Shown: positions 1-64,000 of the stretch, piece after piece
How the letters are laid out: each line of letters opens with the position of its first letter
How positions within the stretch are numbered: position 1 is the stretch's first letter
Assembly (NCBI GenBank): GCA_001899255.1
Contig: MKVX01000007.1
Span: 124,001-188,000, forward strand
Direction of reading: 5' to 3'
DNA: 64,000 bases
Source: Rhizobiales bacterium 62-47
GTDB lineage: Bacteria; Pseudomonadota; Alphaproteobacteria; Rhizobiales; Xanthobacteraceae
The notes under the pieces: model-generated
The model's input: only the letters and a program-made list of their open reading frames with translations
Database searches by the model: none
Told to the model about the DNA's origin: nothing
Translations under genes and position numbers: made by a program

Positions 1-186
1 GGGACCTATACTCTCACCGCCACTGCCAAGGACGCCTCGGGCCAATCCACCGCCATCTCCACTGAAATTCAGGGTGTGGTCGATTCCGCTGATCTCAGCC
101 AGGACCCGCCGCTGCTATCGATTGGCGGGCAGAACTTCACCATCGACAAGGTGAAGAAGGTGGTCGGACGCAGCAGCCTGTCCTGA
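1..186 (+). CDS. flgD: Flagellar hook assembly protein FlgD, C-terminal fragment
   Basis: The reading frame is open from the first base and ends at a TGA at 184-186, leaving the last 61 residues. They contain an Ig-like beta ending (GTYTLTATAKDASGQ) and a closing stretch with IGGQNFTIDKVKKVVG, which resembles the C-terminus of alphaproteobacterial FlgD. FlgD caps the growing hook outside the cell and guides hook subunit assembly. The flagellar genes that follow support the call. The N-terminus lies outside the window. Confidence 0.75.
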   Translation, partial: GTYTLTATAKDASGQSTAISTEIQGVVDSADLSQDPPLLSIGGQNFTIDKVKKVVGRSSLS

Positions 187-372
187 CGCGACATTGCCCA
201 AACCCACCTCGATCTCGCACGATCTCGCCACCGGCGCAGCCGGTTGTGGCGGCGGACTATGCTGCGATGCATCCAATACAGATTGTATTCGCCTGTTCCG
301 CTTAGGCAATTTTTAAGCCGATTGGCCTAGATTGCGATGGTGAGTTCAGTGGTTAGAGTTTGTGAGTACGCC

Positions 373-648
373 ATGACCGAACCCCATCGCCCGAGGGTGA
401 AATACGTCATCGGGCCCGACGGCAGTCCGTTGACGATCGCGGATCTGCCCGCGCCCGGAACCAAACGGTGGGTCATCCGCCGCAAGGCCGAGGTTGTCGC
501 CGCCGTTCGCGGCGGACTGCTCTCGCTTGAAGAAGCCTGCAGCCGCTATACGCTGACCGTGGACGAGTTCCTGTCCTGGCAGTTCTCCATCGATCAGCAT
601 GGCCTGGCCGGGCTGCGCACGACCCGCATTCAGCAGTATCGCCAGTAA
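373..648 (+). CDS. sciP: CtrA inhibitor SciP (DUF1153 family)
   Basis: This 91-residue protein matches SciP over its whole length: KYVIGPDGSPLT near the N-terminus, RRKAEVVAAVRGGLLS, then a helix-turn-helix part (EEACSRYTLTVDEFLSWQ) and the ending GLRTTRIQQYRQ. In Caulobacter, SciP binds the master regulator CtrA and blocks its activation of flagellar and cell-cycle genes. I chose the ATG at 373 because family members begin with MTEP; the in-frame ATG at 337 adds 12 residues that look unrelated. The gene sits between flgD and fliF, both typical members of the CtrA regulon. Confidence 0.9.
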   Translation: MTEPHRPRVKYVIGPDGSPLTIADLPAPGTKRWVIRRKAEVVAAVRGGLLSLEEACSRYTLTVDEFLSWQFSIDQHGLAGLRTTRIQQYRQ

Positions 649-672
649 GCCTTCTCCGAAATCGCCAATTTT

Positions 673-709
673 CTGAAAATCGGCCGTCCTCAGGGTGGCC
701 GATTTTCAG
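673..709 (+). terminator. Hairpin after sciP
   Basis: A perfect 13-bp inverted repeat (673-685 and 697-709, arm CTGAAAATCGGCC) with an 11-base loop lies 24 bases after the sciP stop. It has no T-run, so it may be a weak terminator or an mRNA 3' end stabiliser. Confidence 0.5.
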
Positions 710-734
710 CATGTACGCGGATTCGTCACGGGTC

Positions 735-750
735 TTAACCGCCGTTAACC
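735..750. promoter_or_regulatory. Paired TTAACC site, possible CtrA binding site
   Basis: Two TTAACC half-sites (735-740 and 745-750) lie about 70 bases before the fliF start. CtrA binds TTAA-N7-TTAA; here the spacing between the TTAA cores is 6, one short of consensus. The flagellar context favours CtrA control, but the spacing leaves doubt. Confidence 0.4.
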
Positions 751-819
751 ATATTGAAACCATCCCATGGGCAAATTTTGCCCAGTCGGCTGTCCATGCC
801 GAATCTCAGGGGCTGGTTC

Positions 820-2448
820 GTGCAGGGTCTGGCGGGATTTCTAAAAGGTCTGGGTGCGTCGAGGCTGGCCGCGATGATCGCGGTCACTGTCGCGCTGATC
901 GGATTCTTCAGCTTTGTCATCATGCGTGTCACTTCGCCGCAGATGACCACGCTCTTCACCGACCTCAGCGTCGAGGACTCATCGAGCATCATCAAGGAGC
1001 TCGAGCGTCAGGCGATTCCCTTTGAATTGCGCAACGACGGCGCCATCGTCATGGTGCCCAAGGACAAGGTCACGCGGCTGCGCATGAAGCTGGCCGAAGG
1101 CGGCCTGCCCAAGGGCGGTGGCGTCGGCTACGAGATCTTCGACAAGTCCGACGCCCTCGGTTCGACAAGTTTCGTTCAAAATATCAATCACTTGCGCGCT
1201 CTCGAAGGTGAGTTGGCACGGACCATCCGGGCCATCGACCGGATTCAGGCGGCCCGCGTTCACCTCGTGCTGCCGGAACGCCCGCTGTTCTCGCGCGAAG
1301 TCCCCGAGCCGTCGGCCTCCATCGTGCTGCGCGTTCGCGGCGCGCTGGAGCAGCAGCAAGTGCGTGCGATCCGTCATCTCGTGGCTTCCGCCGTCAAAGG
1401 GCTGAAGCCGCAGCGCGTCTCGGTCGTCGACGAGGCCGGCCAATTGCTGGCCGACGGAGCTGCCGCCGATGCGGCCAACGGTGGCGTCAGCAGCGACGAG
1501 CGCCGCGTCGGCTTCGAGAAGCGGCTGCGCAGCGAGGTCGAGTCGATCGTGTCGTCGGTAGTCGGCAGCGGCCGCGCCCGTGTGCAGCTGTCCGCCGACT
1601 TCGACTACAACAAGGTGACGCAGACCTCAGACAAGTTCGATCCAGAAGGGCGCGTCCTCCGCTCCAGCCAGACCCGCGAAGAATCATCCGCTACCGCCGA
1701 CAACCGCGACGGCCAGGTGACGGTGAACAACGAATTGCCGGGCAACCAGCGCCAGGACAATGCGACCACCGCGCGCGACCAGACCAAGAAGAGCGAAGAG
1801 ACCAACAACTACGAGATTTCGCGCATCACCAAGACCGAGGTGACCGAGGCAGGCCGCGTCAACCGCATCTCGGTCGCCGTTCTGGTCGATGGCATCTACA
1901 GCAAGAACGACAAGGGCGAGTTGGTCTATCAAGCGCGCGACAAGGAACAGCTCGATCGCATTGCCGCGCTGGTGCGCTCGGCCATCGGCTTCGACCAGAA
2001 GCGCGGCGATCAGGTCGAGGTCGTAAACTTGCGCTTCGCCGAAGGCCCCTCCGCACTGCCGATCAACGAGCCGGCCGGCTTCATGGGGATGCTGCAGTTC
2101 ACCAAGGACGACATCATGAACCTGATCGAGCTGGTCGTCATGATGCTGCTCGGCCTCGTCGTGGTGTTCATGGTGGTACGGCCGCTGGTCAAGCGCATCC
2201 TGAGCCCCGATGCCACGGCCAGCAACAACAGCCCGGCCCCGGTCCCCGCTTTGCCTGAAGCCACGCCAGCCCCGACCCCCGGCCAGAACCTGATCCCCGG
2301 CACCAACGCGACCGCGCAGATGATCGACGTCGCGCAGGTTCAAGGTCAGGTGCACGCCCAGTCTGTTCATCGCGTCGGCGAATTGGCCGAACGCAACCCC
2401 AACGAGACCGCTTCCATCATTCGCCAATGGCTTTCCGAACCAGCGTGA
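820..2448 (+). CDS. fliF: Flagellar MS-ring protein FliF
   Basis: FliF forms the MS ring in the inner membrane, the base of the flagellar motor. The protein has an N-terminal membrane segment (LAAMIAVTVALIGFFSFVIM), the YscJ/FliF ring domain (TTLFTDLSVEDSS, RVHLVLPERPLFSRE), a variable charged middle, a second membrane segment (LIELVVMMLLGLVVVFMVV) and a C-terminal tail for FliG (ASIIRQWL). I chose the GTG at 820 because AGGGG at 808-812 is well spaced and family members start with MQGL; ATGs at 754 and 796 are alternatives. It is first in a tight operon with fliG. Confidence 0.9.
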   Translation: MQGLAGFLKGLGASRLAAMIAVTVALIGFFSFVIMRVTSPQMTTLFTDLSVEDSSSIIKELERQAIPFELRNDGAIVMVPKDKVTRLRMKLAEGGLPKGGGVGYEIFDKSDALGSTSFVQNINHLRALEGELARTIRAIDRIQAARVHLVLPERPLFSREVPEPSASIVLRVRGALEQQQVRAIRHLVASAVKGLKPQRVSVVDEAGQLLADGAAADAANGGVSSDERRVGFEKRLRSEVESIVSSVVGSGRARVQLSADFDYNKVTQTSDKFDPEGRVLRSSQTREESSATADNRDGQVTVNNELPGNQRQDNATTARDQTKKSEETNNYEISRITKTEVTEAGRVNRISVAVLVDGIYSKNDKGELVYQARDKEQLDRIAALVRSAIGFDQKRGDQVEVVNLRFAEGPSALPINEPAGFMGMLQFTKDDIMNLIELVVMMLLGLVVVFMVVRPLVKRILSPDATASNNSPAPVPALPEATPAPTPGQNLIPGTNATAQMIDVAQVQGQVHAQSVHRVGELAERNPNETASIIRQWLSEPA

Positions 2449-2454
2449 TCCGAC

Positions 2455-3546
2455 ATGGCCGTACCGCAGACCATCGCCAACACCAGTAATGACATCGCCA
2501 GCGTCGTCGCAACGCTGGCGAGCCGCCAGAACGGGCGCGGCAAGAGCACAAAGCAAATGACCGGCCCGCAGCGCGCCGCGATCATGATGCTGGCGCTCGG
2601 CGAACAATACGGAGGCAAGGTCTGGGCCCTGCTCGACGACGATGAGGTGCGCGAGCTCTCGGTCGTGATGTCGTCGCTCGGCACCGTCGAAGCGGATGTC
2701 GTCGAAGACCTGATGCTCGAATTCGTATCGCGGATGTCAGCCTCGGGCGCGTTGATGGGCAATTTCGACGCCACCGAGCGACTGCTTCAGCAATATCTTC
2801 CGGCGGATCGCGTCACCGGCATCATGGATGAAATCCGCGGGCCGGCCGGCCGTAACATGTGGGAGAAGCTCTCCAACGTGCAGGAAGAGGTCCTCGCCAA
2901 CTATCTAAAGAACGAATATCCGCAGACCATCGCCGTGGTGCTGTCAAAACTGAAGCCCGAGCACGCCGCGCGCGTGCTGGCGATCCTTCCGGAAGACATG
3001 GCGCTCGACGTCATCGGCCGCATGCTCAAGATGGAAGCGGTGCAGAAGGAAGTCATCGAACGCGTCGAGCAGACCTTGCGCAGCGAATTCATGTCAAACC
3101 TGTCGCAGACGCGCCGCCGCGATGCGCATGAAGTGATGGCGGAAATCTTCAACAACTTCGACCGACAGACCGAAACCCGCTTCATCACCTCGCTCGAGGA
3201 AGAAAATCGCGAATCCGCCGAGCGCATCAAGGCACTGATGTTCACCTTTGACGATCTGGTGAAGTTGGACGCGGCGTCGGCGCAAACCCTGATGCGGAAT
3301 GTCGACAAGGACAAGCTCGGTATCGCGTTGAAGAGCGCCAACGAGGAGGTCCGCGGCTTCTTCCTCGGCAATATGTCATCGCGCGCCGGCAAGATGCTGC
3401 TCGACGATATGGCTGCCCTCGGTCCGGTGCGCCTGCGCGACGTCGATGAAGCGCAGGCCCTGCTCGTAAACCTCGCCAAGGATCTCGCAGCCAAGGGCGA
3501 AATCATGCTGTCTAAAAACCGCGCAGACGACGAACTGGTGTATTGA
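2455..3546 (+). CDS. fliG: Flagellar motor switch protein FliG
   Basis: FliG, 363 residues, is the switch-complex subunit that contacts FliF and transmits torque from the stator. The N-terminal domain ([15 protein letters not shown]), the middle domain ([22 protein letters not shown], close to the EHPQ motif) and the charged C-terminal torque helix region ([14 protein letters not shown]) are all recognisable. It begins 6 bases after fliF, and its TGA overlaps the fliH ATG by one base, so the genes are translationally coupled. Confidence 0.93.
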
Positions 3547-4184
3547 TGGGCGCTCCGGCAAAATTCCTGTTCGATGTCGACTTCTCCGTTCCCAACAAGG
3601 CGCGGGAGCGGGCGGCAACGCCGGCCGAAATCGCGCAGCAGATCGCGCAGGCGGAGGCACGGGCCTATCGCGCCGGCTATGACGCCGCGCAGCACGAAGC
3701 CAAGGTGGACAGCGACCGCCGCACAGCAATGGCATTCGAGCAAATCGGCGTTGCGATTCAGACCATCGCCTCGCGCCTCTTGAGCGTCGAGGATCGCATC
3801 GCAACCGAAGCCGTCGACGTCGCAGTTGCGGCGGCCCGCAAGCTGAGCGGGGAATTGGTCGCGGCCGAGCCGCTCGCCGGTGTCACTGCTCTGATGGAAG
3901 ATTGCTTCCGGCATCTGGTCTCGACGCCGCACCTCGTTGTTCGCGTCAACGACAATCTTTATGAGGCTGCACGGGATCGCTTTGAGCAATTGGCCCGTCA
4001 AAGAGGCTTTCAAGGCCGTCTGATCGTGCTGGCGGAGCCCGACATCGAGGCAGGCGACTGCAAGATCGAATGGGCCGACGGCGGCGTCGTCCGCGAACGC
4101 GCAACGATCGAGGCCAAGATCGACGAACTGGTCGGGAATTACGTCGCCTCGCGCAAGCGGGCAGACACGGGGACAGAGTCATGA
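3546..4184 (+). CDS. fliH: Flagellar assembly protein FliH-like
   Basis: This 212-residue protein sits at the fliH place in the operon. FliH regulates the FliI export ATPase in the cytoplasm. An N-terminal coiled coil rich in Ala, Gln and Glu (PAEIAQQIAQAEARAYRAGY) precedes the FliH/HrpE-like C-terminal half (LVVRVNDNLYEAARDRF, LAEPDIEAGDCKIEWADGG), as in family members. FliH sequences diverge strongly, so context carries weight. The ATG overlaps the fliG stop by one base, and the stop overlaps fliN by four. Confidence 0.8.
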   Translation: MGAPAKFLFDVDFSVPNKARERAATPAEIAQQIAQAEARAYRAGYDAAQHEAKVDSDRRTAMAFEQIGVAIQTIASRLLSVEDRIATEAVDVAVAAARKLSGELVAAEPLAGVTALMEDCFRHLVSTPHLVVRVNDNLYEAARDRFEQLARQRGFQGRLIVLAEPDIEAGDCKIEWADGGVVRERATIEAKIDELVGNYVASRKRADTGTES

Positions 4185-4531
4185 GCGACAACGACAGCAA
4201 GATTCCGCTGCAGGATCTCAATTCGGCCGATGCGCCGCCGATGGCCGACGAGTCCAACCACGACGATGAACAGACCTCGCGCGCCGCGGCCGATCTCGAA
4301 GCGGTGTTCGACGTGCCGGTGCAGGTGTCGGCAGTGCTCGGCCGTTCGAAGATGGACGTCGGCGAACTGCTCAAACTCGGACCCGGGACCGTGCTCGAAC
4401 TCGACCGCAAGGTCGGCGAAGCGATCGATATCTACGTCAACAACCGACTGGTGGCGCGTGGCGAAGTTGTCCTCGTCGAGGACAAGCTCGGCGTCACCAT
4501 GACCGAAATCATCAAGGCGGAGCGCGCCTGA
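4181..4531 (+). CDS. fliN: Flagellar motor switch protein FliN
   Basis: FliN forms the lower C-ring of the motor and binds phosphorylated CheY. The 116-residue protein has a disordered acidic N-terminus (about 1-38) and then a complete SpoA domain: VFDVPVQVSAVLGRSKMDVGELLKLGPGTVLEL, VNNRLVARGEVV and KLGVTMTEII. The ATGA overlap with fliH shows coupling. The start at 4181 gives the usual length; upstream in-frame starts fall inside fliH. Confidence 0.92.
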   Translation: MSDNDSKIPLQDLNSADAPPMADESNHDDEQTSRAAADLEAVFDVPVQVSAVLGRSKMDVGELLKLGPGTVLELDRKVGEAIDIYVNNRLVARGEVVLVEDKLGVTMTEIIKAERA

Positions 4532-4579
4532 CGCGCGAATAACCAGCGCGATACGCGCGGCGAATAACAGGAGCAAACC

Positions 4580-5965
4580 ATGCGGCTTCTCATTGTTGGC
4601 ACCCTCAAGGGCCAGCTCACGACAGCCACCAAGATCGCCATGGACAATGGCGCCTCGGTCACGCACGCCGAGGAAAGCGAACAGGCGATGCGCGTGCTGC
4701 GCGGCGGCAAGGGTGCGGACCTGCTGCTGGTCGACGTGGCACTCGACATCCGCGATCTGGTGATGCGGCTCGAAGCCGAACACATCCACGTGCCGATCGT
4801 CGCTTGCGGCATCGCCAGCGACGCACGCGCTGCGGTCGCCGCCATTCATGCTGGCGCCAAGGAATACATCCCGCTGCCGCCTGATCCGGAATTAATCGCT
4901 GCGGTGCTGGCTGCCGTCGCCAACGACTCGCGCGATCTGGTCTATCGCGACGAAGCGATGGCCAAGGTCATCAAGCTCGCCCAGCAGATCGCCGGCTCCG
5001 ACGCCTCGGTGATGATCACCGGCGAATCCGGCACCGGCAAGGAAGTGCTGGCGCGCTACGTGCACAGCCGCTCGCATCGCGCGCGGAAGCCGTTCATTTC
5101 GGTCAATTGCGCGGCAATCCCCGAACATCTGCTCGAATCCGAATTGTTCGGTCACGAGAAAGGCGCCTTCACCGGCGCCATCGCCCGCCGCATCGGCAAG
5201 TTCGAGGAAGCCACCGGCGGCACGCTGCTGCTGGACGAAATCTCCGAGATGGACGTCCGGCTGCAATCCAAATTGCTGCGCGCCATCCAGGAACGCGTGA
5301 TCGATCGCGTTGGCGGCACCCGGCCTGTGCCGGTGGATATCCGCATCATCGCCACCTCGAACCGCAACCTTGCCGAAGCCGTGCGCGATGGCAGCTTCCG
5401 CGAGGACCTGCTGTTCCGTCTCAACGTCGTCAATCTGAAGATTCCGCCGCTGCGCGAGCGCCCCGCGGACATCATGGAATTGGCGCAACATTTCGCCAGG
5501 AAATACGCCGAAGCCAATGGCGTGCCGGTGCGGCCGATTTCCGTCGAAGCTCGGCACGTCCTCGCCACCAATCGCTGGCAAGGCAACGTGCGCGAGCTGG
5601 AAAACACCATTCATCGTTCGGTGCTGATGGCCAGCGGCGACGAAATCGGTGCCGACGCCATTCTCACCCCCGACGGCGACCGGCTCGATCTGGCCAAATC
5701 GGCACCCGCCGTGGCCCATGCCACGCTCGCGGCCGAACAGGTGACGCGCGCGCTGGTGGGCCGCACGGTGGCTGACGTCGAACGCGATCTGATTCTGGAA
5801 ACGCTGAAGCACTGCCTCGGCAACCGGACCCATGCCGCGAACATTCTCGGCATTTCGATCCGCACGTTGCGGAACAAGCTCAACGAATATGCCGATGGCG
5901 GATTGCCGATCACGCCCGCCGGTGCCGGAGCCAGCGACTATCGCAACGTTGCGGCCACGGCGTAA
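4580..5965 (+). CDS. flbD: Sigma-54-dependent flagellar regulator FlbD
   Basis: This 461-residue protein has a degenerate receiver domain (1-120) that keeps the fold but not a clear acidic pocket, an AAA+ sigma-54 activation domain with Walker A GESGTGKE, the sigma-54 contact loop GAFTGA, a GGTLLLDEI Walker B and FREDLLFRLNV, and a Fis-type DNA-binding C-terminus (NRTHAANILGISIRTLRNKLNEY). In Caulobacter FlbD switches on late flagellar genes and represses early ones. Its place at the end of the fliFGHN cluster is the conserved alphaproteobacterial arrangement. A 48-base gap follows fliN. Confidence 0.93.
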   Translation: MRLLIVGTLKGQLTTATKIAMDNGASVTHAEESEQAMRVLRGGKGADLLLVDVALDIRDLVMRLEAEHIHVPIVACGIASDARAAVAAIHAGAKEYIPLPPDPELIAAVLAAVANDSRDLVYRDEAMAKVIKLAQQIAGSDASVMITGESGTGKEVLARYVHSRSHRARKPFISVNCAAIPEHLLESELFGHEKGAFTGAIARRIGKFEEATGGTLLLDEISEMDVRLQSKLLRAIQERVIDRVGGTRPVPVDIRIIATSNRNLAEAVRDGSFREDLLFRLNVVNLKIPPLRERPADIMELAQHFARKYAEANGVPVRPISVEARHVLATNRWQGNVRELENTIHRSVLMASGDEIGADAILTPDGDRLDLAKSAPAVAHATLAAEQVTRALVGRTVADVERDLILETLKHCLGNRTHAANILGISIRTLRNKLNEYADGGLPITPAGAGASDYRNVAATA

Positions 5966-5977
5966 GCGAAGGGCGGG

Positions 5978-6151
5978 CTATACCCGCAACGTCAGCGCCG
6001 AGTAACTCGGCGCATCAGGCTTGCGGAAGATGCGGATCGGATCGCCAGGCTCCAGGCGCGGCGCGCTGAGCATCGCGTAGACGTAGAGCGCGATATACGC
6101 GATCGATATTGCACCGATTCCATACATCGCCCAGGTTGCGACGCGTTTCAT
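5978..6151 (-). CDS. Small conserved-looking membrane protein, 57 aa
   Basis: The minus strand encodes MKRVATWAMYGIGAISIAYI followed by a continuing membrane helix (about residues 8-30) and a short soluble tail with EPGDPIRIFRKPDAPSYSA. A single N-terminal helix with a basic start and a proline-rich tail suggests an anchored periplasmic or cytoplasmic peptide. It converges on flbD with 12 bases between stop codons. I do not recognise a function; base composition matches the neighbours and the frame is free of rare features, so I think it is real. Confidence 0.6.
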   Translation of the reverse strand: MKRVATWAMYGIGAISIAYIALYVYAMLSAPRLEPGDPIRIFRKPDAPSYSALTLRV

Positions 6152-6326
6152 CCGACTGATCTCGCACGGGGAGTCGCAAGCGTTTTAGCATAGAATCGTC
6201 GCGAGCAACCCGCACACGGCAGGATGGCCCTGTTCCCTCCCCGCTTGCGCAGGCAGCGCGAATGGTTAGCTTGCAGTCTATCGAATCGCCGCGGCAGACG
6301 GTGGCGATTGGTACCATCGAGATCCC

Positions 6327-7436
6327 ATGCCCACCTTCACACCTCATCAGGATGCCGCGCTGCAAGCCGTCGCCGATTGGCTAAAAGCCAAGCCTGGCAA
6401 GAACGGCACGCCACCGGTGTTCCGGCTGTTCGGTTTTGCCGGCACCGGCAAAACCACGCTGGCGCGTCACATCGCTGACGGGGTCGACGGCGAAGTCAAG
6501 TTCGCCGCGTTCACCGGCAAGGCCGCACTGGTGATGCGCAACAAAGGCTGCGACGGCGCTTCGACGATCCACTCATTGATCTATCGCGCCCGCGAGTCCG
6601 GCGAAGAGCAGCCGAGCTTCGAATTGTGGGACGATGCACCGGCCTCGAAAGCCAAGCTCATCGTCATCGATGAATGCTCGATGGTCGATGCCGATCTCGG
6701 CCGCGACTTGATGTCGTTCGATTGCCCGCTGCTGGTGCTCGGCGATCCGGCGCAGCTGCCGCCGATTCAGGGCGGCGGTTTCTTCACCGATTGCGAACCC
6801 GACGCCATGCTGACCGAGGTGCACCGACAAGCGCAGAACGATCCGATCGTGCGCATGTCGATGGCGGTGCGCGAGGGCCGCGCGCTCGAGACCGGCCAGT
6901 TCGGCGACAGCGAGGTGGTGCGCCGCGACGCCCTCGATCCCGACCGCGTCATGAACGCCGACCAAATATTGGTGGGCCGCAACAACACGCGGCGCGCTTA
7001 CAATATGCGGGTGCGGCAAAAGCAGAACATCGAAGATCCGTTGCCGGTCGCTGGCGACAAGCTGGTCTGCCTGCGCAACAATCGCAAGAAAGCCCTGTTC
7101 AACGGTGGACTGTGGCGTGTGAAATCGCGGGCGCAGTCGAAGTCGAAGATCGTCACCATGCGTCTATCGCCTGACGAGGATTTCGGCGGCCGTCTCACCA
7201 AGGTTTCGGTACGGGGCGACTGCTTCAGCGGCGGTATCGAGGATATTCCGTGGGAGCAACGCAAGCCCTACGACGAATTCGATTACGGCTACGTCCTCAC
7301 CGTGCACAAGTCGCAGGGCTCGCAGTGGGACGACGTGGTGTTGTTCGACGAAAGCTTCGCCTTTCAGGAGAGCCGGGCCCGCTGGCTCTACACTGGCATC
7401 ACACGGGCGGCAAAGCGGCTGAGCATCGTGGTCTGA
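6327..7436 (+). CDS. RecD/Dda-like superfamily 1 DNA helicase
   Basis: The 369-residue protein has a Walker A (GFAGTGKTTLA), motif Ia (AFTGKAALVMRNKGC), Walker B (LIVIDECSMVD), motif III (LVLGDPAQLPPI), and C-terminal UvrD-like motifs (GYVLTVHKSQGSQWDDVV, WLYTGITRAAKRLSIV). These are all the motifs of a compact RecD2/Dda-type 5'-3' helicase, without the N-terminal extensions of RecD. Such proteins probably work in DNA repair or replication restart. It stands alone, divergent from the small gene at 5978-6151. Confidence 0.85.
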   Translation: MPTFTPHQDAALQAVADWLKAKPGKNGTPPVFRLFGFAGTGKTTLARHIADGVDGEVKFAAFTGKAALVMRNKGCDGASTIHSLIYRARESGEEQPSFELWDDAPASKAKLIVIDECSMVDADLGRDLMSFDCPLLVLGDPAQLPPIQGGGFFTDCEPDAMLTEVHRQAQNDPIVRMSMAVREGRALETGQFGDSEVVRRDALDPDRVMNADQILVGRNNTRRAYNMRVRQKQNIEDPLPVAGDKLVCLRNNRKKALFNGGLWRVKSRAQSKSKIVTMRLSPDEDFGGRLTKVSVRGDCFSGGIEDIPWEQRKPYDEFDYGYVLTVHKSQGSQWDDVVLFDESFAFQESRARWLYTGITRAAKRLSIVV

Positions 7437-7572
7437 CCGGCGCGATTGAACCTTTTTGCGTTGCCAACGACCAACGAGTTGCGCCAATCTGCCGCATGGC
7501 GAAAATGGCGTCCTCCGAAACAATCGGGCTTTAAACGGATTTTGACCGCCGACGCCGCGGGAAGGAGTTGAA

Positions 7573-7968
7573 ATGCGATTTGCAAAAACCATTGGAGCAG
7601 CGCTGCTTGTGGGTTCGACTGCGCTGGCGTTCACCGGACAGGCCAACGCGGCCCCTATGCTGGGCAACCAAGCGGTCATTTCCAGCGGGGCACCGACCCT
7701 GACTGAAAGCGTGCAGTACTATTATCGCCGGTACGGATATCGCGGATATCCGCGCTATGGATATGGCTATCGCGGTTACGGATACGACGGCGCGGCCGTC
7801 GTCGGCGGATTGGCCGCCGGCGCCATCATCGGCGGCGCTATTGCTGCCGGGCAGGCCAATGCTGCGGCCCAGCAACATGCCGCCTATTGCTCGCAGCGTT
7901 ACCGCTCGTACGATCCGGCAAGCAACACCTACTTGTCCAAGGACGGCAACCGCTATCCCTGCCGCTGA
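7573..7968 (+). CDS. BA14K family secreted protein
   Basis: A signal peptide (MRFAKTIGAALLVGSTALAF, cleavage near ANA-AP) precedes a Tyr/Gly/Arg-rich stretch (YYYRRYGYRGYPRYGYGYRG), a glycine/alanine-rich segment that could insert in a membrane (VVGGLAAGAIIGGAIAAG), and the BA14K ending YCSQRYRSYDPASNTYLSKD. BA14K proteins were first described in Brucella as immunoreactive and lectin-like, and are widespread in Rhizobiales; the exact role is unclear. A good Shine-Dalgarno (AAGGAG, 5 bases before the ATG) fixes the start. Confidence 0.85.
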   Translation: MRFAKTIGAALLVGSTALAFTGQANAAPMLGNQAVISSGAPTLTESVQYYYRRYGYRGYPRYGYGYRGYGYDGAAVVGGLAAGAIIGGAIAAGQANAAAQQHAAYCSQRYRSYDPASNTYLSKDGNRYPCR

Positions 7969-7994
7969 TCGCATCTCGATTGTTACTCCGCACG

Positions 7995-8023
7995 AGGCCG
8001 CGGGACCGCATGTCCGGCGGCCT
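7995..8023 (+). terminator. Likely terminator of the BA14K gene
   Basis: A 12-bp stem with one mismatch (7995-8006 and 8012-8023) and a 5-base loop ends in CCTTT. It lies 27 bases after the stop of the BA14K gene. Confidence 0.5.
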
Positions 8024-8266
8024 TTGTCGTGCCAGGAAATGATATCGGCGCCAGGGGTGACGGCACATGCCGATGATGTCGCCCGGCAACAACCATAAGC
8101 CGCTGAAATTCCGGAGCATTCGGTCACGAATTTGTGTGCGTCGGGCCGTAACAAAACGGCATTCGCCGCGTAACTTGTGTCGCCCGCGAACGTCCCATGA
8201 GAGGGCCGCACGAACTCACTTTATCGCCGCAACTCGCATATGATCGATCATCCAGGAAAAGACACC

Positions 8267-8986
8267 ATGCGCCCACATCAGCTCCATCGCCTCGCGTTCG
8301 GCGCGCTCGTCATCGGCGCGCTGACCTTCTCGTCGCATTTCGTTGCGCCTTCTTTCGCCGCGGAAGAGGCTGTCGTCATTCCGGCTCCAGCGAAGGATGT
8401 CGCTGCTGCGGATGGCCTGCAGACTGCAGTCATCGCGGGTGGCTGCTTCTGGGGCGTGCAGGGCGTTTATCAGCATACCGCGGGCGTCGTGAATGCAGTG
8501 TCGGGTTATGCGGGCGGCAACAAGAGCACTGCTACCTATGACAAAGTGAGCAGCGGCACCACTGGCCACGCCGAAGCGGTCGAAATCACCTACGATCCAA
8601 AACGCATCAGCTATGGCAAGATTCTGCAGATATTCTTCTCTGTGGTGCATGATCCGACGCAACTAAACCGCCAGGGTCCGGACACCGGCACGCAATATCG
8701 TTCGGCCATCTTTTCGGCCAACGACGAGCAGAAACAGGTTGCCGATGCGTACATCGCGCAACTCAACGCCGCCAAGGTTTTCAAGAAGCCGATCGTCACC
8801 AAGGTCGGAGCGCTGGAAGGCTTTTTCCCGGCCGAGGCTTATCATCAGGACTACCTGACGCTACACCCGAACCAACCCTATATAGCCTACAACGACCTGC
8901 CGAAGATCGAGAACCTGAAGAAGATCTTCGCGCAGAATTACATCGAGAAGCCAACGCTGGTGAGCTCACGCAAGGCAACCAACTGA
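8267..8986 (+). CDS. msrA: Peptide methionine-S-sulfoxide reductase MsrA, exported form
   Basis: MsrA reduces the S-epimer of methionine sulfoxide in proteins. The catalytic motif GGCFWG gives Cys60 as the active residue, and SGYAGG, GHAEAVEITYDP and the GTQYRSAIF block are standard. A hydrophobic leader (FGALVIGALTFSSHFVAPSF, ending AA-EE) points to export. The ATG at 8267 has AGGA upstream; an upstream ATG at 8240 lacks a ribosome site. It precedes msrB by 24 bases, so both epimers can be repaired from one transcript. Confidence 0.92.
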   Translation: MRPHQLHRLAFGALVIGALTFSSHFVAPSFAAEEAVVIPAPAKDVAAADGLQTAVIAGGCFWGVQGVYQHTAGVVNAVSGYAGGNKSTATYDKVSSGTTGHAEAVEITYDPKRISYGKILQIFFSVVHDPTQLNRQGPDTGTQYRSAIFSANDEQKQVADAYIAQLNAAKVFKKPIVTKVGALEGFFPAEAYHQDYLTLHPNQPYIAYNDLPKIENLKKIFAQNYIEKPTLVSSRKATN

Positions 8987-9010
8987 CGGCCGATCAATTT
9001 GGAGACATCG

Positions 9011-9424
9011 ATGTCGGATAGCAAAACGACGACGGGCAAGATCACAAAGAGCGACAGCGAATGGCGCAAGGAGCTCTCCCCGATGCAGTATGCCGTACTG
9101 CGTGAGAAAGCCACCGAGCGGCCATTCACCGGCGAATACGAATACACCAAGACGCCGGGCACCTATGTTTGCGCCGGCTGCGGCCAGACCTTGTTCGAAT
9201 CCGACGCCAAGTTCGATTCCGGTTGCGGCTGGCCGAGCTTTACCCGGCCTGCCGTCGACGGCCATGTCGATGAAGAACGCGACACGACGCATGGCATGAT
9301 CCGTACCGAGGTGCTGTGCTCGAAGTGCAACGGCCACCTCGGCCATGTCTTTGACGATGGCCCGGGACCGACCGGCTTGCGCTATTGCATCAATTCGGCA
9401 GCACTCAAGTTGCAGCCCAAATAG
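9011..9424 (+). CDS. msrB: Peptide methionine-R-sulfoxide reductase MsrB
   Basis: MsrB reduces the R-epimer of methionine sulfoxide. The 137-residue protein has both zinc pairs (CAGC and CSKC), the core [10 protein letters not shown] and the catalytic cysteine in RYCINSAAL. No signal peptide is visible, unlike the partner MsrA. GGAG at 9001-9004 is ideally spaced for the ATG at 9011, so the upstream ATG at 8999 is not the start. Confidence 0.93.
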
Positions 9425-9492
9425 CCCTGCGAAAAGTCCGGACGAGACACCCGGATAAGTAACACATCGTTTACTTCGAACCTGCTACCCGC

Positions 9493-9521
9493 CTCGTCCG
9501 GCCGAAACCTGGCCGGACGAG
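9493..9521 (+). terminator. Hairpin after msrAB
   Basis: A perfect 11-bp stem (CTCGTCCGGCC, 9493-9503, with 9511-9521) and a 7-base loop lies 68 bases after msrB. No T-run follows. It could end the msr transcript. Confidence 0.45.
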
Positions 9522-9564
9522 CAACGTCTCTGTTGTGCAGTCATTCAGACGAAAGACCGACGAA

Positions 9565-9933
9565 ATGCCTCTCCTGTCGAATCGTATCGTGCTCGGTTTC
9601 GGACTGGCGTTGCTCGCGCTTGAGACCGTGCTGTCGCACCCCGCGCTGGCCACCGACAAGGTCTCGCTGTTCAAGATCGTGACCTCGCGGGACGAAATCG
9701 TTATCGGGCTCAGCAACGATGAGCTGGCGCATATCGAAGGACGAAATGCCGGTGGCGTCGCCAAAATGCTTGCCGCCAAGGGCGCGATGACGGCGTGGCA
9801 GTATTCCGTTCGCCGGACCAAAACCGGTATGCTCGAGCAGGTGCCGCTCCGCGTCATCGGTGTATTGGCAAGCGACTCTCTGCGGGTGGAGCCCTATGTT
9901 TCACCACTCAGGGTTGTGCCGATCGGCGGTTAG
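9565..9933 (+). CDS. Hypothetical exported protein, 122 aa
   Basis: A hydrophobic N-terminus (IVLGFGLALLALETVLSHPA, then LATDK) looks like a signal peptide, followed by about 95 soluble residues with alternating hydrophobic strands (KVSLFKIVTSRDEIVIGL, PLRVIGVLASDSLRVEPY). I recognise no family. The ATG at 9565 is preferred over a GTG at 9535, which would add RRKTDE before the leader. It follows msrAB but is set off from it by a hairpin. Confidence 0.6.
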   Translation: MPLLSNRIVLGFGLALLALETVLSHPALATDKVSLFKIVTSRDEIVIGLSNDELAHIEGRNAGGVAKMLAAKGAMTAWQYSVRRTKTGMLEQVPLRVIGVLASDSLRVEPYVSPLRVVPIGG

Positions 9934-10340
9934 CCGGGATAAGCGGCGCATGGCGCGGCCAGAACGCGGACAGCAGCACGCAACATACTGTATTTTCTCA
10001 CTTTATTGGCCTCGCCCCGGCACTGCCCGGCACTGAAGGAATCTCCCTCAGCGGCAGCCCATGAGGGTCGTATTCTGCGGCATCGTGACTATATAAGTGA
10101 CTGTCATGAGATGATGCCGGGTAGCGAATTGCCGTAGCGCAGTTTCGCGTCGTTGACGGCAGCATTTCGCTTGTTGCCCTTGAGCACGATGCCGAACCAG
10201 TCTGATCTCCCATGTTGCCGGAGATCGCCGCGCGCTTTGCTGGTCGCTTTGCACTCCGGGCGTTCATATCGATCGCGTCGACGGTTTCGGTTTGCCGCAA
10301 TCCCGTGTCGCTGGCGGTCCAAGAGTAGAGGTCTGTATCC
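9934..10340. other. Intergenic region, 407 bases
   Basis: I see no convincing gene. The frames on both strands look like Arg/Ser-rich non-coding translations. The last part holds the leader of the next gene, with GAGG about 10 bases before its ATG. A TATATAAG stretch near 10090 could be part of a promoter. Confidence 0.4.
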
Positions 10341-10634
10341 ATGCCCACATTCAACTACAGCAAGTCGGCCGAACTGTTTCCCGCTGCCATTCGCAAGAAG
10401 AAGCGCGCAGGTTTTGCGTATCGCCGTTTCGACACCGCCGCGGATGCCGTACGTTTCGCCATCGAGGAACTGCCGGCGGATTCGCTGAACGGCGCGTATC
10501 TCCAGGTTGACGAAGCCCGCTTCGACCAGAACGGAATCCGCGCATTGTATGAGAGTCAGGATTTTCCGCTGACCCGGCGTACGCCGAAAGCCAAGCCGAC
10601 GACCGAGCAGACCGCCGCTGTCGCGGCAGCGTAA
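10341..10634 (+). CDS. Hypothetical protein, 97 aa
   Basis: A small soluble protein with a basic start (MPTFNYSKSAELFPAAIRKK), an acidic, helical middle (FDTAADAVRFAIEELPADSL) and an Ala/Thr/Pro tail. I do not recognise a family. Codon use is like the neighbours and the frame ends 11 bases before the convergent DUF4112 gene, leaving no room for a separate terminator. Confidence 0.65.
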   Translation: MPTFNYSKSAELFPAAIRKKKRAGFAYRRFDTAADAVRFAIEELPADSLNGAYLQVDEARFDQNGIRALYESQDFPLTRRTPKAKPTTEQTAAVAAA

Positions 10635-10645
10635 CTCGCACACAT

Positions 10646-11161
10646 TTATGATTGTCGATCGAGCCAGCGCCGCAATAGCCTGACGTTGCGGACGTTGGCT
10701 CGAAACATCACGTCGAACGCGTCGCCCACCACCGGCACAATTCCGACCGCACCATCCAGCGCCACGTTACCGAGCATTCGTGCCGTGAGATACCACGGCG
10801 CGCCGAGCGCACGCGCTTCGCGCACCACCCATAACGATATCGCGGTGGTGATGAGATCGCCGATCACCGGCACCAGACCGATGATGCCGTCGATGCCGTA
10901 GCGGACATTGGTGCCGGGAACAACAAACGCGACATCGAGCAATTTGGCCAAAGCGTCGAGCCTTGCGATGCGCTGCTCGCGCGTTAGTTCTCCAAAGAGA
11001 CTGCCGCTCCCCGCCGAGAATTCAAACCGACCGTATTCGAAGCTGCCGCGTCCCAGTGTCGTGGGATCGATCTCGCGTCCGTCCTGATCGATGATCGGCC
11101 CTTGCGCGCCACGCGAATGAAAGCGGGGCGACGCGGTCGTATGAGGTTGTGAGTTCGGCAT
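10646..11161 (-). CDS. DUF4112 domain membrane protein
   Basis: The 171-residue protein ends in a DUF4112 domain: LDALAKLLDVAFVVPGTNVRYGIDGIIGLVPVIGDLITTAISLWVV and a second related half, GAVGIVPVVGDAFDVMFRAN. The two GxxPVxGD repeats frame likely membrane hairpins. The function of this family is unknown. The ATG at 11161 (MPNSQPH) gives a hydrophilic N-terminus of about 60 residues; longer in-frame forms run into low-complexity, non-coding-like sequence. Confidence 0.85.
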   Translation of the reverse strand: MPNSQPHTTASPRFHSRGAQGPIIDQDGREIDPTTLGRGSFEYGRFEFSAGSGSLFGELTREQRIARLDALAKLLDVAFVVPGTNVRYGIDGIIGLVPVIGDLITTAISLWVVREARALGAPWYLTARMLGNVALDGAVGIVPVVGDAFDVMFRANVRNVRLLRRWLDRQS

Positions 11162-11223
11162 AGCGAAGAGATGGTAAGCGACAGGCCGATCGGCAAGCCA
11201 CGCAATTGTCGCGCCTCGCCGCC

Positions 11224-12432
11224 TCAGGCTGTGCGCCGCAATTCGATGCGCTCCGGCAAGGCAGGTTCCGGCTGCTGATACACCGCATAGCGATCCTTGC
11301 CGTCGTTCTTCGCCATGTAGAGTGCCTGATCGGCGGCGGCGATCAAACGTTCCGGATGCCGACCGATTTGCGGCGTCCACTGCGCGACGCCGATACTCGC
11401 GGCAATCGCCACTGGCGCTCCCTGCTCCGGGGTCAACTGCTTGCGGCACGCTTCCAGTACGCGACGCGCCATCATCGCGCCTTCGCGCAACGTGGTGGCG
11501 GGCAACACGACACAGAACTCGTCCCCACCGGAACGCGTCAGAAGATCGTTCGGCCGCAGGCGCGACTGCACCGCATTGCTCAACAAACGCAGACACTCGT
11601 CGCCCGCGCCGTGACCGAAACTGTCGTTGATCGACTTGAAGCTATCCAGATCGATCGCCAGAATCGAAAATACCTCGCCGGAGCGCTCCGACACCGCGCA
11701 TTCCTCGGTGAGACGTTGCAGCAGATGCCGCCGGTTGCCGGCGCCAGTCAGGTCGTCGGACATCGCGAGGTCGGCGACTTCGCCGCGCAACCGCTCGATC
11801 GCCATCAAAAGGAAACCGAAATTCCACGCCATCGACAGGAACACCAGCAGCAAGATCATGCTGGCCTGGAACGCGTTGAACTTCACCATGGTGAGATCGC
11901 CGCCGACGCCGACAAAGGCCGCCACCGACCGGATCACATCGACGGCGATAATCAGAACCGCGATGCTGCCCGCGAGGCGAGCACCCGGATTGCCGCGGCT
12001 GACCTCCGGATTCAGCACCAGTGGCAATGTGGCCGCAAAGGGAATCGACAAACCGATCGAGTAGATCAGGATCCGCATCGGCATGGAATCGTACACGGCG
12101 ATGAAGAAGGCCAGGCCGGCGCAGGTGCCGGCGGTGACCAGCGCGGTTTGAACCCACGACGCCGGTCGATCGTAGAAGCGCTTGATGCCCATCGATGCGC
12201 AGGACACGGCCAGCACCATCAACGTGCCGCCGACCAGCAACGGTACCAGCGGCATGCTGACGATGCCACGGAACATCGAGATGGCCGCGCCCAAAGCGGC
12301 GACGAACGCCGCCGCGGTCCAGAACCGCGCGGCTTCGAATTTCGGATAGCTGCGCGCCACGTAGGTCCAGATCAGACCCAGCGCCATGAAGTTGACCATG
12401 AAGACGACCCAAAGGGTCGGAACGCTCAACAT
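11224..12432 (-). CDS. Membrane-bound GGDEF diguanylate cyclase
   Basis: The N-terminal half has about six membrane helices (from MLSVPTLWVVFMVNFMALGL to MILLLVFLSMAWNFGFLLMA) with a short linker to a GGDEF domain: DDLTGAGNRRHLLQRL, the active-site loop SGGDEF, an RxxD inhibitory site five residues before it (RPND), and the ending ADQALYMAKNDGKDRY. All active-site residues needed to make cyclic-di-GMP are present, with product feedback inhibition expected. The ATG at 12432 is chosen since it begins directly before the first helix. Confidence 0.88.
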   Translation of the reverse strand: MLSVPTLWVVFMVNFMALGLIWTYVARSYPKFEAARFWTAAAFVAALGAAISMFRGIVSMPLVPLLVGGTLMVLAVSCASMGIKRFYDRPASWVQTALVTAGTCAGLAFFIAVYDSMPMRILIYSIGLSIPFAATLPLVLNPEVSRGNPGARLAGSIAVLIIAVDVIRSVAAFVGVGGDLTMVKFNAFQASMILLLVFLSMAWNFGFLLMAIERLRGEVADLAMSDDLTGAGNRRHLLQRLTEECAVSERSGEVFSILAIDLDSFKSINDSFGHGAGDECLRLLSNAVQSRLRPNDLLTRSGGDEFCVVLPATTLREGAMMARRVLEACRKQLTPEQGAPVAIAASIGVAQWTPQIGRHPERLIAAADQALYMAKNDGKDRYAVYQQPEPALPERIELRRTA

Positions 12433-12668
12433 CGCGGCCTCCGGATGGCTGCCATCCGGCCTCTCAATGGCTCGATTACCCCAATCATCAATGATCCCCC
12501 GCAGATGCACCGAAAGTGCCCGCCCAGCACTTAACGGAGTCTGACTGCGGCCGAACAATCCCCAGCGTGGTTGGGAAACCATGAAGACGGGGATACCGCG
12601 CCGGATACGCGGGCATCGGCGGCGTTAGCACGGCATTAAGCGTAACGCCGCGTACCCGCGCCGCGGCG

Positions 12669-13487
12669 TCAGCGCCCTCCCAGCTTGTCCGCGAAATAGC
12701 CGATGGTCTTGCGATAGATCGTCGCGCGGTTCCATTCGCGCATCGCTTCGAAATTGGCCGAGCCCTCGTGATAATCGCCGCCGGCCTTCCAGCCCGCGGT
12801 CTTGAGCAAATTGGCGGTGGAGGCCAGCACGTCCGGCACGCTGTGGCGCAGATCGACATGGCCGTTGCCGTCGTAATCGACGCCGTACTTGATGTAGGAC
12901 GACGGCAGGAACTGGGTCTGGCCGATCTCGCCGGCATAGGCGCCGATCATGTCGCGCAGGCCGAGATCGCCGCGCTGCACGATCTTGAGCGCGGCGAGCA
13001 GTTCGCCCTGGAACAGTTCGGTGCGGCGGCAATCGTGCGCCATGGTGGCGAGCACGCGGAACACCGGCAGCTTGCCCATGTCGCCCTTGCCGAAATCGGT
13101 CTCCAGCCCCCAGATCGCGACGATGATCTGCGGCGGCACGCCGAACTGCCGCTCGATGCGCGACAACAGCGCCGCGTGCTTCTGCAGCATCGCCTGCCCG
13201 CCCTTGATGCGTCCGGCGCCGACGCGGGTGGCGACATATTGCTCGAACGTCTTGTTGAAGGTGCCGCGCTGCCGCCGGTCGAACGCCAGCACCGCCTGGT
13301 CCTGCGTGACGCCGCCGAGCGCCTGCGAAATCACGTTCGGCGAAATGCCCGCGGCCTGCGCCTCGCGCGAGAAGCTGTCGATGAAGCCGTTGAAGTCGCC
13401 GCCGCACTTGGCTGCGAACGCCGGGGCAGCGGAGAGGGTCGCGAACACGAACGAGAGCGCGATGAGAGCGGAACGTGGAGCTGGCAT
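12669..13487 (-). CDS. Lytic murein transglycosylase, MltB type
   Basis: A signal peptide (LIALSFVFATLSAAPAFAAK) precedes an SLT_2 domain. The catalytic glutamate is in AIWGLETDFGK, and the family blocks YAGEIGQTQFLPSSY and DYDGNGHVDLRHS follow. The enzyme cuts glycan strands of peptidoglycan in the periplasm and leaves 1,6-anhydro ends. At 272 residues it lacks the C-terminal peptidoglycan-binding domain found in some longer homologues. Confidence 0.9.
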   Translation of the reverse strand: MPAPRSALIALSFVFATLSAAPAFAAKCGGDFNGFIDSFSREAQAAGISPNVISQALGGVTQDQAVLAFDRRQRGTFNKTFEQYVATRVGAGRIKGGQAMLQKHAALLSRIERQFGVPPQIIVAIWGLETDFGKGDMGKLPVFRVLATMAHDCRRTELFQGELLAALKIVQRGDLGLRDMIGAYAGEIGQTQFLPSSYIKYGVDYDGNGHVDLRHSVPDVLASTANLLKTAGWKAGGDYHEGSANFEAMREWNRATIYRKTIGYFADKLGGR

Positions 13488-13594
13488 GAGGCGAATCCTT
13501 GCGGCGGCGGGACCGCGATCATGCAACAGCCGGCGCGGGATCGTCAAAGCCGCCCGGACCGCGCGAAGCCGGCCGCCCTGCGCACGAACGACAT

Positions 13595-13615
13595 CGCCGG
13601 GCGCGAGGCCCGGCG
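13595..13615. repeat. GCCGGG palindrome between genes
   Basis: A perfect 8-bp stem (CGCCGGGC, 13595-13602, with 13608-13615) and a 5-base loop sits between the lytic transglycosylase and the small secreted protein gene. Similar GGCCGGG/CCCGGCC palindromes occur near 23714, 32470 and 50405, so it is probably one of a dispersed family. It may also act as a terminator. Confidence 0.45.
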
Positions 13616-13639
13616 ACATGACGATTGGCTGACGCCCGA

Positions 13640-13945
13640 TCAGCGGCAGCGGCGCACCTGCTTGTAGACCACGGCGCCGTTGGGACGCACGATGCGCTGG
13701 CGTTCCATCACGCAGCCGCGGCGATGATGCGACCAATGCGGCGTGCACTGGCGCGTGGTCTTGTAGACGACGCGACCGCCGGGACGCACGATGCGGCTGC
13801 GCACTGTCCGGCACGCCACGGTATCGACGACGCTCGGCGCGCTCACGCCGGGATTCACCACCATGGCCTCGGCAGACTGCGGAACTGCCAGACCGAGCCC
13901 GAGCAGCGCAGCTGCCACCAAAACCGACGTGCGAAGTCTCATCAT
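13640..13945 (-). CDS. Small secreted basic protein, 101 aa
   Basis: A signal peptide (RTSVLVAAALLGLGLAVPQS, cleavage near AEA-M) precedes a basic, cysteine-containing domain with two similar units: CRTVRSRIVRPGGRVVYKTTRQC and MERQRIVRPNGAVVYKQVRRC. The repeated IVRPxGxVVYK motif suggests a small internally duplicated periplasmic protein. No function is known to me. AGGAG five bases before the ATG at 13945 sets the start. Confidence 0.75.
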   Translation of the reverse strand: MMRLRTSVLVAAALLGLGLAVPQSAEAMVVNPGVSAPSVVDTVACRTVRSRIVRPGGRVVYKTTRQCTPHWSHHRRGCVMERQRIVRPNGAVVYKQVRRCR

Positions 13946-14104
13946 CTGTTCTCCTGATCGCTGATTGACGCGACCCCAACGCGCAAGTTGCGCGGGCGTT
14001 CCGCATCGCGGCCGGCGAAGGGCATCGCCGCGCACGCGCGATCGCCCGTTCGCACCGCTGCGAACAGGTTGAGGGTCATTCCATCCGCCCTCCTGGAAGA
14101 GAGG

Positions 14105-14214
14105 GCGCGCGGAACGCCGGGTGCCCGATGCACCCATGGCCCCGTGTGCAAAAGTGAAAAGCACACGAGTGTATTCGCCACGGTCACACCGGAATCATCC
14201 GGCGTTCCGCGCGC
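14105..14214. repeat. Dispersed intergenic element with 16-bp inverted ends
   Basis: Perfect 16-bp inverted repeats (14105-14120 and 14199-14214, arm GCGCGCGGAACGCCGG) enclose about 78 bases that include CCCCGTGTGCAAAAGTG. From memory, closely similar sequences recur between genes in Bradyrhizobium-type genomes and are often mis-annotated as short ORFs. I cannot confirm copy number here. Confidence 0.5.
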
Positions 14215-14669
14215 GATGGTGTTAACGGCTTGCTGCGCAAAAACCCCCGACCGCCGAGCCTGAGGTGACGGTCGCTCCAGGGGACTTGCGCCCCACAGCC
14301 ACCCCCGTTGAGGGGAGACGGCCGCGTGGCTGCCCCATGGCGCAAGGCGATGCGCCGGGATATCGCGCGCTGGGACCGTTCGCGTCGCGGCGTGGTCGTC
14401 AGTCCCGTCACACTCGCGAGGTTACCCCCGCGCGATGCGAGACATCGAACGCCGCACGCGCCCACCGCCATCCCGCCCCGCAGACCGTGACGATCGCGAG
14501 CCGCCCCTCTCAGTGAGGCGGGATTGATAGGAATATATACCCAAAACTAAAAATAGCAATAGCTTATTCAGACGAGCATTGGATCTGCGGTCCTACGTTC
14601 AGTTGCAGACTCGCACTTGCAGAAATAGAGTTAAGCAACGTAAAAATTGGACCTAGATGTCAAAACCCT
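14215..14669. other. Intergenic transition into the AT-rich segment
   Basis: Up to about 14520 the sequence is GC-rich with short palindromic stretches and no convincing gene. From about 14525 it turns AT-rich (GGAATATATACCCAAAACTA and onward), which I take as the left side of the acquired segment that carries the TIR-like gene. Its promoter should lie in 14540-14665. No integrase or tRNA end is visible. Confidence 0.5.
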
Positions 14670-16643
14670 ATGGAAGAAATCCGCGCATTTGTAGGTCATA
14701 GCTTTACAGAAGATGACGCCGACGTCGTTCGCTCTTTCTTGAGCTATTTTACCGAAGTCTCGAACATTCAAGCGACGTTCTCTTGGGAACATGCTGAAGA
14801 GGCTGAGCCAAGTCAGCTACGAGACAAAATCTTGGCCTTATTAAAGGATAAAAATACCTTCATTGGAATCTGCACCAAGAAAGAGCAGGTCGTTTCAGCT
14901 ACAAGTTTGAAACCTCTCTGGTGGAATGCAACACGCCTAAGTGTCCAAACTTCTAAAATTGAATGGAAGACGTCAGACTGGATCATCCAAGAAATTGGAT
15001 TGGCTGCAGGGCGCGGCATGTCCATTATTCTTTTTGTTGAAGAAGGAGTTCGAAAGCCAGGAGGCATCCAAGGAGATATCGAATATATCACCTTTGACCG
15101 ATTGGTTCCCGAAAGGGCGCACGGAAAATTTCTTCAGATGTTGCGGGCCCTTTCACCCACAACATTGACTAAGCAGCTATCACCATCTGTTACAGGCCGA
15201 GATACAAAAACAATAGAGACAGAGGACAGAAGCGCTCTGTTAGGGGACGATGAAACAATCTCTGAGCATTGGGATCGGGCGGACTATGAGCTTGCCGCCT
15301 TTCGCGCGATTTCAAAAGGCGACGATAGCAGAATTGACCAAATTAGCGCTAGTTATCTGAAATCCAAAGACTTCAAAGCCTCTTGGGAAATAGCAGACTG
15401 GAATGCGTATCTCCAAAGCGCAAAAATTCTTCTAGGAAAAGGCGGTGATTTGCTCAAGCTCGAACAGATCGCCGACGAGAATCCAAACAACTCTGAAGTA
15501 CTTTTCTATCTCGGGAGTTCATATCAACGATTCTCAGATCTTCCCAAAGCGGCTGACTCGTTCGTTAGAGCGAGTAGTTCTGCAAAATCTCCAGAGTTGA
15601 GAGCAAAGTACCTCTACTTTGCCGCCAAAGCATTCAGAAGCGCTGGCGCATCTGCTGAGGCAAACACGCAGATCGCTCATCTTAGGTTACTTAGTGCCGA
15701 AGTTGCTTCAACAGAACATCGATTGCTAGATGCCCTGTTCGATCTTGCTAAAGATGCCGAAAACAAAGAACTCGAGGTAGCGATCTTGGAACGCAGAATA
15801 CAACTGCGGCCAAACGATACCGAGACGCGATTTTCGTTAGCATACTCGCATAGCGAGCTCGGCAATACGGACATCGCGCTGACCCAATATCTTTTATTGG
15901 ACCCCACAGAGCGAAGTGAGTCCGCCTGGAACAATCTCGGAGTTGCATACGATTCACTGAATATGCCGACGAGGTCGGTTCAATCATATCGCAAATCCGA
16001 AGAGCAAGGTGGCACTATGGCAATGAGCAATTTGGCTCAAAAGTTGATCACCGCTGGATTTCTCGATGAAGCACAAGCGCTCTGCGACAAGGCTCTTGCG
16101 ATAGGAGACTATGACAAGAACATTGGACTGCTTGCTGCCCGACTTAAGGAACTCCCTGATGAAGAGACAACGACACTCCGCGAACTCCGCAAGCAGATGA
16201 AGCCCAAGAGCGAATTCTATCGTGAGATAGGCGAAGCGGTAAGCGCTCCCGAGCCAAATCTGGGTAAGATATGGAAAGGACCCGAGTGCAATCTCTTGCT
16301 AAAAAAGAATACGCACAACAACTCAGTTTATTTTTCAGGTTCATTTAAGCAGCAGCAAAGCCCGCTATCTCTCGCAATAATGGGAAGCTCTATCAGCCCA
16401 ATAGAAAGAACACATAACGTTGAAGTAAACGGAACAATCAACGGTCGATTGATACAAGGATCGCTAAAACGAAGTATTGTTGGCGCTCCTCCTCCAAGCA
16501 TCCTATCGATATCCAATGAGACGAGTACGGTGCTTATGGTTGTTAGCAAAGATCTTCAAACGATCCGCGTCATGGAAAACCCTAATGCGGTAAAGCCATT
16601 GTTCTTTGATCTTACTCAACAAAAAACTGAAGAGCGACTATAG
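14670..16643 (+). CDS. TIR-like domain protein with TPR repeats, candidate defence gene
   Basis: The 657-residue protein has three parts. Residues 1-145 look like a TIR-type fold: a first strand IRAFVGHSF, a central strand FIGICTKK, and DWIIQEIGLAAGRGMSIILF, where Glu108 sits where TIR NADases carry the catalytic glutamate (WxxxE). Residues about 240-500 form TPR-like helical repeats (NSEVLFYLGSSYQRFSDLPK, SAWNNLGVAYDSLNMPTRSV). Residues 530-657 are a beta-rich C-terminal part I cannot name. Codons are much richer in A/T than in all neighbours, indicating transfer. It stands alone, with no partner nuclease or sirtuin beside it. The domain calls are by eye. Confidence 0.75.
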   Translation: MEEIRAFVGHSFTEDDADVVRSFLSYFTEVSNIQATFSWEHAEEAEPSQLRDKILALLKDKNTFIGICTKKEQVVSATSLKPLWWNATRLSVQTSKIEWKTSDWIIQEIGLAAGRGMSIILFVEEGVRKPGGIQGDIEYITFDRLVPERAHGKFLQMLRALSPTTLTKQLSPSVTGRDTKTIETEDRSALLGDDETISEHWDRADYELAAFRAISKGDDSRIDQISASYLKSKDFKASWEIADWNAYLQSAKILLGKGGDLLKLEQIADENPNNSEVLFYLGSSYQRFSDLPKAADSFVRASSSAKSPELRAKYLYFAAKAFRSAGASAEANTQIAHLRLLSAEVASTEHRLLDALFDLAKDAENKELEVAILERRIQLRPNDTETRFSLAYSHSELGNTDIALTQYLLLDPTERSESAWNNLGVAYDSLNMPTRSVQSYRKSEEQGGTMAMSNLAQKLITAGFLDEAQALCDKALAIGDYDKNIGLLAARLKELPDEETTTLRELRKQMKPKSEFYREIGEAVSAPEPNLGKIWKGPECNLLLKKNTHNNSVYFSGSFKQQQSPLSLAIMGSSISPIERTHNVEVNGTINGRLIQGSLKRSIVGAPPPSILSISNETSTVLMVVSKDLQTIRVMENPNAVKPLFFDLTQQKTEERL

Positions 16644-16654
16644 CTCGTTATTAC

Positions 16655-16926
16655 CTGCTGTCCTCTTCACGTGCCTACGCCTGCCGCACCCTCATCGACA
16701 TCCTATGACCTGCACGTCGTGCTGGACGGCAAGCGCTTCTTGTGGCGCAACCCGAACCATGGCGTGACGCTGCTCGACGCCGGGCGCGACTCCGCAATTC
16801 TGTAGCAAACGGAAAGCGGCGAAGGCCGCAGGCTGTGGCGTCATGCGGCCGTTCTGGAAAATCACCGAGCGCAATTGCCCGCGTAGCTACGATCTCAGAA
16901 ACCCACCGCCGGAGCCAACGGACTAG
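16655..16926 (+). pseudogene. Decayed partial copy of the gene at 17149-17766
   Basis: From about 16671 (GTG) the sequence follows the start of the intact downstream gene almost base for base (SYDL, RNPNHGVTL, AGRDSAIL), then has a TGG-to-TAG stop at 16803-16805. After the codons for GEGRRLW about 360 bases are missing; the copy resumes at the equivalent of 17683 (WPFWKI) in another frame and ends at a TAG at 16924. It is a tandem duplicate ruined by a nonsense change, an internal deletion and a frameshift. It begins immediately after the TIR-like gene. Confidence 0.85.
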
Positions 16927-16999
16927 AGTCCGTGGCGATCCACCCGGCTCAATTTCCGAACCATCTCATTCAGCCACACTCGCTTGCCCCCTCCCCAAC

Positions 17000-17076
17000 C
17001 CTCCCCCGCAAGCGGGAGAGGGAGCGCGCCTCGACGCGTCGAGGGGCTGAACGACAGCTGAGGGGCTGAACGACAG
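17000..17076. repeat. Short hairpin and 19-bp tandem repeat
   Basis: A CTCCC-rich hairpin (about 17000-17020, loop around CAAG) of a type common between genes in this group is followed by two copies of GAGGGGCTGAACGACAG (17041-17057 and 17060-17076). The rest of 16927-17148 holds no gene; its last part is the leader of the gene at 17149. Confidence 0.55.
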
Positions 17077-17148
17077 GAGCGCAAAGGCCATTCGGCGCGG
17101 CCCCGTAGCTATCTCGACGCCGCGCCGCAATCCGCTATCCTCCCGCGC

Positions 17149-17766
17149 ATGAACGCGCCCGCGCCTGCCGCATCGTCATCGACATCCTATGACCTGCACT
17201 TTGTGCTGGACGACAAGCGCTTCTTCTGGCGCAACCCGAACCATGGCGTGACGCTGATCGACGCCGGGCGCGACTCCGCAATTCTCTGGCAGACGGAGAG
17301 CGGCGAAGGCCGCCGGCTGTGGACCGACATCGTGGCCGTCAACATGATGTCGGCCACCGATGGCAAGGATGCCGTCAATCATTGCCGCATCGGCTTTCGC
17401 GACGGCCGCGCGCTCACCGTCACCGATGCCGGGCCCTCGGGCCAGGTCGATCACGACCGCACGCCGCGCTATCGCGACTTCATCCGCGCGCTGCATGCGC
17501 GCCTCGTCCATGCGCCGCAAGGCACCATACGTTTCTCAGCCGGGGTTTCGGAAAGCCGCCACCACGCCATGATGGCGATCGGCACGATCGGCGCGCTGTT
17601 CTTCGTCGGCCTGCCGGTGGTGCTGCTGTTCGTGGTGCGCGACTGGCGCGTGCTCGGCCCGCTCGCCGTGGGCGCCGCTTTCATCTGGCCGTTCTGGAAA
17701 ATCATCGAGCGCAATCGCCCGCGCAGCTACGACCCGCGCCACCCGCCGGGCGAACTGATGGATTGA
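17149..17766 (+). CDS. Hypothetical membrane protein, 205 aa
   Basis: A soluble N-terminal part of about 135 residues (YDLHFVLDDKRFFWRNPNHG) is followed by two membrane helices (MMAIGTIGALFFVGLPVVLLFVV and LGPLAVGAAFIWPFW) and a short basic tail. I do not recognise a named family. The gene has the normal GC-rich codon use of the chromosome and is the intact parent of the broken copy just upstream. Confidence 0.7.
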   Translation: MNAPAPAASSSTSYDLHFVLDDKRFFWRNPNHGVTLIDAGRDSAILWQTESGEGRRLWTDIVAVNMMSATDGKDAVNHCRIGFRDGRALTVTDAGPSGQVDHDRTPRYRDFIRALHARLVHAPQGTIRFSAGVSESRHHAMMAIGTIGALFFVGLPVVLLFVVRDWRVLGPLAVGAAFIWPFWKIIERNRPRSYDPRHPPGELMD

Positions 17767-17868
17767 GATGATGACGTTGTTTGGAGAGGGGCGGCGAAGG
17801 GCCGGATGACACGCGCCCGTGGCGCGTCGGGAGTTCGGCCGCGGGTGAGCGCGCGGCCACACGGAGCA

Positions 17869-17994
17869 TTAATTCGGCGGTTGCAGGCCGGGGCTGTTGA
17901 CCCACTGCTCGAGGTTCTCGATGACCTGCTGAAGGCTGGGACGATCCGGCTCGGGTTTCTTGTCCGGCTTCGGCCGTTTGATTTTCTGCGGCAT
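17869..17994 (-). CDS. Small basic/proline-rich protein, 41 aa
   Basis: The minus strand encodes MPQKIKRPKPDKKPEPDRPS followed by LQQVIENLEQWVNSPGLQPP and a final Asn. AAGGAG lies 6 bases before the ATG, which is a strong sign that this very short frame is translated. A positively charged Lys/Pro tail joined to one amphipathic helix suggests a small binding protein. No family is recognised. Confidence 0.6.
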   Translation of the reverse strand: MPQKIKRPKPDKKPEPDRPSLQQVIENLEQWVNSPGLQPPN

Positions 17995-18161
17995 GGGGCT
18001 TCTCCTTCCGGTTAACATAACCCCTCCCGGCCCCGGCCGCAACAGTTAAGCTGTTGAAATTGCTATACTTTTTTACTCATTTTGGGGGCAAGCCGTGAAA
18101 CAGGGAACTAACCCCTTATGAGGGGATTGAGTAATTGTCTCACTTTGCTGGGGATCCGACC

Positions 18162-18395
18162 GTGACCGATCTCAGAGGCGAAAGACTGCAGATCATGCTT
18201 TCGCCGGAGGAACTGGAAACCATTGACGATTTTCGCTTCCGCCATCGCATGCCGACGCGCTCCGCGGCTGTGCGGGAACTACTGAAACTCGGATTGGCGG
18301 CGATGGCCACCGACGGCGGCGGTCTCAAATCCAGCAATTACGGCGTGTTCAGCCGTGGCGAGAGCGGCCACCGCCACGAGGGCGGCGACGATTGA
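18162..18395 (+). CDS. Small ribbon-helix-helix-like protein, 77 aa
   Basis: The N-terminus (DLRGERLQIMLSPEELETID) followed by DFRFRHRMPTRSAAVRELLKLGL fits a ribbon-helix-helix fold: one strand, a helix, a turn, then a second helix. Such proteins bind DNA as dimers, as regulators or antitoxins. No toxin gene is adjacent. The GTG at 18162 has GGGGA at 18150-18154, so I prefer it to the TTG at 18135. It converges on rpoD. Confidence 0.65.
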   Translation: MTDLRGERLQIMLSPEELETIDDFRFRHRMPTRSAAVRELLKLGLAAMATDGGGLKSSNYGVFSRGESGHRHEGGDD

Positions 18396-18472
18396 GCCAT
18401 CCATCCTTCGAGACGCCGTGCTGCGCACGGCTCCTCAGGATGAGGCCGCCCATGGGATGAGACGACAAGCCC

Positions 18473-20608
<2,136 letters not shown>

Positions 20609-20758
20609 TCAATGCTCCTAGAAACGCACTCACGCCGGGGACGTCGCCGCCCGCCTTGTATCGCTTGATGCAGACGCGGCAAAGGCGGCGCCAGATGCCG
20701 CCACCCCGAATCTGCTTTGCCGGTATTGCAACTCTGGCCGGACAATGCGCCAAAGCCG

Positions 20759-20773
20759 TTAAGTCTCGATTAA
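20759..20773. promoter_or_regulatory. CtrA-type box upstream of rpoD
   Basis: TTAAGTCTCGATTAA (20759-20773, then CC) is a full TTAA-N7-TTAA match to the CtrA consensus. It lies about 150 bases upstream of the rpoD start, in the gap between dnaG and rpoD. Binding is inferred from sequence only. Confidence 0.5.
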
Positions 20774-20846
20774 CCCTGTTTTTGCAGCCAAACCCGCGGT
20801 TTGGCGAGTCTTTTCGCGGTTCCGCCGGGCGGCCGCAATCGTCATC

Positions 20847-22856
20847 TCACATGCTGCGCTGGAACCGGCCCGAGGATTCGCCGAAGCCCTCGATCAGCGC
20901 CTCGGTGCCGTCGGCTTCTGCCAGCCGGCCTTTGACGTCGCGCAACCACGCATAATTCGCCTCGCTCGCCTCGTCGCCCAAGGCCAGCTCGGCGTCTTTC
21001 AGCTCCCTAAGTAATGAGTGCCATTGCCGATGCAAGACAACAAGTTGATGCCACGTCGAAAGAACATCCTCGCGCGCCGCCGCCGGCTGTGCGCCCCACA
21101 CCGCCGCGGTCGTAATCGCCCGTCCAACACGTTGAATTTGTTCGAGATATCCGTTCTTCTCGATCCAGTCCCGCAGCCTCGTCCGTTCGGCCTCGGGATC
21201 GTCGGTCGGGCCGTAATGGGCGAAGGCGGCCAGGATGCCGGCGCGCAGCTTGTGCGCCTCGGGATGCGCCAGCTCGAGCGCCGCCGCTTCCTCCAGATGG
21301 TCGTGCAACAGCCAGGGGTGGTTGATCAGGGTCAGCAGGATCAGCGCCTCGCGCCGCGACAGCGAACTGCGCTGGCCGCGCATGATCGGGCTGGTGGCGA
21401 GGTGCGGACTGGCGACCTGATAGGGCCCGCGACCGAGGCTCAGCCCCGCGCCAGCAACCTGTGGACGACCGCCGCCGGAACCGCCCCGGCCCGGCGAAAA
21501 CGCCCCGCGCGGCGTGAACCGGCGAGGTGATTCGCTGCCCGCACCGCCGCGATAGCCGCTGCGGCCATAACCGCCATAGCCCGCAGACGGCGCGAAGGCC
21601 TGCCGCAGCCGGTCGGCGAAATCCTGCCGGTAATAGCGCCGCACCACCTCGTCGCGGATGCCGGCGGTGAGTTCGCCGATGCGCGCTTCCAGCAACGCAC
21701 GCCGCTCCGGCGTGGCGAACGTGCCGCCCTCGACTTCGCGCGACCAGATGACATCGACCAGACCGCGCGCCGAACCGATCACTTCATCGATCGCCGCGCG
21801 CCCGCCTGTGCGCGCCAGATCGTCGGGGTCCTGCCCTTCCGGCAGCAGCGCGAAGCGAAGGCTTTTGCCGGGCGCGAGATGCGGCAGCGCCAGACCGGCG
21901 GCGCGCCACGCGGCTTTCTGCCCGGCCTTGTCGCCGTCGAAGCACAGGATCGGCTCGTCGGCCATCTTCCACAACAGCGCCAGTTGTTCTTCGGTCAGCG
22001 CGGTGCCGAGCGGCGCGACAGTGGCGGCAAAACCCGCGCCGACCATGGCGATGACATCGACATAGCCTTCGACGACGATGACCGGTGCACCGTCATGAGC
22101 GGCCTTGCGGGCATTAGCCCCGTTGTAAAGATTGGCCCCCTTGTGAAACAACGGCGTTTCCGGCGAATTGAGATACTTCGCCGGAACGTCCTTCTCCAGC
22201 GCGCGTCCGCCGAAGGCGATGACGCGGCCGCGCAGATCGGTGATCGGAAACATCACGCGATCGCGGAAGCGATCGTACGGCACCGGAATATCCTCGCCGC
22301 CGATCAGCAGACCGGCCTCGACCATGTCGTTGACCGGCACGCCCTGCGCGCCGAGATATTCCTTCAACGCGAAACGTTCGCCTGGCGCATAGCCGAGACG
22401 GAACTGCAACTGCGTTTGCGGCGGGAGGCTGCGGTCCGCGAGATAGCCGCGCGCCCTGGCGCCGCCGCGCGACGACAGCGTCTCCGCGAAGAATTTCGCC
22501 GCCAATTCCATCACGTCATAAAGCGTCTTGCGCCGCTGCTCGTGGCGCGCGGCATCCGGCGTCGCCGCCGGGATCGGCAGGCCCGCCATCGAGGCCAGCC
22601 GCTCGACCGCCTCGACGAACGGCACGCCTTCGGTCTCCATGATGAAATCGAAGATGTTGCCGTGCTTGCCGGTGGAGAAGTCGTGATAGAATTGCTTCTG
22701 GTCGTTGACCGTGAACGACGGCGTCTTTTCCTGCTGGAACGGCGACAGGCCCTTCCATTCGCGCCCCGCCTTCTTCAACTTGACGCGCTTGCCCACGACT
22801 TCCGAGACCGGAAGCCGGGCGCGCAACTCTTCGAGAAATTGGGGCGTGAAGCGCAT
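20847..22856 (-). CDS. dnaG: DNA primase DnaG
   Basis: The 669-residue primase makes RNA primers at the replication fork. The N-terminal CHC2 domain is present but all four zinc ligands are replaced (Ser38, Gln41, Asp59 and Thr62 at the E. coli Cys40, His43, Cys61 and Cys64 places). The TOPRIM core is intact: VIVVEGYVDVIAM, then ILCFDGDKAGQKAAWRA with the DxD-type metal site. A Gly/Arg-rich linker (about 440-500) joins the C-terminal DnaB-interaction helices. The ATG at 22856 fits family length. Confidence 0.95.
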   Translation of the reverse strand: MRFTPQFLEELRARLPVSEVVGKRVKLKKAGREWKGLSPFQQEKTPSFTVNDQKQFYHDFSTGKHGNIFDFIMETEGVPFVEAVERLASMAGLPIPAATPDAARHEQRRKTLYDVMELAAKFFAETLSSRGGARARGYLADRSLPPQTQLQFRLGYAPGERFALKEYLGAQGVPVNDMVEAGLLIGGEDIPVPYDRFRDRVMFPITDLRGRVIAFGGRALEKDVPAKYLNSPETPLFHKGANLYNGANARKAAHDGAPVIVVEGYVDVIAMVGAGFAATVAPLGTALTEEQLALLWKMADEPILCFDGDKAGQKAAWRAAGLALPHLAPGKSLRFALLPEGQDPDDLARTGGRAAIDEVIGSARGLVDVIWSREVEGGTFATPERRALLEARIGELTAGIRDEVVRRYYRQDFADRLRQAFAPSAGYGGYGRSGYRGGAGSESPRRFTPRGAFSPGRGGSGGGRPQVAGAGLSLGRGPYQVASPHLATSPIMRGQRSSLSRREALILLTLINHPWLLHDHLEEAAALELAHPEAHKLRAGILAAFAHYGPTDDPEAERTRLRDWIEKNGYLEQIQRVGRAITTAAVWGAQPAAAREDVLSTWHQLVVLHRQWHSLLRELKDAELALGDEASEANYAWLRDVKGRLAEADGTEALIEGFGESSGRFQRSM

Positions 22857-23018
22857 AGGCTCTTTCGTATAAGTCGCTGTGGCCTGTGCCAACCGGCCAC
22901 TAATATAGGGTCGCCCGCCGCTTGGCCCAACCCGCCGCGGATTGTCCCGGCTATTCACAGGCCGTAATGTGGCGGCAGCCCCTTCCGCCCGCCATCCGGC
23001 CCCTGAGAGTTGAAAACA

Positions 23019-23636
23019 ATGCCTTCCGCCACGCAATCCCTGTTGCAGATCGCCGGTGCGCCGCTCAATCCGAGCCCGCTCGATAAATCCGCGCTGGTCA
23101 TCATCGACGCGCAACTCGAATACGTGTCCGGCAAGTTGCCGCTGGCCGGCATCGACGCCGCCATCCTCGAAGCCGCCAAACTGCTGGCGCTCGCGCGCAA
23201 GAGCGGCGTTCCGGTGTTCCATATCGTGCAGCACGCGCCCGCCGGCCGGCCGCTGTTCGCCGAGGATAGCCCCACCGCCGCCATCGTGCCGCTGCTGACG
23301 CCCGCTGCCGGCGAGATCGTGCTGCGCAAGGCGCTGCCCAATGCCTTCGCCGGCACCGACCTGCACGAACTCGTGAAAAGCTCTGGCCGCAGCGAAATCA
23401 TTTTCGCGGGCTTCATGACCCATATGTGCGTCAGCGCCAGCGCACGCGCCGCGCTCGACCTGAAGTATCGCTCCACCATCGTCGCCAATGCCACCGCGAC
23501 GCGCGACCTGCCCGATCCGCTCGGCGGCACGATCCCGGCCAGCGTCGTGCATCGCACCGCGCTGTCGGAACTGGCGGACCGCTTCGCCATCGTGGTGAAG
23601 GACACGGCCGCGCTGCTGCCGGCGCAGGCGGCGTGA
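23019..23636 (+). CDS. Isochorismatase family cysteine hydrolase
   Basis: The 205-residue protein carries the family triad: Asp30 (ALVIIDAQ), Lys104 (VLRKALPNAF) and Cys137 (GFMTHMCVSASARAA). Members hydrolyse isochorismate, nicotinamide or other small amides; the substrate cannot be read from sequence. It is divergent from dnaG and begins a block of metabolic genes between dnaG and yqeY. ATG 23019 is preferred over a TTG at 23010. Confidence 0.85.
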   Translation: MPSATQSLLQIAGAPLNPSPLDKSALVIIDAQLEYVSGKLPLAGIDAAILEAAKLLALARKSGVPVFHIVQHAPAGRPLFAEDSPTAAIVPLLTPAAGEIVLRKALPNAFAGTDLHELVKSSGRSEIIFAGFMTHMCVSASARAALDLKYRSTIVANATATRDLPDPLGGTIPASVVHRTALSELADRFAIVVKDTAALLPAQAA

Positions 23637-23670
23637 GCCGTTTTGCCGTTCTTTCCTGTGAGACTGTCAT

Positions 23671-23732
23671 GCGCGGGCTTGACCCGCGCAGCCACCCTTG
23701 AAGAGAGATGGATGGCCGGATCAGGTCCGGCC
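23671..23732. repeat. Two GC-rich palindromes
   Basis: Hairpins GCGCGGG/CCCGCGC (23671-23677, 23683-23689) and GGCCGGA/TCCGGCC (23714-23720, 23726-23732) fill the gap after the isochorismatase gene. They look like members of dispersed intergenic repeat families and could also end transcription. Confidence 0.5.
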
Positions 23733-23754
23733 GTGACGTGAACAGATTGGCCTC

Positions 23755-24543
23755 ATGACCCTGCAAGACATCACGCCTCTTCTCGCCGCCGACGAACCCA
23801 TGCCGGTCATCGAGCGCAACCGCGATGGCGCGTCGCCGTTTCTGCTGACGTGCGATCACTACGGACGCGCGATCCCGCGCGCGCTCGGCGACCTCGGCAT
23901 CGACGAGCACGAGCGACAGCGACACATCGCTTATGACATCGGCATCGCCGGCGTCGCCGAACAGATCTCCGACGCCCTCGGCGCGCATCTGATCGCGCAG
24001 CGTTATTCGCGGCTGGTGATCGACTGCAATCGGCCGCCTGCGGCGGCAAGTTCGATACCGCAGATCAGCGAGGTGACGACGATCCCCGGCAATCAGCGCC
24101 TCGCCGCCGAGGCCGCCGCCGAACGACGGACGGCGATCTTCGAGCCCTATCACCAGCGCATCGCCGGCGTGCTCGATCGACGCGCTCGCGACGACGTGCC
24201 AACCATCCTGGTGTCGCTGCACAGTTTCACGCCGGTCTACAAAGGCGAAGCGCGGCCATGGCACATCGGCACGCTCTACAATCGCGATGCGCGGCTGCCG
24301 CACCTGCTGCTGCGCGAACTGCGCGCCGAAGCCGCGCTGGTGGTCGGTGACAACCAGCCCTATGCGGTCAGCGACACCACTGACTACACCATTCCGGTGC
24401 ATGGCGAGGCGCGCGGGCTGATCAACAGCGGCATCGAAATCCGACAGGATCTCATCACCGGCGAAGCCGGTCAGCGAGAGTGGGCGGAGCGGCTGACACG
24501 CATCCTGCGCAAGCTGGAGCCGGAATTGCGCGCGCTGATTTGA
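23755..24543 (+). CDS. N-formylglutamate amidohydrolase family protein
   Basis: The 262-residue protein matches the FGase family: LLTCDHYGRAIP near the N-terminus (usually SxPH/CDHxG), HIAYDIGIAGVAEQI, SRLVIDCNR, ILVSLHSFTPVYKG and INSGIEIRQDLI. FGases remove formate from N-formylglutamate, the last step of one histidine degradation route, but no hut genes are nearby, so the natural substrate here is uncertain. It lies downstream of the isochorismatase gene on the same strand. Confidence 0.85.
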   Translation: MTLQDITPLLAADEPMPVIERNRDGASPFLLTCDHYGRAIPRALGDLGIDEHERQRHIAYDIGIAGVAEQISDALGAHLIAQRYSRLVIDCNRPPAAASSIPQISEVTTIPGNQRLAAEAAAERRTAIFEPYHQRIAGVLDRRARDDVPTILVSLHSFTPVYKGEARPWHIGTLYNRDARLPHLLLRELRAEAALVVGDNQPYAVSDTTDYTIPVHGEARGLINSGIEIRQDLITGEAGQREWAERLTRILRKLEPELRALI

Positions 24544-24546
24544 AAT

Positions 24547-25164
24547 TCAACGCGCCCGCGTCAGTGCCAGCCAGACGCCGCCGCCGATCATACACAGACC
24601 GGACATACGCGACACCAGCCGGGTACGATGCGTCGACAGCAGCGAGCGAGCGCGTCCGGCCAGGAGCGCATACATCGCATCGGTGACGCCGGCGACCACC
24701 ATGAAGGTGGCGCCGAGCAGCAGCACCTGCGGAAAGTGCGGCTGCTTGAGATCGACGAATTGCGGAATGAACGCACCGAAGAAAATCAGCATCTTCGGAT
24801 TGCTCAGCAGCACGACGAGGCCTTGCAGGAAGAACCCGCCTTTCGGTGGCGGCGGCGCATCGCCCTTGGTCACGTCGAGCCCCGGCGAACGCACCAGCTT
24901 GATGCCGAGCCACACCAGATAGGCGGCGCCGGCGAACCGCACCCAGTCGAACCAGTAGCCCATCGTCGCCATCATCGAGGTGAGACCGACGGCGACGATG
25001 CCGATCGAGATCGCCAGACCGAGTTGCGCACCGGCGATGTTGATCAGCGCCGCGCGCGTGCCGTAGCGCAGGCCGTTGGCGACCAGCAAGGTGACGATCG
25101 GCCCGGGCACGATGGCGAGCACCAGACAGGCGGCAACGAAAGCGAGATAGAGCTGAAGGGACAT
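24547..25164 (-). CDS. LysE family amino-acid exporter
   Basis: The 205-residue inner membrane protein has six predicted helices and the family signature near the N-terminus (ACLVLAIVPGPIVTLLVANG). The motif GTRAALINIAGAQLGLAISI and the helix GFFLQGLVVLLSNPKMLIFF are typical of RhtB/LysE. Such carriers export amino acids or related small molecules. The ATG at 25164 is used because it starts directly before the first helix. Confidence 0.88.
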   Translation of the reverse strand: MSLQLYLAFVAACLVLAIVPGPIVTLLVANGLRYGTRAALINIAGAQLGLAISIGIVAVGLTSMMATMGYWFDWVRFAGAAYLVWLGIKLVRSPGLDVTKGDAPPPPKGGFFLQGLVVLLSNPKMLIFFGAFIPQFVDLKQPHFPQVLLLGATFMVVAGVTDAMYALLAGRARSLLSTHRTRLVSRMSGLCMIGGGVWLALTRAR

Positions 25165-25186
25165 TGGCGCACCGTGTTTCGAGTCC

Positions 25187-25291
25187 GTCATCCTGAGGTG
25201 CGGTTTGCGCGAGCGCGAACCGCCTCGAAGGATGCGGATACATGTTGCTGTTATCCTTCGAGGCTCGCAAGTGCTCGCACCTCAGGATGAC
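25187..25291. repeat. Dispersed inverted-repeat element (CATCCTGAGGTGCG type)
   Basis: A 16-bp arm GTCATCCTGAGGTGCG (25187-25202) is repeated in perfect inversion at 25276-25291. Copies with the same outer arm occur at 26676-26757 and 31219-31320. It lies between lysE and the arsR promoter. Confidence 0.8.
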
Positions 25292-25305
25292 GGAAACATC
25301 AGCAT

Positions 25306-25335
25306 TTGACATGCAACCATTTGGTTGCATATAAT
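25306..25335 (+). promoter_or_regulatory. arsR promoter with palindromic operator in the spacer
   Basis: TTGACA (25306-25311) and TATAAT (25330-25335) are both perfect consensus with an 18-base gap. An inverted repeat ATGCAACC-N4-GGTTGCAT (25311-25330) exactly fills the spacer, where a bound repressor would block RNA polymerase. The expected start point is at or next to the ATG at 25343, so the mRNA may be leaderless. Confidence 0.7.
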
Positions 25336-25342
25336 CTGCATT

Positions 25343-25657
25343 ATGGACGAGGTCTTCAAGGCACTGGCTGACGGTTCGCGGCGGTCGTTGCTGGACCGGC
25401 TCCATGCGAGGAACGGGCAGACCCTGAACGAATTATGCGACGGCCTCGCGATGACGCGGCAAGCCGTCACCAAGCACCTTGCGATTCTCGAAGCGGCCAA
25501 TCTTGTCGCGACAATCAAGCACGGCCGCGAAAAGCTGCACTATCTCAACCCCGTGCCGATCCATCAGATCGGCGAACGCTGGATCAGGAAATTCGAGCGC
25601 GGCAAGCTCGCCGCGCTGAGCGAATTGAAACGGCAACTGGAGAAGCGTGATGCGTAA
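25343..25657 (+). CDS. ArsR family transcriptional regulator
   Basis: The 104-residue winged-helix protein has the start MDEVFKALADGSRRSLLDRL and a recognition helix in GLAMTRQAVTKHLAILEAAN. It has no cysteine metal-binding motif, so it is of the SRPBCC-linked ArsR type and not a metal sensor. It overlaps the next gene by 8 bases, and a palindrome in its own promoter points to autoregulation. These regulator/SRPBCC pairs are common but their signals are mostly unknown. Confidence 0.88.
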   Translation: MDEVFKALADGSRRSLLDRLHARNGQTLNELCDGLAMTRQAVTKHLAILEAANLVATIKHGREKLHYLNPVPIHQIGERWIRKFERGKLAALSELKRQLEKRDA

Positions 25658-26129
25658 ACCGGAATTCGTCTACGTCACCTACATCGAGACCACCGCCGAG
25701 ACGCTATGGCATGCCCTCACCGACCGCGACTTCATCCAAAAATACTGGATGGATTGCATTCTGACGTCCGACTGGAAAGTCGGTTCGCGCATGACGATGG
25801 AACGCTACGGCGAACTCAAGAACGAATGCGTCATCCTGGAATCCGATCCGCCGCGACGGATGTCCTATAGCTGGCATTCGGTATTCGACGCCGAGATGAA
25901 GACCGAGAAGCCATCGCGCGTCACCTACGTGCTGGAACCGCAAGGCAACATCGTCAAGCTCACCGTGACGCATGAGAACTTCGCCGACGACAGCAAGACG
26001 CTGCCGAGCATTTCCTTCGGCTGGCCGATGGTGCTGTCGAACCTCAAGAGCATTCTCGAAACCGGCCATCCCCTCCCCCTCGAAGCGCCCGTCATCGCCG
26101 CGACGGAACAAGCCCACGCGCGAGGCTGA
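25650..26129 (+). CDS. SRPBCC (AHSA1-like) protein, first copy
   Basis: The 159-residue protein has an AHSA1/START-like fold: VYVTYIETTAETLWHALTD at the N-terminus, FIQKYWMDC, and the C-terminal helix FGWPMVLSNLKSILETG. Such proteins bind hydrophobic ligands in a deep pocket; those next to ArsR genes may bind an inducer or act on one. GGAG at 25639-25642 supports the ATG at 25650, which overlaps the arsR stop. Confidence 0.87.
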   Translation: MRKPEFVYVTYIETTAETLWHALTDRDFIQKYWMDCILTSDWKVGSRMTMERYGELKNECVILESDPPRRMSYSWHSVFDAEMKTEKPSRVTYVLEPQGNIVKLTVTHENFADDSKTLPSISFGWPMVLSNLKSILETGHPLPLEAPVIAATEQAHARG

Positions 26130-26134
26130 CCGAT

Positions 26135-26650
26135 ATGGACACCCGTCACTTCACCCCGCAGACCGTCTATACGATCTACATCGCGTCCACGCCCGAGAAG
26201 GTCTGGCAGGCGCTGACCACCGCCGAGTTCAGCCGGCAATACTTTTCCGGCTTCGCCGTCGAGATCGAACTGGAAATCGGCGGGGCGTTCGTCCTGCGCA
26301 CGCCGGACGGCGAGGAGCACATCAGCGGCGAAGTGCTGGCGTGCGATCCGCCGCACAAATTGTCGGTGACCTGGAACGTAAACTGGCCCGGTATGGTCGA
26401 GGCGCTCGGCCAGACCGTGGTCACCTACGAGATCGTGCAAATGGGTGATGCGGTTCGGCTGACCATGACCGAAGCGCACGAGCGCCCGCTGCCCGACGAC
26501 ATTCTCTCCGGCGGGCGCCTGGGCTGGCCCGCGATTCTCTCCAGCCTCAAGAGCGTGGTCGAAACCGGCAAGCCGCTAGTCATCAAGCTGGAACCGCCAA
26601 CGCAAATGCTGGCGGCGCTGAAGGCGATGGGCGTGACGCTGCCGGGGTGA
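26135..26650 (+). CDS. SRPBCC (AHSA1-like) protein, second copy
   Basis: The 171-residue protein is a paralogue of the gene just upstream: VYTIYIASTPEKVWQALTTA, FSRQYFSGF, and the helix LGWPAILSSLKSVVETG. The two share the whole fold but differ in the pocket region, which suggests different ligands or a heterodimer. Six bases separate the genes, so they form one operon with arsR. Confidence 0.87.
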   Translation: MDTRHFTPQTVYTIYIASTPEKVWQALTTAEFSRQYFSGFAVEIELEIGGAFVLRTPDGEEHISGEVLACDPPHKLSVTWNVNWPGMVEALGQTVVTYEIVQMGDAVRLTMTEAHERPLPDDILSGGRLGWPAILSSLKSVVETGKPLVIKLEPPTQMLAALKAMGVTLPG

Positions 26651-26675
26651 AAGGAGATGCAAGCGAAGCGATGGC

Positions 26676-26757
26676 GTCATCCTGAGGTGCGCGCTCTTGC
26701 GCGCCTAAGGATCGCCGTCGCCATTCGAGGCTCGCTCCGCTCGCACCTCAGGGTGAT
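26676..26757. repeat. Second copy of the CATCCTGAGGTGCG element
   Basis: The left arm GTCATCCTGAGGTGCG (26676-26691) is exact; the right arm (26742-26757) differs by one base. It lies between the SRPBCC operon and the convergent acyl-CoA synthetase gene. Confidence 0.75.
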
Positions 26758-26781
26758 GGCTTCCGCTTCACCTTTGGATGG

Positions 26782-28392
26782 TCATCCCAGCTTGCGCAGC
26801 TCGCGGCGGAGCACCTTGCCGGTCGCGGTCATCGGCAGTGTCTCGGCGAATTGCACGTGGCGCGGATATTCGTGCGCGGCGAGCTTCACCTTGACGAAAT
26901 CCTGAATCTCGCGCGCCAGCGCATCGCTCGCCGCGAAGCCCGGCCGCAGCACGACCCAGGCTTTCACCGCCTCGGTGCGGATCGGATCGGGAATACCGAC
27001 CACCGCCGCCAGCGCCACCGCCGGATGCTTGATCAGCGTATCCTCGATTTCCGCCGGACCGATGCGATAGCCCGCGGACGTAATGACGTCGTCTTCGCGG
27101 CTCATGTACCAGAAGTAGCCGTCGTCATCGCGCTTGCCGAGATCGCCGGTAAGCAGGAACTCGCCGGCATATTTCTTCGCGGTGGCGTCGGCGTTGCCCC
27201 AGTATTGCAGCATCATGCACGGGTTCGGCTTGCGCACGCCGATAATGCCGGTGGTGCCGTTCGGCAGCACGTTGCCCGCCTCATCGACGATACGCACGTC
27301 GAACCCCGGCGTCGCCTTGCCCATGGAGCCCGGCAGGATCGGAAACAGCTTGGCGTTGTTGCCGACCGCGAGATTGCATTCGGTCTGACCGTAGATCTCA
27401 TGCGCATCGATGCCGAAGGTACTGCGCACCCAGTCGAGCAGTTCGCCGCCGAGCGACTCGCCGCCGGTGAAAATGCTGCGCAGCTTGACGCCGTCGTGCT
27501 TCACATTGGCCTGCCGCATCAGTTTCAGCGCGGTCGGCGGCAGGAAGACGTTGCGCACCTTGTGCTCCGCCATCAACTGCATGGCCTCGTGCGGATCGAA
27601 TTTCTTGGCGCGATAACCGACCATCGGCACGCCGTGATGCCAGGCCGGGAACAGCGCATCGAACAGGCCGCCGATCCATGCCCAGTCCGCCGGCGTCCAC
27701 ATGATGTCGCCGGGCTTGGGGAAGAAATCGTGCGCCATCTCGACATTCGGCAGATGGCCGAGCAGCACGCGATGCGCATGCAGCGCGCCTTTGGGATTTC
27801 CCGTGGTGCCCGAGGTGTAGATGATGATCGCCGGATCGTCGGCACTGGTCGCGACGGTGGCGAATTCTTCCGGCGCATCCTCGATGGCCTGCCAGAACGA
27901 TTTGGCGCCGGCGTGGATATCGCCGCCGATGATGTAAATGTCCTGCAGATACGGTAGCCGCTCGCGGATCTTGCTCAGCTTCTCCCAGCCGGTCTGGTCG
28001 GTGACGATAGCCTTGGCGCCTGAATTGGCGAGACGAAACTCCAACGCGTCCTCGCCGAACAGCGTGAACAGCGGCACGGAGACGAGGCCGGAGCGAAACG
28101 CCGCGAGATGCGCTATCGGCAATTCCAGCGATTGCGACAGGAACACGCCGACGCGGTCGCCGCGCTGCAGACCGTCGGCTTTCAGCACGTTGGCGAAGCG
28201 GCGGGAGAAATCGCGCAACTCGTCAAAGCTGGTGCGCGTCACGCTGCCGTCGTCGTCGAGATAGATCAGCGCCAGTTTGCCGGAGCCGTCGGCGTGGCGG
28301 TCGCAAGCGGCGGTGGCGATGTTGAATTGCGCCGGCACATCCCAGCGGAATTCGCGATAGAGTTGGTCGTAGTCGGACGTTTCAGTGAGCAT
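26782..28392 (-). CDS. Acyl-CoA synthetase (AMP-forming)
   Basis: The 536-residue enzyme activates a carboxylic acid to its CoA thioester through an acyl-AMP. The P-loop-like motif IIYTSGTTGNPKGALHAHR, the A5 motif EIYGQTECN, the A7 motif FLLTGDLGKRDDDGYFWYMS and the C-terminal catalytic lysine (PMTATGKVLRREL) are all present. It is in the medium-chain/acetyl-CoA synthetase-like group; the substrate is not certain. Start MLTETSDYDQL (28392) is taken over an ATG eight residues upstream. Confidence 0.88.
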   Translation of the reverse strand: MLTETSDYDQLYREFRWDVPAQFNIATAACDRHADGSGKLALIYLDDDGSVTRTSFDELRDFSRRFANVLKADGLQRGDRVGVFLSQSLELPIAHLAAFRSGLVSVPLFTLFGEDALEFRLANSGAKAIVTDQTGWEKLSKIRERLPYLQDIYIIGGDIHAGAKSFWQAIEDAPEEFATVATSADDPAIIIYTSGTTGNPKGALHAHRVLLGHLPNVEMAHDFFPKPGDIMWTPADWAWIGGLFDALFPAWHHGVPMVGYRAKKFDPHEAMQLMAEHKVRNVFLPPTALKLMRQANVKHDGVKLRSIFTGGESLGGELLDWVRSTFGIDAHEIYGQTECNLAVGNNAKLFPILPGSMGKATPGFDVRIVDEAGNVLPNGTTGIIGVRKPNPCMMLQYWGNADATAKKYAGEFLLTGDLGKRDDDGYFWYMSREDDVITSAGYRIGPAEIEDTLIKHPAVALAAVVGIPDPIRTEAVKAWVVLRPGFAASDALAREIQDFVKVKLAAHEYPRHVQFAETLPMTATGKVLRRELRKLG

Positions 28393-28434
28393 GTTGGCGT
28401 GCCTTATATTTCTCATCTAGCAAATATCGGCAGC

Positions 28435-28566
28435 GTCGTCCCCGCGAAGGCGGGGACCCATACGCCGTGTCGCTCATGATGCGTACAGCGATAGTGACCT
28501 CTGATGGAAAGTTACGCTACACCACGACCGCCAGGGGTTATGGGTCCCCGCCTTCGCGGGGACGAC
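28435..28566. repeat. 28-bp perfect inverted repeat around 76 bases
   Basis: The arm from 28435 to 28462 (core CCCCGCGAAGGCGGGGACCC) is repeated in perfect inversion at 28539-28566. Each arm holds its own smaller palindrome (CCCCGC/GCGGGG). It fills the space between the acyl-CoA synthetase and yqeY. The CCGCGAAGGCGGGGACCC core is a well-known intergenic repeat type in related genomes. Confidence 0.8.
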
Positions 28567-28580
28567 GCCATCGATTTTGA

Positions 28581-29036
28581 CTAACCCGTCAGCGCCGCCT
28601 TCACCAGCGCGCTGGCTTTACCGAAATCCATCTGCCCGGCGAATTTCGCTTTCAGCGCGCCGATCACCTTGCCCATGTTCTTGATGCCGGATGCGCCGCT
28701 CTCGGCAATCACCGCGGCAATCGCCGCCTTCACCTCGTCTTCCGACATTTGCTTCGGCAGATAGGCGGAGATGATGGCGATTTCCTCGCGCTCCTGCGCG
28801 GCGAGTTCGGCGCGGCCGCCCTTGTCGTACAGTTCGACCGACTCCTGCCGCTGCTTGATCATCTTCTGCAGCACGCTGAGCAGATCGCCGTCGGACAACG
28901 GCGGCTTGCCCTGCCCGCGGGCCTCGATGTCGGCGTTCTTGATGGTCGAATTGACCATGCGCAGCGTCGACAGCGCGCGCTCGTTCTTGGCCTTCATGGC
29001 CTCCTTGACGGCAGTGTTGATGGCGTCGCGCAGCAT
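28581..29036 (-). CDS. GatB/YqeY domain protein
   Basis: This 151-residue protein matches the YqeY family: MLRDAINTAVKEAMKAKNER, STLRMVNSTIKNADIEAR, and the C-terminal tail-domain helices (YLPKQMSEDEVKAAIAAVIAE, GKVIGALKAKFAGQMD). The fold resembles the tRNA-binding tail of the GatB amidotransferase subunit, but the cellular role is not settled. In related genomes yqeY usually lies between carA and dnaG; here other genes separate it from dnaG. Confidence 0.93.
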   Translation of the reverse strand: MLRDAINTAVKEAMKAKNERALSTLRMVNSTIKNADIEARGQGKPPLSDGDLLSVLQKMIKQRQESVELYDKGGRAELAAQEREEIAIISAYLPKQMSEDEVKAAIAAVIAESGASGIKNMGKVIGALKAKFAGQMDFGKASALVKAALTG

Positions 29037-29150
29037 CCAGATTCTCCTTTTGCGGCGCGTGACGCCGCCCGTTCATGTCATGGCCTGATGTAAGCCGCAA
29101 CGCCGCGCCAGACAACTGCGCTGGCGCGGATGCAAACGCTGCCGGCGCCG

Positions 29151-29843
29151 TCAGGCGTTGCGCAGCCACGCGGTCAGGGCGTCCGCCGTCTCGCGCGGCT
29201 TCTCCGGTTGCGGCAGGTGCCCGCAATCCGGAATGACCACTAGTTTGGCGGCGCGAATACCCTCGGCCATTTCCACCGACAGGGTATTCGACAACGTGTT
29301 GTCGGTGTCGCCGGTCAGCACCAGGGTCGGGCAACGGATATTGGCCAACGTCGGGCGCGAATCCGGCCGCGCCATGATCGCGGTCAACTGGCCGACGAAG
29401 GCATCGGCGCCGACATCCTCGCCCATGTCGTGCACCAACTGGCGCAGCGCGGCGTCGCCGTGGCGTGACGGATGCACGAAGCCGGGAAACAATTCGTCGA
29501 GTACGTCGCGGTAACCACCGGCCTTGATCCGCGCGATCAACGCCGTGCGGCGCTGTTTTGCCTCCGGCGAATCCGGCCGCGCCTGGGTGTTGATCAACGC
29601 CAGCCGCGCGACGCGATCCGGCGCCTGACGCATGATCTCGAAGGCGATGTAACCGCCCATCGAATGTCCGGCCAGCGCGAAGCGCGGCGGCGCTTCGGCG
29701 AGAATGCGGCGGGCAATGGCGCCCATATTGTCGTCGCGCACGTGGTTGGCGATCGTCACCGGGCCGTAGGCCCACAGTGCCGCCTCGACCGGCCCGTAGA
29801 TGCGTGGCGAGCCGCCAAGGCCCGGAATGAGCAGAATCGGCAT
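29151..29843 (-). CDS. Alpha/beta hydrolase
   Basis: The 230-residue protein has the oxyanion loop start (PILLIPGLGGSPRIYGPVE), the nucleophile elbow AGHSMGGYIA (Ser), an acid in LTGDTDNTLS and the catalytic His in VVIPDCGHLPQPEKP. The fold is clear; the substrate is not. The start MPILL (29843) is short for the family but begins at the first strand; an upstream TTG is possible. It is divergent from carA. Confidence 0.85.
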   Translation of the reverse strand: MPILLIPGLGGSPRIYGPVEAALWAYGPVTIANHVRDDNMGAIARRILAEAPPRFALAGHSMGGYIAFEIMRQAPDRVARLALINTQARPDSPEAKQRRTALIARIKAGGYRDVLDELFPGFVHPSRHGDAALRQLVHDMGEDVGADAFVGQLTAIMARPDSRPTLANIRCPTLVLTGDTDNTLSNTLSVEMAEGIRAAKLVVIPDCGHLPQPEKPRETADALTAWLRNA

Positions 29844-29977
29844 CGAATCGAGCAAATTGACCCCCAAATTGTACGAAAATTGCTGCGCCCTGCCCCGACC
29901 CCGCGCGAGCCAGATTAAATCGGCGGCGGGTCCTGTCAAATTCGTCGCATCCTATGTGAATCGGCAACGATCCGGCT

Positions 29978-30006
29978 TTGACGCCGCCCGATGGGCGGAC
30001 TATGTA
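29978..30006 (+). promoter_or_regulatory. Putative carA promoter
   Basis: TTGACG (29978-29983) and TATGTA (30001-30006) are 17 bases apart. The spacer is a palindrome, CCGCCC-GAT-GGGCGG. The predicted start point lies within about two bases of the carA ATG, so the transcript may be leaderless. Confidence 0.45.
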
Positions 30007-30014
30007 GTGCGCTC

Positions 30015-31205
30015 ATGACCACATCAGAAAACGTTCCCGCCTGGCCGGACCTCAAACCGACCGCGCTGCTCATCCTTGCCGACGGTACTGTCTTTGAAGG
30101 CTTCGGACTCGGTGCCGAAGGCCACGCCGTCGGCGAAGTCTGCTTCAACACCGCGATGACCGGCTACGAGGAAATCCTCACCGATCCGTCCTACGCCGGA
30201 CAGCTCATCACCTTCACCTTCCCGCATATCGGCAACGTCGGCACCAACGACGAGGATATCGAGACGGTGAACATGGCGGCGACGCCAGGCGCGCGCGGTG
30301 TCATCCTGCGCGCGGCGATCACCGATCCGTCGAACTATCGCGCCTCGCGCCATCTCGACCAGTGGCTCAAGGCGCGCGGCATCGTCGGCCTCTCAGGCAT
30401 CGACACCCGGGCGCTGACCGCGTTGATCCGCAGCAAGGGCATGCCGAATGCGGTGATCGCTCACGCCAGAAACGGCCAGTTCGATCTGAACGCCCTCAAG
30501 GAAGAAGCCCGCGCGTGGCCCGGCCTCGAAGGCATGGACCTGGTGCCGATGGTGACCAGCGCGCAGCGCTACACCTGGGACGAGACGCCGTGGCAGTGGG
30601 AGAAGGGCTTCGGCCGCGCGGACAAGCCGGAATTCAACGTCGTCGCCATCGACTATGGCGTCAAGCGCAACATTCTGCGGCTATTGGCCGGCGAAGGCTG
30701 CAAGGTCACGGTGGTCCCCGCCACGACCTCGGCGGACGATATTCTCGCGATGAAGCCGGACGGAATCTTTTTGTCGAACGGCCCCGGCGATCCGGCGGAA
30801 ACCGGCAAGTATGCCGTGCCGGTCATCAAGCAGGTGATCGAGTCGGGTATCCCGACCTTCGGCATCTGCCTCGGCCACCAGATGCTCGGCCTAGCGCTCG
30901 GCGGCAAGACCGTGAAGATGCATCAGGGCCATCACGGCGCCAATCATCCGGTCAAGGACATGACCACCGGCAAGGTCGAGATCACCTCGATGAACCACGG
31001 CTTCGCGGTCGACAAGACGACGCTGCCGGACAATGTCGAGCAGACCCATGTGTCGCTGTTCGACGACTCCAATTGCGGCATCGCGTTGAAGGACAAGCCG
31101 GTGTTCTCCGTGCAGTATCACCCGGAAGCCTCGCCCGGCCCGCGCGATTCCCACTATCTGTTCCGCCGCTTCTCCGACCTGATGCGGGAGCGCAAGCGGG
31201 CGTAA
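30015..31205 (+). CDS. carA: Carbamoyl-phosphate synthase small subunit
   Basis: CarA hydrolyses glutamine and passes ammonia to CarB for pyrimidine and arginine synthesis. The 396-residue protein has the CPSase N-terminal domain (FEGFGLGAEGHAVGEVCFNT, TGYEEILTDPSYAGQ) and a class I glutaminase domain with the nucleophile Cys in TFGICLGHQMLGLA and the His/Glu pair in VQYHPEASPGP. It is separated from carB by about 3.2 kb. Confidence 0.96.
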   Translation: MTTSENVPAWPDLKPTALLILADGTVFEGFGLGAEGHAVGEVCFNTAMTGYEEILTDPSYAGQLITFTFPHIGNVGTNDEDIETVNMAATPGARGVILRAAITDPSNYRASRHLDQWLKARGIVGLSGIDTRALTALIRSKGMPNAVIAHARNGQFDLNALKEEARAWPGLEGMDLVPMVTSAQRYTWDETPWQWEKGFGRADKPEFNVVAIDYGVKRNILRLLAGEGCKVTVVPATTSADDILAMKPDGIFLSNGPGDPAETGKYAVPVIKQVIESGIPTFGICLGHQMLGLALGGKTVKMHQGHHGANHPVKDMTTGKVEITSMNHGFAVDKTTLPDNVEQTHVSLFDDSNCGIALKDKPVFSVQYHPEASPGPRDSHYLFRRFSDLMRERKRA

Positions 31206-31218
31206 TACGACGAGAGCC

Positions 31219-31320
31219 GTCATCCTGAGGTGCGCGCTCTTGCGCGCCTCGAAGGGTGACGTGGTGAGTGTCATGTCATCCTTGGAGGCTCGCCGATGCC
31301 GGCTCGCACCTCAGGATGAC
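31219..31320. repeat. Third copy of the CATCCTGAGGTGCG element
   Basis: Perfect 16-bp inverted arms (31219-31234 and 31305-31320, GTCATCCTGAGGTGCG and its complement) enclose about 70 bases between carA and the thioesterase gene. Confidence 0.8.
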
Positions 31321-31343
31321 GGCAGTGCTGTTGGGAAACGCCA

Positions 31344-31841
31344 ATGGACGACAAGAGCACCGCACAAACCTTCTACGGCCTGACGCCGCCGGATGTGCTG
31401 GGGTCGATGAGCGGCATCGATTTCCTGCGCAAGATGTTTGCCGGCGAGATGCCGCACGCCACGATGATGCAGCAGGTCGGCTTCACCCGCGGCAGCGTCG
31501 AGCCCGGCATCGTGGTGTTTCAGGCCATCCCCGGCGCGCAGCACTACAATCCGGTCGGCAGCGTACATGGCGGCTTCACCGCGACGCTCTTGGATTCGGC
31601 GATGGGCTGCGCAGTGCATTCGATGCTGCCGGCGGGCAGCGTCTACACAACGCTGGAATTCCAGATTTCGCTGATCCGCGCGATCACCAAGGACACCGGC
31701 GAGGTGCGCGCCGAAGGCCGCGCCATCCATGTCGGCCGGCGCATCGGCACCGCCGAAGGCAAGCTGTTCGACGCCGGGGGCCGCCTGCTCGCCCACGGCA
31801 CAACCACCTGCATGGTGCTCACAGCCGCGAATCCGGGATAG
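31344..31841 (+). CDS. PaaI-like hotdog thioesterase
   Basis: The 165-residue protein has a hotdog fold: the central helix GSVHGGFTATLLDSAMGCAV with the HGGxxxxxxD motif of the PaaI clade, and later strands (TTLEFQISLIRAI, VRAEGRAIHVGRRIGTAEG). Members hydrolyse acyl- or aryl-CoA thioesters. Its exact substrate is unknown. It starts after a repeat element downstream of carA. Confidence 0.87.
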   Translation: MDDKSTAQTFYGLTPPDVLGSMSGIDFLRKMFAGEMPHATMMQQVGFTRGSVEPGIVVFQAIPGAQHYNPVGSVHGGFTATLLDSAMGCAVHSMLPAGSVYTTLEFQISLIRAITKDTGEVRAEGRAIHVGRRIGTAEGKLFDAGGRLLAHGTTTCMVLTAANPG

Positions 31842-31902
31842 GGAACCAGCCGCACCGTTTGGTGTTGGATTCCGTAGCGTCGTCATCCGTACGGAGTTCA
31901 TC

Positions 31903-32439
31903 ATGAGCGGTTCGCATGGCGGCATCGCCCCGCAGACCTTCATCTTCAAGGACGATGGTCTGGTGCCGAACAGTCCGCTGCCGGTCCTGCGCTACCGGCT
32001 GGCCATCGACCTCGCCGGGGCCGAGCCGGAGCAAGCCATCGAGAACCTGTTCGGCGCCAACGGCTGGGGCGGCTTCTGGCGCAACGGCATCTATGACTAC
32101 CTGCATTACCACGCCACCGTGCACGAGGCGCTCGGCATCGCCCGCGGCCATGCCCATGTGCGGCTGGGCGGCGACCATGGCGACGAGGTCGAACTCAACG
32201 CCGGCGACGTCGTCATCCTGCCCGCCGGCACCGGCCATCAATGCCTCTCGGCGAGCGAGGATTTCAGCGTGGTCGGCGCCTATCCGCTCGGCAGCCGGAT
32301 GCAGGTCACGCAGCCGACGCCGGAGAATTATCGCAAGGCGCTGAAGACGATTCCGGCGGTGCCGCTGCCGCCGTCCGATCCGATCCACGGCACCAACGGC
32401 GAACTGCTGCGGCTGTGGACACAAGCTGCCTCAGCCTGA
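31903..32439 (+). CDS. Cupin domain protein
   Basis: The 178-residue protein has a single cupin barrel: YLHYHATVHEALGIARGHAHV as motif 1 (two His and Glu in place for metal binding) and GDVVILPAGTGHQCLS as motif 2 with the final His. A metal-dependent enzyme or small-molecule binder is likely; no substrate can be named. GGAG at 31893-31896 supports the ATG at 31903. Confidence 0.85.
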   Translation: MSGSHGGIAPQTFIFKDDGLVPNSPLPVLRYRLAIDLAGAEPEQAIENLFGANGWGGFWRNGIYDYLHYHATVHEALGIARGHAHVRLGGDHGDEVELNAGDVVILPAGTGHQCLSASEDFSVVGAYPLGSRMQVTQPTPENYRKALKTIPAVPLPPSDPIHGTNGELLRLWTQAASA

Positions 32440-32469
32440 GAACGACCGCTCGAACTATATGGTTGTCAT

Positions 32470-32488
32470 GGCCGGGCTGGTCCCGGCC
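32470..32488. repeat. GGCCGGG palindrome
   Basis: GGCCGGG-CTGGT-CCCGGCC (32470-32488) sits between the cupin gene and dps. The same core in the same context (CATGGCCGGG) recurs at 50405-50424. Confidence 0.6.
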
Positions 32489-32568
32489 ACGACGACACGA
32501 TGATTGCTTCGCAGAGCCTGTCATCTGGTCGGCAAAGCCGAACCCTTTGGCGCGCAATGAGCCTGAGA

Positions 32569-33111
32569 TTATTGCTCGTTGCCGCCCTCTTGCCGGCTGG
32601 CTTCGAACAGGAACCAGGTGCGGCGCTCGGTGGCGTCGATGAAGTTTTCGAGCAAGCCGGCGGTTGCCGCATCCTCGAGATCGTCGACCACCTTGTGCGC
32701 CTTGCGCATCGCCGCGGCGACTTTCTTGTTATCGTTCATCAACTCGCGCAGCATCTCGCGCGGCGGCACATAGGCCTCGTCGTTGTCCTTCAGCGTCTGC
32801 AGTTTGGCGATGTGGCCGATCGAACGCAGCGTGGTGCCGCCGACCTTGCGAACGCGTTCGGCAAGTTCGTCGGTGGTGGCGAAGATCTGATCGGACTGCT
32901 CGTCGAGCATCAGATGATAGTCGCGGAAATGCCGGCCGCTGATGTGCCAGTGAAAATTCTTGGTTTTCAGGTACAAGGCGAAGGTGTCGGCGAGCAGCTT
33001 GTTGAGCGTTGCCGAAATCTTGTCGACGGCCTCGGGGGACAGATCGGTGGGCGTATCGAGGTCGGGGGCGGCCTTTGTTGAAATGCTTGATGAATTCTTG
33101 GCTTTACTCAC
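32569..33111 (-). CDS. dps: Dps family DNA-protecting ferritin
   Basis: The 180-residue protein forms dodecamers that oxidise and store iron and can coat DNA. The inter-subunit ferroxidase residues lie in KNFHWHISGRHFRDYHLMLDEQSDQIFATTDE. The N-terminus is Lys/Ser-rich and disordered, as in DNA-binding Dps forms. A GTG at 33111 with AGGAAGG six bases upstream is the clear start; a longer frame from 33174 lacks such a site. Confidence 0.92.
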   Translation of the reverse strand: MSKAKNSSSISTKAAPDLDTPTDLSPEAVDKISATLNKLLADTFALYLKTKNFHWHISGRHFRDYHLMLDEQSDQIFATTDELAERVRKVGGTTLRSIGHIAKLQTLKDNDEAYVPPREMLRELMNDNKKVAAAMRKAHKVVDDLEDAATAGLLENFIDATERRTWFLFEASRQEGGNEQ

Positions 33112-33286
33112 GATATACCTTCCTGTCGGCTGCGAAATGATGGCGGATCGGCGGGTCTCGGCGAGCGTTTCCATGGCTTCGTTCGCTGGACAGCGAATAT
33201 TTGGAAGCGGACCACTAGACCCCTCAACGCAGCAAGCTTAAGCCGGTTCCCTCGGCGGAACGGCAAATCAGGGCACGACGGCACGC

Positions 33287-33982
33287 ATGGAAGACTGGAT
33301 CGACTACTACGATTCGACGCACACGATTTATGTCAGCAAGCGGCATCGGGACGTCCATTTCGAACTCATCGCCCGTGACATCATCGGCTACATCTCGTCG
33401 CCCGATGCGGTGGTGCTGGATTACGCCTGCGGCGAGGCGCTATCCGCCCCGCGCGTGGCGGACGCCTGCAGCAAGCTGATCCTGGCCGAACCGGCGCCCG
33501 GCGTCCGCGGCCGCCTGATCGCCCGCTTCGCGCCGAACACCAAGATCCGGGTGCGCTCGCTCGACGAGTTGCGCGGCATGGACGAAGCCTCGGTCGATCT
33601 CGCGGTGATGAATTCGGTGGCGCAATACATGACGCCGGACGAACTCGACACCGCCTTCGCGGTGATCCGACGCGCCCTCAAGCCAACCGGCCGCCTCGTG
33701 CTCGGCGACATTCTCGATCCCAAGGTCGGCATGGGCGGCGACGTGCTGGCGCTGCTGCGCTTCGGCGCCAGCCACGGCTTCCTCAAGGATGCGCTGATCG
33801 GGTTGGTGCGCACTGCGTTGTCGGATTACCGGCAACTGCGTGCCAAGGTCGGGCTGCAGCGCTATAGCGAGGCCGAGATGCTTGCCAAGCTCGATGCGGC
33901 AGGCTTCAGCGCCGTCCGCGCGCCGCAGAACATCGGGCACAACGCATCACGCATGACGTTTGTGGCGCGCCACGCTTTCTGA
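33287..33982 (+). CDS. Class I SAM-dependent methyltransferase
   Basis: The 231-residue protein has motif I as VVLDYACGEALSAPRVADA, an acidic end to strand 2 (LILAEPAP), and post-I/II strands VDLAVMNSVAQYMTPDELD and GRLVLGDILDP. This is a methyltransferase type 11-like Rossmann fold. The substrate is not known. It lies alone, divergent from dps. Confidence 0.82.
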   Translation: MEDWIDYYDSTHTIYVSKRHRDVHFELIARDIIGYISSPDAVVLDYACGEALSAPRVADACSKLILAEPAPGVRGRLIARFAPNTKIRVRSLDELRGMDEASVDLAVMNSVAQYMTPDELDTAFAVIRRALKPTGRLVLGDILDPKVGMGGDVLALLRFGASHGFLKDALIGLVRTALSDYRQLRAKVGLQRYSEAEMLAKLDAAGFSAVRAPQNIGHNASRMTFVARHAF

Positions 33983-34047
33983 CGCCGCATTAGGGTTAAT
34001 TCGTAGTTTGGGTGGATCACATTGCCGCAATCTGGGACCATGCAGAT

Positions 34048-34123
34048 GGCCCGGTGGCGGAAGAGAATACGTGGGAGCAGTGCATTGCTCTTTATCCTGG
34101 TTCAAGTCCAGGCTGGGCCTCCA
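34048..34123 (+). ncRNA. tRNA-like element with acceptor stem, T arm and CCA
   Basis: Bases 34048-34054 (GGCCCGG) pair with 34113-34119 (CTGGGCC) as a 7-bp acceptor stem; a textbook T arm (CCTGG, loop TTCAAGT, CCAGG, 34096-34112) follows; the 3' end is T then CCA (34121-34123). The start GGCCCGGTGGCGGAA resembles tRNA-Leu. But I find no normal D stem, and the hairpin in the anticodon place (GAGCA/TGCTC) has a 6-base loop without T33. It may be a degenerate tRNA or a tRNA-like RNA. Confidence 0.55.
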
Positions 34124-34356
34124 CTCCCCTCCCCCTTTGCGGTCCTCGCCGATCCTGTAAACCTCGCGGCACGACCCTATTCGGGCCCGCGCGTGCAGCT
34201 TTTCGCTGTCACTGGCGTCGACCCTTTGGCAATGCCAGCAGAAAAGCCCAAGACTGCATAAAATTGCCGGTTGATCGGGGGCTTAAAGACCTTTCACTGC
34301 TCGGGAAACTGGTCTAAAGACACCTCGCGCGCCGGGGACACCTAGCGCTTTGGCTC
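34124..34356 (+). other. Structured non-coding region before carB
   Basis: No convincing gene is seen. Pairing blocks include CTGGC/GCCAG flanked by TTTTC/GAAAA (about 34200-34255) and AGACC/GGTCT (about 34287-34315). With the terminator just downstream, this stretch could be a small RNA or a carB leader. Confidence 0.4.
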
Positions 34357-34386
34357 AAGGGACGCGCGGCTGCGCGCCCTTTTTTT
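34357..34386 (+). terminator. Strong intrinsic terminator upstream of carB
   Basis: AAGGGACGCGCGGCTGCGCG and CCC then a T7 run form a GC-rich hairpin (GGG-CGCGC with GCGCG-CCC, one bulged A). It ends only about 40 bases before the carB ATG, so it terminates an upstream RNA or attenuates carB. Confidence 0.75.
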
Positions 34387-34427
34387 ATGCCGAAATTCCT
34401 GTTTCGAAATCCTGCCCGTGAGACTTG

Positions 34428-37400
34428 ATGCCTAAACGCACCGACATATCCACCATCCTCATCATTGGCGCCGGCCCGATCGTCATCGGCCAAGCCTGCG
34501 AATTCGATTACTCCGGCACCCAGGCCGTCAAGACGCTGAAGGACGAGGGCTACCGTATCGTCCTCGTCAACTCCAATCCGGCGACGATCATGACCGACCC
34601 GGAACTGGCCGACGCCACCTACATCGAGCCGATTACCCCGGAAATCGTCGCCAAGATCATCGAAAAGGAACGTCACGTCATTCCCGGCGGCTTCGCGCTG
34701 CTGCCGACCATGGGCGGCCAGACCGCGCTGAACTGCGCGCTGTCGTTGCGCCGCCAAGGCACGCTGGAGCAATTCGACGTCGAGATGATCGGCGCCACCG
34801 CCGACGCCATCGACAAGGCGGAAGATCGCCAGCTGTTCCGCGAGGCGATGACCAAGATCGGGCTCGAGACGCCGAAATCGCGGCTCGCCAACGCGTCCGC
34901 GCTGAAAAAATCGTACCGCGATAAGTATCTCGCCGATCGCGAGAAGCTGTCCGGCGAGGCACTCGCCGAATTCGAGCGGCAGTGGGCGCTCGGCGAGAAC
35001 GAACGCCGCAAACGCTATCAGGAAGCGGCCCTCGGCGAGGCCCTGATGGCGCTGTCCGATATCGGATTGCCGGCAATCATCCGCCCGTCCTTCACCATGG
35101 GCGGCACCGGCGGCGGCATCGCCTACAACAAGGAAGAATATCTCGACATCATCGAGCGCGGGCTCGACGCTTCGCCGACCAACGAAGTGCTGATCGAGGA
35201 ATCCGTTCTCGGCTGGAAAGAGTACGAGATGGAAGTCGTTCGCGATAAGAACGACAACTGCATCATCGTCTGCTCGATCGAGAATCTCGATCCGATGGGC
35301 GTGCATACCGGCGACTCCATCACCGTCGCACCTGCGCTGACGCTCACCGACAAGGAATACCAGATCATGCGCGACGCCTCGCTGGCGGTGCTGCGCGAGA
35401 TCGGCGTCGAAACCGGCGGCTCCAACGTGCAGTTCGGCGTCAATCCCGCCGACGGCCGCATGGTGGTAATCGAGATGAATCCGCGCGTGTCGCGCTCCTC
35501 GGCGCTAGCGTCGAAAGCCACCGGCTTCCCGATCGCCAAGGTCGCGGCGCAGCTCGCGGTCGGCTACACGCTCGACGAAATCGCCAACGACATCACCGGC
35601 GGTGCAACCCCGGCGTCGTTCGAGCCGACCATCGATTACGTCGTCACCAAGGTGCCGCGTTTCGCGTTCGAGAAATTTCCCGGCGCGTCGACGACGCTGA
35701 CCACATCGATGAAGTCGGTCGGCGAAGTCATGGCCATCGGCCGCACCTTCCAGGAGTCGCTGCAGAAAGCCTTGCGCGGGCTGGAGACCGGCCTCACAGG
35801 CCTAGACGAGATCGAGATCGAAGGGCTCGGCAAGAGCGACGACAAGAACGCAATCCGCGCCGCGCTCGGCACGCCGACGCCGAACCGCCTGTTGCAGGTG
35901 GCGCAGGCCATGCGGCTCGGCTGGAGCAACGAGGAGATCTTCGCGTCCTGCAAGATCGACCCGTGGTTCCTCGCCGAATTGCGCGGCATCGTCGAGATGG
36001 AGCAAAAGGTCAAGGCCAGCGGCCTGCCGCAGCATGCATTCGGCATGCGTACACTGAAGTCGATGGGCTTCTCCGACGCGCGGCTGGCAGTGCTGGCCAA
36101 CACCACGGAAGCCGACGTCAAGGCGTTGCGGCATGCGCTCGGTGTGCGCCCGGTCTACAAGCGCATCGACACCTGCGCGGCCGAATTCGCGTCGCCGACC
36201 GCCTATATGTATTCGAGCTACGAAGCGCCGTTCGCGGGCGCGCCGGCCGACGAAAGCGCGCCATCGGATCGCAAGAAGGTCATCATTCTCGGCGGCGGAC
36301 CGAACCGCATCGGCCAGGGCATCGAATTCGACTACTGCTGCTGCCACGCCTGCTTTGCGCTGTCCGACGCCGGCTTCGAGACCATCATGGTCAACTGCAA
36401 TCCGGAAACGGTATCGACCGACTACGACACCGCCGACCGGCTGTATTTCGAGCCGCTGACCGCGGAAGACGTGCTGGAAATCATCGACAGGGAACGCACG
36501 AACGGCACCCTGCACGGCGTCATCGTGCAGTTCGGCGGACAGACTCCGCTGAAGCTGGCGCGCGCGCTGGAAGCCGCCGAAGTGCCGATCCTCGGCACCA
36601 CGCCGGACGCCATCGATCTCGCCGAAGACCGCGACCGATTCAAGCGCGTGCTCGACCGGCTGCGCCTGAAGCAGCCGAAGAACGGCATCGCCTATTCTGT
36701 CGAGCAGGCACGGCTGGTGGCTGCAGACCTCGATTATCCGCTGGTCGTGCGTCCGTCTTACGTGCTCGGCGGCCGCGCCATGCAGATCATCCGGGAGGAC
36801 ACGCAACTCGGCGATTACCTGCTGGAGACCTTGCCGGAGCTGGTGCCCGCGGAGATCAAGGCGCGCTATCCCAACGACAAGACCGGTCAGATCAACACCG
36901 TGCTCGGCAAGAATCCGCTGCTGTTCGACCGTTATCTGACCGACGCCACCGAGATCGACGTCGACTGCCTGTGCGATGGCAAGGATACGTTCATCGTCGG
37001 CATCATGGAGCACATCGAGGAAGCCGGCATTCACTCCGGCGACTCGGCGTGTTCGCTGCCGCCGCATTCGCTCGATGCCGCGACCATTGCCGAACTGGAA
37101 CGCCAGACCCGCGAACTCGCGCTCGGCCTCGACGTCGTCGGCCTGATGAACGTGCAATACGCGATCAAGGACGGCGAGATCTATGTGCTCGAAGTCAATC
37201 CGCGCGCCTCGCGCACGGTGCCGTTCGTCGCCAAGGTGATCGGCACGCCGGTAGCGAAGATCGCCGCCCGGATCATGGCCGGCGAGAAGCTGGCGGATTT
37301 CCAGCTCAAGCCGCAGCAGCTCAAACATGTCGGCGTCAAGGAATCGGTGTTCCCGTTCGCGCGCTTCCCCGGCGTCGATACGGTGCTGGGTCCGGAAATG

Positions 37401-37892
37401 CGTTCGACCGGCGAGGTCATGGGCCTCGACCGCAGTTTCGCCGTCGCTTTCGCCAAGAGCCAACTCGGCGGCGGAACGCGCGTACCGCGCAAGGGCACGG
37501 TTTTCGTTTCCGTGCGCGAGGAGGACAAGACGCGGATCCTCGACGCGGTCCGGCTGCTGTCGTCGCTCGGCTTCAAGGTGATCGCCACCTCCGGCACGCA
37601 ACGGTTCCTGTCCGACAGCGGCGTGCCGACCGAGAAGATCAACAAGGTTCTGGAAGGACGCCCACATATCGTCGACGCCATCACCAACGGCGACGTGCAA
37701 TTGGTGTTCAACACCACGGAAGGCCCGCAGGCGCTGGCCGACAGTCGCTCGCTGCGGCGCGCTGCCCTCTTGCATAAAGTGCCATATTACACCACTCTTT
37801 CAGGTGCCGTGGCGGCCGCGCAGGGCATACGGGCCTATCTGGGCGGGGACCTCGAAGTCCGCACGCTGCAAAGTTACTTTCCCAAAACCTGA
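34428..37892 (+). CDS. carB: Carbamoyl-phosphate synthase large subunit
   Basis: CarB joins ammonia from CarA with bicarbonate and two ATP to give carbamoyl phosphate. The 1154-residue protein has the two homologous synthetase halves ([20 protein letters not shown] and [20 protein letters not shown]), each with an ATP-grasp domain ([20 protein letters not shown] and [20 protein letters not shown]), and a C-terminal MGS-like allosteric domain ([20 protein letters not shown]). It is longer than the E. coli protein (1073) owing to inserts, including [20 protein letters not shown] in the first half. ATG 34428 is preferred to the TTG one codon earlier. Confidence 0.96.
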
Positions 37893-38090
37893 TCCTCGGC
37901 CAGACTGCGCGGCTCTGGATCGGCAAGAAGTTGAAATGACTGGAACACACCAGTCAAATCGAAGTTCTGTTTCGACGCCTGCCCGACTGCCAACAACGAC
38001 GGTTCCATCCCGGCGAGGCACGGTGGTTTGGCACAAAGCCGTTTCTTGCGGGCCGCGACAAGCCCGCTCGAAATCAAAGGACGAGGATAA

Positions 38091-38567
38091 ATGGTTGAGA
38101 AGGTTCCGATGACCCCGAGCGGTCACGCTGCCCTTGAAGACGAATTGAAGAAGCGCCAGTCGGAGGATCGCCCGCGCATCATCCAGCTCATCGCGGAGGC
38201 GCGCTCGCATGGCGATTTGTCCGAGAACGCCGAATATCACGCGGCGAAGGAAGAGCAGTCGCACAATGAGGGCCGCATCGCCGAGCTGGAGGACAAGCTG
38301 GCGCGTGCCGACATCATCGACGTCACCAAGCTGTCCGGCGACACCGTCAAATTCGGCGCGACGGTCACCCTGATCGACGAAGACACCGAGAAGAAAGCCG
38401 TGTGGCAGATCGTCGGCGAGACTGAAGCCGACGCCAAAAAGGGCCGCATCTCGATCACCTCGCCGTTGGCGCGCGCGCTGATCGGTAAGAAGAAGGGCGT
38501 GTCGGTCGAAGTGATGGCGCCGGGCGGCGCCAAGGCCTACGAGATCACCAAGGTCGAATGGCGCTGA
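38091..38567 (+). CDS. greA: Transcription elongation factor GreA
   Basis: GreA rescues backtracked RNA polymerase by stimulating transcript cleavage. The 158-residue protein has the N-terminal coiled coil with the acidic tip ([20 protein letters not shown]) and the C-terminal FKBP-like domain ([20 protein letters not shown]). It lies about 200 bases after carB, a conserved neighbour pair in this group, and has its own terminator. Confidence 0.95.
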
Positions 38568-38590
38568 AGCCATCCATATTCGACGAAATC

Positions 38591-38618
38591 AAAAAGCCGC
38601 TCTCCGGAGCGGCTTTTT
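38591..38618 (+). terminator. greA terminator
   Basis: AAAAAGCCGCTC-TCCG-GAGCGGC followed by T6 is a perfect intrinsic terminator 24 bases after the greA stop. Confidence 0.9.
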
Positions 38619-38767
38619 TGTGCGTAGCGATTGCCCCGGCTGCCCGGCACTTACGAGAATGGAATATTTCCACCCAAATGCAGTTTATTGAGCAGGGCAT
38701 CTTTGACACTGCTGTCGCTGTCATGCACGACTGTTAGAAATCACCTTTCCAACCCAGGGGAATCGAC

Positions 38768-39163
38768 GTGGACCAAATGCTTGCTAAGCTGCAACCCACC
38801 GTTTTGAGCCTGTTTCGCTTCATGACCGGCCTGCTGCTATTCCAATACGGCGTGGCCAAGCTATTCAAATATCCCCCGATGCCTATGTTCGAAAAGGTCC
38901 AGTTGTTTTCGCTCTACGGCGCGGCCGGCTCACTCGAACTGATCCTTGGGGGCCTGCTGATGATTGGCTTGTTCACCCGCTTCGCGGCGTTCATCCTGTC
39001 GGGTGAAATGGCCTTCGCCTACTTCATGGGACACGCACCGCGAGGATTCCTGCCGTTGCTGAACAACGGATCGCTGGCGATCCTGCTGTGCTTCGCGTGC
39101 CTGTATCTGGCGACCTCCGGCGGCGGATCGATCAGCGTCGATGCGATGCGCCGGAAAGGCTAG
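38768..39163 (+). CDS. DoxX family membrane protein
   Basis: The 131-residue protein has four membrane helices (SLFRFMTGLLLFQYGVAKLF, GSLELILGGLLMIGLFTRFA, FILSGEMAFAYFMG, NGSLAILLCFACLYL) and the DoxX signature at the first helix. Homologues are linked to redox balance and respiration, but the reaction here is unknown. The GTG at 38768 has AGGGG seven bases upstream and is the better start than the ATG at 38777. Confidence 0.85.
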   Translation: MDQMLAKLQPTVLSLFRFMTGLLLFQYGVAKLFKYPPMPMFEKVQLFSLYGAAGSLELILGGLLMIGLFTRFAAFILSGEMAFAYFMGHAPRGFLPLLNNGSLAILLCFACLYLATSGGGSISVDAMRRKG

Positions 39164-39179
39164 CGCCTTCTGCGAAATT

Positions 39180-39216
39180 GCCCGCGCTCCGGCACATCGT
39201 CGAGCGCGGGCTTTTT
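39180..39216 (+). terminator. doxX terminator
   Basis: GCCCGCGCTC (39180-39189) pairs with GAGCGCGGGC (39202-39211), followed by T5. It ends the doxX transcript and lies just before the convergent Lrp gene. Confidence 0.85.
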
Positions 39217-39239
39217 GCTGGCCGCTGGCGGAGTATGCG

Positions 39240-39719
39240 CTAGGGCGAGGTCTTCAGTTCGAGCGGCACGGCGGCGGCGTATTTCGAATTCTGCAGCACT
39301 AGAGAGGTGCGGACATTGCGCACGTGCGGCGCGGCGGTGAGCTGGGTGACGAATTCCTGAAAGGTCGCCATGTCCGGCGCCACGCATTTGAGGATGAAAT
39401 CGATTTCGCCCGACAGCATCCAGCATTCGCGGACCAGCGGCTCGTCGCGAACGAACTCCTCGAAGGCACGCAGATCGGCCTCGGCCTGGCTCGACAGGTG
39501 GACCGAGGCAAAGACGGTGACATCGAATCCCAGCAGCCGCGGATCGAGCAGGCCCCGGTAACCCTGGATGTAGCCTTCCTCCTCGAGCGTGCGGACGCGC
39601 CGCAGGCACGGCGGCGGCGAAATTCCGACCCTTTTCGCCAACTCGACGTTGGTAATCCGGCCGTCGGCCTGAATTTCGTTGAGGATTCTCAGATCGATCT
39701 CGTCAAGACTCTTCGACAC
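39240..39719 (-). CDS. Lrp/AsnC family transcriptional regulator
   Basis: The 159-residue protein has an AsnC-type helix-turn-helix (LDEIDLRILNEIQADGRITN, ELAKRVGISPPPCLRRVRTL) and the RAM ligand domain (GFDVTVFASVHLSSQAEADL, MLSGEIDFILKCVAPDM). Lrp proteins sense amino acids and act as octamers on DNA. A GTG at 39719 gives the usual length; ATGs at 39761 and 39767 add a 14- or 16-residue tail. It is divergent from trxB. Confidence 0.9.
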   Translation of the reverse strand: MSKSLDEIDLRILNEIQADGRITNVELAKRVGISPPPCLRRVRTLEEEGYIQGYRGLLDPRLLGFDVTVFASVHLSSQAEADLRAFEEFVRDEPLVRECWMLSGEIDFILKCVAPDMATFQEFVTQLTAAPHVRNVRTSLVLQNSKYAAAVPLELKTSP

Positions 39720-39979
39720 GCGGTGCCAGTCCCCGGTTACGGCTGCGCTAAACTTTCGCATACCCATAGCGCATAGCGGAATTTTTTGCGCAATTTTATT
39801 ACGTGCACGGTGCCTCGATTTTGGCCATCACGGGAAAGTTTGTTCCCATGTATTGCAAATCTTGCATGGCTGGCCAGATAACCTAAACTGGCTGTAATGT
39901 TTCGTTGCACTGCGCGAATGCACTTCGCGCTGTTTTCATATCGCCTTCCCCGCTGCCTGATAGAAACGGTCTCGACCCC

Positions 39980-40945
39980 ATGCCCGCCCCGATACACGCT
40001 AAAGTTGTCATTATTGGATCCGGCCCGGCCGGTTACACTGCGGGGATCTATGCCGCACGGGCGATGCTGGAGCCGATCCTGATCCAGGGCATTCAGCCCG
40101 GCGGCCAGCTGACCATCACCACCGACGTCGAGAATTATCCCGGCTATAGCGACGTCATTCAGGGCCCGTGGCTAATGCAGCAGATGGAGCAGCAGGCGGC
40201 GCATGTCGGGACCAAGATCGTCACCGATCTGGTCACCCAGCTCGAGCTCGGCCAGCGGCCGTTCCGGATCACCTGCGACAGCGGCGATAGCTACCTCGCC
40301 GAGACGGTCATTCTGGCGACGGGCGCCCAGGCGCGCTGGCTCGGCATGCCCTCGGAAGAGAAGTTCAAGGGCTTCGGCGTCTCGGCTTGCGCCACTTGCG
40401 ATGGCTTCTTCTATCGCGGCAAGCAGGTCGTGGTGGTCGGCGGCGGCAACACCGCCGTCGAGGAGGCGTTGTTTCTGACAAATTTCGCGTCGCAGGTCAC
40501 CATCGTGCATCGCCGCGACAATTTCCGCGCCGAGCGCATCCTGCAGGATCGTCTCTTCAATCATCCGAAGATCAAGGTGGTCTGGGACAGCGCTATCGAC
40601 GAGATCTGCGGCACCGAGAATCCGGGCAAGGTCACCCACGTCCGCCTCAAGAACGTCAAAACCGGCGCGCTCACCGAAGTGCCCGCAGATGGCGTCTTCA
40701 TCGCGATCGGCCACGCGCCGGCGACCGAACTGGTGGCAGGCCAGATCAAGATGAAGCCGTCCGGCTATGTGGAGGTCGCGCCGCATTCCACCGCGACCTC
40801 GGTGCCGGGCGTGTTCGCCGCCGGTGACGTCGCCGACGAGACCTATCGCCAGGCGGTGACGGCAGCCGGAATGGGCTGCATGGCGGCGCTCGAAGCCGAA
40901 CGTTTTCTCGCCCACCACGCCGCCGACCGGGCGGCTGCGGAGTAG
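39980..40945 (+). CDS. trxB: Thioredoxin-disulfide reductase
   Basis: TrxB reduces thioredoxin with NADPH through FAD. The 321-residue protein has the FAD site (VVIIGSGPAGYTAGIYAARA), the redox pair CATC in ACATCDGFF, the NADPH site (VVVVGGGNTAVEEALFL) and the C-terminal FAD motif (VFAAGDVADETYRQAVTAAG). It is followed after two bases by a LysR gene, so the two are probably co-transcribed. Confidence 0.96.
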   Translation: MPAPIHAKVVIIGSGPAGYTAGIYAARAMLEPILIQGIQPGGQLTITTDVENYPGYSDVIQGPWLMQQMEQQAAHVGTKIVTDLVTQLELGQRPFRITCDSGDSYLAETVILATGAQARWLGMPSEEKFKGFGVSACATCDGFFYRGKQVVVVGGGNTAVEEALFLTNFASQVTIVHRRDNFRAERILQDRLFNHPKIKVVWDSAIDEICGTENPGKVTHVRLKNVKTGALTEVPADGVFIAIGHAPATELVAGQIKMKPSGYVEVAPHSTATSVPGVFAAGDVADETYRQAVTAAGMGCMAALEAERFLAHHAADRAAAE

Positions 40946-40947
40946 CC

Positions 40948-41871
40948 ATGCCTCGAAGCCACGACGGGTTTGCCGATATGGATTGGGACAAGCTGAAGGT
41001 TTTCCACGCCGCCGCCGAGGCCGGAAGTTTCACCCATGCCGGCGAACAACTCGGACTGTCGCAATCGGCGGTGTCGCGGCAGGTCAGTGCGCTGGAGCAG
41101 GAACTGGCGGTCTCGCTGTTTCACCGGCATGCACGCGGCCTCATCCTCACCGAGCAGGGCGACCTTCTGTTTCGCACCGCGCACGACGTCTTCATGCAGT
41201 TGCAGGCGGCGCGCGCCAAGCTGACCGACAGCCGCGAGCGGCCGAGCGGCGACCTCAAGGTCACCACCACGCCCGGCGTCGGCATTCACTGGCTGATCCC
41301 GCGACTCGGCGAATTCACCGCACTGTTCCCGGAAATCCGCATCTCGCTGATCGTCACCGACGAGGAGCTGGATCTGTCGATGCGCGAGGCCGATATCGCG
41401 ATCCGAACACGCAAGCCGACGCAGCCCGACCTGATCCAGCGCAAGCTGTTCGCGATGGGCTTCCACGCTTATTGCTCCCCGGAATACATCAAGCATTTCG
41501 GTACGCCGCGGACGCTCGAGGAGCTCGACGGCCACCGCATCATCATGCTGAGCGATGCGCAGGTGCCACCGCACCTGCAGAACCGCAGCTGGCTGATCGA
41601 GGCGGGGCGCAACGGCGCCGGCCCGCGCGAGGCCTTTTTCAAGGTGAACAACATCCTCGGGCTGGTCCGCGCCTGCCAGCAGGGGCTCGGCATCGCCGCA
41701 CTGCCTGACTATCTGGTCGAGGAGAACAATCGGCTGGTGCAGCTCTTCAGCGAGTCGGACCAGATTCAACTTGATACATATTTTGTCTATCCGGAGGAGC
41801 TGAAGACGGTGGCGCGCGTGCAGGCGTTCCGCGACTTCATCGTCAGCAAGGCGCAGCGCTGGCGCGAGTAG
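40948..41871 (+). CDS. LysR family transcriptional regulator
   Basis: The 307-residue protein has the LysR winged helix (FHAAAEAGSFTHAGEQLGLS, QSAVSRQVSALEQEL) and a periplasmic-binding-like effector domain (KVTTTPGVGIHWLIPRLGEF). It begins two bases after the trxB stop with GGAG eight bases upstream. Close linkage to trxB suggests it responds to redox or shares that transcript; the effector is unknown. An internal ATG (40978) would remove ten residues. Confidence 0.88.
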   Translation: MPRSHDGFADMDWDKLKVFHAAAEAGSFTHAGEQLGLSQSAVSRQVSALEQELAVSLFHRHARGLILTEQGDLLFRTAHDVFMQLQAARAKLTDSRERPSGDLKVTTTPGVGIHWLIPRLGEFTALFPEIRISLIVTDEELDLSMREADIAIRTRKPTQPDLIQRKLFAMGFHAYCSPEYIKHFGTPRTLEELDGHRIIMLSDAQVPPHLQNRSWLIEAGRNGAGPREAFFKVNNILGLVRACQQGLGIAALPDYLVEENNRLVQLFSESDQIQLDTYFVYPEELKTVARVQAFRDFIVSKAQRWRE

Positions 41872-41984
41872 CAGCTCGGCACGCCCTCGGTCATCGCATG
41901 ACTGACATGCGACATGCATGGTTGCTGGGTAACGCTGACGAGGATCATACTCTTCACACGCTGAGAGTTCGCGTTGCGCATTTG

Positions 41985-42093
41985 TCCCCCTCCTCTAGCG
42001 ACGCGGGCCCTCAGTTATCCCTCTTGGAAGGTGATTGTGTCGGCCTCTTGTGGCCAATGCCTTAAACCGGGCTCTTCGAGCCCGGTTTTTTTT
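41985..42093 (+). ncRNA. Candidate small RNA or 3' UTR with strong terminator
   Basis: Between the LysR gene and parA lies a pyrimidine-rich stretch (CCCCCTCCTCTAG, about 41986), a hairpin GGCC-TCTTGT-GGCC (about 42042-42055) and a perfect intrinsic terminator: AAACCGGGCTC-TTC-GAGCCCGGTTT then T5 (42064-42093). It resembles an sRNA with exposed CU-rich single strand, but could be only the LysR 3' UTR. The rest of 41872-42277 has no gene I can support. Confidence 0.45.
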
Positions 42094-42277
42094 GCCCTCA
42101 TTCCGTGTGACGGATTATGCGCTCAACAGGCGCTGCAATCGGCCCTGCTTCAAGAGCGTGATGGCACACGCGACCCATCGAGCGCTCAGCGCGCCAACCG
42201 CTCGCCGTCGCTCTCGCATAAAGCAAAAAACGCGCGACAAGCGCGCGTTTGAGCCAGCAAGTCAGATCTCGCGCGGG

Positions 42278-42958
42278 TTACGCGGCCTGCTTGTGCATCG
42301 CGCCAGTCGTCGAACCGCTGCCGCGGATCGCCTTGATCGAACGTTCGATCGCCGACCACAACCGGCTGATCTCGGACGCCGCGCGACCCTCGGAATAATA
42401 TTCGAGCGCACCTTCTCCGTGACCGAGCGCCAGCAACAGGTCAGCGCGATTGGTGACCTGACCGCTCCACACCGGGACGCGGAACTTGGCGAGCGCCTCG
42501 CGTGCGATGGAAACGATGCGGCTCTCGACGCCTTCGCGCAGCGCCGGTGCACCGTTGATGACTACGGCATAAGGCTTGCGTGCCGAACGGCAGATCTGAA
42601 TCGTTTCCTGCACCGCGTTGACATCGAACACACCGGGGCGAGCCGGAATGATGACCATGGTGGCGTTGCGTATCGCGTCCTCGACCACGGCCGACATGTT
42701 CGGCGGCGTATCGATGAAGACCCACTCGTAGCCATCGCGCTTGGCGGCGGCAACGATCTCGCTGACGGAACGGTTCGCGGCCTTGAGCGGAGGTTCATTG
42801 GTGCCGCGCAGCTTGTGCCATAGCGTGAGCGATCCCTGCGGATCGGCATCGACAAGCAGACAGGGCTTGCTCGGTTTGTGGACATGTGCGGCAAGATGAG
42901 CCGTTAATGTGCTCTTGCCAGAGCCGCCTTTGCGTGATGCAAAAACAATTACGTTCAT
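42278..42958 (-). CDS. Orphan ParA/MinD-type ATPase
   Basis: The 226-residue protein has the deviant Walker A KGGSGKSTLTAHLA, the switch I region LVDADPQGSLTLWH and Walker B VFIDTPPNMS. There is no ParB partner and no parS-like cluster next to it, and it is shorter than chromosomal ParA. It may position a protein cluster or act like the MipZ/ParA-like group. Its promoter region (42959-43128) is AT-richer than usual and carries TTAA motifs. Confidence 0.88.
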   Translation of the reverse strand: MNVIVFASRKGGSGKSTLTAHLAAHVHKPSKPCLLVDADPQGSLTLWHKLRGTNEPPLKAANRSVSEIVAAAKRDGYEWVFIDTPPNMSAVVEDAIRNATMVIIPARPGVFDVNAVQETIQICRSARKPYAVVINGAPALREGVESRIVSIAREALAKFRVPVWSGQVTNRADLLLALGHGEGALEYYSEGRAASEISRLWSAIERSIKAIRGSGSTTGAMHKQAA

Positions 42959-43128
42959 ACCTTGGCCTCCAGATTGACCCCAGAAGGCGAAGGTGAATCA
43001 GGTTGCTGATTCGTTAAAGCAGAATTTACGTCGCAACCCTGCAGAAACATCGAATTTAACAACGAAGTGGGCTTTTTGAGTCACACAACACGCCTGTTCC
43101 GTTGTCAGAGCGCGCCATCGTCGCTGCA

Positions 43129-43437
43129 TCAGCGCTTGCCGCGTGCGCGTTGACGCTCGATCCATCTGCGCTCAATCCAGCCGAGCAAGCGCATGATCGG
43201 CTTCTGCAGCAGCGTGATGTCCTGCGCGATCAACAACAACCCGAGCGGCAGCATCCAGAGGCCAAGCACCGGCAGGAAGCTGAAAATACCGCCGAGCACC
43301 AGCAACAGCGCCAGCGGCACGCGCACGAGTCGCGAGGATGGTTTGCGGACCCAACTCAGAAAGCGCGCGAAGCGCTGCGGCAACTTGCGTTCGAACCAGT
43401 CGAAGTGGCGGTCCAGCTCAGCCTGATATTCACTCAC
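43129..43437 (-). CDS. Small membrane protein, 102 aa
   Basis: The protein starts with an amphipathic helix (EYQAELDRHFDWFERKLPQR), has two adjoining membrane helices (VPLALLLVLGGIFSFLPVLG, LWMLPLGLLLIAQDITLL) and ends in an Arg-rich tail (RRWIERQRARGKR). The helix pair with a central Pro-Val-Leu-Gly turn recalls PGPGW-type membrane proteins. The GTG at 43437 has AGGAG six bases upstream and fits better than longer frames. Confidence 0.75.
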   Translation of the reverse strand: MSEYQAELDRHFDWFERKLPQRFARFLSWVRKPSSRLVRVPLALLLVLGGIFSFLPVLGLWMLPLGLLLIAQDITLLQKPIMRLLGWIERRWIERQRARGKR

Positions 43438-43680
43438 CCAAATCTCCTCACTGCGAGCAGATGTGTTGACCGAGAACGGTGACGCCAGCGCGGCGCGATG
43501 TCGCGCGGATTCACAATTCCGCCACAAAGCGAGACGCTCGGCGCTACGTGGCCTCGGATTCAGCCAGCCACGCTATGCCATGCACATTCAACGCTGTTGC
43601 ACGGCGTAACGTTCAATGCGTCAATGCACCCGTGCGATGACGACCACGCATCGTCAGGGAATTCGGTCGGAGCAACGGAC

Positions 43681-44034
43681 GTGATTGCAAGCAAAGCTAT
43701 CGCCGTGCTGGTCGCGTTGTTCGCCAACGCCACATGGACCGATGCCGATACGGTTGACGTCGTCGATCGCGGTCCGGTGAATTTGGCGCGATTCACCTGC
43801 ACCGACATCACGCGCAGCAGTCTGCTCAGTCGGGTCTGTTACGATCCGACGCGTCACGACGCGATCATCGCGGTGCAATCGACTTACCGGCAGTATTGCG
43901 GCGTGCCGCAGACGACACTCGACGCGCTGCTCAACGCGCCGTCGATGGGGCAGTTCTACAACACGCAGATGCGTGCCGAGGCAGGGAACCGGTATGCCTG
44001 CCCGACGGCGTCGCTGCCAAACGTAAAATCTTAA
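43681..44034 (+). CDS. Secreted KTSC domain protein
   Basis: The 117-residue protein has a hydrophobic leader (IASKAIAVLVALFANATWTD) typical of a signal peptide and a KTSC domain: TDITRSSLLSRVCYDPTRHD, YRQYCGVPQTTLDALLNAPS, MGQFYNTQMRAE. KTSC domains are usually found in cytoplasmic or phage proteins and their function is unclear; export is unusual. GGAG at 43669-43672 supports the GTG at 43681; the longer frame from 43498 has a non-coding-like front. Confidence 0.65.
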   Translation: MIASKAIAVLVALFANATWTDADTVDVVDRGPVNLARFTCTDITRSSLLSRVCYDPTRHDAIIAVQSTYRQYCGVPQTTLDALLNAPSMGQFYNTQMRAEAGNRYACPTASLPNVKS

Positions 44035-44081
44035 TCAATTTGCTCCCAGCTAGGCCTTCGCGGAATAATTGGGAGTGCCCC

Positions 44082-44246
44082 ATGCGTATATTCGCGTTGT
44101 TCGACCGTAGGTCCCGCAAAAGCAGCGATCGCGAGCCCAGCTCGCAAAAAGCAGCGCCGTCCGACGAGGATCACTCCAGCATGGCCGATTTCGTCCGGCT
44201 GTTGACCGAAATCGATCTGGCCGAGGCCGCGCGTGCCCGGCACTGA
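44082..44246 (+). CDS. Small charged protein, 54 aa
   Basis: MRIFALFDRRSRKSSDREPS opens the protein, followed by a Ser/Gln/acidic linker and DFVRLLTEIDLAEAARARH. GGGAG six bases before the ATG at 44082 supports translation. No family is recognised. It lies 47 bases after the KTSC gene and before tRNA-His on the other strand. Confidence 0.5.
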   Translation: MRIFALFDRRSRKSSDREPSSQKAAPSDEDHSSMADFVRLLTEIDLAEAARARH

Positions 44247-44274
44247 CGATAGGCCCTGATGTGAGAGAAACGGG

Positions 44275-44351
44275 TGGTACAGTTGGGTGGGCTCGAACCA
44301 CCGACCTCCTGTTCCACAGACAGGCGCTCTAACCAACTGAGCTACAACTGC
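44275..44351 (-). tRNA. tRNA-His (GTG)
   Basis: On the minus strand the sequence starts GCAGTTGTAGCTCAGTTGGT and folds as a full cloverleaf. The anticodon stem CCTGT/ACAGG holds the loop CTGTGGA with anticodon GTG. The 3' end is A73 with encoded CCA. There is no G at position -1, as known for tRNA-His of many alphaproteobacteria. The first acceptor pair is G-U. Confidence 0.95.
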
Positions 44352-44461
44352 ATCCTGACGCGCGCCAAATTCGGGGCGCGAACGGGGCGGAAACTAGGTG
44401 CAACGGCCCGCTTTGGCAAGCCGGGAAACCGGCCAATTTCGACCGCAGTTCATCAAATCAG

Positions 44462-44486
44462 AAGCCCGGGCAAGCGGCCCGGGCTT
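44462..44486 (-). terminator. Terminator of the first phasin gene
   Basis: A perfect 10-bp stem AAGCCCGGGC with a 5-base loop (44462-44486) lies 28 bases beyond the phasin stop. On the minus strand it is followed by a short T-rich stretch. Confidence 0.6.
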
Positions 44487-44514
44487 ACAGCCTTGAATGC
44501 GGCGCCCGGATCGA

Positions 44515-44949
44515 TCAGGCCGCCGATTTGAACGCCTTGGACGCGCTGTTCTTGAGCGGTTCGGCGGCTTCGGTTGCGATCTTGCGGGACAGTTCGGCCA
44601 ATTCCTGTGCCTGGCTGGTGAAAGTCTCGAACTGCTTGCGAAGATGACTGCCCCAAATATCGACCGCCTGCGGAAGCGACCGTACGGCAACGATTTCATG
44701 GGCGAAATCGAAGCCGGCATAGGTGTTGGCCTGAGCGAAGCTCAGCAGCTTGGTGGAATATTCGCTAGCGCCCTTGGAGATCGCAACGAAAGCGGCCTCG
44801 ATAGCGCTGTTATTGCCTTCGGCGACATCCTTGAACTTGGCGTACTGCTCGCGGGCCTGCTCGACGCCCTTCTCGGCGAACGCGCGAACCTGCTCGGGGA
44901 CTTCAAATGGAACGACGGGTGCGGAAAATGGATCGGTGGCAGAGGCCAT
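44515..44949 (-). CDS. Phasin family protein, first copy
   Basis: The 144-residue protein matches the Phasin_2 family: PFSAPVVPFEVPEQVRAFAE, GVEQAREQYAKFKDVAEG, then a long amphipathic helical stretch (YAGFDFAHEIVAVRSLPQAV, FETFTSQAQELAELSRKIAT). Phasins coat polyhydroxyalkanoate granules. The ATG at 44949 is the family start. A second phasin gene lies upstream on the same strand. Confidence 0.9.
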   Translation of the reverse strand: MASATDPFSAPVVPFEVPEQVRAFAEKGVEQAREQYAKFKDVAEGNNSAIEAAFVAISKGASEYSTKLLSFAQANTYAGFDFAHEIVAVRSLPQAVDIWGSHLRKQFETFTSQAQELAELSRKIATEAAEPLKNSASKAFKSAA

Positions 44950-45284
44950 TGCAGCATCCTTGTGTCTGAGTTGGAATGACTGAAGACGAATTCTCGGCCG
45001 CGTCCGCGCAGAATGGCCGAACCGGGTCATCTCACCTACGGATCGCAAAGGGCCCGCCCGGGCCCACGCCTATCTTGCGCCGCCAACATGTCAGAATTGT
45101 GCAATGCAAAAGAAGATTGTGTTGCAGGCCGAGCCTGAGGGCATCAGGCAATGCCACCGACACCAACTATCTTAACAGTAGAAAAAAATTAAAGAACAAC
45201 CCAAACGGTCGGCAGGGCCGATGGCCAGCCCAAAGTGGCTGGCCGTTCCGCATTGGCGGCATCGAAGGCCGCCGATCGCCACCG
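44950..45284. other. Region between the two phasin genes
   Basis: This gap of 335 bases holds the promoter of the first phasin and the end of the second. A perfect hairpin GGCCAGCC-N6-GGCTGGCC (45223-45244) lies 41 bases beyond the stop of the second phasin and could end it. An A-rich run (45182-45187) follows it on the plus strand, a T-run on the transcribed strand. No gene is seen. Confidence 0.55.
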
Positions 45285-45668
45285 TCACGTCTTGGGTCGC
45301 GCCGCATCCATCGCCGCACGCGTCACGGCCTGGCCCATCTCGCTGGCTTGCTCAGCCAAGGCGCGCATCTGTTCCTGAACATATTCGCTGTGCAGCCGCA
45401 TCACTTCGCCGATGTCCTTGGCCTGCAGGAGCTTCTGGGCATAGTCCAGCGACGTGGCGACATTCTTTTCGGCAAAGGCAATGGCCTTGCTGGTGATGTC
45501 CTTGGCACCGGCACGCACTTTTTCACCGCGATCTTCGAGCGAACTGGAGGTCTGCCGCGCGCTGTTGAGGAAATTCTCGAACGCCTTGCGGGCCTGCTCG
45601 AAGCCTGCCTCGGCCATCGATTGCATGTCCTTGGGAATCTCGAAGCGATCACGGTCGTTCTGATCCAT
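45285..45668 (-). CDS. Phasin family protein, second copy
   Basis: The 127-residue protein is another Phasin_2 member: FEIPKDMQSMAEAGFEQARK, AFENFLNSARQTSSSLEDRG and AKDIGEVMRLHSEYVQEQMR, all amphipathic helices. The two phasins share the family pattern but little exact sequence, so they are old paralogues. AGGAGG six bases before the ATG at 45668 indicates strong translation. Confidence 0.9.
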   Translation of the reverse strand: MDQNDRDRFEIPKDMQSMAEAGFEQARKAFENFLNSARQTSSSLEDRGEKVRAGAKDITSKAIAFAEKNVATSLDYAQKLLQAKDIGEVMRLHSEYVQEQMRALAEQASEMGQAVTRAAMDAARPKT

Positions 45669-45997
45669 AATTGGCCTCCTGTGTGCTGTGCTGCGTGGCG
45701 GCGAAAGCCCTGGCGCATCCCCGCCAAGGCTGCCGGAATGGGGCTGCCGCCGCAACGGCGGCTTTCGCAATCGAAGCCGGCCCATGGTGAACCAGCGGCC
45801 TGCTTTTGCAATAGCTTAACGCGACGCCTCACCTGTGGGTCCGGCCTGACCGCGAAATTAACGCTATTGCGGCTTTCAGTCGCTGCATTCGATGCCGACC
45901 GTGGACCGGATCGTCACCGGAGGCGATACTAACGAAGTGTTAAGGCTGTTGGCCGCTGGAGGCAGCCAACCGCTCCCCATGTCCGAACAAGCAGTCG
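45669..45997. other. Divergent intergenic region, 329 bases
   Basis: This holds the promoters of the second phasin (minus) and of the histidine kinase (plus). A small GCCGCC/GGCGGC hairpin lies near 45750, and several TTAA motifs occur from 45815 to 45940. No gene is seen. Confidence 0.45.
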
Positions 45998-48900
45998 ATG
46001 ACCCGCGTGGAATTCCAGTTGCGAAGTGTGAGCGATCCCAGGCTGGCGGTTCACGCGACCAGTCCGCTCCCGGCATGGCTGTGGTCGATCGACGGCGCGC
46101 ATGTGCTGTGGGCCAACCCGGCTGGTGTCGCCGTGATGGGCGCGGCCAATAATGCGGCTCTGGCAGCACGCGAGTTCGGTCCCGCCGATCAGCACCGGCG
46201 GCAGGTGTCGCGGCTTGCGGGACTGTTGCAGCCGGATGGCACGCCCCGGCTCGAACGCCTGCAAGGTTTCGGCGGCATGCTCGGCAATCTCGCGACCTGT
46301 GCGTGCCTGCGGCTGGCGTTTCGCGACGGCAGCGCGGGCATCCTCATCGCGGCGGTGGCGCCGGTCGGGCGTTCGCTGCCAGCCGACGAGCGCATGCAGC
46401 GCGTCGTTGACGATTTCGACACGCCGGCCGCGATCTTCAACAGCGGCGGCGCGCTGGCTGGCGTCAACGCAGCCGCCAAATCCTGGTTCGATGTGCGCAC
46501 GCTCGGCGAACTCGGACTCGACGACGCGCGCGACACGGCGCTGCACGGCGGCCGTGCCGAAGCCGCGACCCGCTTGGGCGACGTTGTTTTGCATCGGATC
46601 GGCGCTGGAGCCGATCTCGCCCTGCTGGCCCTGATCGCACCGAGCGCCGAATTGGGCGTGCCATCGCGCGTCACGGTAGCGGCTGATGAGACACCCGACG
46701 TCGCAGAACCCGCGCCGACGTCATCCGACGCTCCGACGGCGCATCGTCCGATCGAACCGTCACCGCCTGAAGCGACATCAACGACATCAACCGAACCGAA
46801 CGTTCTGCCGCAATCCGTGTTGTTCGATGCGTTCGACGATCAGGTGGCGGAGCCCGATCTGCCCGATGCACCATCGTGCGCGGCTTCGGACGCGCCGACG
46901 ACAAGCGACGAAACAAAAGCCGCGCCTGAACCGGCCGAGGTGCCGGCAATTGCAGCGCCCCGTGGCGATACCCATGATGCCGTCGCGCCGGAATGGCAGG
47001 ATATTGCCGTGCGCAGCTCACGCCGCCCGCTGCGCTTCACCTGGCAAATGGATGCCGACGGGCACTTCCTGCTCGGCGCCGACGAATTCACCCGCGTGAT
47101 CGGCTTGCGAACCGCCACCACATTCGGGCGGCCGTGGCACGAGATCGCCGATGAATTCGATCTCGATCCCGACAACCTCGTCGCTCAGGCCGTTGCCACA
47201 CGTAGCACATGGAGCGGCATCACCTTGCAATGGCCGGTGGATCGGCCGGACATGCGGCTGCCAGTCGAACTGTCCGGATTGCCGGTGTTCGATCGCACGC
47301 AAACCTTTATCGGCTATCGCGGCTTCGGCGTCTGCCGCGACTTCGACGCTCTGGCGCGGCTTAACGAGCCATGGTCAGACGCACGATCGGCCGCGACGCC
47401 ATCGCCGCATCCCTTGACCGCCGACGTCACGCGCAACGACGACGCCGGCAACCCATCACACTCCGACACCGCGTCAACTTCGGCCGGGCCGGATCATCTG
47501 GATACACCTGCCTTGGAAACACCTCCGAACGTCGTGCACCTGCGCCCCGGCACCGATCAGAAATTGCCGTCGCTGACGCCCGTCGAAAACAACGCATTCA
47601 ATGAGCTCGCGCGCCAGCTTTCCGAGCGGCTCGAACTCGAGACCGGGGCCGGATCGAAAGCAACCGAGGCGCAACCGGACGCAACGCCGACGTCCGAAGC
47701 CGACGAGTCGTCGACCGCGAATTGGTTGTCGGTGGAGGACATCGCAGCGCGTGGCGACAGCGGCCGCGACGCTGCGCTGCTCGATCTGATTCCGGCCGGC
47801 GTGCTGATCTATCGGCTTGAGCAGCTGCTCTATGCCAACCCCGCATTCGTCGCGCGCATCGGCTACGACAGCGTTCAGGCGTTGCGCGCCGCAGGCGGCC
47901 TCGATGCGATCTACATCGCGCCGAAGTCCGACGCGGCCCAGACCGCCGATGCCAGCGGAACGCCGGTGATCATCAGCGCGCGCGACGTCACCTTCGACGC
48001 GCGGCTGTTCACCATCGAATGGGATGGCGCGACGGCGCTGGCGCTGATTGTCAACGACACCGCGGCCACTGCCCCTGCTCGCGAAGCGCCAGTCGTGGCG
48101 ACACCGGGCATCGGCCTCGCCAACGCAGAGGAATTGGGCGCGATCCTCGACACTACTGCCGACGGTGTCGTGATGTTCGACGGCGAGGGCCGCATCAATG
48201 CCTGCAATCGCAGCGCCGAAGCGCTGTTCGGCTATGACGGCGGCGATATGGTTCAACTCCACCTGAGCGACCTGTTCGCGCCGGAAAGCCAACGCGGCGT
48301 GCAGGAGAGCCTTGCCGCGCTTCACAGCAACAGCGTCGCCAGCCTGCTCGATCAGGGACGCGAAGCGCTGGGCCGCGAACGCAGTGGCGGCTTCATTCCC
48401 TTGTCGGTGACCATCGGACGGACCGGCGCCAACAGCACCAATTTCTTCGCAGTGTTCCGCGACCTGACGCAGAGCAAGAAGAGCGAAGCCGAACTGCTGC
48501 AGGCCCGCCGCCATTCCGAACGCGGCGCCACCGCCAAGGCCGATGTGCTGGCGCGCGTCAGCCATGAAATCCGCACGCCGCTCAACGCCATCATCGGCTT
48601 TGCCGACGTCATGATCGACGAACGTTTCGGCGCGATCGGCAACGAACGCTATGCCGAGTATCTCAAGGATATCCGCGCATCGGGCGAGCGTGTCATCGCC
48701 ATCGTGGACGAGATGCTCGATCTCACGCGCATCGAAACCGGCAAGCTCGAACTGACGTTCGCCAGCCAGAACCTCAACGATCTTGTCGAGCAGTGTGTCG
48801 CCGTGTTGCAGCCACGTGCCAATCGCGAGCGAATCATCATCCGCACCTCGCTGGCGCATACGCTGCCCAGCGTGGTGGCCGATGCACGCGCTTTGCGGCA

Positions 48901-49228
48901 GATCGTGCTCAATCTGATCGGCAGTTCGATCCATCTGGCCAACGCCGGCGGTCAGGTCATCGTCTCCTCGGCGCTGTCCGACTCCGGTGACGTGGTGTTC
49001 CGCGTGCGCGATACCGGCCATGGCCTCAACGACAGCGAATTGGCGGCAGCGCTCGAACCTTTCGGCACCCAGCAGACCCCGGAGCGGACACTGGACCATT
49101 CCGGCATGAGCCTCTCGCTGGCCAAGGCGCTTGTGGAAGCCAATCGCGCCCGCTTTCAGATCAAGAGCGCGCCGCAATCTGGCACGCTGATCGAGGTGAC
49201 GTTCGTGCATGCGACCACACGGGCATAA
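45998..49228 (+). CDS. Large PAS-domain sensor histidine kinase (PdhS/PleC-like)
   Basis: The 1076-residue protein has no clear membrane helix. An N-terminal part with a PAS-like segment, a long Pro/Asp/Ala/Glu-rich stretch (about 225-330), further PAS segments, then a clear PAS (about 707-820, ILDTTADGVVMFDGEGRINA) lead to the HisKA box with His856 (VSHEIRTPLNAIIGF). The ATPase part has LRQIVLNLIGSS as N box, RDTGHGLND as G1 and a weakened G2 (DHSGMSLSLAKAL). It may act on DivK in the CtrA pathway; this is inferred from architecture alone. Confidence 0.82.
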   Translation: MTRVEFQLRSVSDPRLAVHATSPLPAWLWSIDGAHVLWANPAGVAVMGAANNAALAAREFGPADQHRRQVSRLAGLLQPDGTPRLERLQGFGGMLGNLATCACLRLAFRDGSAGILIAAVAPVGRSLPADERMQRVVDDFDTPAAIFNSGGALAGVNAAAKSWFDVRTLGELGLDDARDTALHGGRAEAATRLGDVVLHRIGAGADLALLALIAPSAELGVPSRVTVAADETPDVAEPAPTSSDAPTAHRPIEPSPPEATSTTSTEPNVLPQSVLFDAFDDQVAEPDLPDAPSCAASDAPTTSDETKAAPEPAEVPAIAAPRGDTHDAVAPEWQDIAVRSSRRPLRFTWQMDADGHFLLGADEFTRVIGLRTATTFGRPWHEIADEFDLDPDNLVAQAVATRSTWSGITLQWPVDRPDMRLPVELSGLPVFDRTQTFIGYRGFGVCRDFDALARLNEPWSDARSAATPSPHPLTADVTRNDDAGNPSHSDTASTSAGPDHLDTPALETPPNVVHLRPGTDQKLPSLTPVENNAFNELARQLSERLELETGAGSKATEAQPDATPTSEADESSTANWLSVEDIAARGDSGRDAALLDLIPAGVLIYRLEQLLYANPAFVARIGYDSVQALRAAGGLDAIYIAPKSDAAQTADASGTPVIISARDVTFDARLFTIEWDGATALALIVNDTAATAPAREAPVVATPGIGLANAEELGAILDTTADGVVMFDGEGRINACNRSAEALFGYDGGDMVQLHLSDLFAPESQRGVQESLAALHSNSVASLLDQGREALGRERSGGFIPLSVTIGRTGANSTNFFAVFRDLTQSKKSEAELLQARRHSERGATAKADVLARVSHEIRTPLNAIIGFADVMIDERFGAIGNERYAEYLKDIRASGERVIAIVDEMLDLTRIETGKLELTFASQNLNDLVEQCVAVLQPRANRERIIIRTSLAHTLPSVVADARALRQIVLNLIGSSIHLANAGGQVIVSSALSDSGDVVFRVRDTGHGLNDSELAAALEPFGTQQTPERTLDHSGMSLSLAKALVEANRARFQIKSAPQSGTLIEVTFVHATTRA

Positions 49229-49342
49229 CGCGGACGATCTGGAATTACTCTAAACAGCTGTTATCGCGACAATGCGCCACGTCTTCGGCCGCGAGCGCCG
49301 GGTTACTGACTTCGGTATCGCCACTGTACGCCGGAGCCCGTC

Positions 49343-50368
49343 ATGAGCCGTCACCACCGCCTTGCATCAGCCGCTGCCGTCCTCTGTCTGGCCGGGCTGA
49401 GCACATCGGCAATCGCCGACAATGGCGAGGTCAACGTCTACACCTACCGCGAGACCAAGCTGGTGCAGCCGTTATTCGCGGCCTTCACCAAGGAGACCGG
49501 AATCAAGGTCAACGTGGTTTCCGCAAGCTCCGGCCTCGAGCAGCGCATGAAGGCCGAGGGCGCCAACAGCCCGGCCGACGTGCTGCTGACCGTCGACATC
49601 GGCCGCATCGATGAAGCGGTACAAGCCGGCGTGACGCAGCCGATCAAGTCCGAGGTGATCGACAAGATCGTGCCGGCGCAGTATCGCGATCCCGACGGCC
49701 AGTGGGCCGGCATCTCGATGCGCGCCCGCGTGATCTATGCCTCGAAGGATCGCGTCAAGCAGGACAGCATCACCTATGAAGAGCTGGCCGATCCGAAGTG
49801 GAAGGGCAAGATCTGCATCCGCTCCGGTCAGCACATCTACAACAACGCATTGTTCGCGGCCTATGTCGCCAAGCACGGCGAAGCCAAGGCCGAGGAATGG
49901 CTGCGCGGCGTCAAGGCCAACCTGGCGCAGAAACCTTCCGGCGGCGACCGCGAGACGGCGCGCGACGTAGCCGCCGGCAAATGCGATCTCGGCATCGGCA
50001 ACACGTATTACTGGGCGCTGATGATGAACGGCGATCCCGACAAGAAACCGTGGGCGGAAGCCACGCGCGTCATTTTGCCGACGTTTGCCGACGGCGGCAC
50101 TCACGTCAATCTGTCCGGCGTGTTGCTGGCCAAGCATGCGCCGAACAAGGCCAACGGCATCAAGCTGATCGAATGGCTGGCGGGCGAACAAGCACAGCAG
50201 ATGTACGCCGACATCAACTACGAATATCCGGTGCGCAGCGGCGTTACGCTCAATCCGACCATCGCCGGTTACGGCCAGCTCAAGGCCGACCCGATGCCGA
50301 TCGCCAAGATCGCGAGGAGTCGCAAGGCCGCATCGACGCTGGTGGACAAGGTCGGCTTCGACAACTGA
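49343..50368 (+). CDS. Ferric iron ABC transporter, substrate-binding protein
   Basis: A signal peptide (ASAAAVLCLAGLSTSAIADN) precedes an FbpA/FutA-type protein of 341 residues: VNVYTYRETKLVQPLFAAFT, GINV-like strands, RARVIYASKD and the Tyr pair in GNTYYWALMMNGD that binds Fe(III) in this family. It captures ferric ions in the periplasm and passes them to the permease encoded next. No ATPase gene follows directly, so the energising subunit must lie elsewhere. Confidence 0.9.
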   Translation: MSRHHRLASAAAVLCLAGLSTSAIADNGEVNVYTYRETKLVQPLFAAFTKETGIKVNVVSASSGLEQRMKAEGANSPADVLLTVDIGRIDEAVQAGVTQPIKSEVIDKIVPAQYRDPDGQWAGISMRARVIYASKDRVKQDSITYEELADPKWKGKICIRSGQHIYNNALFAAYVAKHGEAKAEEWLRGVKANLAQKPSGGDRETARDVAAGKCDLGIGNTYYWALMMNGDPDKKPWAEATRVILPTFADGGTHVNLSGVLLAKHAPNKANGIKLIEWLAGEQAQQMYADINYEYPVRSGVTLNPTIAGYGQLKADPMPIAKIARSRKAASTLVDKVGFDN

Positions 50369-50404
50369 GGCGCAGTGGATTGAGTGCCATCCATCGTTCA
50401 GCAT

Positions 50405-50424
50405 GGCCGGGCAGCGTCCCGGCC
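50405..50424. repeat. GGCCGGG palindrome after the iron-binding protein
   Basis: GGCCGGG-CAGCGT-CCCGGCC (50405-50424) lies between the binding protein and its permease. It matches the dispersed motif at 32470-32488 and could lower readthrough into the permease. Confidence 0.55.
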
Positions 50425-50465
50425 ATCGCTCTGTCAGCCGTCACGGCGGCCCATGGTGACAGGCC

Positions 50466-52112
50466 GTGACGGCCGGACCCAACACATCGCCGGTTGCGAC
50501 GACGATCTCGCTGTTGGCGGCGCTGATCGTCGCTGCGCCAGTCGTCAGCATCGGCATTCTGGCATTGCAGCCGGCGCCCGATGTCTGGCCGCATCTGGTG
50601 GCCTACGTGTTGCCGCAGGCGTTGCGCGACACCGCGCTGCTGCTGGCCGGTGTCGCCGTGGTCACATTGCTGCTCGGCGCCGGTACCGCGTGGTTGATCT
50701 CGCTGTATGATTTTCCGGGCCGCCGTCTGCTGTTGTGGCTGATGCCGCTGCCGCTGGCCATCCCGACCTATATCGGCGCTTATGTCTATGTCGATCTGTT
50801 CGAACCGCTCGGGCTGGCGCATCGCGCGTTGATGCTGTGGTTGCCGACGCAGGACGCCGTGGCGCTGCTGCCGAACCTGCGCTCGCTGCCCGGCGCCGTG
50901 GCGCTGATCGGCGTCGTGCTGTATCCCTACGTCTACCTCTCGGTGCGCGCCACGCTGCAATATCAATCGGCGGAATTCATCGAAGCGGCGCGGACGCTGG
51001 GGGCCGGCAAGTGGCACGTGTTCTGGCGCATTTCACTGCCGATGGCGCGGCCGGCACTGGCGCTCGGTCTCGCACTGGTCTGTCTCGAAACGCTCAACGA
51101 TATCGGCGCCAGCGAATATCTCGGCGTGCGCACCCTGACGGTGGCGGTATTCACCACGTGGCTCAATCGCGGCAGCCTGCCCGGCGCAGCGCAGACCTCA
51201 TGCCTGATGCTGGCGATCGTGATCGTATTGGTGGCGATTGAGCGTTACGGCCGCCGCAACGCATCGGTGGAGTTTTCCTCGGAAAGTCCGCGGCTGCTGC
51301 AGCGTCGTCCGTTGACGGGCCTCAAGGGCGCGCTGAGTTTCGCCGCGTGCTTTTCGCCGATGCTGTTCGGCTTCATCGTGCCGCTGCTGTTTCTCATCAA
51401 CCAGAGCGTCAAACGCGGATTACTCAGCGATGCCGGCGCACCGCTGCTGCGCGATGCGTTCAACTCGGTCGGCTTTGCTTCGCTTGCAACGTTGCTGGCG
51501 CTATCGCTCGGCTTTGCCGTCGTGTTCGCGCATCGCTGGCGACCGACCGCGTTGCGCGCGGTCACCATGACCATCGCGCAGGCGGGTTATGCCCTGCCCG
51601 GACTGGTGCTGGCGATCGGCCTTTTGATCCCGGTACTGGCGATCGACAACGGCCTCAACACGCTCGCGGCCTGGCTGAATCAGCCACCGCCGGGACTGAT
51701 CATCGTCGGCTCCGGCGGCGCGGTGATCCTGGCTTATGTCATCCGCTTTCTGGCGGTGCCGACCGGCCTGATCCGCGCCGGTGCCGAGCGAATCCCGCGC
51801 GATTACGACGACTGCGCACGCGCAGCCGGTGCCGGGCACATGACGGCGATGCGGCGCATCCATCTGCCGCTGCTGCGGCCGGCAATGATGGGCGCGGTGA
51901 TCGTGGTGTTCGTCGATTGCCTGAAGGAATTGCCTGCGACGCTTCTGCTGCGCCCGCTCAATGTCGAAACGCTGGCGACGTCGATCTATCAATATGCCAG
52001 CCGTGGCAGCTTCGAGGAAGGCGCCCTCGCCGCGCTGTTGATCGTCGCCGCCAGCATCGGGCCGGTGGCGTGGCTGACGCGCTTCTCCGACCTGCCGAAC
52101 GGGCCGGCGTAA
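50466..52112 (+). CDS. Ferric iron ABC transporter, fused permease
   Basis: The 548-residue inner membrane protein has two tandem permease domains, each with about six helices and an EAA loop: EAARTLGAGKWHVFWRISLP in the first and DYDDCARAAGAGHMTAMRRI in the second. This is the FbpB/SfuB arrangement. It starts at a GTG 97 bases after the binding-protein gene. Confidence 0.88.
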   Translation: MTAGPNTSPVATTISLLAALIVAAPVVSIGILALQPAPDVWPHLVAYVLPQALRDTALLLAGVAVVTLLLGAGTAWLISLYDFPGRRLLLWLMPLPLAIPTYIGAYVYVDLFEPLGLAHRALMLWLPTQDAVALLPNLRSLPGAVALIGVVLYPYVYLSVRATLQYQSAEFIEAARTLGAGKWHVFWRISLPMARPALALGLALVCLETLNDIGASEYLGVRTLTVAVFTTWLNRGSLPGAAQTSCLMLAIVIVLVAIERYGRRNASVEFSSESPRLLQRRPLTGLKGALSFAACFSPMLFGFIVPLLFLINQSVKRGLLSDAGAPLLRDAFNSVGFASLATLLALSLGFAVVFAHRWRPTALRAVTMTIAQAGYALPGLVLAIGLLIPVLAIDNGLNTLAAWLNQPPPGLIIVGSGGAVILAYVIRFLAVPTGLIRAGAERIPRDYDDCARAAGAGHMTAMRRIHLPLLRPAMMGAVIVVFVDCLKELPATLLLRPLNVETLATSIYQYASRGSFEEGALAALLIVAASIGPVAWLTRFSDLPNGPA

Positions 52113-52131
52113 ACCGATCTGCAAAATGCAA

Positions 52132-52154
52132 ACGGCCGGGACAAGCCCGGCCGT
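52132..52154. terminator. Two-way terminator between permease and CoA-transferase genes
   Basis: ACGGCCGGG-ACAAG-CCCGGCCGT (52132-52154) lies between the convergent genes, with A-rich sequence on both sides giving short T-runs in each direction. Confidence 0.65.
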
Positions 52155-52179
52155 CAAAACTCAAAGCGCGTTAAGCGGC

Positions 52180-52830
52180 TCAGGTGTTCTTCAGCGCGAC
52201 GCGGAATTCCGCTTCGGTCTTGGCCTTCACCTCATCGAGCGTCACGCCATCGGCGAGCTCGATCAGCGCCATGCCATCCTTGCCATGCTTATCGATGGTG
52301 AACACCGCGAGATCGGTGATGACCATGTCGACGACATGCTCGCCAGTCAGCGGCAGGTTACACTTCTTCAACAGCTTGGGGCCGTCCTTGGCGACGTGCT
52401 CCATCACCACGACGACGCGCTTGACGCCGGCGACGAGATCCATCGCGCCGCCCATGCCCTTGACCATCTTGCCGGGGATCATCCAGTTGGCGAGATCGCC
52501 GTTCTGCGCCACCTGCATCGCGCCGAGGATCGACAGGTCGATATGACCGCCACGCACCATGCCGAACGAGTCGGCGCTGGAGAAATAGCTGGTGGTCGGC
52601 AGCTCGGTGACGGTCTGCTTGCCGGCGTTGATCAGGTCGGGGTCTTCGTCGCCTTCATACGGAAACGGCCCCATGCCGAGCATGCCGTTCTCGCTCTGCA
52701 ACTGCACATCGACACCATCGGGAATGTAGTTCGACACCAGCGTCGGGATGCCGATGCCGAGGTTGACGTAATATCCATCGCGCAATTCTTTGGCTGCGCG
52801 TGCAGCCATCTGGTCGCGGGTCCAGGCCAT
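52180..52830 (-). CDS. scoB: 3-oxoacid CoA-transferase subunit B
   Basis: The 216-residue beta subunit of a family I CoA-transferase carries the catalytic glutamate in [14 protein letters not shown]. The start [20 protein letters not shown] and the block [20 protein letters not shown] are typical. With subunit A it moves CoA from succinyl-CoA to acetoacetate or a related 3-oxoacid, in ketone body or aromatic use. The substrate (acetoacetate or 3-oxoadipate) cannot be told apart from sequence alone. Confidence 0.9.
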
Positions 52831-52914
52831 GGAAAGATCCTCCGGTAAACTGATAGCGTTTTCTAGCGAAGTGGAAACCGGTTCGCGTGACGAAAACGCG
52901 TCGAACCAAAAACG

Positions 52915-53619
52915 TTAAGCGGGGCGCTTGCGCAGCGTGCGCTGCTCGATGCGCTTCTTCGAGGTGCCGACCTCGATGATGCGCTGCACGAAGATGCCCG
53001 GCGTGTGAATGTGATCGGGATCGATCTCGCCGGCCGGCACCAGATGCTCGACTTCAGCAACGGTGATCTTGGCCGCGGTCGCCATCATCGGGTTAAAGTT
53101 GCGCGCCGTCTTGCGGTACACGAGATTGCCCGCGGTATCGCCCTTCCAGGCGTGAACGATGGCGAGATCGCCGAACAGACCCCGCTCCATCAGATACTTC
53201 TCGCCGTCGAATTCCTTCACTTCCTTGCCTTCCGCGATCAGCGTGCCGACGCCGGTCTTGGTGTAGAACGCCGGGATGCCCGCGCCGCCGGCGCGAATGC
53301 GCTCGGACAGGGTGCCCTGCGGCGAGAATTCCAGTTCCAGTTCGCCGGCGAGGAATTGCTGCGCGAACAGCTTGTTCTCGCCGACATAGGACGAGATCAT
53401 CTTCTTGATCTGACGCGTTTCGAGCAGACGGCTCAACCCGATGCCGTCAACGCCGGCATTGTTGGAAACCACGGTCAAATTCTTCACGCCGGATTCGCGC
53501 AACGCGTCCGACAGCGTTTCCGCGATGCCGCACAGGCCGAAACCGCCCGACATGACCATCATGCCGTCCTTGAGAATGCCGTCGAGTGCCGATTTGGCGT
53601 CGGGATAAACCTTGTTCAT
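52915..53619 (-). CDS. scoA: 3-oxoacid CoA-transferase subunit A
   Basis: The 234-residue alpha subunit has the CoA-binding glycine-rich motif (MMVMSGGFGLCGIAETLSDA), LTVVSNNAGVDGIGLSRLLE and GGAGIPAFYTKTGVGTLIAE. It lies upstream of subunit B with an 84-base gap, in the usual order. The pair is divergent from the AsmA gene. Confidence 0.92.
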   Translation of the reverse strand: MNKVYPDAKSALDGILKDGMMVMSGGFGLCGIAETLSDALRESGVKNLTVVSNNAGVDGIGLSRLLETRQIKKMISSYVGENKLFAQQFLAGELELEFSPQGTLSERIRAGGAGIPAFYTKTGVGTLIAEGKEVKEFDGEKYLMERGLFGDLAIVHAWKGDTAGNLVYRKTARNFNPMMATAAKITVAEVEHLVPAGEIDPDHIHTPGIFVQRIIEVGTSKKRIEQRTLRKRPA

Positions 53620-53865
53620 GGGGGATATGACCTGATCGAGGAAAGACGCTGAACCTATGGTCTCCGCGTGGCGGCCATAGCGTTGCCGCGAGACGGTGAC
53701 CGAATGCGGGGAACAGGAGTATTAGGCGAAATTGCCGCGGCGCGTCAATGATTGGGCATTTGCTCCTAAGTGGCCTTGAAAGCGTCAAGAAAACCCATCA
53801 AGTTGGCGGCGAGGCGGGCAGCACGGGAAGCTGAGCGCCAGCCTCCGACGTCAACCGATCCGGAT

Positions 53866-55818
53866 ATGTCATTGACCATCGCCCAAGGAATAAAACGCCT
53901 GGGGTTGCCGCTCGCGGCAATTCTGGGCGTCTTGCTGACCGCTCTCGCCGGCATGTCCTTGCTGCTCGACCGCCAGGCGTTGCGGCAGGCGGTGGAAACG
54001 CAGATCCGGGCAGTCACCGGTCTCGACCTCGTCGTCAACGGCGATATCGATATCACCGTGTTCCCGCAGAGCCACGTCACGTTCCACAATGTCGGCCTCA
54101 AGGGTGGCGGCGCCATCGATCCGGCGCTCAACGTCGACGTCCTCACCGCCAATTTGCGGTTGCTGCCGCTGCTGATGCAGCGCTTCGAGATTGCGGACCT
54201 CGCGATGCTGCGTCCGCGCATCCGCGTCGTGCGCGAGGCGGACGGGCGCAGCAATTGGACGCCCTTCATCGAGACCGTGACGCGAACCGTCAAACCCGGT
54301 GGCGCCAATCCGTTGTCGTTCTCGGAGATTCGTCTGCAGGACGGCGTGCTGATCTATCGCGACGAGGCGAATCAGCAATCGGAGCTGGTGGACGACATCG
54401 ACCTGTCGCTGGCCTGGCCCTCGATCTCGAAGTCGTTCGCGGCGACCGGGCAATTTGACTGGCGCGGCGAACGCGTCGACGGCAGCATCAGCATCACCGA
54501 TTTCATCGCATCGCTCTCCGGCGAACGCACCGGACTGAAGATCCGCTTGGCCGCACCGCCGCTGAAACTGGCATTCGATGGTGCGGTGGCCAATCGCACC
54601 AGCCTGATGCTGGAAGGCACGCTGACCGCCGACAGCGGCGCGTTGCGCAATGCACTGCGCTGGGCCGGACAAGAACCTCCCGGCAGCGGCGGCTTCGGCC
54701 GTTTCGCCTTGAAGGCGCGCGCCAATGTCGTCGGCCCTTCGATTGCGCTCACCAATGTGAACGTCGAGTTGGACGGCAACGTCGGCGAAGGCGTAATGAC
54801 CTACAGTAACAACGGCCGCCAGACCTTGCAGGCAACGCTGGCCGCGGGAACTATCGACCTGACGCCCTATGTCAGCGCCTTCCGGCTGCTGGCGAGCGGC
54901 GCGCGCGACTGGAATCGTCAACTGTTCGATCTGAGCGCCCTGTCGAGCACCGATCTCGATATGCGGCTGTCAGCAGCCAAGGTGATCGTCGGCTCTTCGA
55001 AGCTCGGACGCACGGCGCTCGGCGCCAACCTGCGCGGCGGCACGCTGGCGCTGAGTATCGGCGAAGCGCAGATGTACGGCGGCGTTGCAAAAGGCTCGTT
55101 CGGCGTGGCGCGCGTCGACAGCGGCGCCGACATCAAGGCACAATTTCAGTTGATCGACGTCGATCTGCAAAGCAGCGCCAGCGAATTGTTCGGGATCACC
55201 AAGCTCTCCGGCCGCGGCACCATCAACGTGGCGCTGGAGGCTTCCGGCGCAAGCCCGTTCGGCCTGGCGCAATCGCTCGGCGGCAACGCAACGCTTCTCG
55301 CCCACGACGGCGCCATCAGCGGCTTCAACGTCGAGCAATTGCTCAAGCGGCTGGAGCGGCGGCCGCTGTCCGGCGGCGGCAATTTCCGCAGCGGCCAGAC
55401 GCCGTTCAATACACTCAAGATGAACCTGCGCTTCAGCGAAGGCATCGCCACCGCCGAAGACATTCAACTCGACGGACCGAATGCCCGGTTGACGCTGACC
55501 GGAACGGCCTCGGTACCGGCCCGCGAATACGACCTCAAAGGCGTCGCCAGTCTCGCTTCGGCGGCGGGCAACACTGCCGGCTTCGAGTTACCATTCGTCG
55601 TGCAAGGCCCGTGGGATGATCCGCTGATCTTCCCCGATCCGGTCAGCCTAATCCGGCGCTCACCGGCATCGGCGCCGCTGCTCGAAGCGGTAAAGGATCG
55701 CACCACGCGCGAGGCGGTCCGCTCGGTGCTTGAGCGCCTCACCGGACAGAAGGCTGCGCCTGAAACCGCCACGCAGCCGCCGGCCGGAGCAACAGGCGCG
55801 GCGCCGAAATCCAACTAA
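53866..55818 (+). CDS. AsmA family protein
   Basis: The 650-residue protein has one N-terminal membrane helix (GLPLAAILGVLLTALAGMSL) and a long periplasmic beta-rich part with the AsmA start motif (RQAVETQIRAVTGLDLVVNG) and end region (LQLDGPNARLTLTGTAS-like strands). AsmA proteins probably help lipid transport or outer-membrane assembly. The ATG at 53866 is used; a GTG at 53770 adds a basic, charged 32-residue N-terminus. Confidence 0.85.
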   Translation: MSLTIAQGIKRLGLPLAAILGVLLTALAGMSLLLDRQALRQAVETQIRAVTGLDLVVNGDIDITVFPQSHVTFHNVGLKGGGAIDPALNVDVLTANLRLLPLLMQRFEIADLAMLRPRIRVVREADGRSNWTPFIETVTRTVKPGGANPLSFSEIRLQDGVLIYRDEANQQSELVDDIDLSLAWPSISKSFAATGQFDWRGERVDGSISITDFIASLSGERTGLKIRLAAPPLKLAFDGAVANRTSLMLEGTLTADSGALRNALRWAGQEPPGSGGFGRFALKARANVVGPSIALTNVNVELDGNVGEGVMTYSNNGRQTLQATLAAGTIDLTPYVSAFRLLASGARDWNRQLFDLSALSSTDLDMRLSAAKVIVGSSKLGRTALGANLRGGTLALSIGEAQMYGGVAKGSFGVARVDSGADIKAQFQLIDVDLQSSASELFGITKLSGRGTINVALEASGASPFGLAQSLGGNATLLAHDGAISGFNVEQLLKRLERRPLSGGGNFRSGQTPFNTLKMNLRFSEGIATAEDIQLDGPNARLTLTGTASVPAREYDLKGVASLASAAGNTAGFELPFVVQGPWDDPLIFPDPVSLIRRSPASAPLLEAVKDRTTREAVRSVLERLTGQKAAPETATQPPAGATGAAPKSN

Positions 55819-55836
55819 GCCGCGAAAACGCGATGT

Positions 55837-56655
55837 TCACATAGGCGCGGCGTTCTGGCCGCGCCCGCTCGATAGTTTCGAGGCCAACGACGCCGCAACA
55901 ATCAAGATTGCGATCGAGCCGACGATCAGCGAACAGATCGCGTTGATCTCCGGCTTCACGCCAAGCCGCACCTCGGAATAAATCCGGATCGGCAACGTCG
56001 CCGAGCCCGGCCCGGTGGTGAAGCTGGCGATCACCAGATCGTCCAGCGACAGCGTGAAGGCCAGCATCCAGCCGGCGGCGATAGCGGGCGCAATCAGCGG
56101 CAGCGTCACCGCAACAAAGGCCCGAACCGGATTGCAACCGAGATCCATCGCGGCTTCTTCCAGGCTGCGGTCGAGCCCGCCGAGCCGCGACTGCACGATC
56201 ACCGTGACGAAGCACATCGTCAGCGTGGTATGCGCGATGGTCACCGTCCAGAAGCCGCGCTCGGCGCCCAACGCCACGAACAGCAACAGCAGCGACAGGC
56301 CGGTGATGACTTCCGGCATCACCAGCGGCGCGTAAAGCATCCCCGAAAATAGCGTCCGCCCCTTGAAGCGTTCGCCGCGCGTCAGGGCTACCGCCGCCAG
56401 CGTACCGAGGACGGTCGCCAGCGTCGCGGACACCGCCGCGACGCGCAGGCTCATCGCCGCAGCGGCGAGCATCGCCTGATCGTTGAAGAAGCTTTGATAC
56501 CAGCGCAGCGACCAGCCTCCCCACACCGTGACCAGTTGCGAGGCGTTGAACGAATAGATCACCAGGACGACGATCGGCAGGTAGAGAAACGCCAGCCCCA
56601 TCGCCAGCGTGGCGATGTTGAAACGCGACATCTGTGCAAGCGGGCGCGCGTTCAT
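55837..56655 (-). CDS. potI: Polyamine-type ABC transporter permease (PotI-like)
   Basis: The 272-residue inner membrane protein has six helices and the EAA loop EEAAMDLGCNPVRAFVAVTL. The N-terminal AMGLAFLYLPIVVLVIYSFN and TLSLDDLVIASFTTGPGSAT are typical of PotC/PotI, the second permease of putrescine/spermidine uptake systems. It overlaps the upstream permease gene by four bases (ATGA). Confidence 0.9.
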   Translation of the reverse strand: MNARPLAQMSRFNIATLAMGLAFLYLPIVVLVIYSFNASQLVTVWGGWSLRWYQSFFNDQAMLAAAAMSLRVAAVSATLATVLGTLAAVALTRGERFKGRTLFSGMLYAPLVMPEVITGLSLLLLFVALGAERGFWTVTIAHTTLTMCFVTVIVQSRLGGLDRSLEEAAMDLGCNPVRAFVAVTLPLIAPAIAAGWMLAFTLSLDDLVIASFTTGPGSATLPIRIYSEVRLGVKPEINAICSLIVGSIAILIVAASLASKLSSGRGQNAAPM

Positions 56656-57563
56656 GCTCGCCCCATCTGCCGACGCTGAAAGCGGTCATAGATCAACAAT
56701 GGCAGCAGCAGGATCACCAGCAGCAGGACGGCGGTCGCCGAGGCCACCGGCCAATCGCGGTTGGTGAAGAATTCCAGCCACAAGGTCTGCCCGATCATCA
56801 GCGCGTCGGAACCCGCGAGCAGGTCGGGGATAACGAATTCACCGACGATCGGAATGAAGCACAACAGCACGCCGGCACCGACGCCGGGCAGCGACAGCGG
56901 CACGGTGATGAGCCAGAACGATTGCAGCGGCGAGCTGCCGAGATCGGCCGAGGCTTCGAGCAGTGCCGGATCGATCTTGGCCAGCGTCGCATAGAGCGGC
57001 AGGATCATGAATGGCAGATAGGAATAGACCAGCCCGAGATACATCGCGGTATCGGTCGAGAGCCACACCACCGGCGTCGAGACGATATGCAGAGCGAGCA
57101 GGATTTTGTTGAGCAGGCCATCGTGCTGCAGGATGTTGATCCAGGCATAGACGCGGATCAGGAACGAGGTCCAGAACGGCACGATCACCAGCATCATCGC
57201 CACCGGCTGCCAGCGTCGCGGCAAGCGCGCCATGGCATAAGCAATCGGATAGCCGATCAGCAGCAGCATCGCCGTCGCGGTGATCGCCACGGTCAGACTG
57301 CGCAGCCCCGACTGGATGTAAAGCTGGTCCGATGCCAGCAAACGGAAATTGTCGAACGACAGCGCCGAAAACGCCGCGACAAGAGCCTGCCAGCCGCTGG
57401 CGAGATCGAACACCGGCAGATAGGGCGGCTGCGCGATGGCCGTCTGCGACAGGCTGATTTTCAGCACGAAGACGAACGGCACCAGGAAGAAAAGTGACAT
57501 CCAGAGATACGGCGCAACGGCGGCGATCCGCGCCGGACGGGTGAAAATTCGACGCGCGCTCAT
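56652..57563 (-). CDS. potH: Polyamine-type ABC transporter permease (PotH-like)
   Basis: The 303-residue protein has six helices and the EAA loop LEASADLGSSPLQSFWLITV. The strand-helix stretch PFWTSFLIRVYAWINILQHD and the end VPLSLPGVGAGVLLCFIPIV fit PotB/PotH. The start at 57563 follows potG by one base; the stop overlaps potI by four. Confidence 0.9.
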   Translation of the reverse strand: MSARRIFTRPARIAAVAPYLWMSLFFLVPFVFVLKISLSQTAIAQPPYLPVFDLASGWQALVAAFSALSFDNFRLLASDQLYIQSGLRSLTVAITATAMLLLIGYPIAYAMARLPRRWQPVAMMLVIVPFWTSFLIRVYAWINILQHDGLLNKILLALHIVSTPVVWLSTDTAMYLGLVYSYLPFMILPLYATLAKIDPALLEASADLGSSPLQSFWLITVPLSLPGVGAGVLLCFIPIVGEFVIPDLLAGSDALMIGQTLWLEFFTNRDWPVASATAVLLLVILLLPLLIYDRFQRRQMGRA

Positions 57564-57564
57564 G

Positions 57565-58716
57565 TCAGCGCCCCAGCACGACGCAATCGTCCGGCGCAAA
57601 CCAGGCGACGACGCGTTGACCGACACCGAAGGCATCGACGTCGAGACGCGCGGTGTTGGCCAGCGACGCGCGCAGCATCGCGCCGCCATCGAGCCGTACC
57701 GTGTAGATCGACGCGCCGCCGAGATAGCCGATATCGCTGACCGCGCCTTCCAGCCGATTTATCGCGTGCCCGTCGGCAGTGTCGGACACCGGTGCGCGCC
57801 GCGACAGCCGAATCTTTTCCGGCCGGATCGCCACGCACGCGTTACCACTATCGCTGGCTCCCTGCGGCGCCACGGCGGCGACGATCCCTGCCTGCGGCAC
57901 CGAGACCATCAGTCTCCCGGCGTCGCGGCGCGAGATCTGACCTTCGAGAATATTGATATCGCCGACGAACTCGGCGACCCAGCGCGATACCGGCTCCTCG
58001 TAGAGATGTCGTGGCGTCGCAACCTGTTCGAGCTTGCCTGCATTCATGACGCCGATGCGATCGGCCATCGTCATGGCCTCTTCCTGATCGTGCGTCACCA
58101 CGACGAAAGTCAGGCCAAGCCGCCGCTGCAATTCGAGCAATTCACGCTGGGTGTTCTCGCGCAGTTTCTTATCGAGTGCACCGAGCGGTTCATCGAGCAG
58201 CAACAGTTGCGGCCGCCGCGCCAGAGCCCGCGCCAGAGCCACGCGCTGCCGCTGCCCGCCGGACAATTGATCCGGCCGCCGCTTTTCCAGTCCTTCGAGC
58301 CGCACCAGCGCGACCATTTCGGCGACGCGCGCCTTGATCTCCTTGCGCGGCAGGCCGGCGCGCTTGAGGCCGAACGCAATATTGTCGCGCACCGTCAGAT
58401 GCGGGAACAGCGCGTAGTTCTGGAACATCATGTTGACCGGCCGCTGGTGCGGCAACATCGGCGCGATGTCCGAACCGTTGAGCAGGATCTGGCCGGCGTC
58501 CGGTGTTTCGAACCCCGCCAGCATCCGCAGAAGCGTGGTTTTGCCGCAACCGCTCGGCCCGAGCAGTGCGAAGAACTCGCCTGCCTTGATGTCGAGCGAA
58601 AGACCGTCCACTGCGGTGAAGCCGCCGAATTTCTTCGTCACCGCATCGATACGCAACAGCGGCGATCCCGCCGCGCCGGTCTCCGCAGTGATTGTGGATG
58701 ATATTGCGTTAGCCAT
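57565..58716 (-). CDS. potG: Polyamine-type ABC transporter ATP-binding protein (PotG-like)
   Basis: The 383-residue ATPase has Walker A (LGPSGCGKTTLLRML), the signature LSGGQRQRVALARALA, Walker B (QLLLLDEPLGALD), the H-loop (VVTHDQEEAMTMADRI) and a C-terminal TOBE domain (ACVAIRPEKIRLSRR). It energises the two permeases encoded downstream. The usual binding-protein gene (potF) is not next to it; the upstream neighbour is an unrelated signalling gene. Confidence 0.93.
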   Translation of the reverse strand: MANAISSTITAETGAAGSPLLRIDAVTKKFGGFTAVDGLSLDIKAGEFFALLGPSGCGKTTLLRMLAGFETPDAGQILLNGSDIAPMLPHQRPVNMMFQNYALFPHLTVRDNIAFGLKRAGLPRKEIKARVAEMVALVRLEGLEKRRPDQLSGGQRQRVALARALARRPQLLLLDEPLGALDKKLRENTQRELLELQRRLGLTFVVVTHDQEEAMTMADRIGVMNAGKLEQVATPRHLYEEPVSRWVAEFVGDINILEGQISRRDAGRLMVSVPQAGIVAAVAPQGASDSGNACVAIRPEKIRLSRRAPVSDTADGHAINRLEGAVSDIGYLGGASIYTVRLDGGAMLRASLANTARLDVDAFGVGQRVVAWFAPDDCVVLGR

Positions 58717-58874
58717 GGCCCCCGCCGATGCAGCGCCTCGCGCCGGAGTTTGCCCGACCGCGGGCGATTCCGCGACAGGTTTTCCAAGGACAGGCTCTTA
58801 GCTTCGGATTGCACGCAGCTCAACCGGGTGCGGCACGCCGTCACAAGATCGTGGAGGAGCAGATGACGGAGCTT

Positions 58875-61571
58875 TCAACCAACCTTGCGCGCTTGAGACG
58901 AGGAATTGGCGCCCGATGTGCCAATCAGGTCCAGATATCGCTCGATCGGCGCGGGCTTGCCGATCAGATAGCCCTGCACGACATCGCAGCGCTCGTCGGC
59001 GAGGAACGCAAGCTGTTCGGGCGTCTCGACGCCTTCCGCGACGATCGTCATGCCCAGACCATGGCCGAGATTGATCACGGCGCGAACGATGGCCGCGGAT
59101 TGCGGATTGTGACCCAGATTGGTGACAAAGGCGCGGTCGATCTTGATCTTGTCGAACGGGAATTCCTGCAGGTATGTCAGCGAGGAATACCCGCTGCCGA
59201 AATCATCCATCGAAATGCGCACACCCAGCGCCTTGAGACGGCGCAGCAGTCGCAGGCCGCGCTCGAAATCCTCGATCAGCACGCCTTCGGTAATTTCCAG
59301 TTCGAGACGACTGGGCTGCAATCCGGTTTGCAGCAGGATCGAATGCAGCAAGGCAACCACATCGCCATGCATGAACTGCGCCGGCGACAGGTTGACAGCG
59401 ATCTGCAGGGGCTTCGACCACGACGCCGCTTCGCGGCAGGCTTCGCGCAAGATCCATTCGCCCATTTCGACAATCAAGCCGCTTTCTTCCGCAAGCGGAA
59501 TGAATTCGCTCGGCGGCACGGCGCCGCGTACCGGATGCATCCAGCGCGCCAGGGCTTCGAAGCCGGTGATGCTGTCGATGCCGGCGTCACGCCCTGCTCT
59601 TGCCTGGGGCTGATAGTGCAAAGAAAGCTCACCGTTGCGGATCGCCGCCGACAACTCCTGATGCAGCACGCGACGGTCGCGGATCTGCTGATCCATCTCC
59701 GGCTCGAAGACGCTGATCGAGCCTCGCGAATGCGCTTTGGCGCGGAACAGCGCCGCACCGGAATTGGCGAGCAGCGATGCTGCATCGCGGCCGTCGCGCG
59801 GATAAAGCGCAATGCCCACTGTCAAGCCCGCGCGCACCGACTTGCCGTCGATCGCGAACTCATCGGACACCGCCTGAACCACGCGCCCGGCGAGAGCGAT
59901 CCCGGCATCCGGCTGGTTGCCGTCGATGATCAGACCAAACTCGTCACCGCTGAGGCGGGCGACGACGCCGCCGCGAGCCGCCGCTTCGGTACGGCGCGAA
60001 ACTTCGATAAGCACTTTGTCGCCCACGGCATGGCCATAGACATCGTTGATCTCCTTCAGGCCGTCGAGATCGACGCTGAGCACGGCGAATTGCTCGTCGG
60101 TACCCGAGCAAGCCTCGATCATTTGCGTCAATGCCTGCAGGAACGCGGCCCGGTTGGGCAGATCGGTCAACCCGTCGTGATAAGCCATGTGCGCCATGCG
60201 CGACTCGGTCTGGCGCCGGTCAGTGACGTCTTCATGGGTCTTGATGAGATATTGCGGCGTGCCGTTGTCGTCGTTCACCGTCACGCGCCGGGTCAGGAAC
60301 AGCCGCAGACCCTCCTTGGTGCTGATCGGATGTTCCTCGGTTTGCATGCCGCCGACCCGGATGGCCGCGTTGTCGCGGTTGACGATCAGGCTGGCTTCGC
60401 GCGGATTGAATAGGTCGGCAGACGTCAGCCCGGTGGCCTCTTCCCGACGGCGATTGAGGATGACTTCGGCGCGACGGTTGGCCAGCAGGTAACGCCGGTC
60501 GCGAACGTCCTCCACCGTTACCGAAATCGGAATGTGATCGACCACCAGCTCGAGGAATTTCTTGGCGTTCGCCAGCTGCTCCGACAGCGATGAGCGCTCG
60601 GTCACGTCGTCAAACAGCGCAATCAGGAATTCCGGCTCGTTACGCTCGTTGCGAACGATCACGCGATTGCTGGCGAGCACACGGGTCTCGCCGTTGCGCT
60701 CGACTGTCAGCTCGCCGGAATACTGGCCATCGGGCGCCGCCATCGCGGCCTCGTCCGCGGCATCCACAGCCGCCGCCGCGGCCGGCACGAACAATTCATC
60801 GACGCGGCGGCCGACGATGTTCTCGCGCGATAAGCCCGAGAACCGCGAAAACGCGCGGTTGGCAAAAATGAAGCGCCCATCGCGCATGCTTTTCGCGGTG
60901 ATACAGACCGGAACGTTATCGATCACCAATTCGAGAAAATTCTTCGTCGAGGCGAGTTGCCGCGCCAGTCGCCGCTCTTCGGTCAGATCCTCGTGCGTTG
61001 TCAGCGCACCGCCGTTCGGCAGTTGGTGCATCTTCACCATCATGGAGCGATCGCCGGGCAGTTCGAAGATATGGCCGCCGGGCACCGAGGTCTTGTCGTA
61101 AAACTCATCAACGGTGGCGCCCAGCACGCCGCGCTGCTCCCGCAATACGGCCAGTTCGCGACCGGTCATGCCCTCGCGGATATCGGAGCGCTGCAGACCG
61201 TAGATTTCGAGATAGCGATCGTTGCAGAACACCACCTTGCGCTCTGCATTGAGCATGACGACCCCCTGACCGAGATTGTTCAGGGCCGTGCCGACGAGGA
61301 CATTGCGACGCTGCTCGGCGCGCTTGATCTTGCGCACAGCCGAGGTGCTCCAGAGCACGATCGAAGCCAGAAAGGAAATGACGACGATTCCGCCGATCAG
61401 CACTTCCCAGGACATGCCGGGGTCAAAGCCGCTGAAGAATCCGGAAGGCGAAGAATCGAGCGGTGCGCCCGATGCCGTTCCAAAAGGCAAAATCGTAGCG
61501 AACGCCCACAGTGTTACGGGCGCAGGCCTTATTCCGTCGCTGCCGGCCTGCCAATTCTTGTCAGCCATCAT
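58875..61571 (-). CDS. PAS-GGDEF-EAL protein, likely c-di-GMP phosphodiesterase
   Basis: The 898-residue protein has one membrane helix (VLIGGIVVISFLASIVLWST), three PAS segments (about 90-440), a GGDEF domain and an EAL domain. The GGDEF loop reads LSGDEF, with Ser for the first Gly, so cyclase activity is doubtful. The EAL part has all key motifs: GFEALARWMHP, NLSPAQF, ELEITEG, DDFGSGYSSLTYL and KIDRAFV, so c-di-GMP cleavage is likely. The degenerate GGDEF may bind GTP as a switch. Confidence 0.88.
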   Translation of the reverse strand: MMADKNWQAGSDGIRPAPVTLWAFATILPFGTASGAPLDSSPSGFFSGFDPGMSWEVLIGGIVVISFLASIVLWSTSAVRKIKRAEQRRNVLVGTALNNLGQGVVMLNAERKVVFCNDRYLEIYGLQRSDIREGMTGRELAVLREQRGVLGATVDEFYDKTSVPGGHIFELPGDRSMMVKMHQLPNGGALTTHEDLTEERRLARQLASTKNFLELVIDNVPVCITAKSMRDGRFIFANRAFSRFSGLSRENIVGRRVDELFVPAAAAAVDAADEAAMAAPDGQYSGELTVERNGETRVLASNRVIVRNERNEPEFLIALFDDVTERSSLSEQLANAKKFLELVVDHIPISVTVEDVRDRRYLLANRRAEVILNRRREEATGLTSADLFNPREASLIVNRDNAAIRVGGMQTEEHPISTKEGLRLFLTRRVTVNDDNGTPQYLIKTHEDVTDRRQTESRMAHMAYHDGLTDLPNRAAFLQALTQMIEACSGTDEQFAVLSVDLDGLKEINDVYGHAVGDKVLIEVSRRTEAAARGGVVARLSGDEFGLIIDGNQPDAGIALAGRVVQAVSDEFAIDGKSVRAGLTVGIALYPRDGRDAASLLANSGAALFRAKAHSRGSISVFEPEMDQQIRDRRVLHQELSAAIRNGELSLHYQPQARAGRDAGIDSITGFEALARWMHPVRGAVPPSEFIPLAEESGLIVEMGEWILREACREAASWSKPLQIAVNLSPAQFMHGDVVALLHSILLQTGLQPSRLELEITEGVLIEDFERGLRLLRRLKALGVRISMDDFGSGYSSLTYLQEFPFDKIKIDRAFVTNLGHNPQSAAIVRAVINLGHGLGMTIVAEGVETPEQLAFLADERCDVVQGYLIGKPAPIERYLDLIGTSGANSSSQARKVG

Positions 61572-61811
61572 TCACCTGCGGATATCGCAGCGAGTGTCTG
61601 GCATGACCTGTTTGAAACAGGTAAACGCGTACCCGCTTCTGATGCAAATGTGGCTGCGAAATAGGCAAATGCGGCCGCATGACTAACAGATTGCTAATAG
61701 CTGCCGTTTACGCATGGTCGGCAGCGCCGCGGCAGGGATAAAGCCGCTCTTTCACGCGAAGACTCGCCGCAACGGCGGGTTTCAGGCAGCCAGCGTTGAG
61801 GCCGATCCACC

Positions 61812-62915
61812 ATGGACCACGTCGAATGCATCGTTATTGGAGCTGGCGTCGTCGGCCTCGCCATCGCTCGCCACCTGGCGCTGGCAGGCCACGAGGTGGT
61901 GGTGATCGAGGCCGCCGAGGGCATCGGAACCGTAACCTCGTCGCGCAACAGCGAAGTGATTCATGCCGGGATCTATTACCGTGCTGGAAGTTCAATGGCG
62001 CGCATGTGCGTGGCCGGCAAGCAGGCGCTGTATGCCTATTGCAAGGACCACGGCATTCCGCACCGCAATTGCGGCAAGCTGATCGTCGCGACCAGCGCCA
62101 GCGAAACCGACCGGTTGCGCGGTATCAGGGCTCATGCCGAAGCCAATGGCGTTAACGATCTGCAGCCGCTCAGCGGGGCCGAAGCCCGGCAGCTCGAACC
62201 CGTGCTGTCTTGCGAAGCCGCGCTGCTGTCGCCCTCGACGGGAATCATCGACAGCCATGCCTTGATGCTGGCGCTGCGCGGCGACGCCGAATCCGCTGGC
62301 GCGGCCTTCGCCTTTCATGCGCCATTTCTGCGCGCCAGGGCGCGCACCTCTGGCTTCGAAATCGCGATCGGCGGCGCGACGCCCATCGAGTTGTCCTGCC
62401 GGCTGCTGATCAACAGCGCAGGACTCAACGCAACCGCGATTGCTCACAACATCGAAGGGATGCCGGGCAGGCTGATACCGCCGGCCTATCTGGCGAAGGG
62501 CAATTACTTCAGTTGCAACGCGCGGTCACCGTTTTCGCGTCTGATCTACCCGGTGCCGGAGCCCGGCGGACTTGGCGTTCATCTTACCCTCGACCTCGCC
62601 GGCCAAGCGCGGTTCGGGCCGGACGTGCAATGGATCGACACCATCGACTATACCGTCGACCCGGCACGGGCCGAACGCTTCTACCCGGCCATTCGCCGTT
62701 ATTGGCCAAGCCTGCCCGACGGCGCGCTGATGCCGAGCTACGCCGGCATCCGGCCCAAGATCGTGCCGCCTGCCATTGCGGTGCAGGATTTCAATATTCA
62801 GGGACCGCGCGAGCACGGCGTCAGCGGGCTCATTAATCTGTTCGGTATCGAGTCGCCCGGGCTGACGTCATGCCTCGCGATTGCCGGCCACGTCGCCGAC
62901 CTCGCTCTCGACTAG
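61812..62915 (+). CDS. FAD-dependent oxidoreductase, L-2-hydroxyglutarate oxidase-like
   Basis: The 367-residue protein has the Rossmann FAD site ([20 protein letters not shown]), then [20 protein letters not shown] and the CGKLIVAT block typical of the LhgO/L2HGDH family, and the FAD end region ([20 protein letters not shown]). LhgO oxidises L-2-hydroxyglutarate to 2-oxoglutarate and feeds electrons to the respiratory chain. Other DAO-fold enzymes look similar, so the substrate is tentative. Confidence 0.82.
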
Positions 62916-63021
62916 ATCCGGCGAAGCGCATACTCGTTTGCCGCCGCAGCGCTCTGCATCGCAAACGCGCTCACGCGCAGCAAACCACTCCAATGCGGTT
63001 TAGTCGAAGCGGCCGTCCGCT

Positions 63022-63207
63022 TCAGTGCAGCGTTTCACCAACGCTTTGCTTCAGCTTTTCGATTTCATCCTTGAGGAGCAATTTCCGGCGCTTGAGTTCG
63101 GCGATCCGCAGATCGTCAGTCGACAGATGCATGAGGGCTTCGTGCAATTCACTTTCCAGAACGCGGTGTTTCCGTTCCAGCTCAACAAGATGCGCCTGAA
63201 CTGCCAT
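63022..63207 (-). CDS. YdcH family protein (DUF465), 61 aa
   Basis: The protein is almost one long coiled coil: HLVELERKHRVLESELHEAL, then LRIAELKRRKLLLKDEIEKL. This matches the YdcH/SlyX-like small family. AGGAGG six bases before the ATG at 63207 is a strong ribosome site. The function is unknown. A related gene lies on the other strand about 230 bases away. Confidence 0.88.
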   Translation of the reverse strand: MAVQAHLVELERKHRVLESELHEALMHLSTDDLRIAELKRRKLLLKDEIEKLKQSVGETLH

Positions 63208-63435
63208 GCATAACCTCCTCGGTTGGATAAGACCTCGAACGCGATTTGGATGATCTAGTCTACATGACGTAGGAAGACTGTCGATGGATATAAAGTCGCG
63301 ACCCTCCTTTTTGTGATAACGGTTGTTAAGCACGGCGTTGCCCGCTTGCACGTTACGACGGCCGGGGCGATAATTCAGCTGGAACAACTTCGGCAACCCA
63401 TTGCAAGCTCTTCGCGATTCAAGATAACGCAGATC

Positions 63436-63642
63436 ATGACCGACGAAGATGAGCGCGAACTCGGGGCCGAGCTCGCAAGACTTCAGCAAGAACATCGCGA
63501 TCTCGATGCTGCAATCGACGCGCTGCAGCAATCGCCGGCGCCTGATTTATTGCAACTCCAGCGTTTGAAAAAGCGCAAGTTGCAATTGCGCGATCGCATT
63601 GCCTTCATCGAAGACCAGATCACGCCGGACATCATCGCGTAG
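63436..63642 (+). CDS. YdcH family protein (DUF465), 68 aa
   Basis: A second YdcH-type coiled-coil protein: LGAELARLQQEHRDLDAAID and LLQLQRLKKRKLQLRDRIAF, the latter close to the ELKRRKLLLKDEIEKL part of its neighbour. ATG 63436 gives the usual length; the longer frame from 63313 has a non-family front. The two genes are divergent with about 230 bases between them. Confidence 0.87.
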   Translation: MTDEDERELGAELARLQQEHRDLDAAIDALQQSPAPDLLQLQRLKKRKLQLRDRIAFIEDQITPDIIA

Positions 63643-63772
63643 TCGCGCGGCGATCCGCGCCCACGATCATCACAACCATGGCAATGGCGTGCGCGACGAC
63701 CGCAGCAAGAATCGCCAGCGCGTAACCGTAGCTGATGTCGACCACTAAACCGTCGCGCTCGAATGCCGCCAC
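63632..63772 (-). CDS. Possible small membrane protein, 46 aa
   Basis: The minus strand encodes a charged start (AAFERDGLVVDIS) and one membrane helix (YGYALAILAAVVAHAIAMVV) with a basic tail. The stop overlaps the end of the YdcH gene. A GTG start is used, but no good ribosome site is visible, so this is tentative. Confidence 0.4.
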   Translation of the reverse strand: MAAFERDGLVVDISYGYALAILAAVVAHAIAMVVMIVGADRRATTR

Positions 63773-63867
63773 GTGTTCTACGATCGCTCCAAACCGGCAT
63801 CACGCCGCTGGTGCGTCTCGACGCCGTGCGGCAACCGCGTCGAGACTCGCAACTACCGCGAACGCCA

Positions 63868-64000
63868 TCAGGAGGCATAGTCCTCGTCTGCGTCGGCGCG
63901 AACGGCCTCGTGCGACGCGACAGGCGGCTGACGCCGCGCTGTCTTGCGTTGATACATGGCCTGGTCAGCGCGCATCATCGCCGTTTCGGCCTCGGCGCTC
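63868..64000 (-). CDS. C-terminal end of a GGDEF protein (partial)
   Basis: The minus strand frame runs in from the window edge and ends at a TGA (63868-63870). It contains the last helix of a GGDEF domain (AMMRADQAMYQRKTARRQPP) and a short acidic tail (AVRADADEDYAS). The catalytic part is outside the window. Confidence 0.6.
   Translation of the reverse strand, partial: SAEAETAMMRADQAMYQRKTARRQPPVASHEAVRADADEDYAS

Follow-up and report, generated by a model that had tools for sequence, protein, structure and literature searches.

A solitary TIR-TPR gene at a variable chromosomal site in a Rhizobiales bacterium: a candidate one-gene defence system

The gene described here lies at positions 14670-16643 of the window, by which we mean the whole stretch of 64,000 nucleotides that was analysed. 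It is intact on the forward strand, with an ATG start and no internal stop, and encodes 657 aa. It is preceded by a dispersed repeat and followed by the broken copy of a neighbouring gene. The features of the locus are the following:

14190..14545, + strand: dispersed intergenic repeat, with the cargo gene next to its right end; it has matches in its own genome and in five congeners, including the syntenic site of G002-G005
14670..16643, + strand: gene for a TIR-TPR-beta-domain protein of 657 aa with co-linear full-length relatives, a candidate one-gene defence system
14670..15164, + strand: divergent TIR domain by remote assignment, residues 1-165
14991..14993, + strand: codon of Glu108, the putative catalytic glutamate
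15453..16109, + strand: TPR region, about residues 262-480, from Pfam TPR matches
16182..16640, + strand: C-terminal domain, residues 505-657, with weak calycin-like resemblance (weak lipocalin/avidin-type matches)
16669..16908, + strand: broken, internally deleted duplicate of the gene at 17149-17766, containing stop(s)
17149..17766, + strand: intact 205-aa gene of a family without a name, the right-hand landmark of the variable site, syntenic in 5/7 same-genus genomes

The overall GC of the gene is 0.465, and its GC3 of 0.454 is the lowest among 41 non-overlapping window ORFs of at least 150 aa, a set chosen by length with a median GC3 of 0.768. The claim that its codon use is richer in A/T than that of every neighbour was thus borne out. 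The start of the ORF is plausible, as the start codon of the relatives is found at the same place or at most four codons off, with the reservation that the aligned rows of the relatives were cut at the presumed start and the common first Met is partly a product of that cut. On the right side the gene abuts a broken gene, as had been noted. Positions 16669-16838 match 17153-17322 with 91% identity (170 nt, the start of the duplicate), and positions 16841-16908 match 17681-17748 with 82% identity (68 nt, its end), which marked 16669-16908 as a copy of the gene at 17149-17766 that contains stop(s) and has lost an internal part. The intact gene gave no match in a Pfam scan. No partner gene was recognised adjoining the TIR-TPR gene, and both of its flanking genes are present in congeners that lack it. 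When the window protein itself was scanned, PADLOC-DB 2.0.0 returned no match, and Pfam and NCBIfam named TPR-type families only.

The initial annotation had read the N-terminus as TIR-type and Glu108 as its possible catalytic residue. The Pfam scan of this part of the window copy found nothing above the cut-off, the only match being DUF5645 at E 0.13, below it. A profile was built from 19 N-termini, those of the window copy and of 18 relatives, some of which are short where the gene or the contig is cut. It was compared by hhalign with a TIR_2 alignment of 13 domains from the same class (taken from 20 loci, seven mostly lower-scoring ones being left out), and the match covered 124 columns with a probability of 66 and an E of 5.6e-5, which refers to one comparison. 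A rerun gave a score of 31.6 (E 1.5e-4, probability 51.9), while the best of 60 column shuffles reached 17.0. In the hhalign alignment Glu108 falls on the invariant glutamate of the TIR_2 rows, which we take to be the catalytic residue of TIR domains. The CAP12 family gave less: a two-sequence CAP12 alignment, too shallow for profile comparison, yielded a 24-column match only, and CAP12-PCTIR_TIR was matched weakly (E up to 1) by 7/19 members, the best at 8.2e-4 and the window copy not among them. A PDB sequence search with the TIR profile returned matches at chance level only.

Loss of Glu108 among homologues had been named in advance as a finding that would speak against this reading. The residue, which stands in the context SDWIIQE in the window protein, is invariant in 19/19 N-termini. 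As WKTSDWI was among the search patterns, conservation within that motif is in part a product of the search; the pattern stops three residues before Glu108, and therefore the invariance of Glu108 was not forced in this way.

The fold check of the N-terminus gave a divided answer. The predicted structure has a pLDDT of 86, and TIR structures were indeed found by Foldseek, from rank 20 of the 50 matches listed and with E of about 0.01-0.03 (RPS4/RRS1, TLR15, L6, TLR1 and BtpA), but N-glycosidase, deoxyribosyltransferase and other Rossmann-like folds ranked higher. The only two matches at E <=0.001 were both the CMP N-glycosidase BcmB, and RpiR, WrbA, AzoR, DNPH1 and deoxyribosyltransferase folds preceded the first TIR. 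The deoxyribosyltransferase-type matches presumably belong to the DRHyd/SLOG group related to TIR. DRHyd and SLOG domains have been described as evolutionarily related to TIR (PMC7159879). The TIR_2 profile match beyond the shuffles, the alignment of Glu108 and this kinship led us to assign residues 1-165 to a divergent TIR domain even with the mixed structural comparison; it is a remote assignment, in which we have high but not complete confidence.

The TPR-like repeats of the middle part were confirmed, with TPR_17, TPR_2 and TPR_1 all above the Pfam cut-offs in the window protein. The C-terminus, annotated as beta-rich and unnamed, agreed with that description: its model (pLDDT 89) shows one helix and then mostly strands. 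Searches of this domain against PDB structures and viral models found no match at E <=0.001. The PDB matches were lipocalins (best E 0.05) and an avidin, and those among the viral models were a functionally uncharacterised phage protein (E 7.2e-3), an avidin-family protein and a MoaF-like protein. The domain may be a calycin-like ligand-binding barrel, which we offer as a possibility and not as a result.

The gene is rare. A search with the N-terminus found one full relative in the class sample, where the gene is present in 2/385 genomes, and a search with the C-terminus found a partial relative in a phylum sample; in a phylum sample of 398 genomes the gene is present in two (the source genome is included in both counts). 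The class-sample relative, from Reyranella (the same locus as L025 below), shows 32% identity to the window protein end to end. The alignment of the first two N-termini led to 18 loci in a species-genome collection, confirmed out of 64 pattern-matching stretches. Since 12/18 of these relatives are complete and align co-linearly with the window protein from end to end, in the order TIR, TPR and beta domain (identity 31-41%), the three parts stay together in full-length relatives. Five other matches from a full-protein search of 61 genomes were dropped, being restricted to the TPR stretch at residues 263-501. No TIR-TPR gene was found in the seven same-genus genomes (0/7), and no relatives were found in the plasmid, phage and viral-contig collections.

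The relatives are labelled alpha-, beta- and gammaproteobacteria, Nitrospirae, Desulfobacterales and a Chloroflexi bin; many of them are metagenome bins, which may be misassigned. The contig labelled 'Maribacter' (L016) is only 3 kb long, and its protein is 64% identical to a Chromatiales copy. The GC of the gene was below that of its flanks in 11/11 loci measured (of the 18), the gap being small in L024 with 0.358 vs 0.373, and broken copies are present in the assemblies of L018, L023, L026 and L028. Judged on these sequence features, the rarity, the scattered phyla, the low GC and the broken copies form the pattern of a gene that appears mobile and dispensable. A tRNA-linked integration was considered and rejected, as tRNA genes were found in 4/19 scanned loci (L014, L017, L021 and L024) and at no constant place.

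The neighbourhoods of the homologues, the survey of which had been proposed initially, are not constant. Five of the 18 are type I restriction-modification (R-M) loci, and some others show Fic, CAP12-TIR, resolvase or housekeeping-type genes. All-against-all comparison of the neighbours revealed no constant partner; those that recur are Hsd subunits, Fic, resolvase and a few signalling or housekeeping-type proteins, and no cyclic-nucleotide synthase was found among the scanned neighbours. Near the Nitrospirae copy (L017) is a Fic gene that matches PDC-S04. The neighbourhood of the Bradyrhizobium copy (L026) includes a resolvase and a CAP12-like TIR gene (PDC-S35), and a DUF2971 gene (PDC-S31) is located on a contig that probably continues that of L026. 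A resolvase also lies 2 kb from the gene in L025, and L018, L024 and L028 adjoin genes recognised by eye as housekeeping-type.

In the five R-M loci (L015, L016, L019, L020 and L022) the gene stands directly after hsdS, and in L016 and L020 the two overlap by 4 nt. In L015 and L019 Pfam recognised HsdR, HsdS and a downstream HsdM, in L020 HsdS plus the C-terminal part of HsdR, and in L016 and in L022 HsdS; the contigs of the last two stop no more than about 300 bp from the gene. The operon of Nitrosomonas communis Nm44 has the order hsdR-hsdS-TIR-TPR-hsdM. The HsdR of L022 is 62% identical to that of L019. A Fic gene lies between the TIR-TPR gene and hsdM in L015, and in L020 the following gene is a Schlafen AlbA_2 gene, not hsdM. 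We also observed that the HsdS subunit at L015:6220-7965 carries a GIY-YIG domain between its two halves. No Hsd relatives were found by blastp among the visible neighbours of the other 13/18 loci, several of whose contigs are cut close to the gene. On the protein tree (15 proteins, 14 of them labelled), at least three changes are required to explain the R-M label, which suggested repeated gain or loss of the coupling; the label did not cluster significantly, with 68/500 shuffles as low.

The window copy is truly solitary, without a type I R-M partner. No HsdS match was found in its genome, while the same search was positive in 9/14 control genomes, and the two N6_Mtase matches of the genome are type IIG/ISP restriction enzymes; because of this, a type I R-M trigger is unlikely for the window copy. 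The word 'solitary' in the initial annotation thus held for this copy, which has no adjoining partner, but not for the whole family, with 5/18 relatives in R-M operons. Elsewhere in the same genome, contig C2 carries a pair of large genes for type IIG/ISP restriction-methylation enzymes (L111:4838-11668), followed by two genes that by eye look like an IS21-type pair.

The gene occupies a variable site, window 14537-17149, which runs from the repeat (left end of the site at about 14537) to the landmark gene (congener loci L069, L070, L071 and L072). The landmark gene is present in 5/7 same-genus genomes with one copy listed in each, and these five sites were compared. That of G002 is near-empty, with about 150 bp between the repeat end and the landmark gene. 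The G003 site carries a 598-aa DRT reverse transcriptase of type UG13a (2.8e-198), and the G004 site a 345-aa gene with a weak match to a TIR effector model (3.2e-7) and with Nuc_deoxyrib_tr below the cut-off. An exonuclease (effector model, 3e-34) and a nucleotidyltransferase (PDC-M70A, 1.1e-22) are found at the G005 site, and an SDR gene at that of G001, where the repeat has no match. Counting the window genome, four different defence-type cargos were found at one site in 4/6 genomes, a count made with PADLOC models applied without curated cut-off and with PDC families that are candidates.

The repeat is a few hundred bases long. We rejected the idea that it always borders defence genes, as 13/18 of its off-site copies (L093-L110) have no markedly AT-rich gene downstream. 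Such a gene is present in the other five, L096, L097, L100, L106 and L109. In L096 a SieB gene lies about 1.1 kb beyond the repeat, and L109 has a HEPN match just under the cut-off, while the genes of L097, L100 and L106 are of no recognised kind. The AT-rich solitary genes at the repeat ends of L106 (1618-3741, 707 aa) and L097 (3857-5239, 460 aa) gave no Pfam or PADLOC match and are possible new kinds of defence genes.

Taken together, these data suggest, with a probability of roughly 0.7, that the window gene is a horizontally acquired single-gene anti-phage system of the abortive-infection kind, driven by the TIR domain and sensing through the TPR/C-terminal part. An anti-phage gene of a new type is probable because a rare and probably mobile TIR fusion is joined here with defence-type cargo at the site and with relatives in restriction operons. 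The domain order, the conserved glutamate, the sporadic distribution and the defence-type contexts support at the sequence level the earlier proposal of a candidate one-gene defence system; the defence activity itself is what we infer. Its absence from the congeners (0/7), its occurrence in several phyla and the lower GC of the gene in 11/11 measured loci count for probable horizontal acquisition. The TPR/C-terminal part would hold the TIR domain inactive and would recognise an infection cue. On recognition, the protein may self-associate and its TIR domain may cleave NAD+ or make a signal nucleotide, and the outcome would be growth arrest or death that stops the spread of the phage. In the R-M-embedded relatives the gene could, by analogy with PrrC for EcoprrI, back up or guard type I restriction, and the window copy, without such a partner, would have to sense something else.

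An alternative is that the core job of the family is to watch the type I restriction complex and to fire, as PrrC does, when phage anti-restriction proteins block it; solitary copies would then be orphans, with a different host machine to guard or with a changed trigger. The position directly after hsdS in 5/18 loci, with the overlaps in two and hsdM downstream in two, speaks for such a role, as do the repeated gain or loss of the coupling on the tree and the PrrC precedent (PMC12707154). We nevertheless regard it as unlikely, as the window genome has no HsdS and only type IIG/ISP matches for N6_Mtase, no R-M gene was recognised near 13/18 relatives (several contigs cut), and L020 has AlbA_2 in the place of hsdM. 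Moreover, genes that are embedded in a type I R-M operon can provide defence even without restriction by HsdR, although the TgvAB genes alone gave weaker protection than the whole cluster against several phages (PMC11411939). A more elaborate form of this proposal, which we find similarly doubtful, is a TIR guardian of type I restriction whose TPR/calycin-like C-terminal module would fire the TIR domain on sensing that HsdRMS is disabled, or on sensing a small ligand that infection releases. The module would have entered and left hsd operons on more than one occasion, the solitary gene would be retargeted to another host machine, and within the genus it would belong to a set of interchangeable cargos that occupy a defence site bordered by the repeat.

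Signal nucleotides are among the products that bacterial TIR domains can make, and no effector was recognised adjoining the gene; both would fit a Thoeris-like split system, in which the TIR protein stands alone and makes a signal that switches on an effector encoded at another place in the genome. All full-length relatives in the alignment (12/18) have the TIR domain fused to a large region that looks like a sensor, which argues against it, and the recurring neighbours, inspected by eye, include no such effector, so that we hold it to be improbable. A reading outside defence is a metabolic or inert enzyme of the nucleotide glycosidase/deoxyribosyltransferase type, with a TPR scaffold and spread by chance. 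The best Foldseek match, BcmB, and the ranking of DNPH1 and deoxyribosyltransferases above TIRs agree with it, and so do the neighbourhoods that look housekeeping-type by eye; but the five R-M operon contexts, the defence-type cargo at the syntenic site, the sporadic distribution and the AT-rich composition make it very improbable. The single-gene TIR-driven system is thus the reading that we prefer.

If this reading is right, the gene represents a rare cross-phylum TIR family with a new domain combination, which beyond its TPRs is not named by PADLOC-DB 2.0.0, Pfam or NCBIfam in scans of the window protein. The recurrent physical link of a TIR effector to type I R-M would make PrrC-style guarding directly testable, and the chromosomal cargo site of the genus could serve as a place to look for more defence systems. 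Both TIR effectors and effectors embedded in R-M loci are already known kinds. In our searches of the open-access literature, preprints excluded, neither this TIR-TPR-beta architecture nor a TIR gene within type I R-M operons was found described.

With the bacterial TIR effectors of the TIR_2 and CAP12-PCTIR class, the window protein shares the TIR-superfamily profile similarity and the glutamate at the catalytic position. It differs from them in being too divergent for naming by Pfam, in its fusion to TPRs and an unnamed beta-rich C-terminus, and in that no cyclase or ThsA-type gene was recognised adjoining it. A ThsA-type effector as in Thoeris was not found next to the window copy, whose flanking genes are common to congeners without the TIR-TPR gene, and a cyclic-nucleotide synthase as in CBASS or Pycsar was not found at the locus.

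PrrC, the anticodon nuclease of the EcoprrI type I R-M locus, offers a precedent for an R-M guardian (PMC12707154). A location inside a type I R-M operon, as a single effector-type gene, is shared with PrrC by 5/18 relatives and not by the window copy. The effector is of another class, however, the window copy and 13/18 relatives show no adjacent R-M genes, and guarding by TIR-TPR proteins is putative. TgvAB likewise represents additional anti-phage genes carried within a type I R-M operon (PMC11411939), but it is a GmrSD-like type IV restriction system that needs two genes and is not known to contain TIR or TPR domains. DSR2 is a defence-associated sirtuin and not a TIR protein, and we liken it to the window protein by description rather than by sequence. 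It has been described as one protein that depletes NAD+ upon sensing a phage protein (PMC11087589), a mode of action that resembles the one proposed for the window protein.
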